Source: Actinoallomurus spadix (lineage in GTDB: Bacteria > Actinomycetota > Actinomycetes > Streptosporangiales > Streptosporangiaceae). Taken from it: a stretch of DNA of 64,000 bases. The notes under the pieces were generated by a model, which worked only from the letters and a program-made list of their open reading frames with translations, searched no databases and was not told the DNA's origin. Both the position numbers and the translations under genes were made by a program. Position 1 is the stretch's first letter, and each line of letters begins with the position of its first letter. This document shows positions 1 to 64,000 of the stretch, in pieces. The stretch lies in contig NZ_JAMXMX010000001.1 in the NCBI RefSeq assembly GCF_024055725.1, positions 124,001 to 188,000 on the forward strand. Direction: 5' to 3'.

Positions 1-1
1 G

Positions 2-1684
2 CCGGACCCCGCGACCGAGGAGCCCGGCGGTGTCGACTTCCGGACCGACCCGTCGCGGTACCGGCACTGGCGGCTGAGCCGCGAGGGACCCGTCGCCACC
101 CTCACGATGGACGTGGACGAGCAGGGCGGCCTGGTGCCGGGATACGAGCTGAAGCTCAACTCCTACGACCTGGGCGTGGACATCGAGCTGTACGACGCGG
201 TGCAGCGGCTCCGCTTCGAGCACGCCGAGGTCCGTACCGTCGTCGTCACCGGAGGCAAGGAGAAGGTGTTCTGCGCGGGCGCCAACATCCGCATGCTCGC
301 CGCCTCCTCCCACGCGTGGAAGGTGAACTTCTGCAAGTTCACCAACGAGACCCGCAACGGCATCGAGGACGCCACGGCGAACTCCGGGCAGACCTACCTC
401 GCCGCGCTGAACGGCACCGCCTCCGGCGGCGGCTATGAGCTGGCCCTGGCCTGCGACCACATCATGCTCGTCGACGACCGGTCCTCGACGGTGTCGCTGC
501 CCGAGCTGCCGCTGCTCGGCGTGCTCCCCGGCACCGGCGGGCTCACCCGCGTCGTCGACAAACGGCACGTGCGGCGTGACCTGGCCGACTACTTCTCCAC
601 CAGGACGGAGGGCGTCGGCGGGCAGAAGGCCGTGCGGTGGCGGCTGGTGGACGAGGCCGTGCCGCGCACCGCCTGGGACCGTACGGTCGCCGAGCGCGCC
701 GCGGCCCTCGCGACGCGCTCGGACCGGCCCGCCGACGCGCGGGGCATCGCGCTGACCCCGCTGACGAAGACGCGCACCGGCGACCGCGTCGGCTACCGGT
801 ACGTCGAGGCCGCCCTCGACCGGGAACGCGGCGTCGTGGAGATCACCGTCCTCGGCCCGGACGGCGACGCCCCGGCCGACGTCGCCGGCGTCCACGACCA
901 GGGCGCGGACTTCTGGACCCTCGCGTTCACCCGCGAGCTGGACGACCTGATCCTGGACCTGCGCGCCAACGAGACCGGGCTGGGCACCTGGGTGTTCCGC
1001 ACGAGAGGCGACGCCGCCCGGGTGCTGGCGTACGACGCGCTGCTGCTGGAGCACTCCGGCGACTGGCTGGCCCGCGAGATCATCCTCTACCTCAAGCGCA
1101 CGCTGAAACGTCTCGACGTCACCAGCCGCAGCCTCATCGCGCTCATCGAACCCGGCAGCTGCTTCGCCGGCTCGCTCCTGGAACTCGCGCTGGCCGCCGA
1201 CCGGTCCTTCCAGCTCACCGGCGTGTTCGAGGACGTCGACCCCGACGCCGAGCCGGCCGCGATCACCGTCGGCCCGATGAACCGCGGCCCGCTGCCGATG
1301 GGCAACGGCCTCAGCCGCCTGGCCACCCGCTTCCACGGCGACCCCGGCGCGCTGGCCGCCGCCGAGGCCACCGACGGCAAGGCGCTGCGGGCCGAGGACG
1401 CCGAGCGGCTCGGCCTGGTCACCTTCGCCCCCGACGACATCGACTGGGACGAAGAGGTCCGCATCGCGGTCGAGGAGCGGGCCGGGTTCAGCCCGGACGC
1501 GCTGACCGGCCTGGAGGCGAACTACCGCTTCGCCGGTCCTGAGACGATGGAGACCAAGATCTTCGGCAGGCTGTCCGCCTGGCAGAACTGGATCTTCAAC
1601 CGTCCCAACGCCTCCGGGCCGGACGGCGCACTGCGCAGGTTCGGCACCGGCCGGCGCGCCCACTTCGAGCAGGAGCGAGTCTGA
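2..1684 (+). CDS. boxC: 2,3-epoxybenzoyl-CoA dihydrolase BoxC, 5'-partial
   Basis: Crotonase-fold ring-opening enzyme of the aerobic benzoyl-CoA (box) pathway: it converts 2,3-epoxybenzoyl-CoA to 3,4-dehydroadipyl-CoA semialdehyde and formate. The frame is open to the left window edge with no start; residues before the first internal Met (107) already match the family (FRTDPSRYRHWRL, then VATLTMDVDE), so the true start lies upstream. About 560 codons are visible, close to the roughly 550 usual for BoxC. Crotonase signatures CAGANIRML and GGGYELALACDH are seen near one third of the length. boxB starts 2 bp after the stop, so the two are one transcript. BoxA and the semialdehyde dehydrogenase BoxD are not in the window and may lie to the left. 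Identification is from remembered family motifs. Confidence 0.93.
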   Translation, partial: PDPATEEPGGVDFRTDPSRYRHWRLSREGPVATLTMDVDEQGGLVPGYELKLNSYDLGVDIELYDAVQRLRFEHAEVRTVVVTGGKEKVFCAGANIRMLAASSHAWKVNFCKFTNETRNGIEDATANSGQTYLAALNGTASGGGYELALACDHIMLVDDRSSTVSLPELPLLGVLPGTGGLTRVVDKRHVRRDLADYFSTRTEGVGGQKAVRWRLVDEAVPRTAWDRTVAERAAALATRSDRPADARGIALTPLTKTRTGDRVGYRYVEAALDRERGVVEITVLGPDGDAPADVAGVHDQGADFWTLAFTRELDDLILDLRANETGLGTWVFRTRGDAARVLAYDALLLEHSGDWLAREIILYLKRTLKRLDVTSRSLIALIEPGSCFAGSLLELALAADRSFQLTGVFEDVDPDAEPAAITVGPMNRGPLPMGNGLSRLATRFHGDPGALAAAEATDGKALRAEDAERLGLVTFAPDDIDWDEEVRIAVEERAGFSPDALTGLEANYRFAGPETMETKIFGRLSAWQNWIFNRPNASGPDGALRRFGTGRRAHFEQERV

Positions 1685-1686
1685 CC

Positions 1687-3102
1687 ATGACGACCGCGGA
1701 CTACGGCGAGAAGATCCCCAACAACGTCGACCTGCGTGAGGACCGCCGGCTGCAGCGCGCCCTGGAGTCCTGGCAGCCGAACTTCCTGTCCTGGTGGGAG
1801 TCGATGGGGCCGACCCTGCCCACCGAGGACGTCTACCTGCGCACCGCCGTCAACGTCGGCCGCGAGGGCTGGGCGCACTTCGGCCACGTCGCCATGCGCG
1901 ACTACCGCTGGGGCATCTTCCTGGCCGAGCCCCGCCATGACCGGCGCATCGCCTTCGGCGAGCACAAGGGCGAACCGGTCTGGCAGAAGGTCCCGGGGGA
2001 GTACCGCGCGGAACTGCAGCGCCTCATCGTCATCCAGGGCGACACCGAGCCCGCCTCCGTCGAGCAGCAGCGCAACCTCGGCGCGACCGCCCCGAGCCTG
2101 TACGACCTGCGCAACCTGTTCCAGGTGAACGTCGAGGAGGGCCGCCACCTGTGGGCGATGGTGTACCTCCTGCACGCCTACTTCGGCCGCGAGGGCCGCG
2201 AGGAGGCCGAGGAACTGCTGCACCGCAACTCCGGCAGCGAGGACGCCCCGCGCATCCTGGGGGCGTTCAACGAGGAGACGCCCGACTGGCTGTCGTTCTT
2301 CATGTTCACCTACTTCACCGACCGGGACGGCAAGTACCAGCTCGGCACACTGAAGGAGAGCGGCTTCGACCCGCTGTCGCGGACGTGCGAGTTCATGCTG
2401 AAGGAGGAGGCGCACCACATGTTCGTGGGCACCACCGGCATCGACCGGGTGGTGCGGCGGACCGTCGAGCTGATGCGCGAGCACGACACCGACGACGTCA
2501 TCGGGCACGGCGGCATCCCCCTGCGCATGATCCAGAAGTACCTCAACTTCCACTACTCGGTGTCCCTGGACCTGTTCGGCTCGGAGACCTCCACCAACGT
2601 CGCGAACTACTTCACCGCCGGCATCAAGGGCCGCTGGTCGGAGGAGCGCCGCAGTGACGACCACCGCCTCACCGACGACTCGATCATGGTCGACGCGGTC
2701 GTCGACGGCCGGATCGGGCAGACCGAGGTCGCCGCGCTGGTCGGCCTCAACACCGACCTGCGGCGCGAGTACATCGCCGACTGCCAGAGCGGCGTCAACC
2801 GGTGGAACCGAATCCTGGAGGAGGCCGGACTGCCGCAGCGGCTGCGCCTGCCGAGCGTCGCCTTCAACCGGCAGGTCGGCGCGTTCGCCGGGATCCAGGC
2901 CACCCCCGACGGCGAGATCATCCCGCAGGAGGAGTGGGACCGGCGCAAGGGCGAGTGGCTGCCCACGGAGGTCGACAAGACCTACGTCCGGTCGCTCATG
3001 CGGCCGGTGTACGAACGCGGGAAGATCGCCGCCTGGATCGCCCCGCCCCGCCAGGGCATCAACGGCAAGCCCTTCGACTACGACTACGTCCACCTCGCCT
3101 GA
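1687..3102 (+). CDS. boxB: Benzoyl-CoA 2,3-epoxidase oxygenase component BoxB
   Basis: Di-iron oxygenase that epoxidises the aromatic ring of benzoyl-CoA with O2; it needs the reductase BoxA, which is not seen here. The length of 471 aa is full for the family. The carboxylate/histidine ligand motifs are visible as E151-x-x-H154 (in EEGRH) and E240-x-x-H243 (in KEEAHH), with an acidic TDRDG stretch near residue 212 between them. The ATG follows boxC by 2 bp, and the boxC tail (GGAGCGAG) supplies the ribosome binding site. Adjacent boxC and downstream beta-oxidation genes support a role in aromatic acid catabolism. Confidence 0.93.
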   Translation: MTTADYGEKIPNNVDLREDRRLQRALESWQPNFLSWWESMGPTLPTEDVYLRTAVNVGREGWAHFGHVAMRDYRWGIFLAEPRHDRRIAFGEHKGEPVWQKVPGEYRAELQRLIVIQGDTEPASVEQQRNLGATAPSLYDLRNLFQVNVEEGRHLWAMVYLLHAYFGREGREEAEELLHRNSGSEDAPRILGAFNEETPDWLSFFMFTYFTDRDGKYQLGTLKESGFDPLSRTCEFMLKEEAHHMFVGTTGIDRVVRRTVELMREHDTDDVIGHGGIPLRMIQKYLNFHYSVSLDLFGSETSTNVANYFTAGIKGRWSEERRSDDHRLTDDSIMVDAVVDGRIGQTEVAALVGLNTDLRREYIADCQSGVNRWNRILEEAGLPQRLRLPSVAFNRQVGAFAGIQATPDGEIIPQEEWDRRKGEWLPTEVDKTYVRSLMRPVYERGKIAAWIAPPRQGINGKPFDYDYVHLA

Positions 3103-3118
3103 GGCCGGTCGCCTTGTC

Positions 3119-3223
3119 GTGAATCACAGCGCCACCGGGTTCACCGGGCGTACGGCGATCCGGAAGGATGGAAGGGTGATCGCAGACCCCATCGACTCCG
3201 TCGCCGCGTACGAGGCGGTCTGA
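3119..3223 (+). CDS. Possible 34-aa small protein or leader upstream of the amidohydrolase
   Basis: A GTG-started frame of 34 codons fills the boxB-amidohydrolase gap. Its TGA overlaps the next ATG (TGATG), the geometry of translational coupling. About 85% of its third positions are G or C, as in real genes here. The product ends DSVAAYEAV and resembles nothing I recognise. The ribosome binding site is weak (GAGG about 13 nt upstream). It could be a coupling leader, a small protein, or the tail of a lost gene. Confidence 0.3.
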   Translation: MNHSATGFTGRTAIRKDGRVIADPIDSVAAYEAV

Positions 3224-4083
3224 TGCTCGACGGCATGCCCCTGGTCGACGTCCACCTGCACGCCGCCCGGCTGCCCACGCTCAAACCCGCGTGGCGGCAG
3301 TGGGCGCACGACTTCGGCGACCGGGCCGTCCTCGACCGGGTCTACGACGACTCCGGCACGGTCGACCCCGCACGGTTCGACGCGTACCTCGCCGACGAGG
3401 GCGTGGACGTCGCGCTGGTCCTGGCCGAGTACAGCCCGAAGGCCACCGGGTACCAGCCGGTCGAGGACATGCTGCCGCTCACCCGGCACAACCCCGCGCG
3501 GATCAAGCTGATCGCCAACATCAACCCGCACCTGCACTACCCGATCGAGGAGGAGCTGCGGCGCCAGCTCGACCTTGGCGCGGTCGCGTGCAAACTGCAC
3601 CCGGTGCACGCGGGCGTCGCGGCCAACGACCGCGCCCTGTACCCCGCGTACGAGGTCTGCCAGGCGGCCGGGATCCCGCTGGTCGTCCACTGCGGCACCA
3701 GCACGTTCCCCGGCTCGTCCAACCGCTTCGCCGACCCGGTCCTGCTCGACGACGTGCTGCGCGACTTCCGGCGGCTGAACGTCGCGCTCGCGCACGGCGG
3801 CCGGGGCTGGTGGTACGACGCGGCCGCCTTCATGGCCCTGTCCAACGAGCGCGTCTGGATCGAGCTGTCCGGCCTGCCCCCGTCCCGGCTCCGCGACTAC
3901 TACGCCAAGCACAACTGGAACCGCCTCACCCGCCGCATGATCTTCGGCACGGACTGGCCGGGAGTCCCGGGGATCGCGAAGAACGCCCGGGCGGTCGCCG
4001 CGCTGTGCCCCGACGAGGAGACCGCCGCGCTCGTCCTCGCCGGCAACGCCGCCCGCGTCTACAACCTCAAGCCGGCGACCTGA
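3223..4083 (+). CDS. Amidohydrolase-2 family metal-dependent hydrolase
   Basis: TIM-barrel metal hydrolase or decarboxylase of the amidohydrolase-2 (ACMSD-like) group, 286 aa. Metal-site elements are in the expected order: an HxH motif (VDVHLHAAR) at the N-terminus, VVHCGTST in the middle, a later His (AHGGRGW) and FGTDWPG carrying the last Asp. A KLHP motif lies between the first two. The substrate is unknown; its place between boxB and beta-oxidation genes suggests an aromatic or CoA-linked ring-cleavage side product, or a ring hydrolysis step. The stop overlaps the ATG of the next gene (TGATG), so translation is coupled. Confidence 0.8.
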   Translation: MLDGMPLVDVHLHAARLPTLKPAWRQWAHDFGDRAVLDRVYDDSGTVDPARFDAYLADEGVDVALVLAEYSPKATGYQPVEDMLPLTRHNPARIKLIANINPHLHYPIEEELRRQLDLGAVACKLHPVHAGVAANDRALYPAYEVCQAAGIPLVVHCGTSTFPGSSNRFADPVLLDDVLRDFRRLNVALAHGGRGWWYDAAAFMALSNERVWIELSGLPPSRLRDYYAKHNWNRLTRRMIFGTDWPGVPGIAKNARAVAALCPDEETAALVLAGNAARVYNLKPAT

Positions 4084-4604
4084 TGGCGATCTACGCCCTC
4101 GGCGGGCTGACCCCCGACATCCACCCCGACGCGTTCGTGCACCCCGACGCGACCGTGATCGGCGCGGTCACGATCGGACCCCGCGCCTCCATCTGGCCCG
4201 CCGCCGTGCTGCGCGGCGACTACGGGCGCATCGAGGTCGGGGCGGCCACCTCCATCCAGGACGGCACCGTGCTGCACACCACCGAGGAGTGGCCGACGCT
4301 CATCGGCGACCGCTGCGTCGTCGGCCACAACGCCCACCTGGAGGGCTGCACGGTCGGCGACGACTGCCTCATCGGCTCCGGGTCCATCGTCCTCAACCGC
4401 GCCGTCGTCGAGCCGGGCGCCGCGGTCGGCGCCGCCGCCCTGGTGCCCGAGGACGCCCGGATCCCCGCCGGCCACATCGCGGTGGGCGTCCCGGCCCGGG
4501 CCCGGCCCGCGCCGGACGGCCTCGGCAAGTGGATCGCCGAGGCGGTCACCCTCTACGAGAACAACGCGGCGCGCTACCGTACGGACCTGCGCAGGATCGG
4601 CTGA
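4083..4604 (+). CDS. Gamma-carbonic anhydrase-like / PaaY-type hexapeptide-repeat protein
   Basis: Left-handed beta-helix protein of 173 aa built from hexapeptide repeats (for example VIGAVTIGP, RCVVGHNAHLEG, DDCLIGSGS). His in VGHNAHLEG and an earlier His (VLHTT) are in the positions used for metal binding by gamma-carbonic anhydrases and PaaY. PaaY is a thioesterase that rescues dead-end CoA esters in phenylacetate catabolism. A comparable housekeeping role in the box pathway is an inference from the neighbours. The ATG overlaps the preceding stop; the next gene follows after 10 bp. Confidence 0.8.
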   Translation: MAIYALGGLTPDIHPDAFVHPDATVIGAVTIGPRASIWPAAVLRGDYGRIEVGAATSIQDGTVLHTTEEWPTLIGDRCVVGHNAHLEGCTVGDDCLIGSGSIVLNRAVVEPGAAVGAAALVPEDARIPAGHIAVGVPARARPAPDGLGKWIAEAVTLYENNAARYRTDLRRIG

Positions 4605-4614
4605 AAGGGACACC

Positions 4615-6108
4615 ATGCACGATGTCGTCGCCGTAGTCGGCGCGGGCACCATGGGCGCCGGCATCGCCCAGGTCGCCGCGCTGGCCGGCCACCGGGTCCT
4701 GCTACTGGACGCCGTCCCCGGCGCCGCCGACCGCGCGCTGTCCGGCATCCGCGAGCGCGTGAAGACCCTCGTGGCCCGAGGAAAGATCGAAGCGGACCCG
4801 GAGTCCCTCGACCTGACCGCCGTCGACTCCGTCGACGCGCTCGCCCCCGCCGGGTTGGTGATCGAGGCGATCGTCGAGGACCTGGCGGTCAAACGGAACC
4901 TGTTCGCCGACCTGGAGCGGGCCGTCGGCCCCGAGTGCGTGCTGGCCAGCAACACCTCCTCCCTGTCACCCACGGCGATCGCGGCCGGCCTGGAACATCC
5001 CGAGCGCGTCCTCGGCCTGCACTTCTTCAACCCGGTGCCGCGCATGCGCCTCGTCGAACTGATCGCCGGCGCCGACACGTCGCCGGAGCTCGCCGACCGG
5101 ACGGCCGCCCTCGTCGACCGGTGGGGCAAGACGGTCGTACGCGCCGCCGCGACCCCGGGGTTCATCGTCAACCGGATCGCCCGGCCGTACTACGCCGAGG
5201 CCTGGCGCCTGTACGAGGAGCGCGCCGCCACGCCCGAGACCATCGACGCCGTCCTCACCGGCGCCGGCGGCTTCCCGATGGGCCCGTTCGCGCTGATGGA
5301 CCTGATCGGCCACGACGTCAACGAGGCCGTCACCCGCTCGGTGTGGACGGCGTTCGCCCAGGACCCGCGCTTCGCGCCCTCCCTGGCGCAGCGCGCCCTG
5401 GTCGAGGCGGGCCGGCTCGGCCGCAAGAGCGGACGGGGCGTCTACGCCTACGGCGAGGACGCGCGCCCGCCCGCGGCGACCCCGGCCGCGCCCCGCCCGG
5501 CACCGTCCGGCGAGATCACCGACAACGGCGCGGTCGACCTGCGCCCGCTCCTGATCCGAGCCGGGATCGACGTCCGTGAGGGTGAGCCGTCCAACGGCAC
5601 GGTCGTCCTGCCGAGCGGCGCGCTGCTCGTCCGCAGCAACGGCGAGACGGCCACCGAACTGGTCGGGGACTACGGTCGGGCGGTGATCGTCGTCGACCGT
5701 ACGCTGGACGACGCCACCGCCACCGCGATCGCCATCGCCCCCTGCGACGACTGTCCCGAGGACGCTCTGGACGAGGCGATCGGCCTCCTGCAGGCCGCCG
5801 GTCTGGCCGTGCACGTCATCGACGACGCCCCCGGCCTCATCGTCACCCGGACCGTCGCGATGCTGGTCAACCTGGCCGTCGACGCCCTCCAGCAGGGGAT
5901 CGCCACCGCCGCCGACCTCGACACGGCCATGCGGCTGGGCGCCGGCCACCCCCTCGGCCCGCTGGCCTGGGGCGACCGCTGGGGCGCCGATACCGTAGAC
6001 GACATCGTGACCATCCTCCAGGAGGTCTACGGGGATCCGCGCTATCGCCCCGCCCCGCTGCTGCGCCGCCGTGCCCGCACCGGAACGACCCTGACGGGAA
6101 CGGAGTGA
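4615..6108 (+). CDS. paaH: 3-hydroxyacyl-CoA dehydrogenase (PaaH/PaaC-type, two-module)
   Basis: NAD-dependent oxidation of 3-hydroxyacyl-CoA, here probably 3-hydroxyadipyl-CoA formed downstream of BoxC/BoxD. 497 aa, the length of PaaH-type enzymes. The Rossmann motif GAGTMGAGIAQ starts at about residue 8, followed by ASNTSS and HFFNPVPRMRLVE of the 3HCDH family. The first C-terminal domain (VNRIARPYYAEA, GPFALMDLIGHDVN) is followed by a second copy at the end (GHPLGPLAWGDRWG). AAAGGGACACC precedes the ATG as ribosome binding site. It shares the operon with boxCB and the following hydratase. Confidence 0.9.
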   Translation: MHDVVAVVGAGTMGAGIAQVAALAGHRVLLLDAVPGAADRALSGIRERVKTLVARGKIEADPESLDLTAVDSVDALAPAGLVIEAIVEDLAVKRNLFADLERAVGPECVLASNTSSLSPTAIAAGLEHPERVLGLHFFNPVPRMRLVELIAGADTSPELADRTAALVDRWGKTVVRAAATPGFIVNRIARPYYAEAWRLYEERAATPETIDAVLTGAGGFPMGPFALMDLIGHDVNEAVTRSVWTAFAQDPRFAPSLAQRALVEAGRLGRKSGRGVYAYGEDARPPAATPAAPRPAPSGEITDNGAVDLRPLLIRAGIDVREGEPSNGTVVLPSGALLVRSNGETATELVGDYGRAVIVVDRTLDDATATAIAIAPCDDCPEDALDEAIGLLQAAGLAVHVIDDAPGLIVTRTVAMLVNLAVDALQQGIATAADLDTAMRLGAGHPLGPLAWGDRWGADTVDDIVTILQEVYGDPRYRPAPLLRRRARTGTTLTGTE

Positions 6109-6112
6109 CGTC

Positions 6113-6853
6113 ATGACGCTGGTTAAGGTCCGCCGCGAGGACCACCTGTGGTGGGTCGGCCTCGACCGGCCCGCCAAGCACAACGCGCTCGACCAGGCGA
6201 TGGTCACCGAGCTGACGGCGGTGCTGGACGAGGCCCGCCGCGAGCCGTGCATCCTGATCGTGCACTCCACGACGCCCGGCATGTTCGCCGCCGGGGCCGA
6301 CATCGCCGAGCTGCGCGACCGCGACGCCGACGCGGCGCTGCTGGCCATCAACGCCGGCCTGTTCGAACGACTGGAGGCCCACCGCTGGCCGACCATCGCC
6401 CTCGTCGACGGTCCCGCCTTCGGCGGCGGCTGCGAGCTGGCGCTGGCCTGCGACCTCCGCATCGCCTCGCCCGCCGCCCGGTTCGCCCAGCCCGAGCTGT
6501 CACTGGGCATCATCGCCGGCGCCGGAGCGAACTGGCGGCTGCCGCAGCTCGTCGGCCTGGCGACGGCCCGCCGCATGCTGTACGCCGGAGCCCGGCTCAA
6601 CGCCGACGAGGCCTTGGCCGCCGGCCTGGTCGACGAGGTCGCCGACAGCGGCGAGGACCTGCCCGAGCGCGGCCGGGCCCTGGCGACGACCATCGCCGAG
6701 CGCTCCTGGCGGGCCCTGGAACTGACCAAGCTCGCGCTGCGCAGCACCCGCCCCGCCACCACGACCTTTGACCTGGCCGCCCAGGCCCTGCTCTTCGAGA
6801 GCGACGACAAGCAGGCCCGCATGACGGCCTTCCTCGAACGCCGGAAGCGCTGA
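6113..6853 (+). CDS. Enoyl-CoA hydratase/isomerase (crotonase family)
   Basis: Crotonase of 246 aa, probably the hydratase or isomerase partner of the preceding dehydrogenase in dehydroadipyl-CoA beta-oxidation. The oxyanion-hole motif AAGADIAELR, the FGGGCELALACDLRIAS block and FAQPELSLGIIAG carrying the second catalytic Glu are all present. The usual PGxGGTQRL loop reads GAGANWRL, a small departure from the textbook hydratase. It starts 4 bp after the dehydrogenase stop and is the last gene of the operon. Confidence 0.87.
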   Translation: MTLVKVRREDHLWWVGLDRPAKHNALDQAMVTELTAVLDEARREPCILIVHSTTPGMFAAGADIAELRDRDADAALLAINAGLFERLEAHRWPTIALVDGPAFGGGCELALACDLRIASPAARFAQPELSLGIIAGAGANWRLPQLVGLATARRMLYAGARLNADEALAAGLVDEVADSGEDLPERGRALATTIAERSWRALELTKLALRSTRPATTTFDLAAQALLFESDDKQARMTAFLERRKR

Positions 6854-7055
6854 CGCGACCCTGCCGCGGCCTACCCCGCCCGCGTGCGGATCACCGGGTC
6901 GTGACGATCGGGTCACAGAAGGCTCCGAACTCCTCGGTGGTCGGTGGCTCCGCGGACCGCCGCCGAGATCGGCCCGGAGCCGGCGTCCAACGGGCTCCCC
7001 GATCAGATCGACCGGGGCTTCGCCGGACATTGTGATCCGGGCCGTCCGATCCTCC
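6854..7055. other. Convergent intergenic region
   Basis: Separates the end of the benzoyl-CoA operon from the end of the oppositely oriented sugar ABC operon. I see no gene and no convincing terminator hairpin in it. Confidence 0.4.
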
Positions 7056-8042
7056 TCAGCAGCCGGCCTTGTAGAGGACCTTCTGGCCCTCCGGTTTGTC
7101 GAGGTTGTCCTTCGTGACGATGGTGGCGTCGGTCGGGATGGACTTGGTGACCGGCTGGTGCTTCACCGCTGCGACCGCCTGGTCGACGCCCTTGGCGCCG
7201 ATCTCGCCGGGCAGCTGAGCGATCAGTCCTTGTACGACTCCGTCGCGCAGCTGCTTGACCTGCGCCGGGCCGGCGTCGAATCCGATCATCTTGACCTTGC
7301 CGAGCTTGCCGGCCTGCTGCAGCGCCGAGCCCGCGCCGGTCGCGGAGTTGAGGTTGGTCGCGAACACGCCGGCCAGGTCGGGATTTTTCGCGAGCGCAGA
7401 GTTCATGACCTTGCTGGCTTCACCGACGTCATTGTGCGAGTACTGCACGCCGACGAACTGGACGCCGGGGTGAGATGCCTTGACGGCCTGTTCGAAGCCC
7501 TGAACCCGGGCGTCCACGGTGCTGACACCCGGGTCGCTGGAGATGACCAGCACCTTGCCCTTGTCGCCGATCTCCCGGGTCAGGGCGGTGGCCGCCGCTT
7601 GGCCGCCCTTGGCGTTGTCCGTGCTGATGCGCGACAACCCGATGTTCGGGTCGTCCACCACGGTGTCCACGAGGATCGTCTTGATGCCGGCCGCCTTGGC
7701 CTGGGTCAGCGGCGCGATCAGCGCCTTGGTGTCGGTGGGTGCGATGAGCAGCCCGTCAGGCCTGCTCGCCACCACAGAGTTGACGATCGGGGTCTGCAGG
7801 GTCGAGTCGAACTTCTGCGGGCCCTGCACCTTGAGGTCCACACCGAGTCTGGCCGCTTCCGCCCTCGCGCCGCAGGCCATGGTCTCGTAGAACTCCTCGC
7901 CCGCCATGCCCTGGACGAGCGTCAGTTTGATCTTCTTGCCCGAGCCGCCGTCCTTCGTGCCGGAGCCGTCGTCGCCGTTACTGCACGCCGTGGCGCCCAC
8001 CGCGAGCAGCGCTGCCATGGTCAGGCCCATCACCTTGCGCAT
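7056..8042 (-). CDS. Ribose-type sugar ABC transporter substrate-binding lipoprotein
   Basis: Periplasmic-binding-protein-like (type I, RbsB group) lipoprotein of 328 aa that captures a sugar for the adjacent permease and ATPase. The start chosen at 8042 gives a typical lipoprotein signal peptide (MRKVMGLTMAALLAVGATAC) and follows a GGAAGG ribosome binding site; a longer in-frame start at 8090 would run into the end of the permease gene. Sugar-binding-family elements include GLLIAPTD, VDTVVDDPNIG and MIGFDAGP. It is last in an ATPase-permease-binding protein operon controlled by the operator at 10111. The ligand is unknown; the regulon suggests mannose or a mannoside. Confidence 0.9.
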   Translation of the reverse strand: MRKVMGLTMAALLAVGATACSNGDDGSGTKDGGSGKKIKLTLVQGMAGEEFYETMACGARAEAARLGVDLKVQGPQKFDSTLQTPIVNSVVASRPDGLLIAPTDTKALIAPLTQAKAAGIKTILVDTVVDDPNIGLSRISTDNAKGGQAAATALTREIGDKGKVLVISSDPGVSTVDARVQGFEQAVKASHPGVQFVGVQYSHNDVGEASKVMNSALAKNPDLAGVFATNLNSATGAGSALQQAGKLGKVKMIGFDAGPAQVKQLRDGVVQGLIAQLPGEIGAKGVDQAVAAVKHQPVTKSIPTDATIVTKDNLDKPEGQKVLYKAGC

Positions 8043-8090
8043 TGTCTGCCTTCCGCTAGATCCGCCGAGTGCTGCCTGCCGGGCGGGCAC

Positions 8091-9149
8091 TCAGTTGTCG
8101 CGCGCCTTCCGGCGCCATTGGTCGAGATAGACGGCGGCGATGAGGACCGCCCCGACGACGACCTGCTGCCAGAACGGCTTCACGCCGAGGATCTGGAAGC
8201 CGTTCTGCAGCACGGCCGGGATGAACACGCCGATGACCGTGCCGGTCACGGTGCCGGCGCCACCGAACAGGCTGGTGCCACCGATCACCACGGCGGCGAT
8301 CGCCTGCAGGTTGTCGGTGGAGTGGGCCGACACGCCGGTCACGCCGTACTTGGCCAGCGACAGGTAGCCCGCGAGCCCGGCGAGCAGCCCGGCCAGCGCG
8401 TACACCTTGACCAGGTGCTTGTTGACCAGGACCCCGGAGTTGCGGGCGGCCTTGCTGTTCGAGCCGATCGCATAGGTGTGACGGCCGAACCGGCACTGGG
8501 CGAGAATGACACCGAGGACGAGCGTGACCGCGACGGAGATCCAAACGATCACCGGTACGCCGACGAACTTGTCAAGCCCGAGGCCGAGGTTGAGCCGGCC
8601 CGGCGCCCGCATGTCCACGCCGCCGGTGAGCAGCAGCGCGCCGCCGAGCGACATCCCGAGCGTCCCCAAGGTCACGATCAGTGGGGGAATCCGGCCGTAG
8701 GCGACGAGAGCGCCGTTGAGCACACCCCACACCAGCCCGGTGAGCATCGCGACCACGACGCCCAGCAGCAGTGAGCCGGTGGAGGTGGCGCCGGTCGCCT
8801 CCATCACCTTCGTCGCGGTGACACCGGAGAAGACCAGCAGACCGCCGACCGACAGGTCGATGCCCGACGTGATGATCACGTAGGTCATGCCGACGGCGAG
8901 CAGCAGCAGGATCGCGGCGTCGGCGACCAGGTTCAGCAGGTTGAAAGAGGTCGCGAAACTGTCCGGCTCGAGCAGTGAGAACACCACCAGCAGCGCGACC
9001 AGCACCAGGCCGATCCATACCTCCTGCGCGCTGCCCAGACGGCGGGTCAGCCCGGCGCCCGGCGAGCCCGCGCGCGCGGCCACCCCGTCGGGCCCGGCGT
9101 CCTCGGTTTCGGTCCGCTGCGACTTCGACGAACGACTGGGCGCGGTCAT
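8091..9149 (-). CDS. Ribose-type sugar ABC transporter permease
   Basis: Membrane permease of the RbsC/BPD_transp_2 family, 352 aa, with about eight to ten hydrophobic segments after a charged N-terminal tail of some 35 residues. Family motifs include SGIDLSVGGLL, GRIPPLIVTLGT and GGTSLFGGAGT. Its ATG lies inside the 3' end of the ATPase gene (4-bp overlap), so the pair is translationally coupled. It forms the channel for the sugar bound by the lipoprotein encoded downstream. Confidence 0.9.
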   Translation of the reverse strand: MTAPSRSSKSQRTETEDAGPDGVAARAGSPGAGLTRRLGSAQEVWIGLVLVALLVVFSLLEPDSFATSFNLLNLVADAAILLLLAVGMTYVIITSGIDLSVGGLLVFSGVTATKVMEATGATSTGSLLLGVVVAMLTGLVWGVLNGALVAYGRIPPLIVTLGTLGMSLGGALLLTGGVDMRAPGRLNLGLGLDKFVGVPVIVWISVAVTLVLGVILAQCRFGRHTYAIGSNSKAARNSGVLVNKHLVKVYALAGLLAGLAGYLSLAKYGVTGVSAHSTDNLQAIAAVVIGGTSLFGGAGTVTGTVIGVFIPAVLQNGFQILGVKPFWQQVVVGAVLIAAVYLDQWRRKARDN

Positions 9150-10033
9150 CGGTTCTGCTCCTCGTCCAGAGATTCCAGTGCGCCGGTGTCCGGCGCGTCG
9201 AGATCCCGGCCGCTCGCCCGCGGTTCGGCGGTGCCGGGACGGTCGGGGTCGTCGAGACCGTTGGAATCGGAGCCGGCCGGGTCCTGCTCCAACGCGCCGG
9301 TCATCGCGCCGACCAGTTCCTCCATCGACACGTCGGCACCCGAGAAACGCGCTACGCGGCGACCCAGGCGCAGGACCTCGATCCGGTCGGAGACAGCCTT
9401 GACGTCCTGCATGTTGTGGGTGATCAGGACGACCGCCACCCCGGAGTCACGAACGCTGCGGATCAGGTCCAGCACCCGCTCGGTCTGCACCACGCCGAGC
9501 GCGGCGGTCGGCTCGTCCATGAACACCACCCGGCGGGCCCAGGTGACCGCCCGGGCCACGGCGACGCCCTGCCGTTGTCCGCCCGACAACGTGGACACCG
9601 ACACCGTGTCCGACTTGAGGCGGACGCCGAGCCGCTCGCACTCCTGCCTCGCCCGGGTCCGCATGGCGGCATGGTCGAGGAAGCCGAGCCGGCCGAGCAG
9701 TCCGGGCCGCAGCACCTCGCGACCGAGGAAGAAGTTGGCGGCCGGTGTGAGGTCGGCGCACAGCGCGAGGTCCTGGTGGACGGTCTCGATACCCGCCACG
9801 CGGGCCTGCTCGACCGACTCGAACCGGACCGGATCCCCGTCGATGAGGATCTGCCCGGCATCCGGACTCTCCACCCCGGAAAGGATCTTCACCAGCGTCG
9901 ACTTGCCCGCGCCGTTGTCACCGATGAGTGAGACGACCTCGCCTTCCATGAGGGTGAAGTCGGCGCCGCGCAGGGCGTCGACATGGCCGTAGCTCTTCTC
10001 GATGCCCTTGGCTTCCAGTAGTGGCCCTGTCAT
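9146..10033 (-). CDS. Sugar ABC transporter ATPase, single nucleotide-binding domain
   Basis: Cytoplasmic ATPase energising the permease. Walker A GDNGAGKST, signature LSGGQRQG, Walker B VVFMDEPTAALG and the switch His in LITHNM are all intact. At 295 aa it has one nucleotide-binding domain rather than the two of RbsA, like the FrcA subgroup, with an acidic, Asp/Glu-rich C-terminal tail of about 45 residues. The ribosome binding site is GGAAGG. First gene of the operon; the LacI-type operator lies about 80 bp upstream. Confidence 0.9.
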   Translation of the reverse strand: MTGPLLEAKGIEKSYGHVDALRGADFTLMEGEVVSLIGDNGAGKSTLVKILSGVESPDAGQILIDGDPVRFESVEQARVAGIETVHQDLALCADLTPAANFFLGREVLRPGLLGRLGFLDHAAMRTRARQECERLGVRLKSDTVSVSTLSGGQRQGVAVARAVTWARRVVFMDEPTAALGVVQTERVLDLIRSVRDSGVAVVLITHNMQDVKAVSDRIEVLRLGRRVARFSGADVSMEELVGAMTGALEQDPAGSDSNGLDDPDRPGTAEPRASGRDLDAPDTGALESLDEEQNR

Positions 10034-10110
10034 GACGTCCTTCCGATCGCGGGGTCAGGGTGATCGGCTGTAGGCGAACCACGGTGCTGCGGTCAAAGGT
10101 CGCCGGATAG

Positions 10111-10124
10111 AGACAACGTTGTCA
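10111..10124. promoter_or_regulatory. LacI-type operator of the sugar ABC operon
   Basis: AGACAACGTTGTCA, a near-perfect palindrome differing at one position from the consensus TGACAACGWTGTCA shared by five sites in this window. The CG-centred symmetry is typical of LacI-family operators. It lies about 80 bp upstream of the ATPase gene start. Confidence 0.75.
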
Positions 10125-10288
10125 ACGACGAGATCACCGTCGTAATCTTCTTGTGACTGCGGTTCTTCTCGTCCTGGCCGCTTCGATGATGCGAATAATC
10201 GGCTCTGACCTGGTGGTTCAATGAACGGAACTCCCTGGCCCGCTCGACCGTTGACCCTTCGGGTGGGCGGACGATGCCAAGGCAGGGC

Positions 10289-10302
10289 TGATAACGATGT
10301 CT
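10289..10302. promoter_or_regulatory. Putative autoregulatory LacI-type operator
   Basis: TGATAACGATGTCT, two mismatches from the shared consensus TGACAACGWTGTCA, about 95 bp upstream of the lacI-type gene. It is the weakest of the five sites and would give negative feedback on the regulator. Confidence 0.5.
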
Positions 10303-10396
10303 GAACCTGGTCGGGTTATGCTGTCGAACGGCCGTCAACCCACCGTGGTTAGGGTGCGACGAACAGGGCTGAGCGATCTCTGGCAGAAGGGCTCTG

Positions 10397-11413
10397 GTGG
10401 ACAAGCAGGACAGGCGGCGCAGGCCGACGATCTCAGATGTGGCGGCCGCCGCCGGAGTCAGCCCGAAGACGGTGTCCCGTGTCATCAACAACGAGCCGGG
10501 CGTGCGCGCCGAACTGGCCGATCAAGTGCTCGCGGCGATCAGCAAGCTCGGGTTCCGCCGCAACACCATGGCCAGCTCACTGCGCTCCGGCCGGCAGACC
10601 GCGACCATCGGGCTGATCATCGAAGACCTGGCCAACCCGTTCTATTCCACGATCGCGGCGACGGTGGCCAACGTAGCGCGCGCTCACGACACCCATCTGA
10701 TCACCGTCAGCTCCGAAGAGGACCCTGACCTCGAGCAACGCCAGTTCCTCCAGCTGTGCCAGCGCCGGGTGGACGGCATGATCATCGTGCCCGCCGGCTC
10801 GGACCACTCCTATACCCGGTCCGAGGTCGAGATGGGCATGCGGATGGTCTTCCTGGACCGCCCACCCTCGGGCATCCTGGCCGACAGCGTTGTCATCGAC
10901 AACGCGGCGGGGGCTCGGTCCGGCATCATGAGCCTGCTGGAGGACGGACACCGCCGTATCGGAGTCGTCATCGACTCCCCGGTCATCTACACCGCGCGGG
11001 AACGGCTGGCCGGCGTACGCTCCGCGCTGGCCGAGGCGGGCATCCCCTACGACGACGCTCTGGTCAAGGTCGGTGTCACGAATCCCGAGGAGGCCGCCCA
11101 CGCCATCGCCACCATGCTCGACGGCGTCGATCCGCCCACCGCATTCTTCACTGGCAACAACCGGAGCACCATCGGCGCGATCCAGGAGCTGTACCGCCGC
11201 GACAGCGACGCCGCGCTGCTGGGCTTCGACGACTTCGAACTGGCCACACTGATGCCGCGCCCGCTGACCGTGATCGCGTACGACGTGCAGGAACTCGGCC
11301 GCGCCGCCGCTCGCCGGCTGTTCGAACGGATCGGCGGGGACACCTCCTGGCCATCGGAGACCGTGATCCCCACGCACCTGGTTCAGCGTGGCGTCCAGCT
11401 CTTGAAGTCCTGA
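10397..11413 (+). CDS. LacI-family transcriptional regulator of the mannoside locus
   Basis: 338-aa repressor with an N-terminal LacI helix-turn-helix (TISDVAAAAGVSPKTVSRVIN, residues about 11-31) and a periplasmic-binding-like effector domain (IGLIIEDLANPFYS, VDGMIIVPAG, LGFDDFELA). Start is GTG at 10397, after AGAAGG. Palindromes of one consensus precede its own gene, the ABC operon, the DUF4185-like gene, the GH92 gene and the GH2 gene, so it is the likely regulator of all five. The inducer is probably a sugar released by these enzymes; its identity is inferred only from GH92/GH2. Confidence 0.88.
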   Translation: MDKQDRRRRPTISDVAAAAGVSPKTVSRVINNEPGVRAELADQVLAAISKLGFRRNTMASSLRSGRQTATIGLIIEDLANPFYSTIAATVANVARAHDTHLITVSSEEDPDLEQRQFLQLCQRRVDGMIIVPAGSDHSYTRSEVEMGMRMVFLDRPPSGILADSVVIDNAAGARSGIMSLLEDGHRRIGVVIDSPVIYTARERLAGVRSALAEAGIPYDDALVKVGVTNPEEAAHAIATMLDGVDPPTAFFTGNNRSTIGAIQELYRRDSDAALLGFDDFELATLMPRPLTVIAYDVQELGRAAARRLFERIGGDTSWPSETVIPTHLVQRGVQLLKS

Positions 11414-11483
11414 CGCTCTCGTCCGCGACGTGGCGCCGGCGGGCACCCGCGCGTCGGCGGGGAGAGCCGACCGAGCCGACGGG

Positions 11484-11519
11484 GGAGGGAGCACCACTTC
11501 GGTGACCGATGCTCCCTCC
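11484..11519. terminator. Bidirectional hairpin terminator
   Basis: GGAGGGAGCA pairs with TGCTCCCTCC (10-bp perfect stem), and the 16-nt loop can fold further (CACTTCGGTG). It sits between the convergent lacI-type and DUF4185-like genes. Confidence 0.65.
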
Positions 11520-11532
11520 GCGATCCGGTGTC

Positions 11533-12747
11533 CTACGGCGCGAAGCGCAGGTCGAGGAAGCGAGCGCGGTTGTTGTTGACGTTCGCGTACAGGTCGTCGA
11601 TCTTCTGGCTGTTGACGTTGTAGGAGATCACCAGCTCACCGGGGCGGCTCAGCTCCGGGTGCGCGGCGATGTTGTACGGCGCGTAGATGTTGCCGCCGCC
11701 CTCGGGGGCCGTGTACACATCGGTGCGGTTCGTGAACGGGCCGACGGGTGTCGGCGCGGTCGCCACGTAGATGTCGTGACCGAGGTAGGCGTCGGAGGTG
11801 GTGAGGACGTAGAAGCCGTTCACCTCGGTGACGCTGTACGAGGCGCCGACGTTGTCGGTCACGCGCGCCGACGCGGTCGGGTCGTGCGACCAGCCGGATC
11901 CGGTGTAGAACTCCCACGAGCGATCGACGAGGTGGCCGGCGCGGGCGCGCGCGACGTGCATGTGACCCGACTCGGCGCCGTAGATGTAGATGTAGCCGCC
12001 GACGCGCGTCAGCTCGACGCCCCACGACACATTGCCCTCGTCGTAGCTGTGGGTCACCTTCGCACCACCCAGATCAGGCGAGAAGGACGCGATGTCGGTC
12101 CTGACCCACGTGAAGTTCCACGGCGGCGGGTCGTCCGTGGGAACCTGGGCGTACTCGAACAGGCGTAGCCTGCCGCCGTCCATGATGCCGTCGCCGTTCC
12201 AGTACCAGCCATCGTTCGTCCCCGAGGGGTCCCACGGTGGCGCCGTCGGCGTCTCACCGACGAGCGACCGCGGCGCGTCGTGCGTCCCTCCGGTCAGCGT
12301 GGTCCGCGGAAGCCCGTCACGTCCGGCCGTGACGATGGTGTTGTGCACGAAGCCCGCGTCTCTCGGCAGGCTCTCGTCGGCGTTGACCGGGCCGAGGAAG
12401 GTGTCGTTGAGGAGCCACGCGACGCGCCCGCCCGGCAGCGTCGCCGAGTACGTGCCGTCCGAGGCGGCCCAGCCGCGATGGTTGCTCCAGCCTCCGCCGC
12501 TGTCACCGAACGCGCGCCAGGCGGCGTTCAGCCGCTCATCAGGCACGACGCTCGTCACCACTGGTGCCTGCCGGAGACCGGCGCCGGGCCCGGGTTGCGG
12601 CGGGGCGCTCGCGAGGGCGTTCGGCGCCAGGACGCCGGTACCGAGCACCGCCGCGGCCAGGACGGCCGCCGCCGGCCCGACGCGAGCACGCCGGCGACGG
12701 CGCCCGGCGGCTCGGGAGCGATGAGCGGGCCATCCACTACGCGTCAT
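11533..12747 (-). CDS. Secreted DUF4185/DUF5005-like beta-propeller protein
   Basis: 404 aa, with an Arg-rich N-terminus and hydrophobic signal sequence (about residues 24-47, ending near ALASA). The body has recurring blade-like strands such as RVAWLLNDTFLGPV, DGWYWNGDGIMDGGRLRLFEY and GGYIYIYGAESGHMHVARA, typical of five-bladed propellers of DUF4185/DUF5005 and related glycoside-active folds. No catalytic assignment is possible from sight. AGGAGGAG precedes the ATG. Its operator at 12774 is identical to that of the GH2 gene, so it should be co-expressed with the mannosidases and may bind or cleave the same glycan. Confidence 0.7.
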   Translation of the reverse strand: MTRSGWPAHRSRAAGRRRRRARVGPAAAVLAAAVLGTGVLAPNALASAPPQPGPGAGLRQAPVVTSVVPDERLNAAWRAFGDSGGGWSNHRGWAASDGTYSATLPGGRVAWLLNDTFLGPVNADESLPRDAGFVHNTIVTAGRDGLPRTTLTGGTHDAPRSLVGETPTAPPWDPSGTNDGWYWNGDGIMDGGRLRLFEYAQVPTDDPPPWNFTWVRTDIASFSPDLGGAKVTHSYDEGNVSWGVELTRVGGYIYIYGAESGHMHVARARAGHLVDRSWEFYTGSGWSHDPTASARVTDNVGASYSVTEVNGFYVLTTSDAYLGHDIYVATAPTPVGPFTNRTDVYTAPEGGGNIYAPYNIAAHPELSRPGELVISYNVNSQKIDDLYANVNNNRARFLDLRFAP

Positions 12748-12773
12748 GAGATCTCCTCCTGATAGCTCCTCGC

Positions 12774-12787
12774 TGACATCGTTGTCA
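12774..12787. promoter_or_regulatory. LacI-type operator of the DUF4185-like gene
   Basis: On the minus strand it reads TGACAACGATGTCA, identical over 14 bp to the site before the GH2 gene at 26066. It lies 26 bp upstream of the start codon. Confidence 0.75.
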
Positions 12788-12966
12788 TCAGCGAGCGCCC
12801 TGATCGGGCCAGGGCAGGTCGTACACGGTCAGGAATCCGGATCGCCGAGAGATCGGCCTGTTCAGGGTCGTCATGATGGGCCGACAGGGCGAGCGGCCGG
12901 TGCCGGCACCATGGCCTCTCCTCGTGGTGCCGGCACCGGGGCGGCGCCCGTGTGCCGTCCGCGTCG

Positions 12967-15900
12967 TCAGTGCTGAGCGAGCAGTTCCACCTCGGACAGT
13001 CTCAGCCCCTGGCCGCCTGCCGGCGGGTCGAAGTCGAACCGTACGTACTGGTGGCCGCCGGTCGTATCGCTCGGCGTGAAGGCCCGCGTCTGCTGGCGCC
13101 AGGTGAACTGCTCGCCGCTTCTGCGGTCCACCTCCGTCCAGTGCGTACCGTCGGCGGAGACACTGACCTTCCAGCCCGCCGGATCACCGCCGGATTGGGC
13201 GGCGCTGGTGAGCGTGTACTGGGCGATGGAGTGCGGCTGGTCGAACCGGTAGGTGACGGATCGTGGTCCGGCGGGGAAGGCGACCGCGGTGTTCGAGTCG
13301 TTGTCGAACAGTGCGGCCAGGTCCGTGCCGTCGTTCGTCGTGGCCGTCCCCCTTCCGGAACCGGTCTGGTCGGCCGGCGGATCGGCGATCTTGGAATCGG
13401 TGGTCAGCGACGGCGGTGCGGCCGACGGCGCGGTACCCCAGGCCGAGGGCCGCGGGCCCAGCTGGAGATCGATGTGCCCACCGCGGGTCAGGTCCGCGTG
13501 CTGGACATAGGTCTTGTCCCAGCTCTTGCCGTTGATCCGCATCGACTGGACGTAGATGTCGCGGTCGGAGTCATGGTGGGCGGTGATGGTCAGCGCACGA
13601 CCGCCGGCCGGCCGGATGGTGACGCGGTCGTACAGCGGCGATCCGATGGCGAAGATGGGTGAGCCCGGCTGCAGCGGGTAGATGCCGAGCGCGTTATCGA
13701 TGTAGAACGCCGACATCGAGCCGTTGTCCTCGTCACCGGGGTAGCCCTGGCCGATCGTGCTGCCGGTGAAGAGCCGGCCGAGCGCGTCCCGTACGTGCTC
13801 GGCGGTCTTGGCCGGCTGTCCCACGTAGGCGTACATGTAAGGCACGTGCATCGACGGCTGGTCGTTGAAGGCCCACTGCCCGATCCGGTCGTCCCGGGAC
13901 TCGAACATCTCGTGGTAGGCGCCACCCCAGCCGCCGCCGTACTGCGCGGTCTCCGGGGTGGCGAAGAACTGGTCGAGCCTGGCGGCGAGGCCGGCCCGGC
14001 CGCCGTAGAGGTTGGCCAGGCCGTTGCCGTCCTGGGGAACGAGGAAGGCGTACGTCCATCCGTCGCCCTCGGTGTAGTCGGTGGCGTTCCAGTCCAGTGG
14101 GTTGTACGTGCCCGGCGCGTGCTCCCAGCCGCCATCAGCGTTGCGCGGCTGGAAGAAGCCGGTGGACTTGTCGAACAGGTCTACGTAGTGCCGGGCCCGG
14201 TCGCGGAAGTACCGGTAGTTGTCCTGATACTCACGCCGGTGCGGGTCGTCGGCCGCACTGGTCCGGTATAGCTTCAGCGACATCTGGGAGATGCCGTAGT
14301 CGGCGATGTAGTCCTCCAGCGACACCGACGCGCTGGAGCCGGTCGTCTGCGGGGTGTAGCCCAGGAAGGTCGAATGCGCCACGTCGGGACGGCCGGTCAG
14401 CCCGGACGACGGGATGGTGGCGTTCTTGACCGCGGCCTCGTACGCGCCGCGGACGTCGAAGTTCGTCACCCCGCGCAGGTAGGCGTCGGCGATGGCCACG
14501 TCCGAGTTGGTGCCGCTGAAGCCGAGGTAGCCGGGCGCCGTCCACTGCCCGATCCAGCCGCCGTCCCGGTACTGCTGTACGAAGCCGTCGATCATCTCGC
14601 CGGTCAGCTTCGGGTAGAGCAGCGCGTCCAGCGACCAGGCGGTCCGGTAGGTGTCCCAGAACCCCTCGTTGGCGTACGGTTTGCCCTTCACCACCGCAGA
14701 TCCGGTGGTCGTGGGGGTCGCGTGGCCGGTGGCCGGCCGGTACGGGCTGGCGTAGCGATGGTCGGGGGCGGCCGGTGTGCCGGTGTTCTCGAACAGCTCG
14801 TTCGGGTACAGGTTCAGGCGGTAGAGGCTGGAGTAGAGCGTGGTGAGCTGGTCCTGGCTCGCGCCCTCCGGCCTGATCACGCCCAGTGCCTCATCCCAGG
14901 TCCGCTGCGCCGCGGCGTGGACCTGGTCGAAATCGGCGTCGCCCACCTCGAGTTCGAGGTTGTGCCTCGCCTGGTCGACGCTGATGAAGGACGTGGCGAT
15001 CCGCATGGTCAGCCGGTGGTCGGCGCCCAGGTCGAAGCCCGCGTACCCGGAGACGTGCGCGCCGCCGCCGCCGGTCAGTGGACCGCTACCGGTCATCGGC
15101 CGGTCGAAGGTGGCGTAGACGAACATGCGGGGGGCGCCCCAGAATCCCGCGACGTCGGAGTAGCCGCTGACCACGCCGTGCGCGCGGTCGATCGTCAGGC
15201 CGCCGTTGTCGTTGACGTTGTCAAAGATCAGGCTGTTCCGGCCGGAGGGAAAACCGAACCGCATCACGGCGGCGTGGTCGGTCGGCGTGATCTCCCCGCG
15301 GAGGCCGTTGTCGAAGGTCACGCCGTAGTAGTCGGCGCGAGCGGTCTCACGGTCGTGGCTGAACGCGAGCGCGCGGGCGGCACGGTCGGCCGTCGCCGGG
15401 ACGGCGGTGGTGGACGGCATCACCTGGAACGTCTGGTGATCGGCGACCCAGATGCTGGGCTCGTGGCTGACGGAGAACGCCTGGAGCTCGGGCTCGTTCG
15501 CGGCGTTGTTGCCTTTCTGGTACGCGTAGATGATGCCGGTGCTGCCCGCGTCGGTGACCGGCGTCCAGAAGTTGAAACCGTGCGGGAGAGCGGCGGCCGG
15601 GATGTCGTTGCCGCGCGAGTAGTCACCGGTGGAGTTGGTGCCCCGAGTGGTGATGACGCACGCCGACGGGTGGCGGGCACAGTCGTTCGCCGGGGGTGCC
15701 GGCCCGATGTCGATGTCGTCCAGCCAGCCGGCGAAGTGCGCGGGACCGGAGGGGTCGTCGTATCCGACCAGGATGCGGGTGATGGTCTTGCCGGCCGCGA
15801 CCCGGCCGATGTCGGCGGTCACCGCGTTCCACTGGTCGGTGTGCAGTACCTTCGCCGCTCCCTGCGCCCGCGGGCTCAGGCCCTTGCCGCTCTGGTCGGT

Positions 15901-16881
15901 GGCGCCGAGTTCGCCGAGGTGGGTGCCGTCGCTGAAGGTCAGGTCGACCGCGACGTACGTACTCGGGTACGCGAGGTCCTTGCCCGTGAACTCCGGGAAG
16001 ATCTTGTAGGACAACCGGGTGTCACGGCGGACCGGCAGGGCGACCTGGTAGATCTTGTCGTACGCCGTGCCGTGGCCGGTGAGCTGCCAGCCCGCGTAGT
16101 GGAGAGCGTGCGTTCCGGTGAAGCCGACGTGCGTCTTGGCCGTGGGGCTCGACGCCGGACCGTCCCCGGTGGCGGTCGTCATCCCGGCGTCCCCCGGCGG
16201 CGCTCCGCCGAGCGCCAGTTCGGCGAGCTGCGTGTGACCGTCACCGTGATTGGCGGAGATCGCCAGCCGGTAGTGGGAGTACGCCCCCGCGTGCCGGACG
16301 GTGAAGAGCCTCGTCTGCGAGCGCTGACCGAACCGCTGCCCGCTCTCGGCGTCCACGGTCTGCCAGGTCCGGCCGTCGGCCGAGCCCTCCAGCCGCCAGG
16401 ACTCGGGATCCCGCTCGGGCCAGTCGGCCGCCGAGGTCATCGCGTAGCTCTCGATCCGGGTGGGAGCGGCGAAGGCGACCGTCAGCGAGGGCGTCCGGCT
16501 CGCGGCCTGCCAGCTGCTGCCGGCGTCGCCGTCGGTGGCACGCGCCGCGCCGTGGTCGGGCAGGGCCTCGTCACTCGCGGTGACGCCCGTCACCGTGGAC
16601 ATCGCCGAACCGGGTAGCCCGGCACCGGTGTCGGGATACACGCCCGCCGTTCGGTGGTCGCCGTGGCCGCCGTCCGGTGTGCTCTGCCAGTCGGGGACGG
16701 GGTCGCTCGGTTCGAACGATGTCGCGAAGGTACCGCGTGCGGCGGAATGCGGCGCGGGCTCGGCCAACGCGCTCTGCGCCGGGAGCAGGGACAATACGAT
16801 GCCGGCCAGCGCCGCCAGCGGAACGGGTGCGGGATGTCGGGAAAGGGGCCTTCGGGAGAGGCGATGAAGATGTCGGGACAC
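12967..16881 (-). CDS. Secreted GH92 mannosidase with flanking F5/8-type C domains
   Basis: Multidomain exo-acting alpha-mannosidase of about 1304 aa. Start taken as GTG at 16881: it follows a GAGGAG site and gives a signal peptide (LAALAGIVLSLLPAQSALA); the longer ATG frame from 17001 would place the operator inside the gene. Order: signal; discoidin-like domain at about 90-225; a lectin-like domain (FAGWLDDIDIGP near 390); the GH92 core from about 430 to 1130 (YTEGDGWTYAF, HVPYMYAYVGQP, GYPGDEDNGSMSAFY); C-terminal F5/8 domain from about 1185. The usual GH92 general-acid motif N-E-P-S reads D-Q-P-S here, with Gln at about 1008, as reported for GH92 enzymes that cleave mannose-1-phosphate diesters. 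Controlled by the operator at 16964; the transposon end lies 147 bp upstream of the start. Confidence 0.88.
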   Translation of the reverse strand: MSRHLHRLSRRPLSRHPAPVPLAALAGIVLSLLPAQSALAEPAPHSAARGTFATSFEPSDPVPDWQSTPDGGHGDHRTAGVYPDTGAGLPGSAMSTVTGVTASDEALPDHGAARATDGDAGSSWQAASRTPSLTVAFAAPTRIESYAMTSAADWPERDPESWRLEGSADGRTWQTVDAESGQRFGQRSQTRLFTVRHAGAYSHYRLAISANHGDGHTQLAELALGGAPPGDAGMTTATGDGPASSPTAKTHVGFTGTHALHYAGWQLTGHGTAYDKIYQVALPVRRDTRLSYKIFPEFTGKDLAYPSTYVAVDLTFSDGTHLGELGATDQSGKGLSPRAQGAAKVLHTDQWNAVTADIGRVAAGKTITRILVGYDDPSGPAHFAGWLDDIDIGPAPPANDCARHPSACVITTRGTNSTGDYSRGNDIPAAALPHGFNFWTPVTDAGSTGIIYAYQKGNNAANEPELQAFSVSHEPSIWVADHQTFQVMPSTTAVPATADRAARALAFSHDRETARADYYGVTFDNGLRGEITPTDHAAVMRFGFPSGRNSLIFDNVNDNGGLTIDRAHGVVSGYSDVAGFWGAPRMFVYATFDRPMTGSGPLTGGGGAHVSGYAGFDLGADHRLTMRIATSFISVDQARHNLELEVGDADFDQVHAAAQRTWDEALGVIRPEGASQDQLTTLYSSLYRLNLYPNELFENTGTPAAPDHRYASPYRPATGHATPTTTGSAVVKGKPYANEGFWDTYRTAWSLDALLYPKLTGEMIDGFVQQYRDGGWIGQWTAPGYLGFSGTNSDVAIADAYLRGVTNFDVRGAYEAAVKNATIPSSGLTGRPDVAHSTFLGYTPQTTGSSASVSLEDYIADYGISQMSLKLYRTSAADDPHRREYQDNYRYFRDRARHYVDLFDKSTGFFQPRNADGGWEHAPGTYNPLDWNATDYTEGDGWTYAFLVPQDGNGLANLYGGRAGLAARLDQFFATPETAQYGGGWGGAYHEMFESRDDRIGQWAFNDQPSMHVPYMYAYVGQPAKTAEHVRDALGRLFTGSTIGQGYPGDEDNGSMSAFYIDNALGIYPLQPGSPIFAIGSPLYDRVTIRPAGGRALTITAHHDSDRDIYVQSMRINGKSWDKTYVQHADLTRGGHIDLQLGPRPSAWGTAPSAAPPSLTTDSKIADPPADQTGSGRGTATTNDGTDLAALFDNDSNTAVAFPAGPRSVTYRFDQPHSIAQYTLTSAAQSGGDPAGWKVSVSADGTHWTEVDRRSGEQFTWRQQTRAFTPSDTTGGHQYVRFDFDPPAGGQGLRLSEVELLAQH

Positions 16882-16963
16882 GACCAGGGCTCCTCGGCAG
16901 GGGGAGGGGTTCTGCTGGCGGTTTGCGCGGTCGATGATCGACGCTCGGCCGGAGGGGAATCGA

Positions 16964-16977
16964 TGACAACGTTGACA
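16964..16977. promoter_or_regulatory. LacI-type operator of the GH92 gene
   Basis: TGACAACGTTGACA, one mismatch from the shared consensus. It lies just downstream of the predicted -10 element, where a bound repressor would block initiation. Confidence 0.7.
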
Positions 16978-16988
16978 ACAGTTGATCA

Positions 16989-17017
16989 GTCTCAGACGCA
17001 CGGGATTCGCCTGTCAA
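16989..17017 (-). promoter_or_regulatory. Predicted promoter of the GH92 gene
   Basis: On the minus strand a perfect -35 TTGACA (17012-17017) is followed after 17 bp by a weak -10 TGAGAC (16989-16994). The -35 edge is only 5 bp from the transposon target duplication, so the promoter core is intact but its upstream sequence has been replaced. Confidence 0.5.
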
Positions 17018-17022
17018 CCCTC

Positions 17023-17027
17023 CGTCG
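17023..17027. repeat. Left target-site duplication (CGTCG)
   Basis: Five bases immediately outside the left TG terminus, repeated exactly outside the right CA terminus. Confidence 0.85.
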
Positions 17028-17052
17028 TGCCAAGCGACACGAGAGTGTCAGT
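17028..17052 (+). repeat. Left terminal inverted repeat (25 bp)
   Basis: Perfect inverted match to 25952-25976. It contains the palindromic core GACACGAGAGTGTC at 17036-17049. Confidence 0.9.
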
Positions 17053-17118
17053 GGCCTGCGACGTGGAATGTCAGCGACCCCGACACGAGAGTGTCAGTCG
17101 CCGCGACACGAAATTGTC
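17036..17118 (+). repeat. Left-end transposase-site array (four copies, about 23-bp period)
   Basis: Cores start at 17036, 17060 (degenerate GACGTGGAATGTC), 17082 and 17105 (GACACGAAATTGTC), giving steps of 24, 22 and 23 bp. Regular spacing of about two helical turns is like the TnsB sites of Tn7. Each core is a GACAC-N4-GTGTC palindrome. Confidence 0.8.
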
Positions 17119-17358
17119 AGTAGATGGGGGCCCGTTCCGGGGTCGCGCGAGGACCCGTGATCATTCACCTGATTCAGGTCGTCGAGCCGCGAACGTGAGA
17201 CGAACGCGAGGGCTGCCGTCGGCGGTGCTCGTACGGTGATTCCGGTGGCACCCGACGAACGACTCCGGCAGCCGACGACTTCCCCAAGGATCTCCGCCCA
17301 CGGTCGCTACCTGCCGACGCCCGCCCGCACTCACCCGCTGCCCGACCCCGAGCTGTCG
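17119..17358. other. Transposon left-end noncoding region
   Basis: Sequence between the repeat array and the stop codon of the MFS cargo gene. I see no gene or clear structural element. Confidence 0.4.
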
Positions 17359-18600
17359 CTACTCCGGTTGCGGCCGCACCGAGTCGGCCGAGCCTCGCCA
17401 GATCGGCCGGCGTTCCTTGTCCGCGTGTGTCGCCGGGGGCCGGGAACGCAGGATGTCGGCCGCGCGGGCGGCGATGACGCAGAACGCCACGGGCAGGAAG
17501 AAGGTGAGGTTGAGCGGGATGAAGTAGGTCAGTGGTCCGATGATGGTGGGCCCGGCGAGCATGCCGAGATAGCCGAGGCCGGCGACGCGCGAGACATTGA
17601 CTCCGGCCGCGTTCTGGTCGATGTGGCCGGCGGCGCTGAAGAGCTGGGGGACGCAGCCGGACATCCCGCTTCCGAACACAGCCCAGCCAACGAGGGCCAG
17701 CGGGATCCAGGGGGACAGCGCCGCCGCGGTCAGGCCGAGTGCGGCCAGGGACGTGCCGTAGCGGAGGATGGCCACCGGCCCGAAGCGCGCGGCCACCCGG
17801 TCGGCGAGCAGCCGACCGGCAGTCATGGCGGTGGAGAAGGCCCCGTAGGCGAGGGCCGCAGTGGCGGCGGGCGCCTCCAGGACGTCCCGCAGGTGCAGCA
17901 CGCTCCAGTCGTTGGCCACACCTTCGCAGAGCATGAGCATCAACGCGAGAGCGGCCAGCACCCAGATGCGCCGGGGAGTCCGGCGCCGGGGCTTCAACGC
18001 GGCTGCGGGAGCTTCCGCGGGGCGGGCGTGCTCGGCCCGCAGCAGCGCGGGCGCTGCCGACGCGGCGGCGGCGAGGCCGAGGAGTGCCACCGCCCCGAGG
18101 GTCATCGCCGGGCTCCAGCCCCAGCTGAGCGTGCGGGCGCCGGCTAGCGCGGCGAGGACACCACCGATGGAGAAGGTGGCATGGAAGGCGGACATGACGG
18201 GCCGCCGGTAGCCGCGCTCGACTTGGACGGCATGAGCGTTCATGCTGACGTCCAGGCAGCCGTTGCCGACACCGAGCATCAGGAGCGCCGCCCCCAGCAT
18301 CCAGACGTTCCTGGCCAGGCCCGGCAGGACCACGGCCGCGCTGCACAGTGCCGCGCTGACCGGTACGACGCTGCGGGCGCCGAAGCGGTCGGTGAGCGGG
18401 CCGACGATCTGCATGCCCGCGAAAGCGCCCCCGCCGAGCAGCAGCAGGAGCCAGCCGAGCACGGCATGGCTGATCCCCACGCGGTGCTCGACGGCGGGGA
18501 TGTGGACGACCCACATCCCCATGAGGAAGCCGTTCAGGGCGAAGTAGGCGAAGGTCGCCCGTCGGCCGGTCCGCAGCGATCTCTCCATGCGTGCGAACAT
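17359..18600 (-). CDS. MFS transporter (transposon cargo)
   Basis: 413-aa major facilitator with about twelve hydrophobic segments, of the YbjJ-like group (ALNGFLMGMWVVHIPAVE, DRFGARSVV and GVGNGCLDVSMNA are visible). The ATG at 18600 starts a normal N-terminal helix. It is divergent from the DeoR gene across a 62-bp AT-rich promoter gap holding GTTCTA/TAGAAC repeats. The substrate is unknown; a DeoR and HAD-phosphatase neighbourhood suggests a sugar or polyol. It is the outermost cargo gene at the left end. Confidence 0.85.
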   Translation of the reverse strand: MFARMERSLRTGRRATFAYFALNGFLMGMWVVHIPAVEHRVGISHAVLGWLLLLLGGGAFAGMQIVGPLTDRFGARSVVPVSAALCSAAVVLPGLARNVWMLGAALLMLGVGNGCLDVSMNAHAVQVERGYRRPVMSAFHATFSIGGVLAALAGARTLSWGWSPAMTLGAVALLGLAAAASAAPALLRAEHARPAEAPAAALKPRRRTPRRIWVLAALALMLMLCEGVANDWSVLHLRDVLEAPAATAALAYGAFSTAMTAGRLLADRVAARFGPVAILRYGTSLAALGLTAAALSPWIPLALVGWAVFGSGMSGCVPQLFSAAGHIDQNAAGVNVSRVAGLGYLGMLAGPTIIGPLTYFIPLNLTFFLPVAFCVIAARAADILRSRPPATHADKERRPIWRGSADSVRPQPE

Positions 18601-18608
18601 ATCGAACA

Positions 18609-18654
18609 GTTCTAGTGTTTGAAAGATTGACTTTAGAACACGTTTGATGTTCTA
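18609..18654. promoter_or_regulatory. DeoR operator candidates in the MFS/deoR divergent promoter
   Basis: TAGAAC at 18634-18639 pairs with GTTCTA at 18649-18654 (6-bp arms, 9-bp spacer); another GTTCTA lies at 18609-18614 within GAACAGTTC. In a 62-bp gap far richer in AT than its surroundings, these are likely regulator sites for both directions. Confidence 0.55.
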
Positions 18655-18662
18655 TCGCAGGT

Positions 18663-19421
18663 GTGGCGAGTACAGATCGACTGAGGCAGATCACCGAGGC
18701 CGTGCGCGAGGCGGGTCGCATCGGCGTCGCGGAGCTGGCCGGCCTGACCGGCGCGTCGGAGATGACCATCCGCCGCGACCTGGAGATTCTGGCCGACCAG
18801 GGCGTCCTGGAGCGCTATCGCGGAGGAGCGAGAAGCCTGTTGCTGCGCGGTGAAGGGCCCCCCTTCGCGCTGCGGGCGCAGGAGGGGCTGGAGGCCAAGC
18901 GGCGCATCGCCGCCGAGGTGGCCGGGCTGATCGCCGACGGGGAGTCCGTCGTCCTCGACAGCGGCACCACCTGCCTGCAGGTGGCCCATGCACTGGAGTA
19001 CCGCCGCCTGACCGTGATGCCGCTGTCCCTACACGCGGTGAGCGCACTGACCGGGGCACCGCAACTGACGCTGCTGGTGCCCGGCGGCCAGCCGCGGCCG
19101 GGCGAGTTGACGTTGACCGGCCCTCTGACCGCGGCGTCGCTGGCCGCCCTGCGTTTCGACACCGCGCTCATCGGCTGCTGCGGACTGAACGCGACGAACG
19201 GCCTGACCGCTTACGACCTGGACGACGCCGCCGTCAAGCGTGCCGCGATCGCGTCGGCCCGCCGCGTCATCGCCGTTACGGAGGCCGCCAAGCTCTCCCG
19301 CACCGCGCTCGCCTTCGTCGCCCCCGCCTCCGCTCTGCACGCTGTTGTCACCGACGAGGCCGCCCCTCGCGAGGAGACCGACGCACTGGCTGCGGCGGGC
19401 GTGACCGTACGGAAGGTGTGA
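18663..19421 (+). CDS. DeoR/GlpR-family transcriptional regulator (transposon cargo)
   Basis: 252 aa: N-terminal DeoR helix-turn-helix (RIGVAELAGLTGASEMTIRR, residues about 19-38) followed by YRGGARS and the sugar-phosphate-sensing DeoRC domain (VVLDSGTTCLQVA, GCCGLNATNGLT, VAVTEAAKLSRTA-like). DeoR proteins usually repress until a phosphorylated sugar binds. Start is a GTG at 18663. It is divergent from the MFS gene and 4 bp upstream of the HAD gene, so it probably controls both. Confidence 0.88.
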   Translation: MASTDRLRQITEAVREAGRIGVAELAGLTGASEMTIRRDLEILADQGVLERYRGGARSLLLRGEGPPFALRAQEGLEAKRRIAAEVAGLIADGESVVLDSGTTCLQVAHALEYRRLTVMPLSLHAVSALTGAPQLTLLVPGGQPRPGELTLTGPLTAASLAALRFDTALIGCCGLNATNGLTAYDLDDAAVKRAAIASARRVIAVTEAAKLSRTALAFVAPASALHAVVTDEAAPREETDALAAAGVTVRKV

Positions 19422-19425
19422 CCCC

Positions 19426-20046
19426 GTGACCGGCACCGTGCTCTTCGACCTGTTCGGCGTGCTCGCACACCACCAGTCCACCGAAGGGAAGTACCGGCTG
19501 GCCCGGACGGCGGGCGTCTCGGGCCCGGCCTTCTGGGAGGCGTACTGGGCGCTGCGCCCGTCCTATGACCGTGGAGAGGTGACCGGCCCCGGTTACTGGT
19601 CCCAGGTGGCCGGCGCCCTCGGCGCCCGCTTCGACCGCCGCCGGATCGCGGAACTCATTGAGGCCGACATCGCCACGTGCAGCGCCGTCAACGAGACCAT
19701 GGTCGCCCTGGTGGAAGAGCTCGTGGCATCCGGCCGGCGGATCGCGCTGCTGTCCAACATCCCCGAGGAGTTGGCCGTCCACTACGAAACACACCACCGC
19801 TGGCTCCAGCACTTTCAGGTACGTGCCTTCTCCTGCCGCATCGGCCACGCCAAACCCGAGCCGGACGCCTACCGGTGGTGCCAGAACGCGCTGCGCGAGG
19901 ACCCGGCTCGCATCCTCTTCGTCGACGACCGCCAGAACAACATCCAAGCCGCCGAGGCAACCGGCATGCGCGGTCACCTCTTCACCACCCCCACCCGGCT
20001 GAGGGAAAGCCTCGCCCAGTGGGACGCCGCCCGGTCGCCATCGTGA
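19426..20046 (+). CDS. HAD-superfamily hydrolase, subfamily IA-like (transposon cargo)
   Basis: 206 aa with HAD motifs in order: LFDLFGVL (nucleophile Asp8), LLSN, the Lys of GHAKPEP and FVDDR with the metal-binding acids. The acid/base Asp two residues after the nucleophile (DxD) is replaced by Phe10, seen in some YihX-like members but unusual for an efficient phosphatase. Start is GTG, with an AAGG site inside the deoR tail. It is probably co-transcribed with deoR. A sugar-phosphate phosphatase role is inferred from context. Confidence 0.8.
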   Translation: MTGTVLFDLFGVLAHHQSTEGKYRLARTAGVSGPAFWEAYWALRPSYDRGEVTGPGYWSQVAGALGARFDRRRIAELIEADIATCSAVNETMVALVEELVASGRRIALLSNIPEELAVHYETHHRWLQHFQVRAFSCRIGHAKPEPDAYRWCQNALREDPARILFVDDRQNNIQAAEATGMRGHLFTTPTRLRESLAQWDAARSPS

Positions 20047-20277
20047 GCCACTACCTCCACCCGGCTCGCCGTAACCCCAGCGCCGAGGCCCCGATTCCTG
20101 AACGCGGCCGTCTACGTCGACGCACCCGCCGACATCCGCTTGCCGCAAGATCGACGAAGGCCGTGACCCCCGCCACGGGCTGCGCGGCTACCTCAAGTAA
20201 GTACGCATCGCCCATGACCGGCGCATCGTCCCCAGCCGCGGACACGAGAGTGTCAGTGCCCGGTGTGGAGGAGCGCG
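20047..20277. other. Noncoding gap with decayed coding traces
   Basis: Between the HAD gene and the recombinase gene. Short stretches look protein-like (for example KIDEGRDPRHGLRGYLK then stop, near 20150-20200), but no frame is continuous; it may be a gene remnant at the junction of cargo and transposition modules. Confidence 0.3.
20241..20254 (+). repeat. Internal copy of the transposon-end motif
   Basis: GACACGAGAGTGTC, identical to the core of the left terminal repeat and in the same orientation, 3.2 kb inside the element at the boundary between cargo and the recombinase gene. It lacks the terminal TGCCAAGC extension. Confidence 0.8.
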
Positions 20278-21300
20278 CTACTCGTCGACGGGGATCCGGC
20301 GGATGGCGCGCTGTTTGTCGTGCTCGGTGGGCAGGCTGTAGCGGCGGGCGGTTTCGACGCTGTGGCCGAGGAGTTCGGCGACGACGACGATGTCTTCGCC
20401 GCTGCGGACCATGATCGTCCCGGCGGAGTGCCGCAAGGTGTGAGGCGTGAATTCGCCGTCGATGCCGACTTCGAGGTTGGCGTCCTCGGCGATGGCTTTG
20501 AGGATGTCGTAGGCCCCGCGGGTGGAGAGCCGGCCGCCGCGGGCGTTGAGGAACAGCGCCGGGTTGGTGTCGGCGGCGGGCCAGCTAGCGCGTTCTGCGC
20601 GCCAGTCGTCCAGGGCGGTGCGGAGCTTGGGGTGCAGCGGGACCTCGCGATATTTGCCGTTCTTGCCGTAGCGGATGATCAGGTGGCCTTTGCGGGCTGA
20701 GGTGCGGACGTCGCCGAGGTCCAGGGCGACGGTCTCTCCGCCGCGGGTGCCGGCGTACAGCTCGGTGAAGGCCAGGGCCCGGTCGCGGGCGCTGGCGCGT
20801 TCGGCGGCGCGTAGCCAGCGGGTGAGGCCGCGTTCGGACAGGGCGCGGGGGGCGGCCTGGGGCAGTTCCTGGCGTTTGGCGGCGGCAGGCCCGAGCCCGA
20901 GCCGGCGGAAGAAGTCGTCGATCGCGGTCAGGTGCGCGTTGACGGTTGAGGCCTTGCGCTTGGCGACCGTCAGCAGGAAGGCGCGGTAGTCGCGGGCGGC
21001 TCCGTCACGGGCGGCCGGGCCGGTAAGCGGGTCACCGCCGACATCGGCGTCGGGAAGCCAGGCCAGGAATTGGCGGACCCTGGACAGGTAGGCGCGGACG
21101 GTGTCGGGGTCGAGCGGCCCGCCCGCTCGGGTGAGCTCTTGCTCGTAGTCGTCGTAGGCCGCGGCGTAGGCGGCCGGGATCGGGGTCGGCTGTTTGCCGC
21201 GACGGGGAGCCGGTGTCGTTCCCTCGGCGAGAGCTCCCCCAGTATCGGAAGCTGTTCCGGCGGCCTGTGATCCCGCCTGCGCCGAAGTATCGGAAGTCAT
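20278..21300 (-). CDS. Tyrosine recombinase/integrase of the transposon
   Basis: 340 aa. A core-binding domain (about 40-130) precedes a complete catalytic set: R186 (GTRGGE), K213 (YGKNGK), H287-x-x-R290 (HTLRHS), H313 (LLGHS) and Y321 (ARRYSLPTE). XerC/XerD-like and presumably active. Within this transposon its likely job is resolving cointegrates, the role of the serine resolvase TniR in Tn5053, or mobilising cargo. The N-terminal 35 residues are low-complexity; the DNA encoding them carries two of the three AGTATCGGAAG repeats. Divergent from the transposase gene. Confidence 0.9.
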   Translation of the reverse strand: MTSDTSAQAGSQAAGTASDTGGALAEGTTPAPRRGKQPTPIPAAYAAAYDDYEQELTRAGGPLDPDTVRAYLSRVRQFLAWLPDADVGGDPLTGPAARDGAARDYRAFLLTVAKRKASTVNAHLTAIDDFFRRLGLGPAAAKRQELPQAAPRALSERGLTRWLRAAERASARDRALAFTELYAGTRGGETVALDLGDVRTSARKGHLIIRYGKNGKYREVPLHPKLRTALDDWRAERASWPAADTNPALFLNARGGRLSTRGAYDILKAIAEDANLEVGIDGEFTPHTLRHSAGTIMVRSGEDIVVVAELLGHSVETARRYSLPTEHDKQRAIRRIPVDE

Positions 21301-21346
21301 CCCTGGAGCCTACTGCCGATATTCACAAGTATCGGAAGCTCCGATA
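21241..21346. repeat. Candidate recombination (res-like) site with three AGTATCGGAAG repeats
   Basis: AGTATCGGAAG occurs at 21241, 21286 and 21328 (steps of 45 and 42 bp, about four helical turns). Around the last copy are CCGATA-N8-TATCGG (21316-21335) and TATCGGA-AGC-TCCGATA (21330-21346), inverted arms with spacers of the size bound by tyrosine recombinases. It overlaps the recombinase start codon and its divergent promoter, so an operator role is also possible. Confidence 0.6.
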
Positions 21347-21406
21347 GGGTCCGTTCGATCATCGTCTGTGCGGTCGGCGCCCACGCCGTGCCGGGAGGGT
21401 GCCGCG

Positions 21407-23038
21407 GTGGGCAGGCTGACGCGCGAGGAATGGGACGCGGCGCTGTACCGGCTGCGGCGGCTGAGCGATCGAGGCGAGTCCATCACCGCCGAGGTTAGTG
21501 CGACGGCGGCGGCGCTGGGAGTGGCCGAGCGGACGGTGTGGCGCCGGCTCGGGTCGTCTCCGCGTCCGCGTCCGCGGTTCGCACTGTCGCAGACCGACAT
21601 CGCCGCCTTCGTCGACTTCTGCGGGAACGTCTCGGCGGTGCACCGGGCCCGGTCGGCCGCAATCGCCGGGCGGACCACCAGCGCCGGGGTACCGATCGAC
21701 CCCGACCTGCTGGCCGGCTGGGCCGGGGCGGCCCCGGTGACAGCCCGCACCTTGCAGCGGGCGTTCACCGAGCAGCTGACGCCGGCGTTCGTCGCCGGGG
21801 TGACCGGCGGGGAACGGGCCCGCCGCGCCAAGCTGGTCTACCTCGAGCGTGAGGCGACCTGGCGCAACCAGGTGTGGGAAGGCGATCACAAGAACCTGCC
21901 GATCCTGGTCCTACCGCCGCGCGGCAAGGCCGTCACGCCGTGGGTGACGATGTTCATCGACGATGCCACCCGCGTCATCACCGGCTGGGCGATCGCGCTC
22001 ACCCCGCACACCGGCACCGTGCTGACCGCGTTGCGCATGGGGATGGTCGATGATCCGGCCACCGGCCCGGCACACGGGATCTCCGGGGTGCTGCGCCTGG
22101 ACCAGGGACTGGAGTTCGCCGCGGCGGCCGTGACGGCGGCGACTGCCGCGCTGGGCACCGTGCCGCACGTTCTTCCCGGCTACAGCCCGAACCAGAAGGG
22201 CAAGATCGAGAGGGCGTTCTTGACCGTCGATGAGATGCTGCTGTGCACGCTGCCCGGCTACACCGGCGGGCCACGCGAGGTCAACGGCCGGCTGGCGGGG
22301 CCGCTGGATGACCGGGTCAAGGCTCGCGTCGGCTATGGCGATGCCGCTGCCGCCGGGCAAGAGGCCGGGCTGCCGTTGGGTCTGGAGAGCTTCGCGCGGA
22401 TCTTCGGTAACTGGGTGCAGGCCTACAACACCGAGCACGTCCACAGCGAGCTCGGCCGGACCCCGGCCGAGGCCTGGGCCGCCGACGCCAGCCCGCTGGA
22501 GGATGTGCCCGCCGAACACCTACGGCATCTGCTGCTGGCCAGCCGGCCGCGCACGATCGGCCCGCACGGCATTCGGTTCCGCAACCTCAAGTGGCTTGAT
22601 CCCGGTGGGTTGATCCGCGAGCGGCGCGGCACGCAGGTGCAGATCCGGTACATGCCGCACGATGACCGGTTCATCGACGTCTACCTCGACGGGGAGTTCC
22701 TGGCGACCTGCTACCCGACCAACGCGCTCACCGCCGAGCAGGAAGCCGAGTTCTACGCCGCCGCCCGCGCCCAGGAGAAACAGGCCGCAGCGCAGCGCTC
22801 CGCCGCCCGCCGGCGTGGCCGGATGCGCCTGGCGGCTCTGTCGGCCACCGACACCAGCACCGAGTCGGTGCGCAAGATCAGTCCCGCTGAAGCCGAGCGC
22901 CTCAACCGGGCCGGTGGGAGCGGGGGAAGGCCTCGGCCCGAGACCAGCACCAGTCTGCTGGGCATCGTCCCGATCGGCCCTATCGAACCGGTCGATCTGG
23001 CCGATCTGGACGTCGACCGGGAACACCGGCCGTGGTGA
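21407..23038 (+). CDS. DDE transposase, TniA/TnsB-like (Mu integrase family)
   Basis: 543 aa from GTG at 21407, chosen because GGGAGGG lies 8-9 bp upstream; a longer in-frame start at 21194 would overlap the recombinase gene. The N-terminus holds helix-turn-helix segments (VSATAAALGVAERTVWRRLG). The rve-type catalytic triad is D160 (WEGDHK), D232 (LRLDQG) and E268 (GKIERAF), a D-35-E spacing as in active enzymes. A C-terminal beta-barrel-like Mu domain follows (IRFRNLKWLDPGGL, VQIRYMPHDDRFIDVY). It cuts and joins the element ends and should bind the 23-bp-spaced motif. Its stop overlaps the ATPase start. Confidence 0.93.
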   Translation: MGRLTREEWDAALYRLRRLSDRGESITAEVSATAAALGVAERTVWRRLGSSPRPRPRFALSQTDIAAFVDFCGNVSAVHRARSAAIAGRTTSAGVPIDPDLLAGWAGAAPVTARTLQRAFTEQLTPAFVAGVTGGERARRAKLVYLEREATWRNQVWEGDHKNLPILVLPPRGKAVTPWVTMFIDDATRVITGWAIALTPHTGTVLTALRMGMVDDPATGPAHGISGVLRLDQGLEFAAAAVTAATAALGTVPHVLPGYSPNQKGKIERAFLTVDEMLLCTLPGYTGGPREVNGRLAGPLDDRVKARVGYGDAAAAGQEAGLPLGLESFARIFGNWVQAYNTEHVHSELGRTPAEAWAADASPLEDVPAEHLRHLLLASRPRTIGPHGIRFRNLKWLDPGGLIRERRGTQVQIRYMPHDDRFIDVYLDGEFLATCYPTNALTAEQEAEFYAAARAQEKQAAAQRSAARRRGRMRLAALSATDTSTESVRKISPAEAERLNRAGGSGGRPRPETSTSLLGIVPIGPIEPVDLADLDVDREHRPW

Positions 23039-23808
23039 GGGCGCCGCAGGCCGGGCCGCCCGGGGCACGGATCATCTCCACCCCGCAGCTGCAGTTGGCC
23101 CGGCACGTGGTCACCGATGTCACCTCGCACGAGGCGGTTGGGGTAATCCACGGCCATGCCGGGCTGGGCAAGACCTTCGCCGTGCGGACGTGTGCGCAGG
23201 CGCTGGCCGCCGGCACCGGCCGGTTGGAAGCACCCCAGGTGTGCACGGTGTCGTTCAGCCCGCAGCCCACGCTGCGACAAGTCGTCGACGCGCTGCTGCT
23301 GACGCTGACCGGCAGTCACGGCTCGTCCAAGAGCCGCTTCCATCTCACCCGCGAGCTGATCGCCGAGCTGGCCCGCATCCCGCGGTTGATCGTGGTCGAT
23401 GAGGCCCAGCGGCTGACCGGGCACGGGATCGAGCTGCTGCGGCACTTGCACGACGACCCCGACACCCGGCTCGGGCTGCTGTACGTCGGCGGTCACGGCT
23501 GCTGGGAGGTGCTCGCCCGCGAGCCGATGCTCGCCTCGAGGATCTGGCGGCGCCTGGCCATCACCCCGCTGGACCGCGACATCGTCCCTGAGGCGATCCG
23601 CGGCTACCACCCGATGTACGAAGACGCCGACGACGAGCTGCTGCACTACATCGACGACCGGTTCGCCCACGGCATCTGGCGCAACTGGGCGTCGTTCTCC
23701 TCAACCGCGCACCTGCTCGCCCAGCGCGCCGGCCGCACGGCCATCGACGAGGAGATCATCACCAACGCGTTCGCGCTGCATGGCGGGGGACCCAACCGTG
23801 CCCGCTGA
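23032..23808 (+). CDS. AAA ATPase, TniB/TnsC-like transposition regulator
   Basis: 258 aa. Walker A GHAGLGKT (41-48), Walker B LIVVDEAQ (119-126), a sensor-like YVGGHG, and an all-helical C-terminal part. This is the size and layout of TniB/TnsC, which activates the transposase at the chosen target. The start is GTG at 23032 or GTG at 23035 (GTGA overlap with the transposase stop); either gives tight coupling. The usual partner TniQ is not recognisable downstream. Confidence 0.87.
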   Translation: MVRAPQAGPPGARIISTPQLQLARHVVTDVTSHEAVGVIHGHAGLGKTFAVRTCAQALAAGTGRLEAPQVCTVSFSPQPTLRQVVDALLLTLTGSHGSSKSRFHLTRELIAELARIPRLIVVDEAQRLTGHGIELLRHLHDDPDTRLGLLYVGGHGCWEVLAREPMLASRIWRRLAITPLDRDIVPEAIRGYHPMYEDADDELLHYIDDRFAHGIWRNWASFSSTAHLLAQRAGRTAIDEEIITNAFALHGGGPNRAR

Positions 23809-25144
23809 GGGCCCCGGCCCGGCCGAGCCGGCCCAAGTCACCGTGATCCGCGACACCGACGACCTGCCCACCACCGGACGGCGGCTGCGGGAACTCACCG
23901 ACCCCGACGGCGGGATCGTGGTGCTGCGCCCGGTCCCCTACAGCGGCTCGATCAACGACTTCCTGTTTTGCGTTCTGGAAGGGCTCGGCAAGCACCTGCC
24001 CGCCCGGCTGTCGTCCCCGCAACGCCCCTGGGACCAGGCCAAAGCATGGGTCACCGGCTACCGTCTGGCGCACCTGGTGGTCGACCGCGCCCACACCATG
24101 CCAGCAGAATTCGCGCCCTACCTGCGTGCACTCCTCGGCCCCCACCGCCCGCACCGAACCCGGCTGTGGCTGATCGACGCCTCCCGCACCACCGCCAGCT
24201 CGGTCGTCACCGCGTTCGGCCGCGACCCCGACAGCCAGGTCAGGACCGTCGACCCGCGCGAACTCGACCGGATACGGCCCCGCCCGCCGGCCGCGACCAG
24301 GGCCAAGGCGATCGGCGAGCCGATCCCTGATGACCTGCCCGCCGACAACTTCTTGACCTTTCGAGCCGCCTGCATCCGCGCCCTTGACCGCAACACCGCC
24401 GCCCGCGTCGACCAGCTGTGGCTCAAGACCTTCCAGGCCGCCCGCACCTGGCTGCGCGCCCATCGGAAGGTCGGGGAGGCCGGCCAGGCACCCGACCGGC
24501 TCGCGCTGCCGCTCAGCATCCACCTGGCCGCCCGCCTCTACCGGTGCGCCTCCGACGGCGAAGCCCTGGTCCGGCTCCGCGCCACTCAAGCGGCCTTCCT
24601 ACGCGACGGGCTCCTCCTCCACCACCAGACATGGCCCGGCGCCCCCGGCCTGGGCCACCGCCTCACCTCCACCGCGGTCGCGGCCATCAACCGGGCCACC
24701 ATCGCCACCGGCCCGGCCGCCGCCGCGACCCTGTTCCTGTTGTTCCCCTTCGACCGCCGCGGCGACGAACGGTACTGGCACCCCAGCACGCTCACCATGG
24801 ACGACGTCACCAGCACCGCAACCGGCATCAAGATCAACGGCGAGTACCTTCCCATCCCCGCCCACGCCCGGCCCGCAATCGCCGCGCACCTCGCCTTCCG
24901 CCAGATGCAGGGCCCCCGCCACCCCGGCGACCCGTTCTTCGACCTCACCCCACCGCACGACGACGTCCGCACCCAGGCCGACCGCGCCCTGACCGCCACC
25001 ACCGCCGCCGGTGACCCTTCTGCCGACCGCGTCGAGCCGCCCGCCGGGCACGGCACCCTCTGGATGCGGCAGCGCCGCCTCATCCTGCGCAACCTGGTCG
25101 GCAACGCCCACACCCTCGACCTGAGCACCCCCGCATGGACATGA
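23798..25144 (+). CDS. Unrecognised 448-aa transposition-module protein (degenerate ATPase-like plus recombinase-like)
   Basis: Takes the operon position of TniQ/TnsD but shows no Cys/His zinc cluster. GTG at 23798 has GGGGGA 7 bp upstream and is preferred over ATG 23780, which has no such site. The N-terminal ~140 residues echo the preceding ATPase without its Walker A (compare IVVLRPVPYSGSINDFLF and LAHLVVDRAHTMPAEF with SFSPQPTLRQVVDALLL and LIVVDEAQRLTG). The C-terminal ~150 residues resemble the tyrosine-recombinase core (WHPSTLTMDDVTSTATGIKI, YLPIPAHARPAIAAHLAFR) but lack an R...HxxR...Y set. A target-selection or regulatory role is inferred from position only. Confidence 0.75.
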   Translation: MPAEGPGPAEPAQVTVIRDTDDLPTTGRRLRELTDPDGGIVVLRPVPYSGSINDFLFCVLEGLGKHLPARLSSPQRPWDQAKAWVTGYRLAHLVVDRAHTMPAEFAPYLRALLGPHRPHRTRLWLIDASRTTASSVVTAFGRDPDSQVRTVDPRELDRIRPRPPAATRAKAIGEPIPDDLPADNFLTFRAACIRALDRNTAARVDQLWLKTFQAARTWLRAHRKVGEAGQAPDRLALPLSIHLAARLYRCASDGEALVRLRATQAAFLRDGLLLHHQTWPGAPGLGHRLTSTAVAAINRATIATGPAAAATLFLLFPFDRRGDERYWHPSTLTMDDVTSTATGIKINGEYLPIPAHARPAIAAHLAFRQMQGPRHPGDPFFDLTPPHDDVRTQADRALTATTAAGDPSADRVEPPAGHGTLWMRQRRLILRNLVGNAHTLDLSTPAWT

Positions 25145-25920
25145 GGCAACCCGACCCGCTGGGAACCTGGCTCCTGCGCCGGGCCCGCGACCACGGCATG
25201 ACCAGCGAGCAACTCGCCGACCTGCTCGGGCTACCCGTCCACCGGATCCGCCGCCTCACCGACGGCGCCGACCTCGACGACCTACCCGTACGAGCCGTCC
25301 GCGCCGTAGCCAGGCGACTCGACCTGCCCTGGCCCGGATGGCTGGACCACAGCCCCACCCGCCCTGATGACCACACCGTCCAGGCCAGCCCCGCAACCAA
25401 CTCGACCGACTCGCTCGACGACGCCGATCGTGTGCACGCCGTCCTGATCCTGGCCCTCGCCCACCCCATGGGAGTGGACCAGATCGCGCACGTGCTGGAC
25501 TGGCCGCTCGAACGCGCTCAGAACGCCGCCGACCACCTCGCCGCACTACTCCACGAACACCCGGTCCTTCGCCTCACCGCCGGCGAAGGCACCATCCTGC
25601 GACTCGCCGTGCAGCCCAACCTCCTCGGCCCAGACGTCCGCACCCGGATCCAGCACGTCCTCAACCAGCAACAAGGCCCCGCGCCCGGCATGGCCTTCAT
25701 CGCCTACCGCGCCGGCCACCGAGACCACCAGCGCATCAAAGACATCCTGACCAGCGACCCCGAACTCCTCGACGCCGCCGTCGACGCCGGATACATCACC
25801 TGCCGCATCGACCCCCACGGCCAGCCAACACAAATCAAGCTGACACCCGAGGTCGCCTTCAGCCTGAACATCCCGGTCAACCTCCACGACACCCTGCTAC
25901 TGGAGCCGAAGACCGAGTGA
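25135..25920 (+). CDS. Helix-turn-helix / winged-helix protein of the transposition operon
   Basis: 261 aa. The N-terminal segment looks like an XRE-type helix-turn-helix (HGMTSEQLADLLGLPVHRIR); a second DNA-binding-like segment of winged-helix character follows (ILALAHPMGVDQIAHVLDW, LERAQNAADHLAALL). The C-terminal part is unassigned. Starts at ATG 25135 or ATG 25141 (ATGA overlap with the previous stop). It ends 11 bp before the right-end repeat array. It could bind DNA in target choice, in ordering the ends, or in repression of the operon. Confidence 0.75.
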   Translation: MDMRQPDPLGTWLLRRARDHGMTSEQLADLLGLPVHRIRRLTDGADLDDLPVRAVRAVARRLDLPWPGWLDHSPTRPDDHTVQASPATNSTDSLDDADRVHAVLILALAHPMGVDQIAHVLDWPLERAQNAADHLAALLHEHPVLRLTAGEGTILRLAVQPNLLGPDVRTRIQHVLNQQQGPAPGMAFIAYRAGHRDHQRIKDILTSDPELLDAAVDAGYITCRIDPHGQPTQIKLTPEVAFSLNIPVNLHDTLLLEPKTE

Positions 25921-25931
25921 CCCAGGTCACT

Positions 25932-25968
25932 GACACTCTCGTGTCGCTTCTACTGACACTCTCGTGTC
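25932..25968 (-). repeat. Right-end transposase-site array (two copies, 23-bp period)
   Basis: Cores GACACTCTCGTGTC at 25932-25945 and 25955-25968, inverted relative to the left-end copies. Confidence 0.85.
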
Positions 25969-25976
25969 GCTTGGCA
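25952..25976 (-). repeat. Right terminal inverted repeat (25 bp)
   Basis: Exact reverse complement of 17028-17052, ending in CA. Confidence 0.9.
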
Positions 25977-25981
25977 CGTCG
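25977..25981. repeat. Right target-site duplication (CGTCG)
   Basis: Exact copy of 17023-17027. Confidence 0.85.
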
Positions 25982-26023
25982 CGGGCGCCGCCGCACCTGA
26001 GGTCTTCTGGCGGAGTCGTGGTC

Positions 26024-26054
26024 TTGACGCGCGGCGGCCCTGAGGCCAAAACTA
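26024..26054 (+). promoter_or_regulatory. Possible promoter of the GH2 gene
   Basis: TTGACG (26024-26029) with an AT-rich AAAACTA segment 18-19 bp later. The -35 to operator distance (42 bp) matches that at the GH92 promoter (40 bp), which supports the assignment although the -10 is weak. Confidence 0.4.
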
Positions 26055-26065
26055 GGCGCGGTGGA

Positions 26066-26079
26066 TGACAACGATGTCA
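26066..26079. promoter_or_regulatory. LacI-type operator of the GH2 gene
   Basis: TGACAACGATGTCA, identical to the minus-strand site at 12774-12787, 53 bp upstream of the preferred GH2 start. Confidence 0.75.
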
Positions 26080-26131
26080 TTCATCGATTCATGTTGAAAC
26101 GTGCCTCCGCACCATGAACCAGGGAGCGCCG

Positions 26132-29100
26132 ATGCTCGACGAGCACGCCGAGGACAGACGCGAGAGAGCGCGGTTGTCGCGCCGCGACATACTGCGCGCG
26201 GGAACCACGGTGCTCGCGAGCGTCAGCCTGGTCGGGGCGTTCGAGGACCGGGCGGTCGCGTCGCCCCCCACCCCGAGCGCGGGGGCCCGCGACCTCGCGC
26301 TCTACCGCCCCGTACAGGTCTCCTCGACCGCTTACGCGCCCACTCCCGGTCACTTCGTCGTCGACCGCATGGCGAGCAGCGGTCCCCGCGGCAGCGGATG
26401 GCGTGCGGCCGGCACCGACACGCCGCAGTGGGTGGCCGTCGACCTGCAGGGGGCGTGCCGCGTCACCTCGGTCGTCCTCGTCTTCGAGGCGGCCGAGGGC
26501 GACGTCGTGTTCAAGCCCGCCGACGACGTCAACCCGCGCGTGAACACCACGGGCTGGGAGGTCCTGTCCAGCTACGCCTCCCGCTTCCGCATCGAGATCT
26601 CGTCCGACGGGAGAACGTGGAAGCCGGTCAAGGAGGGCAGCACGGACAAGGGCGGCACCGTCGAGGTGGTCTTCGACCAGCCCGTCACGACGCGATGGAT
26701 CCGCATGGTCGGCACCGCACTGTCCAATCCGAACCCGCTGGGCCTGAACTCCTTCCAGGTTCTCGGCACCGCCCTGGCCGGCCGTCCGCAGTCGACGGGA
26801 TGGACCGACTGGACGAGCGGCGCCCGGCCGGTCCCCCCGCTCAAGGTCGCGGACGACGGCACCGTGCCGATCGAGTCGGGCTGGAACCTCACCCTCGACG
26901 GTTTCGCCGGCACCGGTGACGGATCGCGGCTGTCGTCCCCCGGGGTGGACACCTCGCGCTGGTTGCGCGGGCAGGTGCCGGGCACGGTGCTGGCCTCCCT
27001 GGTGGAGGAGGGTCACCTGCCCGACCCCGTGCGGGGCCTCGACAACCTTCGCGTTCCCGAGGCGCTCAGCCGCAATTCCTGGTGGTACCGCCGCGTCTTT
27101 GACGTCCCGCACGGTTTCGGCGCCCGCGGCCATGACCACGTCTGGCTGGAACTGGACGGCGTCAACCACAAGGCCGAGATCTGGCTCGACGGCGCCAAGG
27201 TGGGCGAACTCACCCACCCGTCCGCGCGCGGCGCCTTCGACGTCACCGCCCGGCTCCGGCGCGGCGGGCAGCACGTGCTGGCCGTCCGCATCGACCCCAT
27301 GCCCTATCCGGGCAGCCCCGGCGACAAGGGTCCGGACGGCAGTCCCTATGCCGACGCCGGCTCCGCCATGATGATGCGCAACGGCCCCACCTACCTGGCG
27401 GTGTCCGGCTGGGACTGGATGCCCGCGGTACGCGACCGCGTCATGGGCATCTGGAACCATGTGCGGCTGCGTTCCACCGGCCCGGCCGTCATCGGCGATC
27501 CGCGGGTGGACACCGTGCTTCCCGATCTGCCGGAACGCTCCCGCGCCGACGTCACCCTCACCGTGCCGATCCGCAACGTCGCCGCGACCAGGCGCACGGT
27601 GACGGTCCAGGCCACGCTCGGTGACGTCCGCGTCCGCAAGAACATCCCGATCGATGGCGGGAAGAGCGCCGAGGCGGTCTTCTCCCCGGATGAGTTCCCC
27701 GCCCTGCGCCTGTCCGACCCGGCCCTGTGGTGGCCCAACGGCTACGGTGATCCCACCCTCCACGACCTGGAGGTCTCCGCCTCGGTCGGCGCCGTCACGA
27801 GCGACCGGCGCACCGTACGCACCGGACTGCGCCAATTGCAGTACGCCTCCGAGAACCCCATCACCTTCGAGCCTGGCGCCGACCGCGTCGAGCAGACCGT
27901 CGACATCCCAACGCAGCAGGCCCGATACGTCCGTATACGGGCCGGTCGTCGCGCCACGGGCTGGGGCGTCTCCCTGTGGACGCTGTCCGTCATCGACAGC
28001 GCGCAGCCCCAGACCGACCTCGCTCTGCACGGCGACGCCTCCGCCTCCTCCACCGACACCGCCGACCATCCCGCCTCGGCCGCGGTGGACGGCGACTCTA
28101 AGACCCGCTGGTCGTCCGCCTACTCCGACGACCAATGGATCCAGGTGGATCTGGGCAAGACGCGATCCTTCAACCGGATCACCCTGCTCTGGGAGGTCGC
28201 GTACGCCCTGACCTTCACCATCCAGGTCTCCGACGACGGCCAGAGGTGGACCGACGTTCAGGCCGTCGACAACCGGCCGCACCAACTCCAGATCAGCGTC
28301 AACGGCGTGAAGATCATGTGCCGCGGCGGCAACTGGGGCTGGGACGAGCTGCTGCGCCGCATGGGAGACGGCCGGATGGAGGCCGTGGTCGAGATGCACC
28401 GTGACATGAACTTCACGATGATCCGCAACTGGCTCGGCAGCAGCGACCGCGAGGAGTTCTACGCCCGTTGCGACGAGAACGGACTGCTGGTGTGGAACGA
28501 CTTCTGGAACGCGTGGTTCCTCGACCCGCCGGACCACGCGCTCTACCTCGAGCACGTACGCGACACCGTGCGGCGGTACCGCTCGCACCCGTGCATCGCG
28601 GTGTGGTGCGGTGCCAACGAGGGCACTCCTTCAAGCGAGATCGACGAGGGTGCCAGGACCGCCGTCGCCGAGGAGCATCCCGGCGTGCGCTACGTCAGCA
28701 ACTCGGCGGCCGGCGTCGTCAGCGGCGGCGGGCCGTACGCCTGGATCGATCCCGCGCAGTACTACTCGCCGCGGACCTACGGCGCCGGCACGTTCGGATT
28801 CCACACCGAGATCGGCATTCCGACCGTGTCGGTCGTCGAGAGCATGCGCAATCTGGTGGGCGACGAGGAGGGCTGGCCCATCGGCACGGTGTGGAATTAC
28901 CACGACTGGTCCACCCGCGGTAACCAGTACCCGCAGAATTACAAGGCGGCGATCGACGAACGCCTCGGCGAGTCCGCCGGCCTGGAGGAGTTCTGCGCCA
29001 AGGCACAACTGGTCAACTTCGAGTCCATGCGCGCGATGTTCGAGGCATGGAACGCCAACCTGTGGAAGGACGCCAGCGGCCTGTTGCTGTGGATGTCCAA

Positions 29101-29812
29101 CCCGGCCTGGCACAGCACCGTGTGGCAGACCTACGACTACGACCTCGACGTCAACGGCAGTTACTACGGCGCACGCGTCGGCTGCGAGCCGCACCACGTG
29201 CAGGCCGACCCGCAGCACTGGAACGTGATCGCGGTCAACCACACCGCCGACGAACTACGCGCCGCGGTCGTCGAGGCCGACGTGCTGGACCTGTCCGGGG
29301 GGCGGCTGGCGGCGCACCAACGGCAGACCGTCGACATCGCCGCCTCGTCGACGGCGTCCGCATTCACCGTCGCCCAGCCGGGCGGCGACCACCCTCTGCA
29401 CCTGGTCCGGCTGCGCCTCACGGGCGCCGACGGGAGGACGCTGTCGGAGAACACCTACTGGCGGTATGCCGCGCCGAAGGACCTTCAGGCGCTGACCAAG
29501 CTGTCCGGAGCCGTCTTGCGCCTCACCGGAGGCCACGCCCGCGCGGGACGCGACGGCCGCCTGACGACCACGGTGACCGTGCGCAACGCCGGCGACGTCG
29601 TCGCGCCGATGGTACGGCTCTCGCTCCGCGACCACCGGTCGGGCGCTCGGGTGCTGCCTGCCCGATACTCCGACAACTACCTGTGGTTGCTGCCCGGAGA
29701 GCAGCGGACCGTGACGATCTCCTGCCCACGCGGCGAGCTGTCTCCCGGGCACCTGGAGGTCACGGCCCAGGGCTACGGCACCTCCGCCGTCTCGGCCCGG
29801 ACGGGACGCTGA
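26132..29812 (+). CDS. Secreted GH2 beta-mannosidase / exo-beta-glucosaminidase-like enzyme
   Basis: About 1226 aa. Start ATG 26132 preferred (AGGGAG 5 bp upstream) over ATG 26114. A twin-arginine signal (LSRRDILRAGTTVLAS) directs export of the folded protein. Order: F5/8-like domain (about 55-215), GH2 sugar-binding domain (NSWWYRRVFDVP, about 250-430), Ig-like domain, a further F5/8-like domain (about 630-720) inserted just before the barrel, then the GH2 TIM barrel (MCRGGNWGWDELLRRM) with acid/base E830 (WCGANEG) and nucleophile E893 (FHTEIGIP), and C-terminal Ig-like domains. GH2 members with this RGGNW block act on beta-mannosides or glucosaminides. Its operator ties it to the GH92 gene. 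Confidence 0.88.
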   Translation: MLDEHAEDRRERARLSRRDILRAGTTVLASVSLVGAFEDRAVASPPTPSAGARDLALYRPVQVSSTAYAPTPGHFVVDRMASSGPRGSGWRAAGTDTPQWVAVDLQGACRVTSVVLVFEAAEGDVVFKPADDVNPRVNTTGWEVLSSYASRFRIEISSDGRTWKPVKEGSTDKGGTVEVVFDQPVTTRWIRMVGTALSNPNPLGLNSFQVLGTALAGRPQSTGWTDWTSGARPVPPLKVADDGTVPIESGWNLTLDGFAGTGDGSRLSSPGVDTSRWLRGQVPGTVLASLVEEGHLPDPVRGLDNLRVPEALSRNSWWYRRVFDVPHGFGARGHDHVWLELDGVNHKAEIWLDGAKVGELTHPSARGAFDVTARLRRGGQHVLAVRIDPMPYPGSPGDKGPDGSPYADAGSAMMMRNGPTYLAVSGWDWMPAVRDRVMGIWNHVRLRSTGPAVIGDPRVDTVLPDLPERSRADVTLTVPIRNVAATRRTVTVQATLGDVRVRKNIPIDGGKSAEAVFSPDEFPALRLSDPALWWPNGYGDPTLHDLEVSASVGAVTSDRRTVRTGLRQLQYASENPITFEPGADRVEQTVDIPTQQARYVRIRAGRRATGWGVSLWTLSVIDSAQPQTDLALHGDASASSTDTADHPASAAVDGDSKTRWSSAYSDDQWIQVDLGKTRSFNRITLLWEVAYALTFTIQVSDDGQRWTDVQAVDNRPHQLQISVNGVKIMCRGGNWGWDELLRRMGDGRMEAVVEMHRDMNFTMIRNWLGSSDREEFYARCDENGLLVWNDFWNAWFLDPPDHALYLEHVRDTVRRYRSHPCIAVWCGANEGTPSSEIDEGARTAVAEEHPGVRYVSNSAAGVVSGGGPYAWIDPAQYYSPRTYGAGTFGFHTEIGIPTVSVVESMRNLVGDEEGWPIGTVWNYHDWSTRGNQYPQNYKAAIDERLGESAGLEEFCAKAQLVNFESMRAMFEAWNANLWKDASGLLLWMSNPAWHSTVWQTYDYDLDVNGSYYGARVGCEPHHVQADPQHWNVIAVNHTADELRAAVVEADVLDLSGGRLAAHQRQTVDIAASSTASAFTVAQPGGDHPLHLVRLRLTGADGRTLSENTYWRYAAPKDLQALTKLSGAVLRLTGGHARAGRDGRLTTTVTVRNAGDVVAPMVRLSLRDHRSGARVLPARYSDNYLWLLPGEQRTVTISCPRGELSPGHLEVTAQGYGTSAVSARTGR

Positions 29813-29819
29813 ATCATCA

Positions 29820-31049
29820 TCAGCCGGCGGAGCGGCGGCGGTCCGCGACGGAGAGCTGGGCGCCGTTGAGGAACAGTTCGATGGGGAGGGTCGCGGCGCC
29901 GAGGGCGACGGCTTCGGGGCCCAGCTTGCCGAGCTCGATCGACGTCGAGGAGAAGGCGTGCTTGAGGGAGTTGCTCCGGGCCGCGTCGCGGATGGCCGGG
30001 AGCAGCCGCTCGCCGAGCAGCAGGCCGGCCCAGCCGCCGAGGATGATGCGTTCGGGGTTGAAGAGGTTGATCAGGTCGGCGAGGCCGACGCCGAGGTACA
30101 GCGCGGTCTCCTCCAGGACGCGTGCCGCGTCTCCCTCGCCGCGGCCGGCCGCGTCGAGCAGGGCGGCCAGGGCGGTCTCCTCGTCCTGGCCGGGTGTCCT
30201 TCCGTACCGGTCGAGGACCGCCTCGGCGCCGACGTACGCCTCGAGGCAGCCCGTGGAGCCGCATCGGCAGCTGCGCCCGCCGACCACGACGGTGGTGTGG
30301 CCCCACTCGCCGGCGCTGGAGGTGGACCCGCGGTGGGTCCGGCCGTGCGCGATGATGCTGGCGCCGACGCCCGAGCCGATCAGGCAGACGACGGCGTGCT
30401 GGGCGCCCTGGCCGGCGCCGAACCACATCTCGGCGCGGCCCATCGTGTTGGCGCCGTTGTCGATGTGCAGCGGCAGGTCGGTCCCGGCCCGCAGCAGGCG
30501 CTCCAGGGGGACGGCCTCCCAGCCGTACGTCTGGCCGTGGACGAGGACCTCGTCGCCCTGCTCGACCACGCCGGGGACGCCGATGCCGACCCCGAGGACC
30601 GCGGAGGCGTCGACGCCCGCGTCGGCGAGCACGGCCGACAGACCCTCGTGGATCCGCTCGACGATCGTCGTGACGCCGTGCTCGCGTGGGTCCAGCGGGG
30701 AGTCCACGCGCGCCCGTTCGGTCATCGCCAGGTCGAACAGCTCGACGCGGACGCGGGTCTCGCCCACGTCGACTCCGATGACGTAGCCGTAGTCGCTGTT
30801 CATGCGCAGCAGGACGCGCGGGCGGCCGCCGTCGGAGTCGATCGCGCCGGCCTCGGCGACGACACCCTCCTCGATCAGCTCGCGGACCACGTTGCTGACC
30901 GACGCGGGGGACAGGCCGGTCGCCCGGCTGAGCTCCTGGCGGGTGCAGGGCTGGTCGAAGTACAGCGACCAGAGCAGGACCGACCGGTTGTCACGGCGAA
31001 GGTCCCGTACCGTGCCTCGCCGTCGTTCCGGTGTGACGTGCTCCCGCAT
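29820..31049 (-). CDS. ROK-family transcriptional regulator
   Basis: 409 aa. N-terminal MarR-like helix-turn-helix (FDQPCTRQELSRATGLSPAS) joined to a ROK sugar-kinase-like domain (VIGVDVGETRVRVELF), with the zinc signature CRCGSTGCLE near residue 255. ROK regulators such as NagC and XylR bind AT-rich operators and release them on binding a sugar. It ends 8 bp from the convergent GH2 stop and is divergent from the beta-helix gene. AT-rich sites at 31145 and 42470 are candidate targets. Confidence 0.9.
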   Translation of the reverse strand: MREHVTPERRRGTVRDLRRDNRSVLLWSLYFDQPCTRQELSRATGLSPASVSNVVRELIEEGVVAEAGAIDSDGGRPRVLLRMNSDYGYVIGVDVGETRVRVELFDLAMTERARVDSPLDPREHGVTTIVERIHEGLSAVLADAGVDASAVLGVGIGVPGVVEQGDEVLVHGQTYGWEAVPLERLLRAGTDLPLHIDNGANTMGRAEMWFGAGQGAQHAVVCLIGSGVGASIIAHGRTHRGSTSSAGEWGHTTVVVGGRSCRCGSTGCLEAYVGAEAVLDRYGRTPGQDEETALAALLDAAGRGEGDAARVLEETALYLGVGLADLINLFNPERIILGGWAGLLLGERLLPAIRDAARSNSLKHAFSSTSIELGKLGPEAVALGAATLPIELFLNGAQLSVADRRRSAG

Positions 31050-31144
31050 ACCGACCTCCCCGATTAGTTCAGATCTTATAACAAGCAGTCGAAAAGCCGG
31101 GCTCCCGGGTGTTGCGCAGCCTTGACGATGGCAGGCCGCCGAGG

Positions 31145-31165
31145 TTAAATCACGTCATTAATTAA
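31145..31165. promoter_or_regulatory. AT-rich candidate ROK operator (site A)
   Basis: TTAAATCACGTCATTAA followed by TTAA, an island of A/T in very GC-rich DNA, between the ROK gene and the beta-helix gene. It matches the site before the second sugar ABC operon (42470) at 15 of 21 positions, including an identical TTAAATCA. Confidence 0.5.
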
Positions 31166-31257
31166 GCCCTGGAACAAAGGGCCCCGCCTCCGCGCGTGCG
31201 ACGAAGGTGTTGCGCGCGTCCTCTCCCTCCCCGCCCCCCGAAACCCGGGAGACGTTC

Positions 31258-33453
31258 ATGAAACCCGCCTTCGTCCCAGGTGACCGGACCAGGCCGCGAC
31301 CCCCACGGCGCCTGCCGGTATCGGTCGCCGCGGTCATCGCCCTCCTCGCCGGTCTCTTCGTCGCCCTCGCGCCGTCCTCCGGCGCGGCGACCTGCGGCAC
31401 CGCCAATGCCGCCCAGGGCCGGCCCGCCACCGCGTCCTCCACCGAGAACGCCGGCACCCCCGCGTCGAGCGCGGTCGACGGCGACGCCGGCACCCGCTGG
31501 TCCAGTGCCTTCAGCGACCCGCAGTGGCTCCAGGTCGACCTCGGCTCCTCGCAGTCCATCTGCCAGGTGGTGCTGCAGTGGGAGGCCGCCGCCGGCAAGG
31601 CGTACCAGCTCCAGACCTCCTCCGATGGCAGCACCTGGACCACCGTCTACTCCACCACGACCGGTCAGGGCGGCACCGAGACGCTGAACGTCAGCGGCAC
31701 CGGCCGCTACGTTCGCATGTACGGCACCGCACGCACCACCGGATACGGCTACTCGCTCTGGGAGTTCGCCGTCCACACCACGAGCGGGGGCGGCGGCACC
31801 CTCCCCGGTGGCGGCGACCTCGGGCCCAACGTGTACGTCTTCGACCCATCGATGTCGTCGGCCACCATCCAGAGCCGGCTGGACAGCGTGTTCGGCCAGC
31901 AGGAGAGCAACCAGTTCGGCGGCCAGCGGTACGCGCTGCTGTTCAAGCCGGGCAGCTACAACGTCAACGCCGACATCGGCTTCTACACCTCCATCGCCGG
32001 GCTCGGCGCGAATCCCGACGACGTCACCATCAACGGCGCGGTCAACGTCGACGCCGGCTGGTTCAACGGGAACGCCACCCAGAACTTCTGGCGGTCCGCG
32101 GAGAACCTGGCGGTGCAGCCCTCCGGCGGGTCCGACCGCTGGGCGGTCGCCCAGGCCGCGCCGTTCCGCCGCATGCACATCAAGGGCGACCTGAACCTCG
32201 CGCCCTCCGGCTACGGCTGGGCCAGCGGCGGCTACATCGCCGACTCCAAGGTCGACGGCCAGGTACAGCCGTACTCCCAGCAGCAGTGGTTCACCCGTAA
32301 CAGCCAGATCGGCGGCTGGCTGAACGGCGTGTGGAACATGGTGTTCACCGGCGTCGCGGGCGCACCGGCGCAGAGCTTCGCGAACCCGCCGTACACGACC
32401 GTGGCGAACGCGCCGCTGACGCGGGAGAAACCGTTCCTGTACGTCGACTCCGCCGGCGCGTACCGGGTGTTCGTGCCGTCGCTGCGGCAGAACACCCAGG
32501 GCACGACCTGGAGCGGCGGGAACACGCCCGGCTCGTCGATCCCGCTCAGCCAGTTCTACGTCGCCAAGCCGTCCGACAGCGCGGCGACCCTGAACCAGGC
32601 ACTGGCCCAGGGCCTCAACCTGCTGTTCACCCCGGGCGTCTACAGGATCGACCAGACGCTCAACGTGACCCGCGCCGACACGGTCGTCCTCGGCCTCGGC
32701 TACGCCACGCTGGTGCCGCTGAACGGCGTCACGCCGATGTCCGTCGCCGACGTCAACGGCGTGAAGATCGCGGGGCTGCTGTTCGACGCCGGGGCCACCA
32801 ACTCGCCCAACCTGCTCCAGGTCGGGCCGAGCGGGTCCACGGCCGACCACTCCGCCGACCCGACCTCGATCCAGGACGTCTTCTTCCGCATCGGCGGCGC
32901 GGGCGTCGGAAAGGCCACCAACAGCCTGGTCGTCAACAGCAACAACGCGATCATCGACCACATCTGGGCCTGGCGTGCCGACCACGGCACCGGCGTCGGC
33001 TGGACGAGCAACACCGCCGACACCGGCCTCATCGTGAACGGCAACGACGTCACGGCGTACGGCCTGTTCGTCGAGCACTACCAGAAGTACGAGGTCGTCT
33101 GGAACGGCGAGCGCGGCCGAACGTACTTCTTCCAGAACGAGATGCCGTACGACCCGCCGAACCAGGCCGCCTGGATGAACGGCTCCACCAACGGCTACGC
33201 CTCCTACAAGGTGGGGGCGAACGTCACGACGCACGAAGGGTGGGGCCTCGGCAGCTACTGCTACTTCAACGTCGATCCCTCGATCCACGCGGCGCACGCC
33301 TTCGAGGTGCCGAACGCCTCCGGCGTGAAGTTCCACGACCTGCTGACGGTGTCCCTCGGCGGCAACGGCACGATCGACCACGTCATCAACAACACCGGCG
33401 GCGCCGCCCAGGGCACCGAGACCACCCCGGTCAACGTGGTCAGCTACCCCTGA
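31258..33453 (+). CDS. Secreted F5/8-domain plus right-handed beta-helix protein
   Basis: 731 aa. ATG 31258 is preferred over 31207 because GGGAGACG precedes it and a signal peptide follows at once (VSVAAVIALLAGLFVALAPS, about 19-38). Next a discoidin/CBM32-like domain (about 45-175, ARTTGYGYSLWEF), a Gly-rich linker (GGGGTLPGGGDLG), then a long beta-helix (about 190-730; LLFKPGSYNVN, LLFTPGVYRIDQTLNVTRAD, NNAIIDHIWAWRADHG) of the pectate-lyase/GH55-like fold. Homologues are often mislabelled adenylyl cyclase. Probably a polysaccharide lyase or glucanase; the substrate cannot be read from sequence. Confidence 0.8.
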   Translation: MKPAFVPGDRTRPRPPRRLPVSVAAVIALLAGLFVALAPSSGAATCGTANAAQGRPATASSTENAGTPASSAVDGDAGTRWSSAFSDPQWLQVDLGSSQSICQVVLQWEAAAGKAYQLQTSSDGSTWTTVYSTTTGQGGTETLNVSGTGRYVRMYGTARTTGYGYSLWEFAVHTTSGGGGTLPGGGDLGPNVYVFDPSMSSATIQSRLDSVFGQQESNQFGGQRYALLFKPGSYNVNADIGFYTSIAGLGANPDDVTINGAVNVDAGWFNGNATQNFWRSAENLAVQPSGGSDRWAVAQAAPFRRMHIKGDLNLAPSGYGWASGGYIADSKVDGQVQPYSQQQWFTRNSQIGGWLNGVWNMVFTGVAGAPAQSFANPPYTTVANAPLTREKPFLYVDSAGAYRVFVPSLRQNTQGTTWSGGNTPGSSIPLSQFYVAKPSDSAATLNQALAQGLNLLFTPGVYRIDQTLNVTRADTVVLGLGYATLVPLNGVTPMSVADVNGVKIAGLLFDAGATNSPNLLQVGPSGSTADHSADPTSIQDVFFRIGGAGVGKATNSLVVNSNNAIIDHIWAWRADHGTGVGWTSNTADTGLIVNGNDVTAYGLFVEHYQKYEVVWNGERGRTYFFQNEMPYDPPNQAAWMNGSTNGYASYKVGANVTTHEGWGLGSYCYFNVDPSIHAAHAFEVPNASGVKFHDLLTVSLGGNGTIDHVINNTGGAAQGTETTPVNVVSYP

Positions 33454-33473
33454 CCTCCTGACCCCTGCACCCC

Positions 33474-33504
33474 GGGCCCGCGCGGCACCCCGCCGCGCGG
33501 GCCC
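33474..33504. terminator. Strong GC hairpin terminator
   Basis: GGGCCCGCGCGGC and GCCGCGCGGGCCC form a perfect 13-bp stem with loop ACCCC, 21 bp after the beta-helix gene. Confidence 0.75.
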
Positions 33505-33518
33505 GTCCCACGACGTGT

Positions 33519-33785
33519 TCAGCGGTCGGCGTGAACGGCGGTGATCTCCACGTGCTCGATGCCCTCGTCCAGGAAGGCGGCGAGGTCGTGGGCCTCTTCG
33601 CGGACGGCCTCCCGCTCTGGGACGGAGAGAGACCGCAGCGGCGTCACGCGGAGCCGCCGGTCGCGCGCGGTCCAGGTGGCGGCGACGCGTCCGTCGACGA
33701 GCACGGTCCGGTGGCCTGCGACGGACAGGCCGCGGTGGGCGTCGTCGATGATGCGGCTGCGATCGTGGTGCGCTGAGGACGGTCA
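33519..33785 (-). pseudogene. Truncated, frameshifted AlkZ-like winged-helix DNA glycosylase remnant
   Basis: Only the last ~75 residues of a DUF1006/AlkZ-type protein remain: DRSRIIDDAHRG, TVLVDGRVAATWTARD and a helical end. The family motif LLSHxDRSRI is split: VLS is read in one frame and HHDRSRI in the next, implying a 1-nt shift near 33765. No N-terminal two thirds is present upstream, where the aldo/keto reductase gene ends. AlkZ proteins remove crosslinked or alkylated bases; this copy cannot be functional. Confidence 0.65.
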
Positions 33786-33792
33786 TGGGCGC

Positions 33793-34818
33793 TCAGGCCG
33801 CGGACCGCTCGCCGACGGGACGGCGGCGCAGGGCGGGGCGGGTGAGCGCGGGCGGCGTGTAGGAGACGTCCAGGGGGCCGAGGTCGGTGCCGGGCGGGAC
33901 GATCGCGTCGATCCGGTCGAGGACGTCGTCGTCAAGGGTGACGGTCGCGCCCGCGATCAGGTCGTCCAGGTGCGCCATGGTGCGCGGGCCGATGATCGCG
34001 GACGTGACGTCCGGGTGGCCGGTGGCGAAGGCCATGGCCAGGTGGGTGAGTGAGACGCCGGCCGCGTCGGCGACGGGCAGGAGCCGTTCGACGGCGTCGA
34101 GCTTGTTCTCGTCGGTGAGGTGCTGGGGGACCCACCGCATGCGGGCGTCGTTCGGCGCGGTGCCCTTGCGGTAGCGGCCGGTCAGCAGGCCCATGGCCAG
34201 CGGGCTCCACACGAGGACGCCCATGCCGTAGCGGCGGCAGACCGGCAGGATCTCCCGCTCGATGCCGCGGTTGAGGATCGAGTAGGTCGGCTGCTCGGTG
34301 CGCAGCCGGTGCAGCCCGCGCTGCTGCGACACCCACTGGGCCTCGACGATCTCCGACGCCGGCAGGTTGGAGGAGCCGATCGCGCGGACCTTCCCGGCGC
34401 GCACCAGGTCGGTGAGCGCGGAGAGGGTCTCCTCGATGTCCGTGTGCGGGTCCGGGTGGTGGATCTGGTACAGGTCGATGTGGTCGGTCCGCAACCGGCG
34501 CAGTGACCCCTCGACCGCGGCCATGATCCAGCGGCGTGAGCTGCCGCTGCGGTTGGGGCCCTCGCCCATCGGGCCGTTGAACTTGGTGGCCAGCACCACC
34601 TCGTCGCGGCGTCCCTTCAGGGCCTTGCCGACGATCTCCTCGGTCTCGCTGTAGCCGTACACGTCGGCGGTGTCGAGGAAGTTGATGCCCGCGTCCAGCG
34701 CCCGGTGGATCATGCGCACGCAGTCGTCGTGGTCGGGATTGCCCGTCCCGAACATCATGGTGCCCAGGCAGTAGGCGCTGACCTCGATGCCGGTACGTCC
34801 CAGCTGTCGCATTCGCAC
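33793..34818 (-). CDS. Aldo/keto reductase
   Basis: NADPH-dependent carbonyl reductase of 341 aa, (beta/alpha)8 barrel. The tetrad is visible: Asp in FLDTADVYGYSETE with its Tyr, Lys in VVLATKFNG, and His in LYQIHHPDPHT. The C-terminal part carries VTSAIIGPRTMAHLDD for cofactor binding. GTG at 34818 follows GGAAGGGAACGG; ATG two codons later is the alternative. No operon partner; substrate unknown. Confidence 0.9.
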   Translation of the reverse strand: MRMRQLGRTGIEVSAYCLGTMMFGTGNPDHDDCVRMIHRALDAGINFLDTADVYGYSETEEIVGKALKGRRDEVVLATKFNGPMGEGPNRSGSSRRWIMAAVEGSLRRLRTDHIDLYQIHHPDPHTDIEETLSALTDLVRAGKVRAIGSSNLPASEIVEAQWVSQQRGLHRLRTEQPTYSILNRGIEREILPVCRRYGMGVLVWSPLAMGLLTGRYRKGTAPNDARMRWVPQHLTDENKLDAVERLLPVADAAGVSLTHLAMAFATGHPDVTSAIIGPRTMAHLDDLIAGATVTLDDDVLDRIDAIVPPGTDLGPLDVSYTPPALTRPALRRRPVGERSAA

Positions 34819-34908
34819 GGTGACCCGTTCCCTTCCGGTTCGTGACGCCCGGGCCGCCGCGGGGACGCGGCGGCCCGGGGGAGTTCTTCCGCGCCTGGCC
34901 GGGTCGGC

Positions 34909-35331
34909 TCAGCCGTTGTACGGGGCGGCGACGTCGAGGACCCAGGTCACGCCGAAGCGGTCGGTGAGCATGCCGTACAGCGGCGCCCACGGCGCGGGCT
35001 CCAGCGGGCGCGCCACCGTCGAACCCTCGGCCAGCTTCTGCCACAGGGCGCTGATCTCGTCGGCGTCATCGCCGCGTACGGAGACGAAGAACGGGTCGTC
35101 ACCCTGGCTCCAGGGCAGCGGGGAGGGCACGTCGTAGGCCATGACGTGGAAACCGTTGTCGCCGGCGACCTCGCCCCACATCACCCAGTCCGCCTCGTTC
35201 TCGTTCGGCACATTGCCGGCGTCCTTGTACGTGACGACGACGGTGCGCCCGCCGAACACGGACCGGTAGAAGTCGAGCGCCTCCCGCGCGGTGCCCCGGA
35301 AGTTCAGGTGAGTGGTGGTGGTGATGGACAT
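34909..35331 (-). CDS. VOC-family (PhnB/glyoxalase-like) protein
   Basis: 140-aa single vicinal-oxygen-chelate protein (LNFRGTAREALDFYRSVFGG, WGEVAGDNGFHVMAYD, LTDRFGVTWVLDVA). Start at 35331 is the first Met of the conserved domain, after AAGGAGCAGG; the open frame beyond it overlaps the divergent WYL gene region. PhnB-like proteins of this type often lack known activity. The divergent WYL regulator may control it. Confidence 0.85.
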   Translation of the reverse strand: MSITTTTHLNFRGTAREALDFYRSVFGGRTVVVTYKDAGNVPNENEADWVMWGEVAGDNGFHVMAYDVPSPLPWSQGDDPFFVSVRGDDADEISALWQKLAEGSTVARPLEPAPWAPLYGMLTDRFGVTWVLDVAAPYNG

Positions 35332-35500
35332 GTTCCTGCTCCTTGCGTTCGGTTCGACGGAGGTCGCCCCCGCCACGACAGCACCCTGTGAGCGCGGCGA
35401 CCCATCGCCACCAGGGGCGATGCCCCTCGGCGGCTGTGGTGTCCACCCTCGCAGGGGTAGCGGACAGTTTGTGTCCTGTACTTCGCGCACAATGAGGACC

Positions 35501-36550
35501 ATGCAGAAGACCTCGTCGCGGTTGCTCGCGTTGCTCTCCCTGCTTCAGACGCACCGTGACTGGTCCGGCGACGACCTCGCCGAGCGGCTCGACGTCACCC
35601 CGCGCACGGTGCGCCGGGACATGGACCGGCTACGGGAGCTCGGGTACCCGATCACGTCCTTCAAGGGGCCCTCCGGCGGCTACCGCCTGGGGGCCGGCTC
35701 GCGGCTCCCGCCACTGCTGTTCGACGACGGCCAGGCCGTCGCCCTGGCCATCGCGCTCCAGACCGCGGCCACCGACCCCACGATCGGCGAGGACGCCACC
35801 CGCGCCCTGGCCACCATCCGCCAGGTCCTGCCGCCCCGCCTGCGTCACCGCGTCGACCTGCTCCGGATCACCGCCGTCCGGCCACGCGGGAACGATGACG
35901 CCTCATCGGGACACCCGCAACTCCTGACGGACCTGGGCAACGCCATCCACGCCCAGGTGGAGCTTCGCTTCGACTACGGCCGGGACCCCGCCGGTCCCGC
36001 CGAGCGCCCCCGCAGAGCGCAGCCCCACCACCTGGTCACCTGGCAGGGCCGGTGGTACCTCCTCGCCTGGGACCTCGATCGCGACGACTGGCGCACCTTC
36101 CGCGTCGACCGCATCCGCCTGCGCACCCCCACCGGCCCGCGCTTCAGCCCGCGCGAGCTCCCCGGAGGTGGCGTGTCCGCCTTCGTCACCGGCCGATTCC
36201 GGGGCACCGACGGCACCACCACCGACTGGCCCTGTCACGGCGAGGTCGTGCTCGGCCTCCCCGCCACCGCCGTGGCCCCCTTCGCCCGGGACGGGATCGT
36301 CGAGGAACTCGGCCCGGGCCGCTGCCGGCTCACCCTCGGCTCCTGGTCATGGACCGGTCTGGCCGCCGCGATCGGCCGCTTCGACGCCGACATCGAGGTC
36401 ATCGGGCCGCCCGGACTGGCCGCCGCGTTCGCGCGCCTCGCCGCGCGCTACGCCGACGCCGCAGGCATCACCCGCCCGCCCGAGGTGCCGGACACCGACA
36501 TCTCGCGCGGGGACACCCCGGGTCACCAGGAACCCCATGGGGAGCCCTGA
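35501..36550 (+). CDS. HTH/WYL-domain transcriptional regulator
   Basis: 349 aa, DeoR-like helix-turn-helix at the N-terminus (WSGDDLAERLDVTPRTVRRD), then a WYL domain (WQGRWYLLAWDLDRDDWRTF) and a WCX-like C-terminal domain. WYL proteins sense nucleic-acid or small ligands and often regulate the divergent gene, here the VOC protein. Start ATG 35501 is the usual family start; ATG 35492 is possible. Its 3' end overlaps the convergent membrane-protein gene by 28 bp. Confidence 0.88.
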   Translation: MQKTSSRLLALLSLLQTHRDWSGDDLAERLDVTPRTVRRDMDRLRELGYPITSFKGPSGGYRLGAGSRLPPLLFDDGQAVALAIALQTAATDPTIGEDATRALATIRQVLPPRLRHRVDLLRITAVRPRGNDDASSGHPQLLTDLGNAIHAQVELRFDYGRDPAGPAERPRRAQPHHLVTWQGRWYLLAWDLDRDDWRTFRVDRIRLRTPTGPRFSPRELPGGGVSAFVTGRFRGTDGTTTDWPCHGEVVLGLPATAVAPFARDGIVEELGPGRCRLTLGSWSWTGLAAAIGRFDADIEVIGPPGLAAAFARLAARYADAAGITRPPEVPDTDISRGDTPGHQEPHGEP

Positions 36551-37170
36551 CCGCCGGGAACGCGCCGCTTGCGCCTGCGCACGCGAAGGCTTCGCCTGAT
36601 GGAACGGATCACCATGACGACGAACACGACGATCCCGGCCAGTGCGATCCAGACGGAGAGACCTACCCTCCATTCGTCCCACTCGTCATCGGTGTGCGTG
36701 CCGATCCGCAGCCGCATCACGCGGCCGTGCCAGAGGTCGGCGGTGCCGGTCGTACCGGCCTCGGCCACCTTGTAGAAGCCGTGGCCGACCTCGAAGTCGC
36801 GGGCCCGCCCGTCCGCGATGCGAATGGTGATCCTGTAGTGCGTGGTCTCCGAGGCGAGCACCCCCCGCATCCTCGCCACGGCCGGGGCGGCCACCCGGAA
36901 CGGCCCCATGGGAGGCGGGGGTGGGGGCGGTGGCGGCGGCTGCTGCGGGAACTGCGGCGGGTCCGGGTCGTCGGTCGTGTACGTGGACCGCTTGATGACG
37001 GTCATCGGAAGCCGCGTGACGCAGTGACCCGTGTCGGCCGGCGGCGGCGACGCGCAGAGCGGCGCCCGCGCGTACGCCTCGAAGTCCGCGATGGGCCCCG
37101 CGCCCAGCGCCACACCTACGGCGATCAGTACAGGCCCCGCGGCCAACGCCGCCCACGTTCGCCATCCCAC
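36523..37170 (-). CDS. Two-pass membrane protein with proline-rich external loop (DUF3592-like topology)
   Basis: 215 aa. A transmembrane helix at about 5-27 (WAALAAGPVLIAVGVALGAG), an extracytoplasmic region of ~140 residues with a run of twelve prolines near 78-89, a second helix at about 168-190 (VWIALAGIVVFVVMVI), and a strongly basic cytoplasmic tail (RSIRRSLRVRRRKRR). I do not recognise a family with certainty. It overlaps the WYL gene tail-to-tail. Confidence 0.6.
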   Translation of the reverse strand: MGWRTWAALAAGPVLIAVGVALGAGPIADFEAYARAPLCASPPPADTGHCVTRLPMTVIKRSTYTTDDPDPPQFPQQPPPPPPPPPPMGPFRVAAPAVARMRGVLASETTHYRITIRIADGRARDFEVGHGFYKVAEAGTTGTADLWHGRVMRLRIGTHTDDEWDEWRVGLSVWIALAGIVVFVVMVIRSIRRSLRVRRRKRRVPGGQGSPWGSW

Positions 37171-37226
37171 GCGTCGAACCTAACCGGAAGGGGCGGACAG
37201 AGCAGGGTCTTACCGACCTTCAGCGC

Positions 37227-37721
37227 TCAGAACGTCAGCGTGGACCAATCGATGGTGATGGGGATGGGGTCGCCCACCGATGGCGGGTCGCCTACTCACC
37301 TGGTTTGTCGGTGGTGTCCTGGGTCTCCGAGCCAGGGGAGACGATCTCGACCACGAGCAGGGCGTGTTCCGCGCGGAGCCGCTCGCCGCGCTCGCGGTCC
37401 AGACAGCGGTACAGCACCACGTCGGGACGCCGGTTCAGCAGTGGGGCGTCCCGCAGTCGCAGGTCGACGTCGTTGTTGACGGTGACGCACCCGTGACCAC
37501 GGTCCATCGCGGCGCGCGCGTGCGTTTCGATGAGGTTGGCCAGGCGTCGTCCAGCGGTCGGATGATCGGGGGTAGGGGGCCTCGCAGTAGACGATGTAGC
37601 CGTCCACGATCTCGATCGCCTTGGCGATGTCCTCGGGTAGGGCTTCGTACTCCTCCGCGGTCACGCGGGAGGGCTGCGGGCGGATGCCGCGGAGCCAGCT
37701 GTCGTCCGGCAGGGCGTGCAT
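37227..37721 (-). pseudogene. Uma2-family endonuclease (DUF820) pseudogene
   Basis: N-terminal Uma2 sequence is readable (TAEEYEALPEDIAKAIEIVDGY), then the frame shifts by one base near 37555-37565 and continues as HPTAGRRLANLIETHARAAM and RPDVVLYRC...LVVEIVSPGSE. The active-site region (PDVVLY, VVEIVSPGS) is present. After TDKPGE the frame stops; the family's C-terminus (DPIPITIDWSTLTF, then stop at 37227) is found in another frame with the intervening ~30 residues missing. One frameshift plus an internal deletion make a functional protein unlikely. Confidence 0.7.
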
Positions 37722-37825
37722 CCGGCCTCCTGTCGGTCTCGCGCGCTCAACGTGACGCGCTCAGCTTACCGAGCGATCCCACACGGCGCGGGGCGCGAGG
37801 TGCTGGGCCGTCGCGAACGGGAACA

Positions 37826-37865
37826 CCACGGCCCTCGCCGGGGTGGGCGCCGGCGAGGGCCGTGG
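37826..37865. terminator. Strong hairpin terminator of the beta-glucosidase operon
   Basis: CCACGGCCCTCGCCGG pairs perfectly with CCGGCGAGGGCCGTGG (16-bp stem, 8-nt loop), 28 bp beyond the GH1 stop. Confidence 0.75.
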
Positions 37866-37893
37866 TCCGCGGCTGTGCCCGGCAGGGGAGGCG

Positions 37894-39273
37894 TCAGGTG
37901 CCGGTGCGCTCCCGGTGGGAGCGGATCAGTTCGGCGTAGCGGAGGCCGCTGTCCTTCACGGTCCGCCGCTGCGTGGCGAAGTCGACGTGGACCAGGCCGA
38001 AGCGCGGGGCGTAGCCGGCCGCCCATTCGAAGTTGTCCAGCAGCGACCAGGCGAAGTACCCGGCCACGGGGGCGCCGCGGCGGACCGCGGACGCGCACGC
38101 CGCGAGGTGCCCCTCCAGGTAGGCGGCGCGGTCGGGGTCGTGCACCCGCCCGCCCACGACGGTGTCGGTCCAGGCCGAGCCGTTCTCGGTGACGTACATC
38201 CGCGGCGGCCGGTACTCCTCGGCGACCCGGGTCAGGATGTCCGCCAGGCCGTCGGGCTCGATCACCCAGTCCAGGCCGGTGAGCGGGCGGCCGGCCGGTG
38301 TGGTCTCCCGGACGTACGGCGGGGCGCCGCCGGGGTCGTCCGCGACGACGGCCGGCCGGTAGTAGTTGACGCCCAGCCAGTCCAGCGGCGCGGCGATGGT
38401 CTCCAGGTCTCCGGGCTGTTCGGGCAGGTCGGCGCCGTACACCTCGAGCATGTCGGCCGGGAAGCCGCGGCCGAAGACCGGGTCGAGCCACCAGCGGTTG
38501 GTATGGCCGTCGAAGCGTTCCGCGGCCGCGGCGTCGGCGGCGGAGCCGCTCGCGGGCTCCACCGGGTTCAGCAGGTGCACGATGCCGACCTGGGCGCCGG
38601 GCACGGTGGCCCGCAGGGCCTGTGCCGCGAGTCCGTGGCCGAGGAGCATGTGGTACGACGCGGGAACGGCCGCCTTGACGTCGGTGAGGCCCGGCGCGTG
38701 CCGGCCTTCGAGGTGGCCGATCCAGGCGGCGCACTGCGGCTCGTTCAGGGTGGCCCAGCCCGTGACGCGGTCGCCGAGTGCTTCGGCGACGCAGGCGGCG
38801 TAGTCGGCGAAGTGCCGGGCGGTGTCGCGGTCGGTCCAGCCGCCGGCGTCCTGCAGCACCTGGGGCAGGTCCCAGTGGTAGAGCGTGGGGAACGGCGTGA
38901 TGCCCGCCTCCAGCAGGGCGTCGACGAGACGGTCGTAGAAGGCCAGGCCCGGGGCGTTCACCGGACCGGTCCCGGCGGGGAACACGCGGGGCCAGGCGAT
39001 CGAGAACCGGTAGGCGGTCACCCCGAGCCGCTTCATGAGGGCGATGTCCTCGGGCCAGCGGTGGTAGTGGTCGCACGCCACGTCGCCGTGGTCGCCGCCG
39101 TCGACCTTCCCCGGGGTGTGGCTGAAGGTGTCCCAGATCGACGGGGAGCGGCCGTCCTCGCCGACCGCGCCCTCGATCTGGTAAGAGGAGGTCGCCACGC
39201 CCCAGGCGAAGTCCACGGGCAGCAGGCTGAGGTGATCCACGGAGTGCCTTTCTGTGGTGGTGGCGGCGTTCAC
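37894..39273 (-). CDS. GH1 beta-glucosidase
   Basis: Intracellular retaining beta-glucosidase of 459 aa, no signal peptide. Family landmarks: N-terminal [15 protein letters not shown], acid/base E178 (TLNEP), nucleophile E363 (VTENG) and the C-terminal [15 protein letters not shown] aglycone-site block. It is the last gene of a binding protein-permease-permease-glucosidase operon, overlapping the permease stop by 4 bp. This order recalls the cellobiose uptake operon cebEFG-bglC of Streptomyces, so cellobiose or another beta-glucoside is the likely substrate. Confidence 0.93.
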
Positions 39274-40127
39274 TTGACGGCTCCGGCGGTGAGGCCGGCG
39301 ACGAGGTAACGCTGCAGGAGGAGGAACCCGGCGACCACCGGCACGCTGACGACCAGCGACGCGGCCATCACCTGGTTCCAGTACACGTCCGTCTCGGTCG
39401 CGTACGCGCGCAGGCCGATGGCGAGGGTGCGGGTCGTGTCGTTCGTCATGACGGACGCGAACAGCACCTCGCTCCAGGCGGTCATGAAGGCGTAGATGGC
39501 CACCGCGACGATGCCGGGGAGCGCGGCCGGGACGATGACGCGGAACAGCGCGCGCAGCGGGCCGCAGCCGTCCACGAGCGCGGCCTCGTCGAGTCCGCGG
39601 GGGATCGAGTCGAAGTAGCCGACGAGCATCCAGATGGAGAAGGGCAGGGAGAAGGTGAGGTAGGTCAGGATGAGCCCGCCGCGCGAGCCGTACAGGGCGA
39701 TCCCGGTGGTGTTGCCGATGCCGACGTACAGCAGGAAGAGCGGCAGCAGGAACAGGATGCCGGGGAACATCTGGGTGGACAGCACGGTGATCGTGAAGAC
39801 GCGCTTGCCGCGGAAGCGGTACCGGCTCACGGCGTACGCCGCGAAGGTCGCCACCAGCACGGACAGGCCGGTCGCCGCGGTCGCCACGATGATCGAGTTC
39901 ACGAAGTAGCGGCCGAGCGGGATGGTCCGCCAGATGTCGACGTACGGGCGGGCGGTGAGGTGGTCGGGGATCCAGCGGAACGCGCCGGTGACGTCCCGCA
40001 GCGGCTTGAGCGAGCTGCTCAGCATCACGTACACCGGCAGCAGCGAGAAGACGGTCAGCAGGGTGAGGACGATCCGCCCGGTCCAGACGAAGGACGGCGG
40101 TGGTGCCGTCGGTGAGCGGTCAGGCAC
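39270..40127 (-). CDS. Sugar ABC transporter permease, MalG-type
   Basis: 285 aa, six predicted membrane segments. The EAA loop that contacts the ATPase reads [20 protein letters not shown]. It ends in the GLTAGAVK tail typical of this family. Start overlaps the MalF-type gene by 8 bp. No ATPase is encoded in this operon; such systems commonly share an MsiK-type ATPase encoded elsewhere. Confidence 0.9.
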
Positions 40128-41130
40128 GGTTCTTCCTCGTTCGGTTCGTGGTCAGCAGGTATCCGGCCGTCACCAGGGACAGGAACAGCAGCATGAGCAC
40201 GGACATCGCCGAGCCGGTGCCGAAGTTCCAGGTGACGAACGAGGCCGAGTAGATGTGCACGGAGATCAGGTCCCCGGCGGCCGGCGCCGACCGGCCGAAC
40301 AGCACGAACGGCGTCGCGAAGTCGTTGAAGGTCCAAAGGAACAGCACCAGCACGAGCACCTGGTTGACGGACCGCAGCGACGGCAGGGTGATGCGCCGGA
40401 TCTGCTGCCAGATGCCGGCGCCGTCGATCGCGGACGCCTCGTACAGCTCACGCGGGATGTTCTGCAGGCCGGCCATCACGCACAGGAACGCGAACGGCCA
40501 GTTCCGCCAGACCGAGACGACCAGCAGGGACCAGAAGCTGTTGTCGCCGATGAGCCAGAACGGCCGGTCGCCGGTGACGCCCAGCTGGTCGTGCAGGACA
40601 TGGTTGACCAGCCCGTTGTCGTGCTGGAACATGAACGCCCAGACGATCACCGAGGCGTACAGCGGCAGCGCGTACGGCGTGAGGAACACCGCGCGCAGCA
40701 CACCCCGCCCACGGAAGCGGTCCTGCATGAGGATCGCCGCCGTGGTGCCGAGCAGCCAGCACAGGCCCACGGCGAGCACGGTGAAGGCGCAGGTGATCAG
40801 GAACGAGTCGAGCAGTGCCCGGCCGATCGGCGCGTTGAACCGCACGGCCACCCGGTAGTTGCCCGTCCCGGACCAGGGCGCGCCCCACCAGTGGCGGATG
40901 TACACCTGGGTGAGCTCCTTGAAGCTCATCACCACGCCGAGGACCATCGGGATGACGTGGACGATGAGCTCGAAGAACAGCGCGGGCAGCAGGAGGAGGT
41001 ACGGCAGGCCGGCCCGGCGGACCCGCTCGGGGATGAAATGGAACAGGCCGCTCCGGCCACGCGCGGGACGGGGCTCCCGGCCGGCCGGAGGCGCCTGACG
41101 GTGCACGGTGGTCGTCATCGGTTCCGGCAC
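40120..41130 (-). CDS. Sugar ABC transporter permease, MalF-type
   Basis: 336 aa with six membrane segments and the EAA motif EASAIDGAGIWQQIRRITLP. Its gene starts 2 bp after the binding-protein stop. Partner of the MalG-type permease in importing an oligosaccharide. Confidence 0.9.
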   Translation of the reverse strand: MPEPMTTTVHRQAPPAGREPRPARGRSGLFHFIPERVRRAGLPYLLLLPALFFELIVHVIPMVLGVVMSFKELTQVYIRHWWGAPWSGTGNYRVAVRFNAPIGRALLDSFLITCAFTVLAVGLCWLLGTTAAILMQDRFRGRGVLRAVFLTPYALPLYASVIVWAFMFQHDNGLVNHVLHDQLGVTGDRPFWLIGDNSFWSLLVVSVWRNWPFAFLCVMAGLQNIPRELYEASAIDGAGIWQQIRRITLPSLRSVNQVLVLVLFLWTFNDFATPFVLFGRSAPAAGDLISVHIYSASFVTWNFGTGSAMSVLMLLFLSLVTAGYLLTTNRTRKNRA

Positions 41131-41132
41131 GC

Positions 41133-42446
41133 CTACATCTGCTGCTGGGCCTTGGCCAGCCGCTGCTGGACGGACTGGGTGGTCACGGGGCGGCCGGCCG
41201 CGGCGTCGGCGAGCAGGTCCTTGATCGCGCCGCCGACGAGCTCCTCGAACTGGGACTCCTTCGGCACCTGCGGGAGCGGCGCGGCGCTGGTGGCGATGGT
41301 GTTGCGCAGGACGGTCAGCTCCGGGTTCGAGAACGCCGGGTCCTGCGCGGCGGTCTTGACCGGCGGAATCGATCCGTACGCGCCGTTGAGCTTCTTCTGC
41401 TCGGCGTCACTGGTCATGAACTGCACGAACTTCAGCGCGCCGTCGAGGTTCTGGGAGTTCTTGAAGACGGCCATGTTGATGCCGGCGACCATCGAGTCGA
41501 TGTTCTGGCCCGGGCCGGGGGTGCCGGACTGCACGGGCACCGGCGCCACGCCGTACTGGTCGGGTTTCATGCCGTGCTTCTGCAGGTTGGGGCCCGCGGC
41601 CTGCCACAGCAGCATGGCGGCCTTGCCGGTGGCGAAGTCCTGGATGGACTGGTTCTGGTCGTACTCCGCGTTGCCCGCGGCCGCGATCTTGTCGCGGGCG
41701 ATGAAGTCGACGTACTGCTTGACGCCCTCGACCGCCCCCGGTGAGGTGAACGTCGGGTTGCCCGACGCGTCGAAGAAGTCGGCGCCGTGCTGTTTGGCGA
41801 AGACGAACGCGTGGTGGACGTTCTCGGAGACGTTGGCGCCCTCGACGGCCAGGCCGTACCTGCCGCCGGTGGTCAGCCTCCTGCCGTCCTGGACCAGCTC
41901 GTCCCAGGTGGCCGGCGGCTTGGAGATGCCGGCGTCGGCGAACATCTTCTTGTTGTAGTAGAGCCCGTACGCGAGGGAGTAGAGCGGAACGGCCGTCGGC
42001 GTCTTGCCGGACGCCCCGGTCGAGGCGAGGGCCGACTCCTGGAACCGGCCCTTGCCGCCGATCTTGGCGAAGGTCTGGTCGTCGAAGGGGAGGAGCGCGC
42101 CGGTCGTCTGCAGCGACGCGGACCAGGTGTTGCCGATGTTGAGGACGTCGGGTCCCTGACCGGAGGACGTGGCGCCGAGGATGCGGTTCAGCAGGTCGGA
42201 CCAGGGGACGACCTCGAGCTTCACCGTGATCCCGGTCTGCTTCTCGAACGCCTGCAGTTCCGGGGTGAGCTTGGCCTTGTCGTCCTCCAGGCTGGCGCCC
42301 TGGTTGCTCGCCCAGTACGTAAGGGTCTTCGGGTGGCTGTTGCCCCCGGAGTCGCCGGTCGACGTCCCGCCCCCGCAGCCGGGGAGCACGGCGAGGAGGG
42401 TCGCGCCGATCACGGCGCCGATGGCGGTACGGGCCCGCACGCTCAT
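41133..42446 (-). CDS. Extracellular sugar-binding lipoprotein
   Basis: 437-aa family-1 (MalE-like) solute-binding protein with lipoprotein signal (AIGAVIGATLLAVLPGC, Cys at about residue 24). Typical elements: LTYWASNQG, QGPDVLNIGNTWSASL, and a periplasmic two-lobe body. First gene of the operon that ends in the GH1 beta-glucosidase, so it probably binds a beta-glucoside. The AT-rich site at 42470 lies just upstream. Confidence 0.9.
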   Translation of the reverse strand: MSVRARTAIGAVIGATLLAVLPGCGGGTSTGDSGGNSHPKTLTYWASNQGASLEDDKAKLTPELQAFEKQTGITVKLEVVPWSDLLNRILGATSSGQGPDVLNIGNTWSASLQTTGALLPFDDQTFAKIGGKGRFQESALASTGASGKTPTAVPLYSLAYGLYYNKKMFADAGISKPPATWDELVQDGRRLTTGGRYGLAVEGANVSENVHHAFVFAKQHGADFFDASGNPTFTSPGAVEGVKQYVDFIARDKIAAAGNAEYDQNQSIQDFATGKAAMLLWQAAGPNLQKHGMKPDQYGVAPVPVQSGTPGPGQNIDSMVAGINMAVFKNSQNLDGALKFVQFMTSDAEQKKLNGAYGSIPPVKTAAQDPAFSNPELTVLRNTIATSAAPLPQVPKESQFEELVGGAIKDLLADAAAGRPVTTQSVQQRLAKAQQQM

Positions 42447-42469
42447 AGTGCCACTTCCTCACATGAGGC

Positions 42470-42490
42470 TAATTTTAAGGCATGATTTAA
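42470..42490. promoter_or_regulatory. AT-rich candidate ROK operator (site B)
   Basis: On the minus strand it begins TTAAATCATGCCTTAA and matches site A (31145) at 15 of 21 positions; it lies 23 bp upstream of the binding-protein gene start. Confidence 0.5.
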
Positions 42491-42635
42491 GAATTGAGAG
42501 AAGCGTGTCAAGGGCGTGACGAGCGCGGAGATGTCACGAATGCGCATCCCCGCGACCGCCCGCTCCCAGCGGGCCCGGACGGCCGCCCGCACCGACGCGG
42601 TCAGCGCAGGGGGACCGGGCTTCTAAGGTTGACGC

Positions 42636-44408
42636 ATGATCCAGAACGACCTCCCCGACGCCCACCTGCCGATGCTCACCGTGCCCCAGGCCGAACGACT
42701 GCGCGCTCTGGTGGCCGACCACCTCGCCGCCCGGCGGGGCGCGCGCCCGGTGGTCGAGGGAGAGGCCGTCACGCAGGACGGGCACCTATATCCGCTGACG
42801 ACGCTGGCGCAGCGCTGCCGCACCGTTCCGGAGAACGAATGGCCGCGACTCGTCGCCGCGCACTTCACCCACCTGGAGGACGCGTCCCAGGGCGGTGAGG
42901 AGAGAGCGGACCTGCTCCGGCACACCCGCCTGCGGCTGCTTCCCGACGGCGCCTTCCCCGGACGTGTCGCCGACCACTTCCGCTACGCCCGGCCGGTGGC
43001 CGAGGGCCTGCTCGCCGCCCTGGCCCTGGACTCGCCCACCTCCGTGCGGATCCTGAACGACAACGACGTCGCCCGCGCCGGCCTCGACGACCTGTGGGCG
43101 GCGGGCCGGGCGAACCTCCTGGACGAGCCGGTGCGGCACGCGGAGGTGCGCGGGCGCTCGGGCGCGCCCCTGCACGCGCTCAGCGGCGACTCCCACTTCG
43201 TGGCGAGCAAGGCGCTCGTCCTGCCCGAACTGGCCCGGGCCGTCACCGGCCGGGAGCTGCCGGAGGCCGGAGCGCTCGTGGTCGTCCCCACCAGGCACCT
43301 GCTGGCGTTCCATCCGATCGTCGACGGCACCGCGGTGGACGCGGTCAACGACCTGAGCGAGTACGCCGTCCGCGCCTACGAGGACGAGACCGCCTCGATC
43401 AGCCCGCTGCTGTACTGGTGGCACCAGGGACGCCTGGTCTGCCTCACGGTCGTCGACCACGAGAGCCGCTCCATGTCCGTGCGGCCGCCGCAGGAGCTGC
43501 TGGAGACGATGAAACGGCTGCGCGCGGAGCAGACGACCTCATCGGGGAGCCCCGCGGACGGCACTGGGGAGCCGGTGCGGACCGATGAGGATCCGGCGCG
43601 CGTCATCGAGGAGTCGGCGCGGGCCGCGGGTGAGCTCATCGGGCGGCTGGAGCAGGACCCGGGCCGCCTCGGCGACGCCTTCGCGGCGGCCCTGACCCTC
43701 GCCCACGCCCGCTGCGCGGCCGATCCCGACGCCGCGATGGTGGAGACCTGGGAGGCATGGGTCACCGCCATGCAGCTCGGGTCCGCGATCTTCACGACCA
43801 CCCTCGCGCGGGAGGACACCGTGCCGTGCCGGATCGGCGACCGTGTCCTGGACCTGCCCGCCACCGGCCCCGCGCCGTACGCGAACGCCCGCGCCTGGCT
43901 CGACGCCTGGTGGCTCGCCCTCATCTGCCGGGAAGGGGACCGGCTGGCGACGCTGAGCCGGGTTCCCCTGGACGACCTGCGCCGGGCCGGCACCGAGGAC
44001 GACTACGTCTTCCACTGGATCGACACGCTGCAGAGCCACTGGCTGCGCCGGCCCATGGACGACGTCGTGGCGAAACTGGTGGCCACCATGGAGACGTCCC
44101 ACCCGAACGTGGCGACCCGCACCCCCAGGGACTTCCTCGACCTGGTCGACTACCAGCCCGTCGCCCTCTTCCACCGGCTCATCACCGGTGACAAGGCCGC
44201 CTTCGCCGGCGCCCTGACCGAGGCCCTCGCCCTTCACGAGCGTTACTGGGACGGCCCGAGGAGCGGCGATCCGCGCGGCCGCGTGGCCCTGGGGCCCCTC
44301 GCGATGGCGTGCCTCGCCGGAGACTGGGAGTTCCCCGTCGACACCGCGTCGCCGTACCTGCCGAAGCACCTGGCCGTCCGGTCCTGGTGGGGGGAGTTCC
44401 CGACCTGA
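42636..44408 (+). CDS. Imm49-family immunity protein with an extra N-terminal domain
   Basis: 590 aa. The C-terminal ~270 residues have the look of Imm49 immunity proteins (WEAWVTAMQLGSAIF, ARAWLDAWWLALICREG, VALGPLAMACLAGD). The N-terminal ~300 residues form a separate domain resembling DUF1444-like proteins (LRILNDNDVARAG-type, ALVVVPTRHLLAFHPI, LYWWHQGRLVCLTVVD). No adjacent gene looks like a polymorphic toxin, so it is an orphan. It is isolated between two sugar operons in opposite orientation to both. The N-terminal assignment is tentative. Confidence 0.65.
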   Translation: MIQNDLPDAHLPMLTVPQAERLRALVADHLAARRGARPVVEGEAVTQDGHLYPLTTLAQRCRTVPENEWPRLVAAHFTHLEDASQGGEERADLLRHTRLRLLPDGAFPGRVADHFRYARPVAEGLLAALALDSPTSVRILNDNDVARAGLDDLWAAGRANLLDEPVRHAEVRGRSGAPLHALSGDSHFVASKALVLPELARAVTGRELPEAGALVVVPTRHLLAFHPIVDGTAVDAVNDLSEYAVRAYEDETASISPLLYWWHQGRLVCLTVVDHESRSMSVRPPQELLETMKRLRAEQTTSSGSPADGTGEPVRTDEDPARVIEESARAAGELIGRLEQDPGRLGDAFAAALTLAHARCAADPDAAMVETWEAWVTAMQLGSAIFTTTLAREDTVPCRIGDRVLDLPATGPAPYANARAWLDAWWLALICREGDRLATLSRVPLDDLRRAGTEDDYVFHWIDTLQSHWLRRPMDDVVAKLVATMETSHPNVATRTPRDFLDLVDYQPVALFHRLITGDKAAFAGALTEALALHERYWDGPRSGDPRGRVALGPLAMACLAGDWEFPVDTASPYLPKHLAVRSWWGEFPT

Positions 44409-44437
44409 GCGCGCGTGCGGTGCGCGTGGTCGCCTAC

Positions 44438-44502
44438 GCGCCCAGAACTCCGCCGCATACGCGCAGAAGTCCGCCGCCCGCGCGCAGAACCCCGCCGCAC
44501 GC
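44438..44502. repeat. Three imperfect 21-23-bp tandem repeats
   Basis: Units start at 44438, 44461 and 44482 around the core GCGCAGAANTCCGCCGC. They lie in the convergent gap between the Imm49-like and GH13 genes. Confidence 0.6.
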
Positions 44503-44514
44503 GCCATGCCCGGG

Positions 44515-46107
44515 TCAGCGCAGCCAGACCGCGGCGTCGGGGGGAAGTCCGCCCTGCTGAAGCGGGGCGCTGGCCAGCAGGATCTCCCGTCCCTCCGGGA
44601 GGCGTACGGCCGTGGCGCCGAGGTTCACGACGCAGGTGACCCCGTTCTCCCGGTCGAAGGCCAGGACGTCCTCGCCCATCGGCCGCCAGGTCATGCGGCC
44701 GTCACCGAGCAGTTCGCGCCGGAGCCACAGCCCGCGCCGGTAGAGGCCGAGCGTCGAGGACGGATCACCCGACTGCGCCTCGACCGTCAGGTCGCGCCAG
44801 GCCGGCGGCTGCGGCAGCCACGGGTCGCCGCCGAAGCCGAAGCCGGGCGCGTCACCGGTCCACGGGATGGGCACACGGCAGCCGTCCCGGCCGCGGTCGG
44901 TACGGCCGGAGCGGAACCAGATGGGGTCCTGCAGCACGTCCTCGGGCAGGTCCTCGACCTCCCAGAGGCCGAGTTCCTCGCCCTGGTAGACGTAGACGCT
45001 GCCGGGGAGCGCCATCGCGAGCAACGCCGCCGCCCGGGCGCGGCGCAGGCCGAGCGCCAGGTCCGTCGGCGCCCCGTGCCGCCGCTCGTTCAGGTCGAAG
45101 GACGTCTCCTCCCGGCCGAACCGCGTCACCGGCCGGGTCACGTCGTGGTTCGACAGCACCCAGGTCGGCGGCGCGCCGAGCGGCGTGTGGGTCTCCAGTG
45201 TCGTGTCGATCACCCGGCGCAGCGCCGCGGCGTCCCAGGGGCAGCCCAGGAAGTCGAAGTTGAACGCCGTGTGCAGCTCATCGGGGGCCAGGTAGGCCGC
45301 GAAGCGCTCCTGGTCGGGCAGCCACAGCTCGCCGATCAGCGCCCGGTCGCCGTACTCGTCGGAGGTCCGCCGCCAGGCGCGGTAGATGTCGTGCACGCCG
45401 TCCCGGTCGGTGTACGGGTCGCGGCCGTCGGGCTCCGCGTCCGGGTCCTTGACCAGCACGGCGGCGGAGTCGATGCGGATGCCGTCCACGCCCCGGCCGA
45501 ACCAGAAGCGCAGGACGTCGAGGAACTCCTCGCGCACCTCGGGGTCGGTCCAGTTGAAGTCGGGCTGCTCCGGGGCGAACAGGTGGAGGTACCACTCGCC
45601 GTCCGGCACCCGGGTCCACGCCGGGCCGCCGAAGATGGACCTCCAGTCGTTCGGCGGCGCGTCGCCGCGTCCCGGCCGGAACCAGAACCGCTTCCGCGCC
45701 GCGGAACCCGGCGCGGACCGCAGCGCCTCCTGGAACCAGGCGTGGCGGTCGGAGCAGTGGTTCGGGACGATGTCGATGATGACCCTGATCCCGAGGCCGT
45801 GCGCCTCCTCGATGAGCTTCTCCGCCTCGGCGAGCGTGCCGAAGACCGGGTCGATGTCCCGGTAGTCGGCGACGTCGTAACCGCCGTCGACCATCGGCGA
45901 GGGATACCAGGGGTTCAGCCAGAGGGCGTCGACGCCCAGGCCGGCGAGGTGGCCGAGGCGTGCCCGCAGCCCCGCCAGGTCGCCGACGCCGTCCCCGTCG
46001 CCGTCCGCGAAACTGCGCAGGTAGACCTGGTAGATCGCGGCTCCCCGCCACCATCCCGCGGAGTCCGGGGCGGTGCCGGAAGGAACGTGTTCGGCCGTGC
46101 CGGTCAT
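44515..46107 (-). CDS. GH13 alpha-glucosidase (oligo-1,6/maltase type)
   Basis: 530 aa, cytosolic. GH13 conserved regions: DIVPNHCSD, GIRIDSAAVL with the Asp nucleophile, LIGELWLP with the Glu acid, and VLSNHDVTR with the transition-state Asp. An N-terminal IYQVYLRSFADGDGDGVGDL calcium-type loop is typical of alpha-glucosidases. It closes the second sugar ABC operon, so the imported sugar is probably a malto- or isomalto-oligosaccharide, trehalose or sucrose-like alpha-glucoside. Confidence 0.92.
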   Translation of the reverse strand: MTGTAEHVPSGTAPDSAGWWRGAAIYQVYLRSFADGDGDGVGDLAGLRARLGHLAGLGVDALWLNPWYPSPMVDGGYDVADYRDIDPVFGTLAEAEKLIEEAHGLGIRVIIDIVPNHCSDRHAWFQEALRSAPGSAARKRFWFRPGRGDAPPNDWRSIFGGPAWTRVPDGEWYLHLFAPEQPDFNWTDPEVREEFLDVLRFWFGRGVDGIRIDSAAVLVKDPDAEPDGRDPYTDRDGVHDIYRAWRRTSDEYGDRALIGELWLPDQERFAAYLAPDELHTAFNFDFLGCPWDAAALRRVIDTTLETHTPLGAPPTWVLSNHDVTRPVTRFGREETSFDLNERRHGAPTDLALGLRRARAAALLAMALPGSVYVYQGEELGLWEVEDLPEDVLQDPIWFRSGRTDRGRDGCRVPIPWTGDAPGFGFGGDPWLPQPPAWRDLTVEAQSGDPSSTLGLYRRGLWLRRELLGDGRMTWRPMGEDVLAFDRENGVTCVVNLGATAVRLPEGREILLASAPLQQGGLPPDAAVWLR

Positions 46108-46213
46108 CGATCTCCCTCGATGTCGTTCGTGGTCGGCGGCGTACGGAGTGGCGGGGGGTACGGGACGGCGCGGCTCTCCGCGGCGGGCCGTCCGGGGACC
46201 CGGTCCGCGCGGC

Positions 46214-47086
46214 TCATCCCTTCAGCCCGCCGGCGGTCAGGCCGGCCATGATGTGGCGCTGGAACACCAGGAAGACCGCCACGGCCGGGATGCCGGCGAT
46301 CACGAGGGCGGCGATGAGGATGTTCTGCGGCGTCTGCTCCGACAGCGAGGAGATCGCCACGCTCACCGTCATCTTGTTGCCGTCGGGCAGCACCAGCAGC
46401 GGCCACACGAAGTCCTTCCAGACGCCCACCACCGCGAAGATGGACACGACGGCGATGATCGGCCGCGAGATCGGCAGGACGATCGACCAGAGGATCCGCC
46501 AGGACGACGCCCCGTCGATGGCCGCCGCCTCCAGCAGCTCCCCGGGGATGGAGTCGAAGAACCGCTTGAGCAGGAAGACGCTGAACGCGTTGGCCGCGGC
46601 CGGGAGCCAGATCGCGAACGGCGTGTTCAGCAGGTTGACGTGCAGGATCGGCACGTCCCGCACGGTCAGGTAGAGCGGGACGAGCAGGACGGTCGACGGG
46701 ATCATCAGGGTGGCCAGCATCATGCCGAGCACCGCTCTGCCGAGCAGCGGCCGCAGCTTGGACAGGGCGTACGCCGCCGGGACGCAGACCGCCAGCTGCA
46801 GGAGCCAGGCGCCCGCGGCGTACTCCAGCGTGTTGAGGAGGAACCTGCCCAGGTAGAGCCGCCGCCACGCGTCGCCGTAGACCCCCGGGTGGGGGTGCCG
46901 TGGGAAGAGCGTCGGCGGGGTCCGCGCCAGCTCACCGGAGGACTTCATCGCGCCCGTCGCCATCCAGTACAGCGGGAACACGAAGATCGCGGTGAACAGC
47001 GCGATCACGGTGACGAGAACGGTCCAGTAGATCACCCGGCCGCGCGGGGTGTTCAGCGCGCGGTCCGAGATCAACGTCCGGGTCAT
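46214..47086 (-). CDS. Sugar ABC transporter permease, MalG-type (alpha-glucoside operon)
   Basis: 290 aa; six membrane segments, EAA motif EAAAIDGASSWRILWSIVLP and C-terminal GLTAGGLKG. Separated by 106 bp from the GH13 gene and 16 bp from the MalF-type gene. As in the first operon no ATPase gene is present. Confidence 0.9.
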   Translation of the reverse strand: MTRTLISDRALNTPRGRVIYWTVLVTVIALFTAIFVFPLYWMATGAMKSSGELARTPPTLFPRHPHPGVYGDAWRRLYLGRFLLNTLEYAAGAWLLQLAVCVPAAYALSKLRPLLGRAVLGMMLATLMIPSTVLLVPLYLTVRDVPILHVNLLNTPFAIWLPAAANAFSVFLLKRFFDSIPGELLEAAAIDGASSWRILWSIVLPISRPIIAVVSIFAVVGVWKDFVWPLLVLPDGNKMTVSVAISSLSEQTPQNILIAALVIAGIPAVAVFLVFQRHIMAGLTAGGLKG

Positions 47087-47102
47087 CTCCGGTCTCCTCG
47101 TG

Positions 47103-48047
47103 TCATCGGCCGCCGTCCCGGGTGACGCGCAGATACGCCGCGGAGAACACCATCAGGACGACCATCAGCATCAGCCCGAGGGCGCTGCCCCCGCCGTAGC
47201 TGTTGAAGCGGAAGGCGTACAGGTACATCAGGTAGACGACGCTGACCGTGGCGTCCTGCGGCCCGCCGCCGGTGAGCAGGTACGGCTCGACGAACACCTG
47301 CATGGTGGCGATCACCTGGAGCAGGAGCATCACCAGCAGGATCAGCCGCGTCTGCGGGATCGTGACGTGCCGGATCCGGCGGAGCAGCCCGGCCCCGTCC
47401 AGCTCCGCCGCCTCGTACAGCTCGCTCCGCACGCTCTGCAGGGCGGCGAGGTAGATGAGCGTGCCGCTGCCCATGTTCATCCACGTGGAGACGATGACGA
47501 GGGACAGCAGCGCGGTGCTCGTGGAGTCCAGCCAGTTCAGGCCGGGGAGGTGGGCCAGGTGCAGCAGCTGGTTGAACAGGCCCGGGCCGGGATCGTAGAA
47601 CCACTTGAACAGCAGCACCGCGACCGCGGGCGGCAGCATGACGGGCAGGTACACGACGAACCTGAGGTAGGCGCGGGCGTGGCGCAGCTCGTTCAGCACG
47701 ATCGCCGTCACGAACGGCAGGACGTAGCCGCAGAGCAGCGCCAGGCCGGTGAACTCCAGGGTGTTCAGCCACGCCTTGCCGAACGCCGGGTCGCCGGCCA
47801 CCCGGTGGAAGTTGTCCAGGCCCACCCACTCGGATCGCCCGACGAAGTTCGTCCGCTGGAACCCGAGCAGCGCCTCTCGCACGATCGGGTACCAGGAGAA
47901 CACCGCGAAGCAGATCAGCGCTCCGCACAGGAACCCGTACGCGGACAGGCCGCGCCGGAGGGCGTGCCGGGACCCGGCCCGGCGCGGCCCGGCCGGGTGA
48001 GACGTCGAACGCCGCGAAGTGGCCTTCTTCAGGATGGTCGTGGTCAC
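47103..48047 (-). CDS. Sugar ABC transporter permease, MalF-type (alpha-glucoside operon)
   Basis: 314 aa; basic N-terminus then six membrane segments, EAA motif EAAELDGAGLLRRIRHVTIP. Follows the binding-protein gene by 37 bp. Confidence 0.9.
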   Translation of the reverse strand: MTTTILKKATSRRSTSHPAGPRRAGSRHALRRGLSAYGFLCGALICFAVFSWYPIVREALLGFQRTNFVGRSEWVGLDNFHRVAGDPAFGKAWLNTLEFTGLALLCGYVLPFVTAIVLNELRHARAYLRFVVYLPVMLPPAVAVLLFKWFYDPGPGLFNQLLHLAHLPGLNWLDSTSTALLSLVIVSTWMNMGSGTLIYLAALQSVRSELYEAAELDGAGLLRRIRHVTIPQTRLILLVMLLLQVIATMQVFVEPYLLTGGGPQDATVSVVYLMYLYAFRFNSYGGGSALGLMLMVVLMVFSAAYLRVTRDGGR

Positions 48048-48084
48048 CGCTGTCTCCTCGCGTCGTCACCCGGCGGTGGCCTGC

Positions 48085-49431
48085 TCAGTTGGATCGGGCG
48101 AGGATGCCGTCGACCTTCTTCTGGGCCGTCGCTAGGAGCCGGTCGAGGTCGACGGCGCGGTCGGTGAGGACTCCCGACATCACCGAGTCGAGGACGGCGT
48201 AGATCTGCTGGGCGTTCGCCGGCTCGAGCCTGCCGGGGATGCGGCCCACGGCGTCCTCGTACGGCCGGTAGTCGGCGACCGGGACGTTGGCGGCGGCGGT
48301 GCGCAGCGAGTGGTCGGTGGCCGCGGTCTGCCCGGTGTAGAAGTTCGGCTGGGGGAGGCCGACGGCGCGCCCGTACTTCGCGGCCCGCCGGTAGTTCAGC
48401 TGGCCCTGGCCCGGCGTGAGCACGTAGTACTCCAGCCAGAGCAGCCCGGCTCTGATCTTGGCCGGGGATGCCTTCACGTTGAACAGGTAACCGTCGCCGC
48501 CGATCAGGGTGCCCTTCGCCTCGGGGATCGGCGCCAGGCCGTAGTCCTTGTACTCGCCCTGGAACTGGTCGACCAGCGCGGTGACGTTGTCCGGGGCCGA
48601 CAGGTACATGCCGAGCCGGCCGGCCGCCATCAGCTGCTGCACGTCGGCGAGCTGCAGCAGCTGCTTGGAGCCCATGCTGTCGTCCGTCCAACGCATCTGC
48701 TGCAGGTTCTGCAGCACGGCCCGGCCCTGCGGGCTGTTGAAGGCGGCCTTCCTCCCGTCGGGCGTGACGACGTCGCCGCCCTGGGCGTAGAGCTCGGTGG
48801 TGAAGTGCCAGCCGCCCTGGTTGCCCGCGCTGTAGTCCGCGTAGCCGACGATGCCCTTGCCCAGGCCGGCGATCTTCTTCGCGTCCGCGCGCAGCTCCGC
48901 CCAGGTCGCGGGCGGCTTGTCGGGGTCGAGGCCCGCCCGCTTGAACAGGTCACGGTTGTAGAGCAGGCCCATCGAGTAGTTCTGCCGGGGCAGGCCGTAG
49001 ATCTTGCCGTCGGGGCCGGTGAACACCTTCTTGACGGAAGGCTGGATGTCGGAGAACTGCTTGACGCCGCCGACGTACTCGCTGATGTCGGCGGCCTGCC
49101 CGGACCTGATGACGCTCTGGACGTCGGTGAAGTAGGCGTAGAAGACGTCCTCCATCTGGCCGCCCGCGAGCTTGGCCGTGAAGGTCTTCGGGTCGGCGCA
49201 GGGGAAGGCGTCCTTGCCGACCACGGTGATGTCCGGGTGCAGCCGCTCGAACGCGGCGACGTCCTCCGTCCACTCGCGGCGCTCGATCGGCTGGCTCTTC
49301 GCGGGCATGCAGCCGACCGTGATGGTCACCTTGCCGCCTGAGGCGTCCTTGGAGCCGTCACCGCCCCCGCACGCCGTACCGGTCAGGGTGAGCCCTGCCG
49401 CGAGCAGGACCGCTAGCCTTCGGGGTCTCAT
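48085..49431 (-). CDS. Extracellular sugar-binding lipoprotein (alpha-glucoside operon)
   Basis: 448 aa, lipoprotein signal (RLAVLLAAGLTLTGTAC, Cys at about 22), family-1 solute-binding fold (GRLGMYLSAPDN, KPPATWAELRADAKKIAG). First structural gene of the operon ending in the GH13 enzyme. The 196-bp gap upstream to the LacI gene contains TTGCAGCGC (minus strand, near 49530), a possible half-operator. Confidence 0.9.
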   Translation of the reverse strand: MRPRRLAVLLAAGLTLTGTACGGGDGSKDASGGKVTITVGCMPAKSQPIERREWTEDVAAFERLHPDITVVGKDAFPCADPKTFTAKLAGGQMEDVFYAYFTDVQSVIRSGQAADISEYVGGVKQFSDIQPSVKKVFTGPDGKIYGLPRQNYSMGLLYNRDLFKRAGLDPDKPPATWAELRADAKKIAGLGKGIVGYADYSAGNQGGWHFTTELYAQGGDVVTPDGRKAAFNSPQGRAVLQNLQQMRWTDDSMGSKQLLQLADVQQLMAAGRLGMYLSAPDNVTALVDQFQGEYKDYGLAPIPEAKGTLIGGDGYLFNVKASPAKIRAGLLWLEYYVLTPGQGQLNYRRAAKYGRAVGLPQPNFYTGQTAATDHSLRTAAANVPVADYRPYEDAVGRIPGRLEPANAQQIYAVLDSVMSGVLTDRAVDLDRLLATAQKKVDGILARSN

Positions 49432-49627
49432 CGTCGACTCCCTCCTGGACTGGCCTCGGACGAGGCCGTGGGCCGAGGACCGGGAACGCAGGATCCGGTG
49501 CGAGAACGATATAGAGACCTACAGGGCGCTGCAATAGATGAACTAAAGATCGAAAAAAGTCGACAGCCGCTCCTCCGATGGCGACGCCCCGGTACTCCCG
49601 GGGCGGCGAAGGCTCACTCTCCGCCGG

Positions 49628-50632
49628 TCAGCGGACCGGGCCGGTCGACCCGCGGACGACGAGCTCCGGCTCGAACAGCAACTCGTCGTCGGCCGCCTGC
49701 GATCCGTCGATCTGGGCGCCGAGCAGGGTGACCACCGCCCGCCCCATCGCGTCGATGGGCTGCCGGACCGTGGTCAGCGGCGGGTCGGCGCAGCTCATGA
49801 ACGCCGAGTCGTCGAAACCGACCACCGACACGTCCTCGGGCACGCGCTTGCCCTGCCGGCGGACCGCCTTGACCGCGCCGAGCGCCAGCGGGTCGCTGCC
49901 GCAGATCACGGCCGTGACCCCCCGGCGCAGCAGGCGGGACGTCGCCGCCTGCCCGCCCTCCAGCGAGAACAGCGTGCGCTCGACGAACTCGCCTCCGGAG
50001 GGCAGGCCGGCCTGGCCGGTGAGCCGCTCGAAGGTCGCGACCTTCCGGCGCGACGGCATGTGGTCCGCCGGGCCCACGACGAGACCGATCCGCTCATGGC
50101 CGAGCGACCGCAGGTGCCCGTACGCCTGCTCGATCGCGACGGCGTCGTCGGTCGCCACCGCGGGGAACCCGAGGTCGGCGACGGCCGCGTTGACCAGGAC
50201 GACGGGCATGCCGCGCTTACGGAGCAGGCGGTAGTGCTCGTGGGAGGCGTCCGCCTCGGCGAACATCCCGCCCGCGAAGATCACCCCGGAGGCCTGCTGG
50301 TCGAGCAGGAGGTTGACGTACTCCGGCTCGGACAGGCCGCCCGCCGTACGGGTGCACAGGACGGGCGTGAAACCGAGTTGCACCAGGGCGCCGCTGACCA
50401 CTTCGGCCAGCGCGGGGAAGATCGGGTTCTGCAACTCCGGCAGCACCAGGCCCACCAGCCGCGCCCGGTCGCCCCGCAACTGGGTCGGCCGCTCGTATCC
50501 GAGGACGTCCAGCGCGGTCAGCACGTTGTCGCGCGTGGCGGCCGAGACGCCGGGTTTGCCATTGAGCACCCGGCTGACGGTGGCCTCGCTCACGCCGGCC
50601 TTCCGGGCCACATCAGCAAGTCGTCGTGACAT
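49628..50632 (-). CDS. LacI-family regulator of the alpha-glucoside operon
   Basis: 334 aa. Start 50632 gives the standard N-terminus (SRRLADVARKAGVSEATVSR), the helix-turn-helix; the open frame continues upstream but without family sequence. The effector domain has LVGLVLPELQNPIFPAL and VVGFDDSAFMSCADPP. It precedes, on the same strand, the operon it probably represses. GCAAGCCGTTTGC (50659-50671) just upstream of its start could be an autoregulatory operator. Its family is separate from the repressor at 10397. Confidence 0.9.
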   Translation of the reverse strand: MSRRLADVARKAGVSEATVSRVLNGKPGVSAATRDNVLTALDVLGYERPTQLRGDRARLVGLVLPELQNPIFPALAEVVSGALVQLGFTPVLCTRTAGGLSEPEYVNLLLDQQASGVIFAGGMFAEADASHEHYRLLRKRGMPVVLVNAAVADLGFPAVATDDAVAIEQAYGHLRSLGHERIGLVVGPADHMPSRRKVATFERLTGQAGLPSGGEFVERTLFSLEGGQAATSRLLRRGVTAVICGSDPLALGAVKAVRRQGKRVPEDVSVVGFDDSAFMSCADPPLTTVRQPIDAMGRAVVTLLGAQIDGSQAADDELLFEPELVVRGSTGPVR

Positions 50633-50729
50633 GCCGCAAGAATAGCGCAGAGATCGCAAGCCGTTTGCAGGTGTTGCAGCAAGCAGTGGGGCCGGGAATC
50701 CGGACGCGTGCCGTGAGGTTGTACCGAGG

Positions 50730-51089
50730 GTGACCGAGTCGTTCTCCGGCGCGCACTCACCCGCGCGGGCACTCCACGCCGAGCGTACGAGCACCCTCGA
50801 GCAGATCGCGGCGCTGACCCGCGACTGGGAGGGCATCGTCGAGTCCACCGGCCAGATCGGCGTCGACGACGAGCACGATCCCGAAGGTGCGACCATCGCC
50901 TTCGAACGATCCCAGGTCGAGTCCCTGCTCGACCAGGCGCGCCGTCACCTCGCCGACCTGGACCGCGCGGTCGAACGCCTGGGCGAGGGCACCTATGGAA
51001 TCTGCGAGGGCTGCGGCCGCCCGATCGCTCCCGAGCGTCTCCTCGCGCGCCCCACCGCGCGCACCTGCATCACCTGCGCCGCCCGCTGA
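50730..51089 (+). CDS. DksA/TraR-type zinc-finger protein
   Basis: 119 aa: a helical coiled-coil-like region (about 18-85) and a C-terminal four-cysteine finger C92-x2-C95 ... C113-x2-C116 (GICEGCGRPI, RTCITC). Members of this family bind RNA polymerase secondary-channel regions or unknown partners; the acidic tip residues of DksA are not evident. GTG start at 50730. Monocistronic. Confidence 0.85.
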   Translation: MTESFSGAHSPARALHAERTSTLEQIAALTRDWEGIVESTGQIGVDDEHDPEGATIAFERSQVESLLDQARRHLADLDRAVERLGEGTYGICEGCGRPIAPERLLARPTARTCITCAAR

Positions 51090-51157
51090 GCCCTGGCGCC
51101 CGGTTAGCCCTGGCGCCCGGTTGGCCCTGGTGTCTGGTCGGCCCTGGCGTCTGGCAA
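51090..51157. repeat. Four 17-bp tandem repeats
   Basis: Units start at 51090, 51107, 51124 and 51141 around GCCCTGGCGYCYGGTTR; the first two are nearly identical and the last two more diverged. They begin at the last base of the DksA-like stop codon region. Confidence 0.7.
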
Positions 51158-51335
51158 AGGCCCGGTGCCCCGGCGTCTGGTGAGCTCCGTGCGCTGAGCC
51201 GTGTCACCGGCCTGTGGGGCCCGATGTGGCCATGCCGCAGGTGAGCCCTGGCGGCCGGGGGAGGATCGCGATACCGTGCGCGACCCCGTCTTTGCCGGGG
51301 GATTACTCGAAAAACGCGCGGGTATCTCCGGCGGC

Positions 51336-53108
51336 ATGTCCTCCGCGAGCGGCACTCTTCTCGGCGAGAGATACCGGGTCGCCGAATCCCTGGGGAGCGG
51401 CGGCATGGGCGCGGTGTGGCGGGCCCGCGACGAACTGCTCGGGCGGGACGTCGCCGTCAAGGAACTGGTCTTCCCGCCCAACCTCAGCGCCCGGGACAAG
51501 GAGACCATGCGCGGCCGCATGATGCGGGAGGCGCGCACCGCGGCCCGGCTCAGCCATCCGGGGGTCGTCCGGATCTTCGACGTCGTCGAGGCCGAGGAAC
51601 GGCCGTGGATCGTCATGGAGTTGATCCCGTCGGCCCGTTCGCTGAGCGAGATCCTCGACGAGGAGGGCGTGCTCGCCCCGGCGGCCGCGGCCCGGATCGG
51701 GCTGGAGGTGCTGGCGGCGCTGTCGGCGGCGCACGCCGCGGGCGTCCTGCACCGGGACGTCAAGCCCGGCAACATCCTGATCTCCCCGGACCGCCGGGCG
51801 GTCCTCGGCGACTTCGGGATCGCGGTCGCGGAGGGGGAGCCGACGCTGACCCGGTCCGGCGTGCTGATCGGCTCTCCCGCCTACCTGTCGCCGGAGCAGG
51901 CGCGGGGCGGCCCGCTCACCCCCGCCTCCGACCTGTGGTCGCTCGGCGCGACGCTCTACACGGCCGTCGAGGGGGAGACGCCGTTCCACCGCGACAACGT
52001 GATGGCCACCCTCACGGCCATCATCACCGATCCGCCGAACCCTCCGCGACGGGCCGGACCGCTGTGGCCCGTCATCGAAAGCCTGCTCCGCAAGGATCCG
52101 GCCGACCGTCTCGACGCGGTCGCCCTCGCGCGGGCGCTCACCGAAGTGGCGGCCCAGGAGGAGACGGCGAGCGCCGCGCCTCGGGAGCACCCGCGGAACG
52201 GCGCCCACGCGGTGGATTCGCCGGCGGTGCCGTACAAGATGCCGGTCGGCCGTCCCGCCGCGGACGGACGATCCCGCGACGCCGCCCCCGCACGAAACAC
52301 CGCCCCCGTACCGGAACGATCTGGCGACGCCGAGCCTGGACGGAACGCCGCACCCGTACGGGAACGATCCGGGGACGGCACGCTCGGGGCGGAGCCGCCG
52401 CACGAGTCCACCGGGGCACGCCCGGCGCACCGGCGCGGACGAGCCGTCGCCGTCGTCTCGATCGTCCTCCTGCTCGGGGCGGCGGGGGCTCTCACCGTTC
52501 TCCTGAACCGGTCACACCACCACGCGGGCCTCACGGGCACGAGCAGTGGCAGGGGGACGGGCCGGAGCGCCTCGGCGCCGGCGACGCCGTCGGCCCGGTC
52601 GAGCGCTCCGGCGAGTTCCGCGAAGCCCCGGGACACGGCGACCGGGTCCCCGTCTCCGGGCGGCGCCGCGCTGCCGGCCGACTTCCGCCGGTACGAGGAC
52701 GACTCCGGATTCTCCATCGGCGTCCCGCGCGGCTGGAAGGTCAGCCATGACGGCGGTTACGTCTACGTCCGCGATCCCGGCTCGTCCCGGTACCTCCTCA
52801 TCGACCAGACGACCCATCCGAAGAGCGATCCGCTGGCCGACTGGCGGGGGCAGGACGCCTACCGGCGCCGCAGCGAGGACGGGTACTCCCGGATCAGGCT
52901 GGAATCCGTGCCGGGCTACTTCGAGAAGGCCGCCGACCTGGAGTTCCTGCACTCCTCCGGTGGCGAGAAGACCCGCGTGCTGAACCGGAACATCCTTGTG
53001 AACGGGCATCGGGCGTACGCCCTGTACTGGTCGGTCCCCGCCTCCCGGTGGTCCCGGAGCCGCCGGTACTTCGACGTCTTCGCCGCGAGCTTCCGGCCGG
53101 CGTCCTGA
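51336..53108 (+). CDS. Membrane serine/threonine protein kinase with extracellular sensor domain
   Basis: 590 aa from ATG 51336, the usual N-terminus for this family; an in-frame GTG at 51276 behind GGGGGAGG would add 20 residues. Kinase domain 13-270: Gly-loop GSGGMG (20-25), Lys42 (VAVKE), HRDVKPGN (D141), DFG (159-161), SPAYLSPEQ. A disordered linker with repeated PVPERSGDAEP/PVRERSGDGTL segments follows, one transmembrane helix at about 368-390 (AVVSIVLLLGAAGALTVLL), an Ser/Ala-rich spacer and an external domain of ~130 residues (FRRYEDDSGFSIGVPRGWKV). Signals received outside probably alter kinase activity. Confidence 0.9.
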   Translation: MSSASGTLLGERYRVAESLGSGGMGAVWRARDELLGRDVAVKELVFPPNLSARDKETMRGRMMREARTAARLSHPGVVRIFDVVEAEERPWIVMELIPSARSLSEILDEEGVLAPAAAARIGLEVLAALSAAHAAGVLHRDVKPGNILISPDRRAVLGDFGIAVAEGEPTLTRSGVLIGSPAYLSPEQARGGPLTPASDLWSLGATLYTAVEGETPFHRDNVMATLTAIITDPPNPPRRAGPLWPVIESLLRKDPADRLDAVALARALTEVAAQEETASAAPREHPRNGAHAVDSPAVPYKMPVGRPAADGRSRDAAPARNTAPVPERSGDAEPGRNAAPVRERSGDGTLGAEPPHESTGARPAHRRGRAVAVVSIVLLLGAAGALTVLLNRSHHHAGLTGTSSGRGTGRSASAPATPSARSSAPASSAKPRDTATGSPSPGGAALPADFRRYEDDSGFSIGVPRGWKVSHDGGYVYVRDPGSSRYLLIDQTTHPKSDPLADWRGQDAYRRRSEDGYSRIRLESVPGYFEKAADLEFLHSSGGEKTRVLNRNILVNGHRAYALYWSVPASRWSRSRRYFDVFAASFRPAS

Positions 53109-53635
53109 TGGCGTACGCCTGGGGCTTCTCGCCGGAGATGTGAACGTCCGCGAGCTCGCCCCTTCCCCCGAAGAGCATGCTCGCGGACGTTCACCATCAT
53201 CGGCCCGGAGTGACTCCGAGCGTATGGAAACCGGCCCTCTTGGTGTCCCCGGTGAACCCCCCAATCCAGCGGGGACGAGGGCCGTAGTGGTCGTCTGGTA
53301 TTCCTTGTACCTCCTAAAAGGTACGTGGGCCGTGCGCGGGATTCATCCATCCACCGGTGACATTCGCCGTACACCCCGGGGTGACGCGCCCGCCCCGCCC
53401 CTGACCGCTCTCCGGGCGACGTCGCCTTTCGCCGTATTGACACGTCATCGCGGCAGAGTCAGACTCCGAATCAAAAGGAAGGTTTCCTGTCAAAAGGAAA
53501 TGCTGGAGATGGTCATGATGGCTCGCGTCCCACCGCGCGCCCGGCCGCGCGCCCCGCCTCCGTCTGCCTCGAGCCCGAATGCGTGCCCCCGCCACGGCCG
53601 CCGCCCGGGCGGCCGCCGACCATGAGGAGCTCGCC
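53109..53635. other. 527-bp intergenic region: inverted repeat, hairpin and direct repeats
   Basis: Holds the 16-bp inverted repeat at 53140-53194, a small hairpin GTACCT/AGGTAC (53307-53324), and two direct repeats TCAAAAGGAA (53471-53480 and 53490-53499) upstream of the LPMO gene. No convincing gene; short frames here lack coding character. Confidence 0.5.
53140..53194. terminator. Perfect 16-bp inverted repeat after the kinase gene
   Basis: GTGAACGTCCGCGAGC (53140-53155) and its exact complement (53179-53194) separated by 23 nt. As RNA it would make a very stable hairpin, so a terminator is likely; a protein-binding site cannot be excluded. Confidence 0.55.
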
Positions 53636-54145
53636 ATGAACCGAAGACTCGTCACCACCGCCGCGGGCGTGGCCCTCGCGCCCGCGCTCGTCGTGGCGCT
53701 GGCCGGTACCGCCAGTGCCCACGGGTACATCAACTCCCCGCCCAGCCGGCAGGCGCAGTGCGCCCAGGGCATCGTCCAGTGCGGCGACATCAAGTACGAG
53801 CCGCAGAGCGTCGAAGGCCCCAAGGGCCTGCGCAGCTGCAGTGGCGGGAACGCCCGGTTCGCCGAACTCGACGACGACGCCAAGGGCTGGCGCGCGACAC
53901 AGGTCGGGCGCACGGTCACCTTCACGTGGGTGTTCACCGCCCGCCACCGCACCACCGACTGGCAGTACTACATCGGCGACACGCGCGTCGGCGTCGTCAG
54001 CGGGGGCGATGCCCAGCCGCCGGCCACCGTCTCGCACACCATCAACCTCGGCAACGTGTCCGGCCGCGTGAAGCTGCTGGCGGTATGGAACATCGCCGAC
54101 ACCGCGAACGCGTTCTACTCCTGCGTGGACCTGCAGGTCGCCTGA
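53636..54145 (+). CDS. AA10 lytic polysaccharide monooxygenase (small, single-domain)
   Basis: 169 aa. Copper-dependent oxidation of chitin or cellulose outside the cell. The signal peptide (residues 1-28, ...LAGTASA) leaves His29 as the mature N-terminus, the first copper ligand; His104 in FTARHRTTDWQYY is the second of the histidine brace. Four mature Cys (42, 49, 68, 164 approx.) suggest two disulfides. GAGGAG precedes ATG 53636. There is no carbohydrate-binding module; the length is near the family minimum. Monocistronic, followed by a terminator. Confidence 0.92.
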   Translation: MNRRLVTTAAGVALAPALVVALAGTASAHGYINSPPSRQAQCAQGIVQCGDIKYEPQSVEGPKGLRSCSGGNARFAELDDDAKGWRATQVGRTVTFTWVFTARHRTTDWQYYIGDTRVGVVSGGDAQPPATVSHTINLGNVSGRVKLLAVWNIADTANAFYSCVDLQVA

Positions 54146-54210
54146 TGCCAAATCCCTAGCAAATCAGTTGACTTTAGGGGGTTTGATCCATCACTGTTTG
54201 TGCATGCCCT

Positions 54211-54246
54211 GACGCGGGGCGGCACGACCGGGTGCCACCCCGCGTC
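54211..54246. terminator. Hairpin terminator after the LPMO gene
   Basis: GACGCGGGGCGGCAC pairs with GTGCCACCCCGCGTC over 15 positions with one wobble mismatch; loop of 6 nt. Confidence 0.65.
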
Positions 54247-54276
54247 GTTCAGCCGGTACACCGGACAGGAGATGCC

Positions 54277-54771
54277 ATGAGCGTGACGGACGAACTACTC
54301 GCCAACGCCGAGCGTTACGCCGCGACGTTCGACAAGGGCGGGCTGCCCCTGCCTCCCGCCAAGGGGGTCGCCGTCGTCGCGTGCATGGACGCGCGGCTGA
54401 ACCCGTACGGGCTCCTGGGCCTGGCCGAAGGCGACGCGCACGTCATCCGCAACGCCGGCGGCGTGATCACCGCGGATGAGCGGCGCAGCCTCGCCATCAG
54501 CCAGCGGCTGCTGGGCACGCGCGAGATCATCCTCATCCACCACACCGACTGCGGCATGCTGACCTTCACCGACGACGATTTCAAGGCGGAGATCCAGGCG
54601 GAGACCGGAGTGAAGCCCGACTGGTCGGCCGAGGCGTTCGCCGACCTGGACGAAGACGTCCGGCAGTCCATCGGCCGGATCAAGGGCGACCCGTTCATCC
54701 CGCACACCGACCAGGTGCGCGGGTTCGTCTACGAGGTCGAGGCCGGCCGGTTGCGGGAGGTCAAGGACTGA
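54277..54771 (+). CDS. Beta-carbonic anhydrase
   Basis: 164 aa. Zinc ligands in the class order: C36 (ACMDAR), then H89-x-x-C92 (HHTDCGM), with the catalytic D38-R40 pair. Interconverts CO2 and bicarbonate in the cytosol. Start ATG 54277 follows ACAGGAGATG; a longer frame upstream runs through the terminator. Monocistronic. Confidence 0.92.
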   Translation: MSVTDELLANAERYAATFDKGGLPLPPAKGVAVVACMDARLNPYGLLGLAEGDAHVIRNAGGVITADERRSLAISQRLLGTREIILIHHTDCGMLTFTDDDFKAEIQAETGVKPDWSAEAFADLDEDVRQSIGRIKGDPFIPHTDQVRGFVYEVEAGRLREVKD

Positions 54772-54892
54772 GACACGACGGGCGGCCGTCCGAGGGGCGG
54801 CCCTCGCCGCGAGATCGCCGGCGGGGCCGCTCGCCGGGTCGGGGCGCGGCCCCGCCTCGGCGGGCGGCCGTTCGGACTCCCGCGGCGCCCCG

Positions 54893-55282
54893 TCAGGGCA
54901 GCGCACGGTCGACGATGTCCAGGGCGTCCTCCTTGATCCGCGTGGTCGACTCCTTCGAGACCAGCGGGAACGCCTGCCGCAGTTCACGCCGGCCGACCAC
55001 CGCGAGCGCGCTCCCGGCGGAGATCAGCCCGCCGCCCACCGTCAGGGCGGCGGCCCACCGCGGGAGTCTCCGGGACAGCGCGGCGACCGAACCGGCCACG
55101 ACCGCCCCCGCTCCGTACGCCATCAGCGCGCCGCCGCCGCCGAGTAGCACCATCCCACTCTTGGCCCGCGCCGCGTTCTCCACCATCTCCTGACGGACGA
55201 CCGCCATCTCGTCGCGGACCAGGCGGACCGTCTGCGCCGTCACGTCCTCCAGCAGCTCGGACATCGATTCGTCGTCGCCCAT
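54893..55282 (-). CDS. Actinobacterial holin-superfamily (DUF1469-like) membrane protein
   Basis: 129 aa. N-terminal amphipathic helix (TAQTVRLVRDEMAVVRQEM) and two membrane helices (about 46-68 and 76-97; MVLLGGGGALMAYGAGAVVAG, AALTVGGGLISAGSALAVV). This is the pattern of the phage-holin-family/DUF1469 proteins common in actinomycetes, which are usually not phage lysis genes. AGGAGA precedes ATG 55282. Divergent from the small membrane protein. Confidence 0.75.
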   Translation of the reverse strand: MGDDESMSELLEDVTAQTVRLVRDEMAVVRQEMVENAARAKSGMVLLGGGGALMAYGAGAVVAGSVAALSRRLPRWAAALTVGGGLISAGSALAVVGRRELRQAFPLVSKESTTRIKEDALDIVDRALP

Positions 55283-55406
55283 TGACGTCTCCTTAGGGGT
55301 TTTACCCGAGCGCTACCCGGCACCGGTGCGGAGTAACGTGCCCGGGTCGTACGGACGTCTCCGGGCGGGTATGGCCCTGACCAGGAACTCCGGAAGGAGG
55401 TGCGAC

Positions 55407-55583
55407 ATGGCGTTGTTCCTGGCCATCATCCTCGTGGCGATCGCCCTCGGTGTCGCCGGATGGGTGGTGAAGGGTCTGTTCTTCCTGCTGCTCATCGGGA
55501 TCGCGGTCTTCCTCGCCGACTTGGTGCTCGGCGGGATCCTGCTCGGCCGCTTCCGCCGCCGCGGCCCCCGCGCCGCGCGCTGA
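55407..55583 (+). CDS. 58-aa hydrophobic membrane protein
   Basis: ATG 55407 follows GGAAGGAGG by 6 bp, an excellent site; upstream Met codons have none. One or two membrane helices (LFLAIILVAIALGVAGWVV, LFFLLLIGIAVFLADLVLG) and a basic Arg tail. Resembles the short 'hydrophobic protein' family of Streptomyces, of unknown function. Confidence 0.75.
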   Translation: MALFLAIILVAIALGVAGWVVKGLFFLLLIGIAVFLADLVLGGILLGRFRRRGPRAAR

Positions 55584-55633
55584 CCACGGCCGGCGCCGGT
55601 ACGGCCGGGTAGATCGTCACCGGAGCGGCCGGG

Positions 55634-57109
55634 TCAGTCCTTGCCGTGCTTCGCGGGCGGGCCGGCCTTTCCGTGCTTCCGGCCGTGACCCTCCGCCTTC
55701 TCGGGCTTGCCGGGCGCCTTCCTGGGAGGACGGCCCACGACGGTGCGGCTCTTCTCGGCGGATCCGCCGGTGCGGGAGGTGGCCTGGGCGGTCCGGCGCG
55801 GTGCCGGGGCCGGCGAGGCGAGGGCGCGGGCCGCGTACAGGGTGACCGTCGCGCCGACGGGGACCGCTCCGGACGGGGTGAGCCCGACGACGGTGCCGGC
55901 ACTGCGGCCCGGGACGACCTGGTGCCGCACGCTGACGCGCAGGCCCTGCCGCCGCAGCGCCTCCACGACGGAGGCCAGGCGGTGCCCGTAGTAGTCGGCG
56001 GGGTCGACGGTGACCGTGCGGCGGGACGGAGCCGGCGCCGGGCCGCCGGTCTGGGCGCGTACCGCTCGCGCGTCGGAGGGGGTGCGCAGCGCCCACCCGC
56101 TCGCCCCGGTGAGGGCGGCGACGGCCACCACGCCGACGCCGAGGAGAAGGGACCGCCGGTGCGGCGACGCGGACCCGGTGTCGATCCTGGACGACGTGTT
56201 CGCCGAGCTCGGGACGGCGCCTGTTCGCGTGTCGAAGCGTGGCTCCTCCTCGGCGGCGACGACCGGGCCGGCCGGTGCGGCGGCCACGGCCGGGTCGTCC
56301 CGCAGCCGCCGGGCCTGCTCCGCGACGGTCACGGCGTCCGGGCGGGCCGCCGGGTCTTTGGCGGTGAGGGCCTCGACCAGGGTGCGCACGGGCTCGGGCA
56401 CGCCGGCCGGGAGCGGCGGAACGGGGCGGTCACGGTGGGCGAGGGCGACCGCCAGCACGTCGTCGCCCTGGAACGGCGGCCGTCCGGCCAGGCACTCCCA
56501 GGCGATCACGCCGAGGCTGTAGAGGTCGCCGGCGGGTGTCACGCCGTATCCGGCCGCCTGCTCGGGCGCTAGGTAGAGCGGCGTGCCGATCACCTGGCCG
56601 GTGCGGGTCAGCCGGAGCGTCTCGGGCCCGCGCGCGATGCCGAAGTCGGTGATCTTCACGCTGCCGTCCGGGCGGATGAGCAGGTTCGCCGGCTTCATGT
56701 CGCGGTGGACGAGCGCCGCCGCGTGCACGCAGGCCAGGCCGTCGGCCGCCTGCGCCACGATGTCGGCGACGCGCCGGGGCGGCAGTGTGCGTACCCGGGC
56801 GAGCAGGGCCGACAGCGGCTCGCCGTCGATGAGCTCCATGGCGATGAACGGTCGCCCGTTCTCCCCGTCCCCGTGGTCGTAGACCTCCGCGAGGTGCGGG
56901 TGGGACAGGGCGGCCAGGTGCCGGCCCTCGAGCCGGAGCCGCTCCCTGTACTCCCCGCTGTCGGCGTGCTCCGGGCGCAGCAGCTTGACCGCCACGGTGC
57001 GGCCGAGCACGGTGTCCTCGGCCCGCCAGACCTCACCGACACCCCCGGCCGCCAACCGCTCACGCAACCGGTAACGCTCCCCGACGACTCTCGGCACCAC
57101 GGTAGGCAT
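55634..57109 (-). CDS. Membrane serine/threonine protein kinase with PASTA-like domain
   Basis: 491 aa. Kinase domain 13-275 with AAGGVG loop, Lys42, HRDMKPAN (D137), DFG (155-157) and TPLYLAPEQ. A transmembrane helix at about 316-337 (LLLGVGVVAVAALTGASGWAL) leads to a short external part with one PASTA-like repeat (about 365-430; RLASVVEALRRQGLRVSV, VVGLTPSGAVPVGATVTLY) and a Lys/Arg-rich tail (KAPGKPEKAEGHGRKHGK). PASTA domains sense peptidoglycan fragments, which suggests a cell-wall signalling role. Start ATG 57109. Confidence 0.9.
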   Translation of the reverse strand: MPTVVPRVVGERYRLRERLAAGGVGEVWRAEDTVLGRTVAVKLLRPEHADSGEYRERLRLEGRHLAALSHPHLAEVYDHGDGENGRPFIAMELIDGEPLSALLARVRTLPPRRVADIVAQAADGLACVHAAALVHRDMKPANLLIRPDGSVKITDFGIARGPETLRLTRTGQVIGTPLYLAPEQAAGYGVTPAGDLYSLGVIAWECLAGRPPFQGDDVLAVALAHRDRPVPPLPAGVPEPVRTLVEALTAKDPAARPDAVTVAEQARRLRDDPAVAAAPAGPVVAAEEEPRFDTRTGAVPSSANTSSRIDTGSASPHRRSLLLGVGVVAVAALTGASGWALRTPSDARAVRAQTGGPAPAPSRRTVTVDPADYYGHRLASVVEALRRQGLRVSVRHQVVPGRSAGTVVGLTPSGAVPVGATVTLYAARALASPAPAPRRTAQATSRTGGSAEKSRTVVGRPPRKAPGKPEKAEGHGRKHGKAGPPAKHGKD

Positions 57110-57190
57110 GGGACTCCGCCTACCCGTCTTTGTCCGGAAAACACCGGTAACAGCAGCAACACTCGGTAACGCCCGATTCGGGGCGTGGAA

Positions 57191-58054
57191 TCAGCGTCCG
57201 AGCAGGCCGGCCAGCGCGTCGAGGACGGCGGGCCAGGCGCCGGACAGCGGGTCGATCAGCGCGAGATGGCCGGTTCCCGGCAGCTCGATCCGGGCGCAGT
57301 CGTCTCCCGCCGCCCGCGCCGCAGGGGAGTACCGGCGGGACTGCTCGACCGGAACGTCCTCGTCCGCCGTTCCGTGCACCAGCACGGACGGGACCGAAGA
57401 GGGGAGCAGCGCCAGCGGATCGGCGAGCGCGGTGCGCTCGGGCAGGTCACCGGCGGGCCCGCCCAGCAGGGCGTCGGCGGCACCGTCGCTCAGGCCCTGG
57501 CGCGACGCGAGGGCCAGCGCGGCCACCGGCGCGAGGGCGAGCACCCCGCGCAGCGGCGGCGGCGCCGGGAGCCGCCAGGGCGCGGAGGCGGGCAGGCGCG
57601 CCCGCGACGCGGCCCAGAGCGCCAGGTGACCGCCCGCCGAGTGGCCCAGCAGCACGACGTCGCCGATCCCGCCGGGCACGACCCCGGCCGCGAGCCCGGG
57701 AACGGCGTCGACGGCCCGGGCGACGTCGTCGAAGGTGCCCGGCCAGCCGCCGCCGTCCTGCCCGACGCGGCGGTACTCGACCGAGGCGGTGGCGAAGCCG
57801 CGAGCGGCGAGGTCGTCGGCCATGGGCCCGGTGTGCGCCCGGTCGTACCGGGCACGCCAGAACCCGCCGTGCACGATGAGGACCAGCGGGGCCGCCGTGC
57901 CCGCGCCGTGCCGGGGGAACCGCACGTCGGCGACCTGGTCCGGCAGGTCGCCGTACGCCACCGTCGCGTCCGGCACGGAGGCGCGGCGGGTGAGCACGTC
58001 GGAGGGCTCCGCCGCGTCCGTGCGCCGGTCGCCTCGAATCTCGTTCACCACCAA
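57191..58054 (-). CDS. Alpha/beta hydrolase
   Basis: 287-aa serine hydrolase: HGGFW oxyanion-hole motif, nucleophile elbow GHSAGG, then SVLVHGTADEDVP with the Asp and PGTGHLALID with the His. No signal peptide. Esterase/acylaminopeptidase-like; the substrate is unknown, though the kynurenine-formamidase-like HGGFW...GHSAGG architecture is compatible with N-formyl or ester substrates. Divergent from the PucR regulator across 107 bp. Confidence 0.82.
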   Translation of the reverse strand: MVVNEIRGDRRTDAAEPSDVLTRRASVPDATVAYGDLPDQVADVRFPRHGAGTAAPLVLIVHGGFWRARYDRAHTGPMADDLAARGFATASVEYRRVGQDGGGWPGTFDDVARAVDAVPGLAAGVVPGGIGDVVLLGHSAGGHLALWAASRARLPASAPWRLPAPPPLRGVLALAPVAALALASRQGLSDGAADALLGGPAGDLPERTALADPLALLPSSVPSVLVHGTADEDVPVEQSRRYSPAARAAGDDCARIELPGTGHLALIDPLSGAWPAVLDALAGLLGR

Positions 58055-58161
58055 CGTTTACCGAGGTCGCCGCCGTCGCCGCAAGCGGAACGATCATGCG
58101 GCGCGCCACTCCGGACCGCCCGCGAGGGTGGGCATCCCGGGGCACCCGGCATAGTCTCTGA

Positions 58162-59856
58162 GTGGTGAAGGAGCAGGCCGGCGGCGTGAGCGAGCACGCG
58201 CCCACGCCCGCCGCGCGGGGGCCGCGGTCCCCGGCCGTCCGGCTCACGGTCCGCGACGTCCTGGACCTGGACCTGGTGGCGACCTGGGGGCCCGAGGTCG
58301 CGGCCGGTGCCGCGCACCTGGACCGCCCGGTGCGCTGGCTGCACGTCGCCGAGGCCACGGACGTCGCCGTCATGCTCACCGGCGGCGAGATGGTGCTGAC
58401 CACGGGCCTGCTCCTGGCCGGCGACGACCGGGCCCAGGGGGACTACATCGAGTCGATGCGGCGCGCGGACGTCGCGGCGGTCGTGCTCGGCCTCGGCCGC
58501 GCGTTCCGTACGACGCCCGAGCCCATGCGCCGGGCGGCGGAGCGGTGCGGGATCCCGCTGATCGTGCTGCACCGGCCGGCGCCGTTCGTCCGGATGACCG
58601 AGGAGGTCCACTCACGGCTCCTGTACGGCAGGTTCGCGGCCCTCAGCCTGTCCGACGACATCCGGTCCTCGCTCACCGCCCTCAACCTGGCCGGGGCCAC
58701 GCTGCAGCAGCTGCTCGACGAGATCGCGTGCTACAGCGGCTGCCCGGTCGTGTTGGTCAACCTCGCCCAGCGGGTGCTCGCCTCGGCCGGCGACCGGGCG
58801 TCGCTGAGCGAGCTGCTGCGCGACTGGGACCGCGTCTCGCGGCAGGTCGCCGAGCGCGCGGGCAGCGGACCGGTGACCGCCGAGCCCGACGGGTGGATCG
58901 TCGTGGACCTGGAGGCGCGCGGCCGGCGGTGGGGCCGGCTGGTCCTGTTCGGGTACGCCGGGTCGGAGGAGTCCGGGCTGATCCTCGGCGCCCGGGCCGC
59001 CGAGGCGCTGGCCATGCACCGCTTACTGGGCGACCGGGACCACGGCTGGGAGGAACAGGCCGCGGAGGCGCTGCTCCTCGACCTGGCCTCCGGGGCCGCC
59101 CGGCCCGGCCGGCTCTTCACCAGGGCCCGCGCCGCCGGGCTGCCCGTCGACCGCCGGACCTTCGTGCCCGTGATCGTCCGTGTCCTCGGCGACGGCCGCG
59201 CCGGCGGGGACCACGGCGACACGCCGGAACTCGTCGGCCGGGCGGTGGCGGAGACGCCGGAGGTGGCGGGGCTGGTCGCCCGGATCGAGCCGGAGGGCAC
59301 GGCCGCGCTGCTGAGCATCCCCTACGGCACGGACTCCGACGCCGTCCTGCGCAGGGTCGCGGTGCGCGTCCGGGAGTCGCTGGCCCTGCGTGGGCGGCGG
59401 GCCGTGCTGGGCGCCGGGTTCGCGTGCTCGGTGCTGGACGAGGTGCGCCGGTCGTTCGCCGAGGCGGTCCACGTCGCGGACGCGGCGGTGGCCGCGCCGC
59501 CCGACGGACCGGTCGCCCGGCTGGGAGACGTGCGGCTGCGGGGCCTCGTACGGCTCCTGCGGGACGACCCGGAACTGCAGGCGTTCATCGAGCGCGAACT
59601 CGGCCCGCTGCTGCGGGATCCCTCGCTCCTCGGCGTGCTCCGCACGTACCTGGAGACGGGCCGCAACAAGTCCCTGGCCGCCCGGGCGCTCCATGTCAGC
59701 CGCCCGACCCTGTACCGCCGGCTGCAGCGCATCGAGGCGTTGCTCGGCATCGACCTGGAGGACTGGGAGCGCCTCACCTCCCTGTACGTCGCGCTCCTCG
59801 CCCACGACGGCCAGACGGCCCCGCGCGCGGAGGTCAGGCGGTCAGAGCGGGGATGA
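58162..59856 (+). CDS. PucR-family transcriptional regulator
   Basis: 564 aa: N-terminal PucR domain (LTVRDVLDLDLVATWGPEV, about 28-145), a middle GGDEF-like region, and a C-terminal PucR helix-turn-helix (NKSLAARALHVSRPTLYRRL). Such proteins activate purine or pyrimidine-type nitrogen catabolism. It is convergent, with a 23-bp overlap, to the oxidoreductase that starts the pyrimidine cluster's last position, so it likely controls this cluster. GTG start at 58162 is uncertain; GTG 58186 is an alternative. Confidence 0.88.
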   Translation: MVKEQAGGVSEHAPTPAARGPRSPAVRLTVRDVLDLDLVATWGPEVAAGAAHLDRPVRWLHVAEATDVAVMLTGGEMVLTTGLLLAGDDRAQGDYIESMRRADVAAVVLGLGRAFRTTPEPMRRAAERCGIPLIVLHRPAPFVRMTEEVHSRLLYGRFAALSLSDDIRSSLTALNLAGATLQQLLDEIACYSGCPVVLVNLAQRVLASAGDRASLSELLRDWDRVSRQVAERAGSGPVTAEPDGWIVVDLEARGRRWGRLVLFGYAGSEESGLILGARAAEALAMHRLLGDRDHGWEEQAAEALLLDLASGAARPGRLFTRARAAGLPVDRRTFVPVIVRVLGDGRAGGDHGDTPELVGRAVAETPEVAGLVARIEPEGTAALLSIPYGTDSDAVLRRVAVRVRESLALRGRRAVLGAGFACSVLDEVRRSFAEAVHVADAAVAAPPDGPVARLGDVRLRGLVRLLRDDPELQAFIERELGPLLRDPSLLGVLRTYLETGRNKSLAARALHVSRPTLYRRLQRIEALLGIDLEDWERLTSLYVALLAHDGQTAPRAEVRRSERG

Positions 59857-60853
59857 CGGTCTCGCCGTAGGCGTCGATCGTCGTCTCCTTGGCGTCGTGC
59901 ATGTCGTAGACGGCGAACTGGTCCACACCGAGGGCCCGCAGCCGCCGGAGCCGGTCGACGTGGGCCTCGGCCGGGCCGATCAGGCAGAACCGGTCGACGA
60001 TCTCGTCCGGGACGAACGCGGTGTCCGGGTTGCCGGCCCGGCCGTGGTGGGCGTAGTCGTAGCCCTGCCGGGCCTTGATGTAGTCGGTCAGCTCCGCGGG
60101 CACCACGGAGGACGACTCGCCGTACCTGCTCACGAGGTCGGCGACGTGGTTGCCGACCATGCCGCCGAACCACCGGCACTGGTCGCGGGCGTGCGCCAGG
60201 GTCCCGGGCGCGTCGTCGCCGGTGACGTACGCCGGGGCGGCGACGCAGATCGTGACGTCGGCGGGGTCACGGCCGGCGGCCACCGCGGCGTCCCGGACGG
60301 CCTTGACCATCCACTCGGTGAGGTAGACGTCGGCGAGCTGGAGGATGAAGCCGTCGGCCTTCGCGCCGGCGAGGGCGAGGGCCTTCGGCCCGTACGCCGC
60401 CGTCCAGACCGGCAGCCGGGCGCCCTCCTCGATCCACGGGATGCGGATGGGCGTGCCGCCGATCACCGCCGTACGTCCCTCGGCGAGCTCCCGGATGGCG
60501 TGCACGGCCTCCCCGAGCACGGCGAGGGTGTTCGGCCGGCGGCCGGCCACGCGCATCGCGGAGTCGCCCCGGCCGATGCCGCAGATCGTGCGGCCGCCGA
60601 ACATCGAGTTGAGGGTGGCGAACGTCGAGGCGGTGACCTCCCAGGTGCGGGTGGCCGGGTTCGTGACCATCGGGCCGACGATCAGGTGCTCGGTCCGCGC
60701 GAGGATCTGGCTGTAGATCACGAACGGTTCCTGCCACAGCACCGCGGAGTCGAACGTCCAGCCGTGGGTGAATCCGCGTTCCTCGGCGCGGCGCATCAGT
60801 TCGACGACGGCCGAGGCGGGCGGATCGGTCTGCAGGACGAGTCCGAAGTCCAT
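59834..60853 (-). CDS. LLM-class F420-dependent oxidoreductase (hydantoinase-linked family)
   Basis: 339 aa, luciferase-like TIM barrel (MDFGLVLQTDPPASAVVELM, GRGDSAMRVAGRRPNT, IGPAEAHVDRLRRLRALGVD). It matches the family regularly found next to hydantoinase and dihydropyrimidinase genes. A redox step on the pyrimidine or hydantoin ring is inferred from context, not shown. 14 bp after the dihydropyrimidinase gene. Confidence 0.85.
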   Translation of the reverse strand: MDFGLVLQTDPPASAVVELMRRAEERGFTHGWTFDSAVLWQEPFVIYSQILARTEHLIVGPMVTNPATRTWEVTASTFATLNSMFGGRTICGIGRGDSAMRVAGRRPNTLAVLGEAVHAIRELAEGRTAVIGGTPIRIPWIEEGARLPVWTAAYGPKALALAGAKADGFILQLADVYLTEWMVKAVRDAAVAAGRDPADVTICVAAPAYVTGDDAPGTLAHARDQCRWFGGMVGNHVADLVSRYGESSSVVPAELTDYIKARQGYDYAHHGRAGNPDTAFVPDEIVDRFCLIGPAEAHVDRLRRLRALGVDQFAVYDMHDAKETTIDAYGETVIPALTA

Positions 60854-60867
60854 GAGGCGCGCCTTCC

Positions 60868-62274
60868 TCAGCCGGGGTACCGGCAGGTCTCGCGGGCGAC
60901 GAAGCGGCCGTGACCGGCCCGGCCGGTGTAGGAGCGGTCGTCGATGACGACCTCACCGCGGGACAGGACGGTCCGGACCCGGCCCGTAACGGTCCGCCCC
61001 TCGTACGCCGAGTAGTCGACGTTCATGTGGTGGGTCTCGGCGGACATGACCTGGATCGCGGCGGGGTCGTAGATGACGATGTCGGCGTCCGCGCCGGGCG
61101 CGATCGTGCCCTTGCGGGGATACAGGCCGAACATGCGCGCCGGGGCCGCGCAGGCGAGCTCGATCCAGCGGCGCCGCGAGATCCGGCCGTCGACCACCGC
61201 CTGGTGCAGCAGGTCCATGCGGTTCTCGACGCCCGGCAGCCCGTTGGGGATCTTGGAGAAGTCACCCCGGCCGAGCTCCTTCTGGCCCTTGAAGCAGAAG
61301 GGACAGTGGTCGGTGGAGACGACCTGCAGGTCGTCGGTCCGCAGGGCCCGCCAGAGGTGGGCCTGGTGCTCCCTCGGGCGCAGCGGCGTGGAGCAGACGT
61401 ACTTCGCGCCCTCGAAGTCCGGTGCGGCGAGGTCGTCGGCGGACAGGAAGAGGTACTGCGGGCAGGTCTCCCCGAAGACGGGCAGCCCGAGGTCACGGGC
61501 CTGGGCGAGCTCGGCGACGGCCTCCGTCGCGGACACGTGCACGACGTACAGCGGCGCCCCGGCCACCCGCGCGAGCTGGATCGCGCGGTGCGTCGCCTCG
61601 GCCTCCAGCAGCGCGTGGCGGACCTCGCCGTGGTGACGCGGGTCGGTACGGCCGGCGGCCAGGGCCTGCTCGACCAGCACGTCGATCGCGATGCCGTTCT
61701 CGGCGTGCATCATGACCAGCCCGCCGTTCCCGGCGGCGCGCTGCATCGCGCGCAGGATCCTGCCGTCGTCGCTGTAGAAGACGCCGGGGTAGGCCATGAA
61801 GAGCTTGAAGCTGGTGACGCCCTCGTCGACCAGGCCGTCCATCTCCTTCAGGGTGTCCGGGTTCACGTCGGAGAGGATCATGTGGAAGGCGTAGTCGATC
61901 GCGCAGTTCCCCTCGGCCTTGGCGTGCCAGGCGTCGAGGCCGGCCCGCAGCGACTCCCCTACGGTCTGCACGGCGAAGTCCACGATCGTGGTGGTGCCGC
62001 CCCACGCGGCGGCGCGGGTGCCGGTCTCGAAGGTGTCGGCGGCGAACGTCCCGCCGAACGGCATCTCCATGTGCGTGTGCGCGTCCACGCCGCCCGGGAT
62101 GACGTACCTGCCGGTGGCGTCGAGCACGCGGTCGGCGGACCCGGCCCAGGCACGCGCGACCTCGCTGTCGTGCGCGGCGAGCGCGGCGACCCGGCCCCCC
62201 TCGATGAGAACGTCGGTGTTCGCCTCGTCGGCGGCGGTGATCACCAGGCCGCCGCGGATCACGGTGGTCCCCAT
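60868..62274 (-). CDS. hydA: Dihydropyrimidinase / D-hydantoinase
   Basis: 468 aa, urease-fold amidohydrolase opening dihydropyrimidine or hydantoin rings. Metal site: HTH in DAHTHMEMPFGG, the carboxylated Lys in VTSFKLFMAY, His in MHAENG and YVVHVSATEA, and the Asp in STDHCPF. Co-directional with the upstream amidase, 12 bp apart. Its product N-carbamoyl-beta-amino acid is the substrate of the next enzyme. Confidence 0.93.
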   Translation of the reverse strand: MGTTVIRGGLVITAADEANTDVLIEGGRVAALAAHDSEVARAWAGSADRVLDATGRYVIPGGVDAHTHMEMPFGGTFAADTFETGTRAAAWGGTTTIVDFAVQTVGESLRAGLDAWHAKAEGNCAIDYAFHMILSDVNPDTLKEMDGLVDEGVTSFKLFMAYPGVFYSDDGRILRAMQRAAGNGGLVMMHAENGIAIDVLVEQALAAGRTDPRHHGEVRHALLEAEATHRAIQLARVAGAPLYVVHVSATEAVAELAQARDLGLPVFGETCPQYLFLSADDLAAPDFEGAKYVCSTPLRPREHQAHLWRALRTDDLQVVSTDHCPFCFKGQKELGRGDFSKIPNGLPGVENRMDLLHQAVVDGRISRRRWIELACAAPARMFGLYPRKGTIAPGADADIVIYDPAAIQVMSAETHHMNVDYSAYEGRTVTGRVRTVLSRGEVVIDDRSYTGRAGHGRFVARETCRYPG

Positions 62275-62286
62275 GGCCGGCTCCTC

Positions 62287-63129
62287 TCAGTCCTCGACGA
62301 GCGGGCCGTAGGCGTCCGGGCGGCGGTCCCGGTAGAACGCCCACTGCCGCCGGACCTCATCGATCAGGCCGAAGTCGAGGTCGCGGACGACCAGCTCCTC
62401 CTCCTTGCCGGAGGCCACGTCGCCGACGAACCGGCCGCGCGGGTCCACGAAGTAGCTGGTGCCGTAGAAGTCGTTGTCGCCGTACTCCTCCACGCCGACC
62501 CGGTTGATCGCGGCGACGAAGTACTCGTTGGCGACGGCCGCGGCCGGCTGCTCCAGCTTCCACAGGTACGACGACAGGCCCCGGTGCGTGGCCGACGGGT
62601 TGTAGACGAGCTGGGCGCCGGCCAGGCCGAGGGCGCGCCAGCCCTCCGGGAAGTGCCGGTCGTAGCAGATGTAGACGCCGACGCGGCCGACGGCCGTGTC
62701 GAACACCGGCCAGCCGAGGTTGCCGGGCCGGAAGTAGAACTTCTCCCAGAACCCCTCGACCTGCGGGATGTGATGCTTGCGGTACCTGCCGAGGAAGGCG
62801 CCGTCGGCGTCGATAACGGCGGCGGTGTTGTAGTAGACGCCCGGCTGCTCGATCTCGTAGACGGGGACGACCATCACCATGCCCAGCTCGCGGGCGAGGT
62901 CCCGCATGCGCCGCACGGTCGGGCCGTCCGGCACCGGCTCGGCCCACCGGTAGTGCTCGGCGTCCTGCACCTGGCAGAAGTACGGAGCGTTGAAGACCTC
63001 CTGGAAACCGATGACCTTCGCCCCCTGCGCGGCGGCCGCGCGAGCGTGCTCCGCGTGTTTGGCGATCATCGTCTCGGTGTCACCCGTCCAGGTCGCCTGG
63101 ACCAGGGCCGCGCGCACGATCGGGCTCAT
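62287..63129 (-). CDS. Nitrilase-superfamily N-carbamoyl amidase (beta-ureidopropionase-like)
   Basis: 280 aa with the Glu-Lys-Cys triad: E in GFQEVFNAPYF, K in RYRKHHIPQ, C in VYICYDRHFPEGWR. The C-terminal YDRHFPEGWRALGLAGAQL block is typical of beta-ureidopropionases. It releases ammonia and CO2 from N-carbamoyl-beta-alanine in the reductive pyrimidine pathway. First gene of the leftward cluster. Confidence 0.92.
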   Translation of the reverse strand: MSPIVRAALVQATWTGDTETMIAKHAEHARAAAAQGAKVIGFQEVFNAPYFCQVQDAEHYRWAEPVPDGPTVRRMRDLARELGMVMVVPVYEIEQPGVYYNTAAVIDADGAFLGRYRKHHIPQVEGFWEKFYFRPGNLGWPVFDTAVGRVGVYICYDRHFPEGWRALGLAGAQLVYNPSATHRGLSSYLWKLEQPAAAVANEYFVAAINRVGVEEYGDNDFYGTSYFVDPRGRFVGDVASGKEEELVVRDLDFGLIDEVRRQWAFYRDRRPDAYGPLVED

Positions 63130-63342
63130 CGGATCGTCCTCTCGGCGGAAGCGTGAGCGGCGCAGGGGAGGAACGGACTCCCTGCCCTCATGTCGGCTGA
63201 CGCTACGAGCCGCCCGGCGCGTCGTACAGTGCCACCGTGTAACGGGATCCGGCGCCCCCGTTGCACCTCGTCACCTGCGCCGACGCCGGCTCACGGGGAT
63301 CGCGGTGGCGATGGGCGGACCCCGTGTCGGCGCCCGCGGACG

Positions 63343-63386
63343 CCGCGGGGCCGCCGCCACCCGAACGGGTGGCGACGGCCCCGCGG
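63343..63386. terminator. Very long GC hairpin (20 of 21 paired)
   Basis: Arms 63343-63363 and 63366-63386 pair at 20 of 21 positions around AA. It lies 29 bp past the MFS stop and upstream of the pyrimidine operon promoter, so it probably insulates the two. Confidence 0.7.
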
Positions 63387-63414
63387 TCCGGCCCCGCCGG
63401 ACGTCCTCCGCCGG

Positions 63415-64000
63415 TCAGGCGGTGGCGGTGGCCTCCTGGGCCGGCGGCTGCTCGGCGACCTCCTCCCGCACTCCGCCCCGCAGGGCGACGAGGGCCAGCA
63501 CACAGGACACCAGCGCGGCCACCCCGCAGACGGCGAAGCCGATCGTGTAGCCGTGCCCGAGGGCGTCGAGCGCGAGGGGCGCCGCGCCGCCGGGCGGGGA
63601 GGAGGGCGGAACGGAGTTCACGGCGAGCGGCCCGCCCTCGGCGGCGACGTGCCCGGCGGCGGCCTTGACCGCCGGGCTGAGCGTCGAATGGGCCAGGTCC
63701 GCGGTGAACTGCGACGCGGCCCGGCTCAGCGCGACCGCGCCGATGACCGCGGGGCCCAGCGTGAACCCGAAGTCGCGCAGCAGGCTCGTCGCGGCGCTGG
63801 CCATGCCGGCGTAGTGGATCGGCACCGTGTTCACGGCGGTCGCGGTGATGGAGGAGACGGTCAGCGCGAAGCCGACACCCACCAGGCCCAGCGGCAGGAT
63901 CAGCGAGGTCAGCGCCCGGTCGGAGACGGGCAGGGTCGCGGCGATGAAGTCGCCGGCCGCCATGAGCGCCAGGCCGATCGTGAGGATCCAGCGGCCGGCC
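63415..64000 (-). CDS. MFS drug/solute transporter, 5'-partial at the window end
   Basis: C-terminal ~195 residues of a DHA2-like major facilitator: membrane helices (LTSLILPLGLVGVGFALTVS, YTIGFAVCGVAALVSCVLAL) and an intracellular MASAATSLLRDFGFTLGPA block. The frame is open at the right edge; ATG 63963 is internal, since family-like sequence (RWILTIGLALMAAGD) continues upstream. It may be an exporter unrelated to the pyrimidine cluster or its uptake system. Confidence 0.8.
   Translation of the reverse strand, partial: AGRWILTIGLALMAAGDFIAATLPVSDRALTSLILPLGLVGVGFALTVSSITATAVNTVPIHYAGMASAATSLLRDFGFTLGPAVIGAVALSRAASQFTADLAHSTLSPAVKAAAGHVAAEGGPLAVNSVPPSSPPGGAAPLALDALGHGYTIGFAVCGVAALVSCVLALVALRGGVREEVAEQPPAQEATATA

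What the first reader, a model, noticed from the sequence alone, without database searches (positions are those of the whole stretch)
17028..25976. Complete transposon defined to the base, possibly an undescribed Tn7/Tn5053-like family
TG...CA ends, perfect 25-bp inverted repeats and an exact CGTCG 5-bp duplication are seen directly. The core DDE transposase plus TniB/TnsC-like ATPase follows known families. However, there is no recognisable TniQ and no serine resolvase; instead there is a 448-aa novel protein, an HTH protein and a tyrosine recombinase. That combination is not one I can name.
Basis: partly seen in the sequence, partly recalled or inferred. Interest (0 to 1): 0.88.

Follow-up and report, generated by a model that had tools for sequence, protein, structure and literature searches.

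The report
TniQ-free transposon family of actinobacteria
A complete 8.9-kb jumping element belongs to a widespread actinobacterial family that has a Tn7-style cutting-and-pasting core but appears to choose its landing site with a different kind of protein, a dead copy of its own motor ATPase joined to a remnant of a tyrosine recombinase.

Summary
Of 21 family elements whose right end I could read, 8 have an exact 5-bp duplication plus a matching left repeat. The core (TnsB/TniA-like transposase, TniB/MuB-like ATPase, 'P3', HTH 'P4') is a real family: 58 of 60 fetched relatives with enough downstream sequence carry P3. TniQ was not found. P3 has recognisable parts: a TnsC/MuB-like AAA+ fold without P-loop, then a part resembling a tyrosine recombinase cut short before its catalytic Tyr. 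The separate intact tyrosine recombinase lies at a Tn4430-like site with identical 45/42-bp spacing in four elements, so it is probably the resolvase. Three Nocardiopsis elements lie 49-56 bp from one 18-bp motif, once inside a CRISPR array where the motif is a spacer; 4 of 21 lie just before a TrwC-type relaxase gene. Best reading: a replicative transposon whose P3/P4 replace TniQ as target selector. The window copy's own target is unknown.

The parts
17023..17027 (.). left target-site duplication CGTCG
17028..17121 (+). left end: 25-bp TIR plus two further end-motif repeats
17359..18600 (-). cargo: MFS transporter
   Evidence: MFS_1 1.3e-27
18663..19421 (+). cargo: DeoR-family regulator
   Evidence: DeoRC 3.1e-39
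19426..20046 (+). cargo: HAD-family hydrolase
   Evidence: Hydrolase 5.7e-14
20241..20257 (+). internal remnant of a left-end repeat between cargo and core
20278..21300 (-). tyrosine recombinase with the catalytic residues kept, proposed cointegrate resolvase
   Evidence: Phage_integrase 6e-28; R186, H287, R290, H313, Y321 invariant in 9 rows
21243..21337 (+). proposed resolution site: TATCGGAA at 21243, 21288, 21330 plus an inverted copy (1 mismatch) 8 bp before the third; the first two repeats overlap the recombinase N-terminus as called
21407..23038 (+). DDE transposase of TnsB/TniA type; D160, D232, E268 proposed catalytic
23032..23808 (+). AAA+ ATPase of TniB/TnsC/MuB type with Walker A
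23780..25144 (+). P3: P-loop-less TnsC/MuB-like domain (res 16-160), helical core-binding-like region (194-275), partial tyrosine-recombinase catalytic domain (296-415)
25135..25920 (+). P4: XRE-like HTH plus two winged helices (the first ScpB-like)
25929..25976 (-). right end: two end-motif repeats, the outer one is the 25-bp TIR
25977..25981 (.). right target-site duplication CGTCG

Best explanation
A self-contained replicative transposon of the TnsB/TniA lineage. The DDE transposase binds the repeated end motifs and joins both ends to target DNA with a 5-bp stagger (shown by anatomy and eight duplications; binding inferred). No TnsA-like partner was found among the element's proteins, so cointegrates are expected (inferred). 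The tyrosine recombinase resolves them at the three-repeat-plus-inverted-repeat site beside its gene (architecture shown, activity inferred). The ATPase is the TnsC/MuB-like connector (sequence match and motifs shown). P3 and P4 take the place of TniQ: P3's dead AAA+ half is proposed to dock on or into the ATPase ring or filament while its remnant of a tyrosine recombinase, with P4's HTHs, reads the target sequence and so sets the insertion at a fixed distance (inferred; the shared sequence and near-fixed distance are shown for three Nocardiopsis elements only).
For: Ends and duplications; P3 in 58 of 60 fetched relatives with at least 4 kb downstream of the transposase, same gene order in annotated plasmids; TnsB match 1.8e-36, MuB 6e-12, TnsC 5e-5; P3 model pLDDT 83, AAA+ half to TnsC Z 11.9 rmsd 3.0 over 131 residues, C-terminal part to XerA Z 7.7 rmsd 3.3 over 108; P3 C-terminal profile to 29 tyrosine recombinases over 218 columns E 8e-4, to three unrelated family profiles E 0.17, 0.42, 0.79; resolution site in exactly the four distinct elements with this recombinase, none at five control spacings; serine resolvase instead in L064, L144, L146; 18-21 identical bases 49-56 bp from three right ends, against at most 10 in the other 207 pairs and 9 in reversed controls.
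Against: No transposition was observed. XerA Z 7.7 is below the tool's level of 8, the hhalign probability is only 24%, and against the nine-recombinase alignment it was 1.9% or 0.25% with full-length P3. P3 C-terminus has no Pfam or PHROG recombinase hit. The shared motif concerns 3 of 21 elements; the window copy and L045, L048, L063 lie at chromosomal sites without it, so a general targeting rule is not shown. Attribution of target reading to P3 rather than P4 is a guess. No empty site for the window copy was found. Six elements with inverted left ends (20-25 of 26) lack a matching duplication.
Confidence: 0.66

Rival explanations
1. Tn552/Mu-like element with untargeted insertion: transposase and ATPase suffice, P3 and P4 are regulators or immunity factors.
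For: Plasmid loci with a related transposase, an ATPase and a recombinase and no third core gene annotated exist; 18 of 21 right flanks, the window's among them, share no long motif.
Against: P3 kept in 58 of 60 relatives; three insertions 49-56 bp from one 18-bp motif; TrwC relaxase gene just beyond 4 of 21 right ends and nowhere else in those loci.
Confidence: 0.2
2. TniQ-dependent element in which P4 is a TniQ too diverged for Pfam.
For: P4 is a multi-HTH protein at the end of the core operon; 1 of 18 P4 proteins touches TniQ at E 0.14.
Against: E 0.14 is chance level; P4's best structural rows are ScpB and other winged helices, a list that cannot exclude TniQ; no TniQ at E 0.01 in 14 genomes of the family's carriers.
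Confidence: 0.12
3. The tyrosine recombinase is the integrating or excising enzyme and the element moves as a circle.
For: It keeps the catalytic residues.
Against: 5-bp duplications, DDE core and a serine resolvase in its place in three relatives; its proposed site is internal, not at the ends.
Confidence: 0.04

Closest known systems
Tn5053/Tn402 (TniABQ plus resolvase; R751 copy)
   Same: TniA-like transposase, TniB-like ATPase, a recombinase; plasmid targets for Tn5053 (PMC11406308, passages); 5-bp duplication and repeated ends by recall
   Different: no TniQ found; P3 and P4 instead; tyrosine recombinase in this copy; transposase apart from R751 TniA in the tree
Tn552 (label by recall; S. 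aureus pTW20_1 copy)
   Same: transposase plus ATPase plus resolvase without TniQ
   Different: no P3 or P4 next to it; separate transposase clade
TnsF of Tn6022 and Tsy (PMC10293859, passages read)
   Same: an inactivated tyrosine recombinase used as target selector next to transposase and TnsC (Tn6022)
   Different: Tn6022 TnsF has zinc fingers and works with TniQ; P3 has a TnsC-like domain and no TniQ partner was found
Tn4430 TnpI/irs (PMC7157771, passages read)
   Same: tyrosine resolvase with a site of inverted core plus two direct repeats beside its gene
   Different: belongs to Tn3-family transposons with a different transposase

Membership tests
Tn7/Tn5053 superfamily | TnsB/TniA-type DDE transposase | tested here: met
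Tn7/Tn5053 superfamily | TnsC/TniB AAA+ ATPase | tested here: met
   Pfam TniB 23.8 bits, cut-off 22.4
Tn7/Tn5053 superfamily | TniQ/TnsD protein | tested here: not met
   0 of 16 and 0 of 26 P3, 1 of 18 P4 at E 0.14, 0 of 14 genomes at E 0.01 (its control genomes gave no hit over the cut-off)
Tn7/Tn5053 superfamily | several end repeats at each end and a 5-bp duplication | tested here: met
   transposase binding not tested
Tn7 proper | TnsA endonuclease | tested here: not met
   no TnsA family among the eight element proteins
Tn5053/Tn402 | serine resolvase TniR | tested here: not met
   tyrosine recombinase here; serine resolvase in three relatives
TnsF | inactive tyrosine recombinase domain | tested here: inconclusive
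   Z 7.7 to XerA, E 8e-4; catalytic end not aligned
TnsF | operation through TniQ | not testable with these tools
   no TniQ gene found; interaction needs experiment
TnpI/irs type resolution site | inverted core plus two direct repeats next to a tyrosine recombinase gene | tested here: met

The most novel reading that the evidence does not exclude
A widespread actinobacterial transposon family has replaced TniQ by a fusion of a dead TnsC-like AAA+ domain with a dead tyrosine recombinase. The pseudo-ATPase plugs directly into the TnsC-type assembly and the recombinase remnant reads DNA, sending elements to plasmid mobilisation regions (one 18-bp motif about 50 bp from the insertion; starts of MobF relaxase genes) and even into a CRISPR array that had stored the motif as a spacer.
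Probability: 0.4. Interest if true: 0.85.

Novelty: new variant of a known kind. Interest (0 to 1): 0.74.

Why it matters
[quoted passage not shown] A TniQ-free family with a pseudo-TnsC selector would show another way to couple DNA recognition to a TnsC-type regulator, would make the question 'what does TnsC need from a target selector' directly testable, and could offer integration tools for actinobacteria. A second use of a dead tyrosine recombinase for targeting, beside TnsF, would point to a recurring evolutionary route.

Tried and rejected
Searches with P3 alone: 1 of 8 genus genomes (itself), 3 of 396 phylum genomes including itself, no confirmed locus in genome contigs; the transposase and profiles were needed to reach the family. 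P3 against PDB sequences: none with the single protein; with the profile the best rows were Ssr1698 proteins at E 0.011, judged chance. P3 against PHROGs: nothing better than E 0.12. Foldseek of P3 against viral models: mostly clamp-loader and other ATPase-like rows, no row named integrase among the 50 shown, several unnamed. hhalign of P3 against nine recombinases was not significant; the 29-row set was better. A loose catalytic-motif expression matched 15 of 29 recombinases and 8 of 92 P3 rows and decides nothing. Empty site of the window copy: flanking genes not adjacent in three related genomes. A small ORF right of L040 looked MobC-like by eye but had no Pfam hit. TniQ was not among the 50 P4 structure rows, which excludes nothing.

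Full report
OBSERVATION. The element runs from 17028 to 25976 (8,949 bp). Both ends carry the same 25 bp, TG...CA, and are flanked by CGTCG. The end motif GACACGAGAGTGTCAGT is repeated inside each end, as expected of transposase binding sites, and occurs once more at 20241 in left-end orientation, between the cargo (MFS, DeoR, HAD) and the core genes. A search of the host genome (8.02 Mb, 71 contigs) with the left end found only this element.

FAMILY. A search with the transposase found matches in 55 of 345 genomes of the order, some of them short or weak. A profile search of named genomes found 156 relatives among 238 pattern-matched stretches, of which the best 80 were fetched; a few of the 80 are copies in one genome. 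With family profiles, 77 of 80 loci had the ATPase, 64 P3 and 26 P4; of the 60 with at least 4 kb downstream of the transposase, 58 had P3 and 25 P4 (the P4 profile was built mainly from near relatives). P3 by profile is in 8 of 396 genomes drawn across the phylum, the host included. Layouts vary: transposase-ATPase-P3-P4 around the window's clade, transposase-ATPase-ATPase-P3-P4-P3 in a Streptomyces group (10 of 80), and one with an extra upstream ORF resembling transposase and ATPase (16 of 80 in its commonest form). In a tree of 26 family transposases and six references (R751 TniA, an S. aureus copy that I label Tn552 p480 by recall, a TnsB and three others), family and references are separated with support 100/99 and a branch of 1.85; R751 TniA and the TnsB have long branches that meet, so the order among references is unsure, and rows were chosen by similarity to the query.

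ENDS. I read right ends by eye in 21 distinct elements and then searched left ends. Eight have an inverted left end and an exact 5-bp duplication: window CGTCG, L038 GCAGC, L060 CCTGT, L061 CGAGT, L062 GTTGA, L146 CTTCC, L067 CGGCG, L047 ATGCA (17 of 26 end matches in the last, 20-25 in the others). Six more have an inverted left end of 20-25 of 26 without a matching duplication (L042, L044, L048, L056, L058, L147). In the other seven (L036, L045, L057, L063, L064, L145, L149) no convincing left end was found, in some because the contig stops. By eye, right ends share CACTGACA-type repeats, often three about 25 bp apart.

PROTEINS. The transposase keeps D160, D232 and E268, taken as the DDE triad; its profile matches TnsB (7svw) at 1.8e-36. 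The ATPase profile matches MuB at 6e-12 and TnsC at 5e-5; Walker A is present in 15 of 15. P3: AlphaFold model pLDDT 83.3, pTM 0.85. Residues 16-160 match TnsC (7plh Z 11.9, rmsd 3.0, 131 aligned) and MuB (Z 10.1); residues 296-415 match XerA (5hxy Z 7.7, rmsd 3.3, 108 aligned), the one recombinase among the 50 rows shown, which AAA+ proteins fill. GxxxxGK[ST] is absent in 25 of 26 P3 rows; the one hit is at residue 5 of L065, outside the P-loop position. Profile comparison of P3 with the ATPase gave E 2.2e-5, probability 76%, over the Walker B region; with the transposase nothing. The C-terminal part (92 rows) against 29 recombinases gave E 8e-4, probability 24%, over 218 columns, from the core-binding helices to the HxxR region; against the nine-row set E 0.026. 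Controls: P3 C-terminus against ATPase, transposase and P4, E 0.42, 0.79, 0.17; P3 N-terminus against both recombinase sets, transposase and P4, E 0.14 to 0.58, and against the ATPase, as expected, 1.7e-4; the recombinase set against ATPase, transposase and P4, E 0.49, 0.54, 0.023. No HxxR or Tyr of P3 is aligned and, by eye, the first catalytic Arg is not kept across the family although the window P3 has an Arg near that place, so the domain looks truncated and inactive. P4: XRE-like HTH plus two winged helices, model pLDDT 75, pTM 0.36; best row ScpB Z 11.6 over 80 residues. TniQ: 0 of 16 and 0 of 26 P3, 1 of 18 P4 at E 0.14, 0 of 14 carrier genomes.

RESOLVASE. The tyrosine recombinase keeps R, HxxR, H and Y. 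At its start lie three copies of TATCGGAA at 21243, 21288 and 21330, spacings 45 and 42, with an inverted copy (1 mismatch) 8 bp before the third; the first two overlap the N-terminal codons as called. In 178 held sequences (2.29 Mb) 14 triples have these spacings; seven have the inverted copy, and these are four distinct elements: the window (also L006), L038, L039 = L056 and L043 = L060, in the last three as TATCAGAA; of the other seven, six are the window site read in shifted register and one is a chance triple in L049. Five control spacings gave none. These four elements are the ones whose recombinase is about half or more identical to the window's. PMC7157771 (passages) describes the same four-subsite plan for Tn4430 irs. 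L064, L144 and L146 have a serine resolvase instead.

TARGET. Among 210 pairs of right flanks compared at similar offsets, three stand out with 18, 18 and 21 identical bases: L056, L057 and L060, where GGTGAGCCTTGGTATCTC begins 50, 56 and 49 bp beyond the right end; the next best pair has 10, reversed controls at most 9; no other flank has more than 12 of the 18 bases. L060 is inside a CRISPR array (3 repeats left, 9 right in the held stretch) and the motif is the adjacent spacer. Sixteen bases of the motif occur in 5 of 40 genomes of that genus, three with the element and two (G486, G515) that had no transposase match. In L056 the motif lies just before a TrwC-type relaxase gene. TrwC relaxase genes begin within about 0.2 kb beyond the right end in L056, L058, L145 and L147 (4 of 21), in the same direction; a profile made from these four found no further one in the 21 loci. 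L059 (= L042) has NikA-like and MobA/VirD2-like genes there. P3 identity among L056, L057 and L060 is 29-54%. The window copy lies between a GH92 and a GH2-type glycosidase gene. Targeting is thus a pattern of some lineages, not a rule shown for all.

READING. The core is that of Tn7/Tn5053-type elements, but a defining component, TniQ, was tested and not found, so I do not file it as a Tn5053 member. It works like one, with P3/P4 in TniQ's place. Which of the two reads DNA, and how P3 meets the ATPase, is inference.

LITERATURE. Seen as passages: PMC10293859, PMC11406308, PMC7157771, PMC12231136. The last reports Streptomycetaceae type I-E CRISPR loci with tnsB and tnsC and no flanking ends; I did not link those to this family. 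Searches for a prior description; only listings were seen, and none named this family. Facts on Tn552, Tn5053 and Tn4430 beyond those passages are recalled.

Noticed in passing
L060 3793-15073: A family element is inserted inside a Nocardiopsis CRISPR array, with repeats on both sides and its target motif as the neighbouring spacer.
   Followed up: yes
L081; L112 and L114: Some Streptomyces relatives with two ATPase genes lie within about 30 kb of a chromosome or contig end, in Streptomyces sp. Z26 near both ends of one contig.
   Followed up: no
window 20241-20257: Internal left-end remnant between cargo and core; further left-end-like copies inside L038, L060 and L061 suggest cargo was captured by switching to an outer end.
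   Followed up: partly
L159 and L160 near the motif: Regions around the target motif carry CGTCACTGACG/GTCAGTGACG-type sequences resembling the transposon's own CACTGAC end repeats.
   Followed up: no
L038 12041-14158: A single 705-aa frame starts as P3 and is long enough to include a fused P4 (not tested).
   Followed up: no
L117 1-2730 and L185: A complete-looking type I-E cas operon lies upstream of a Streptomyces relative, separated by other genes.
   Followed up: partly
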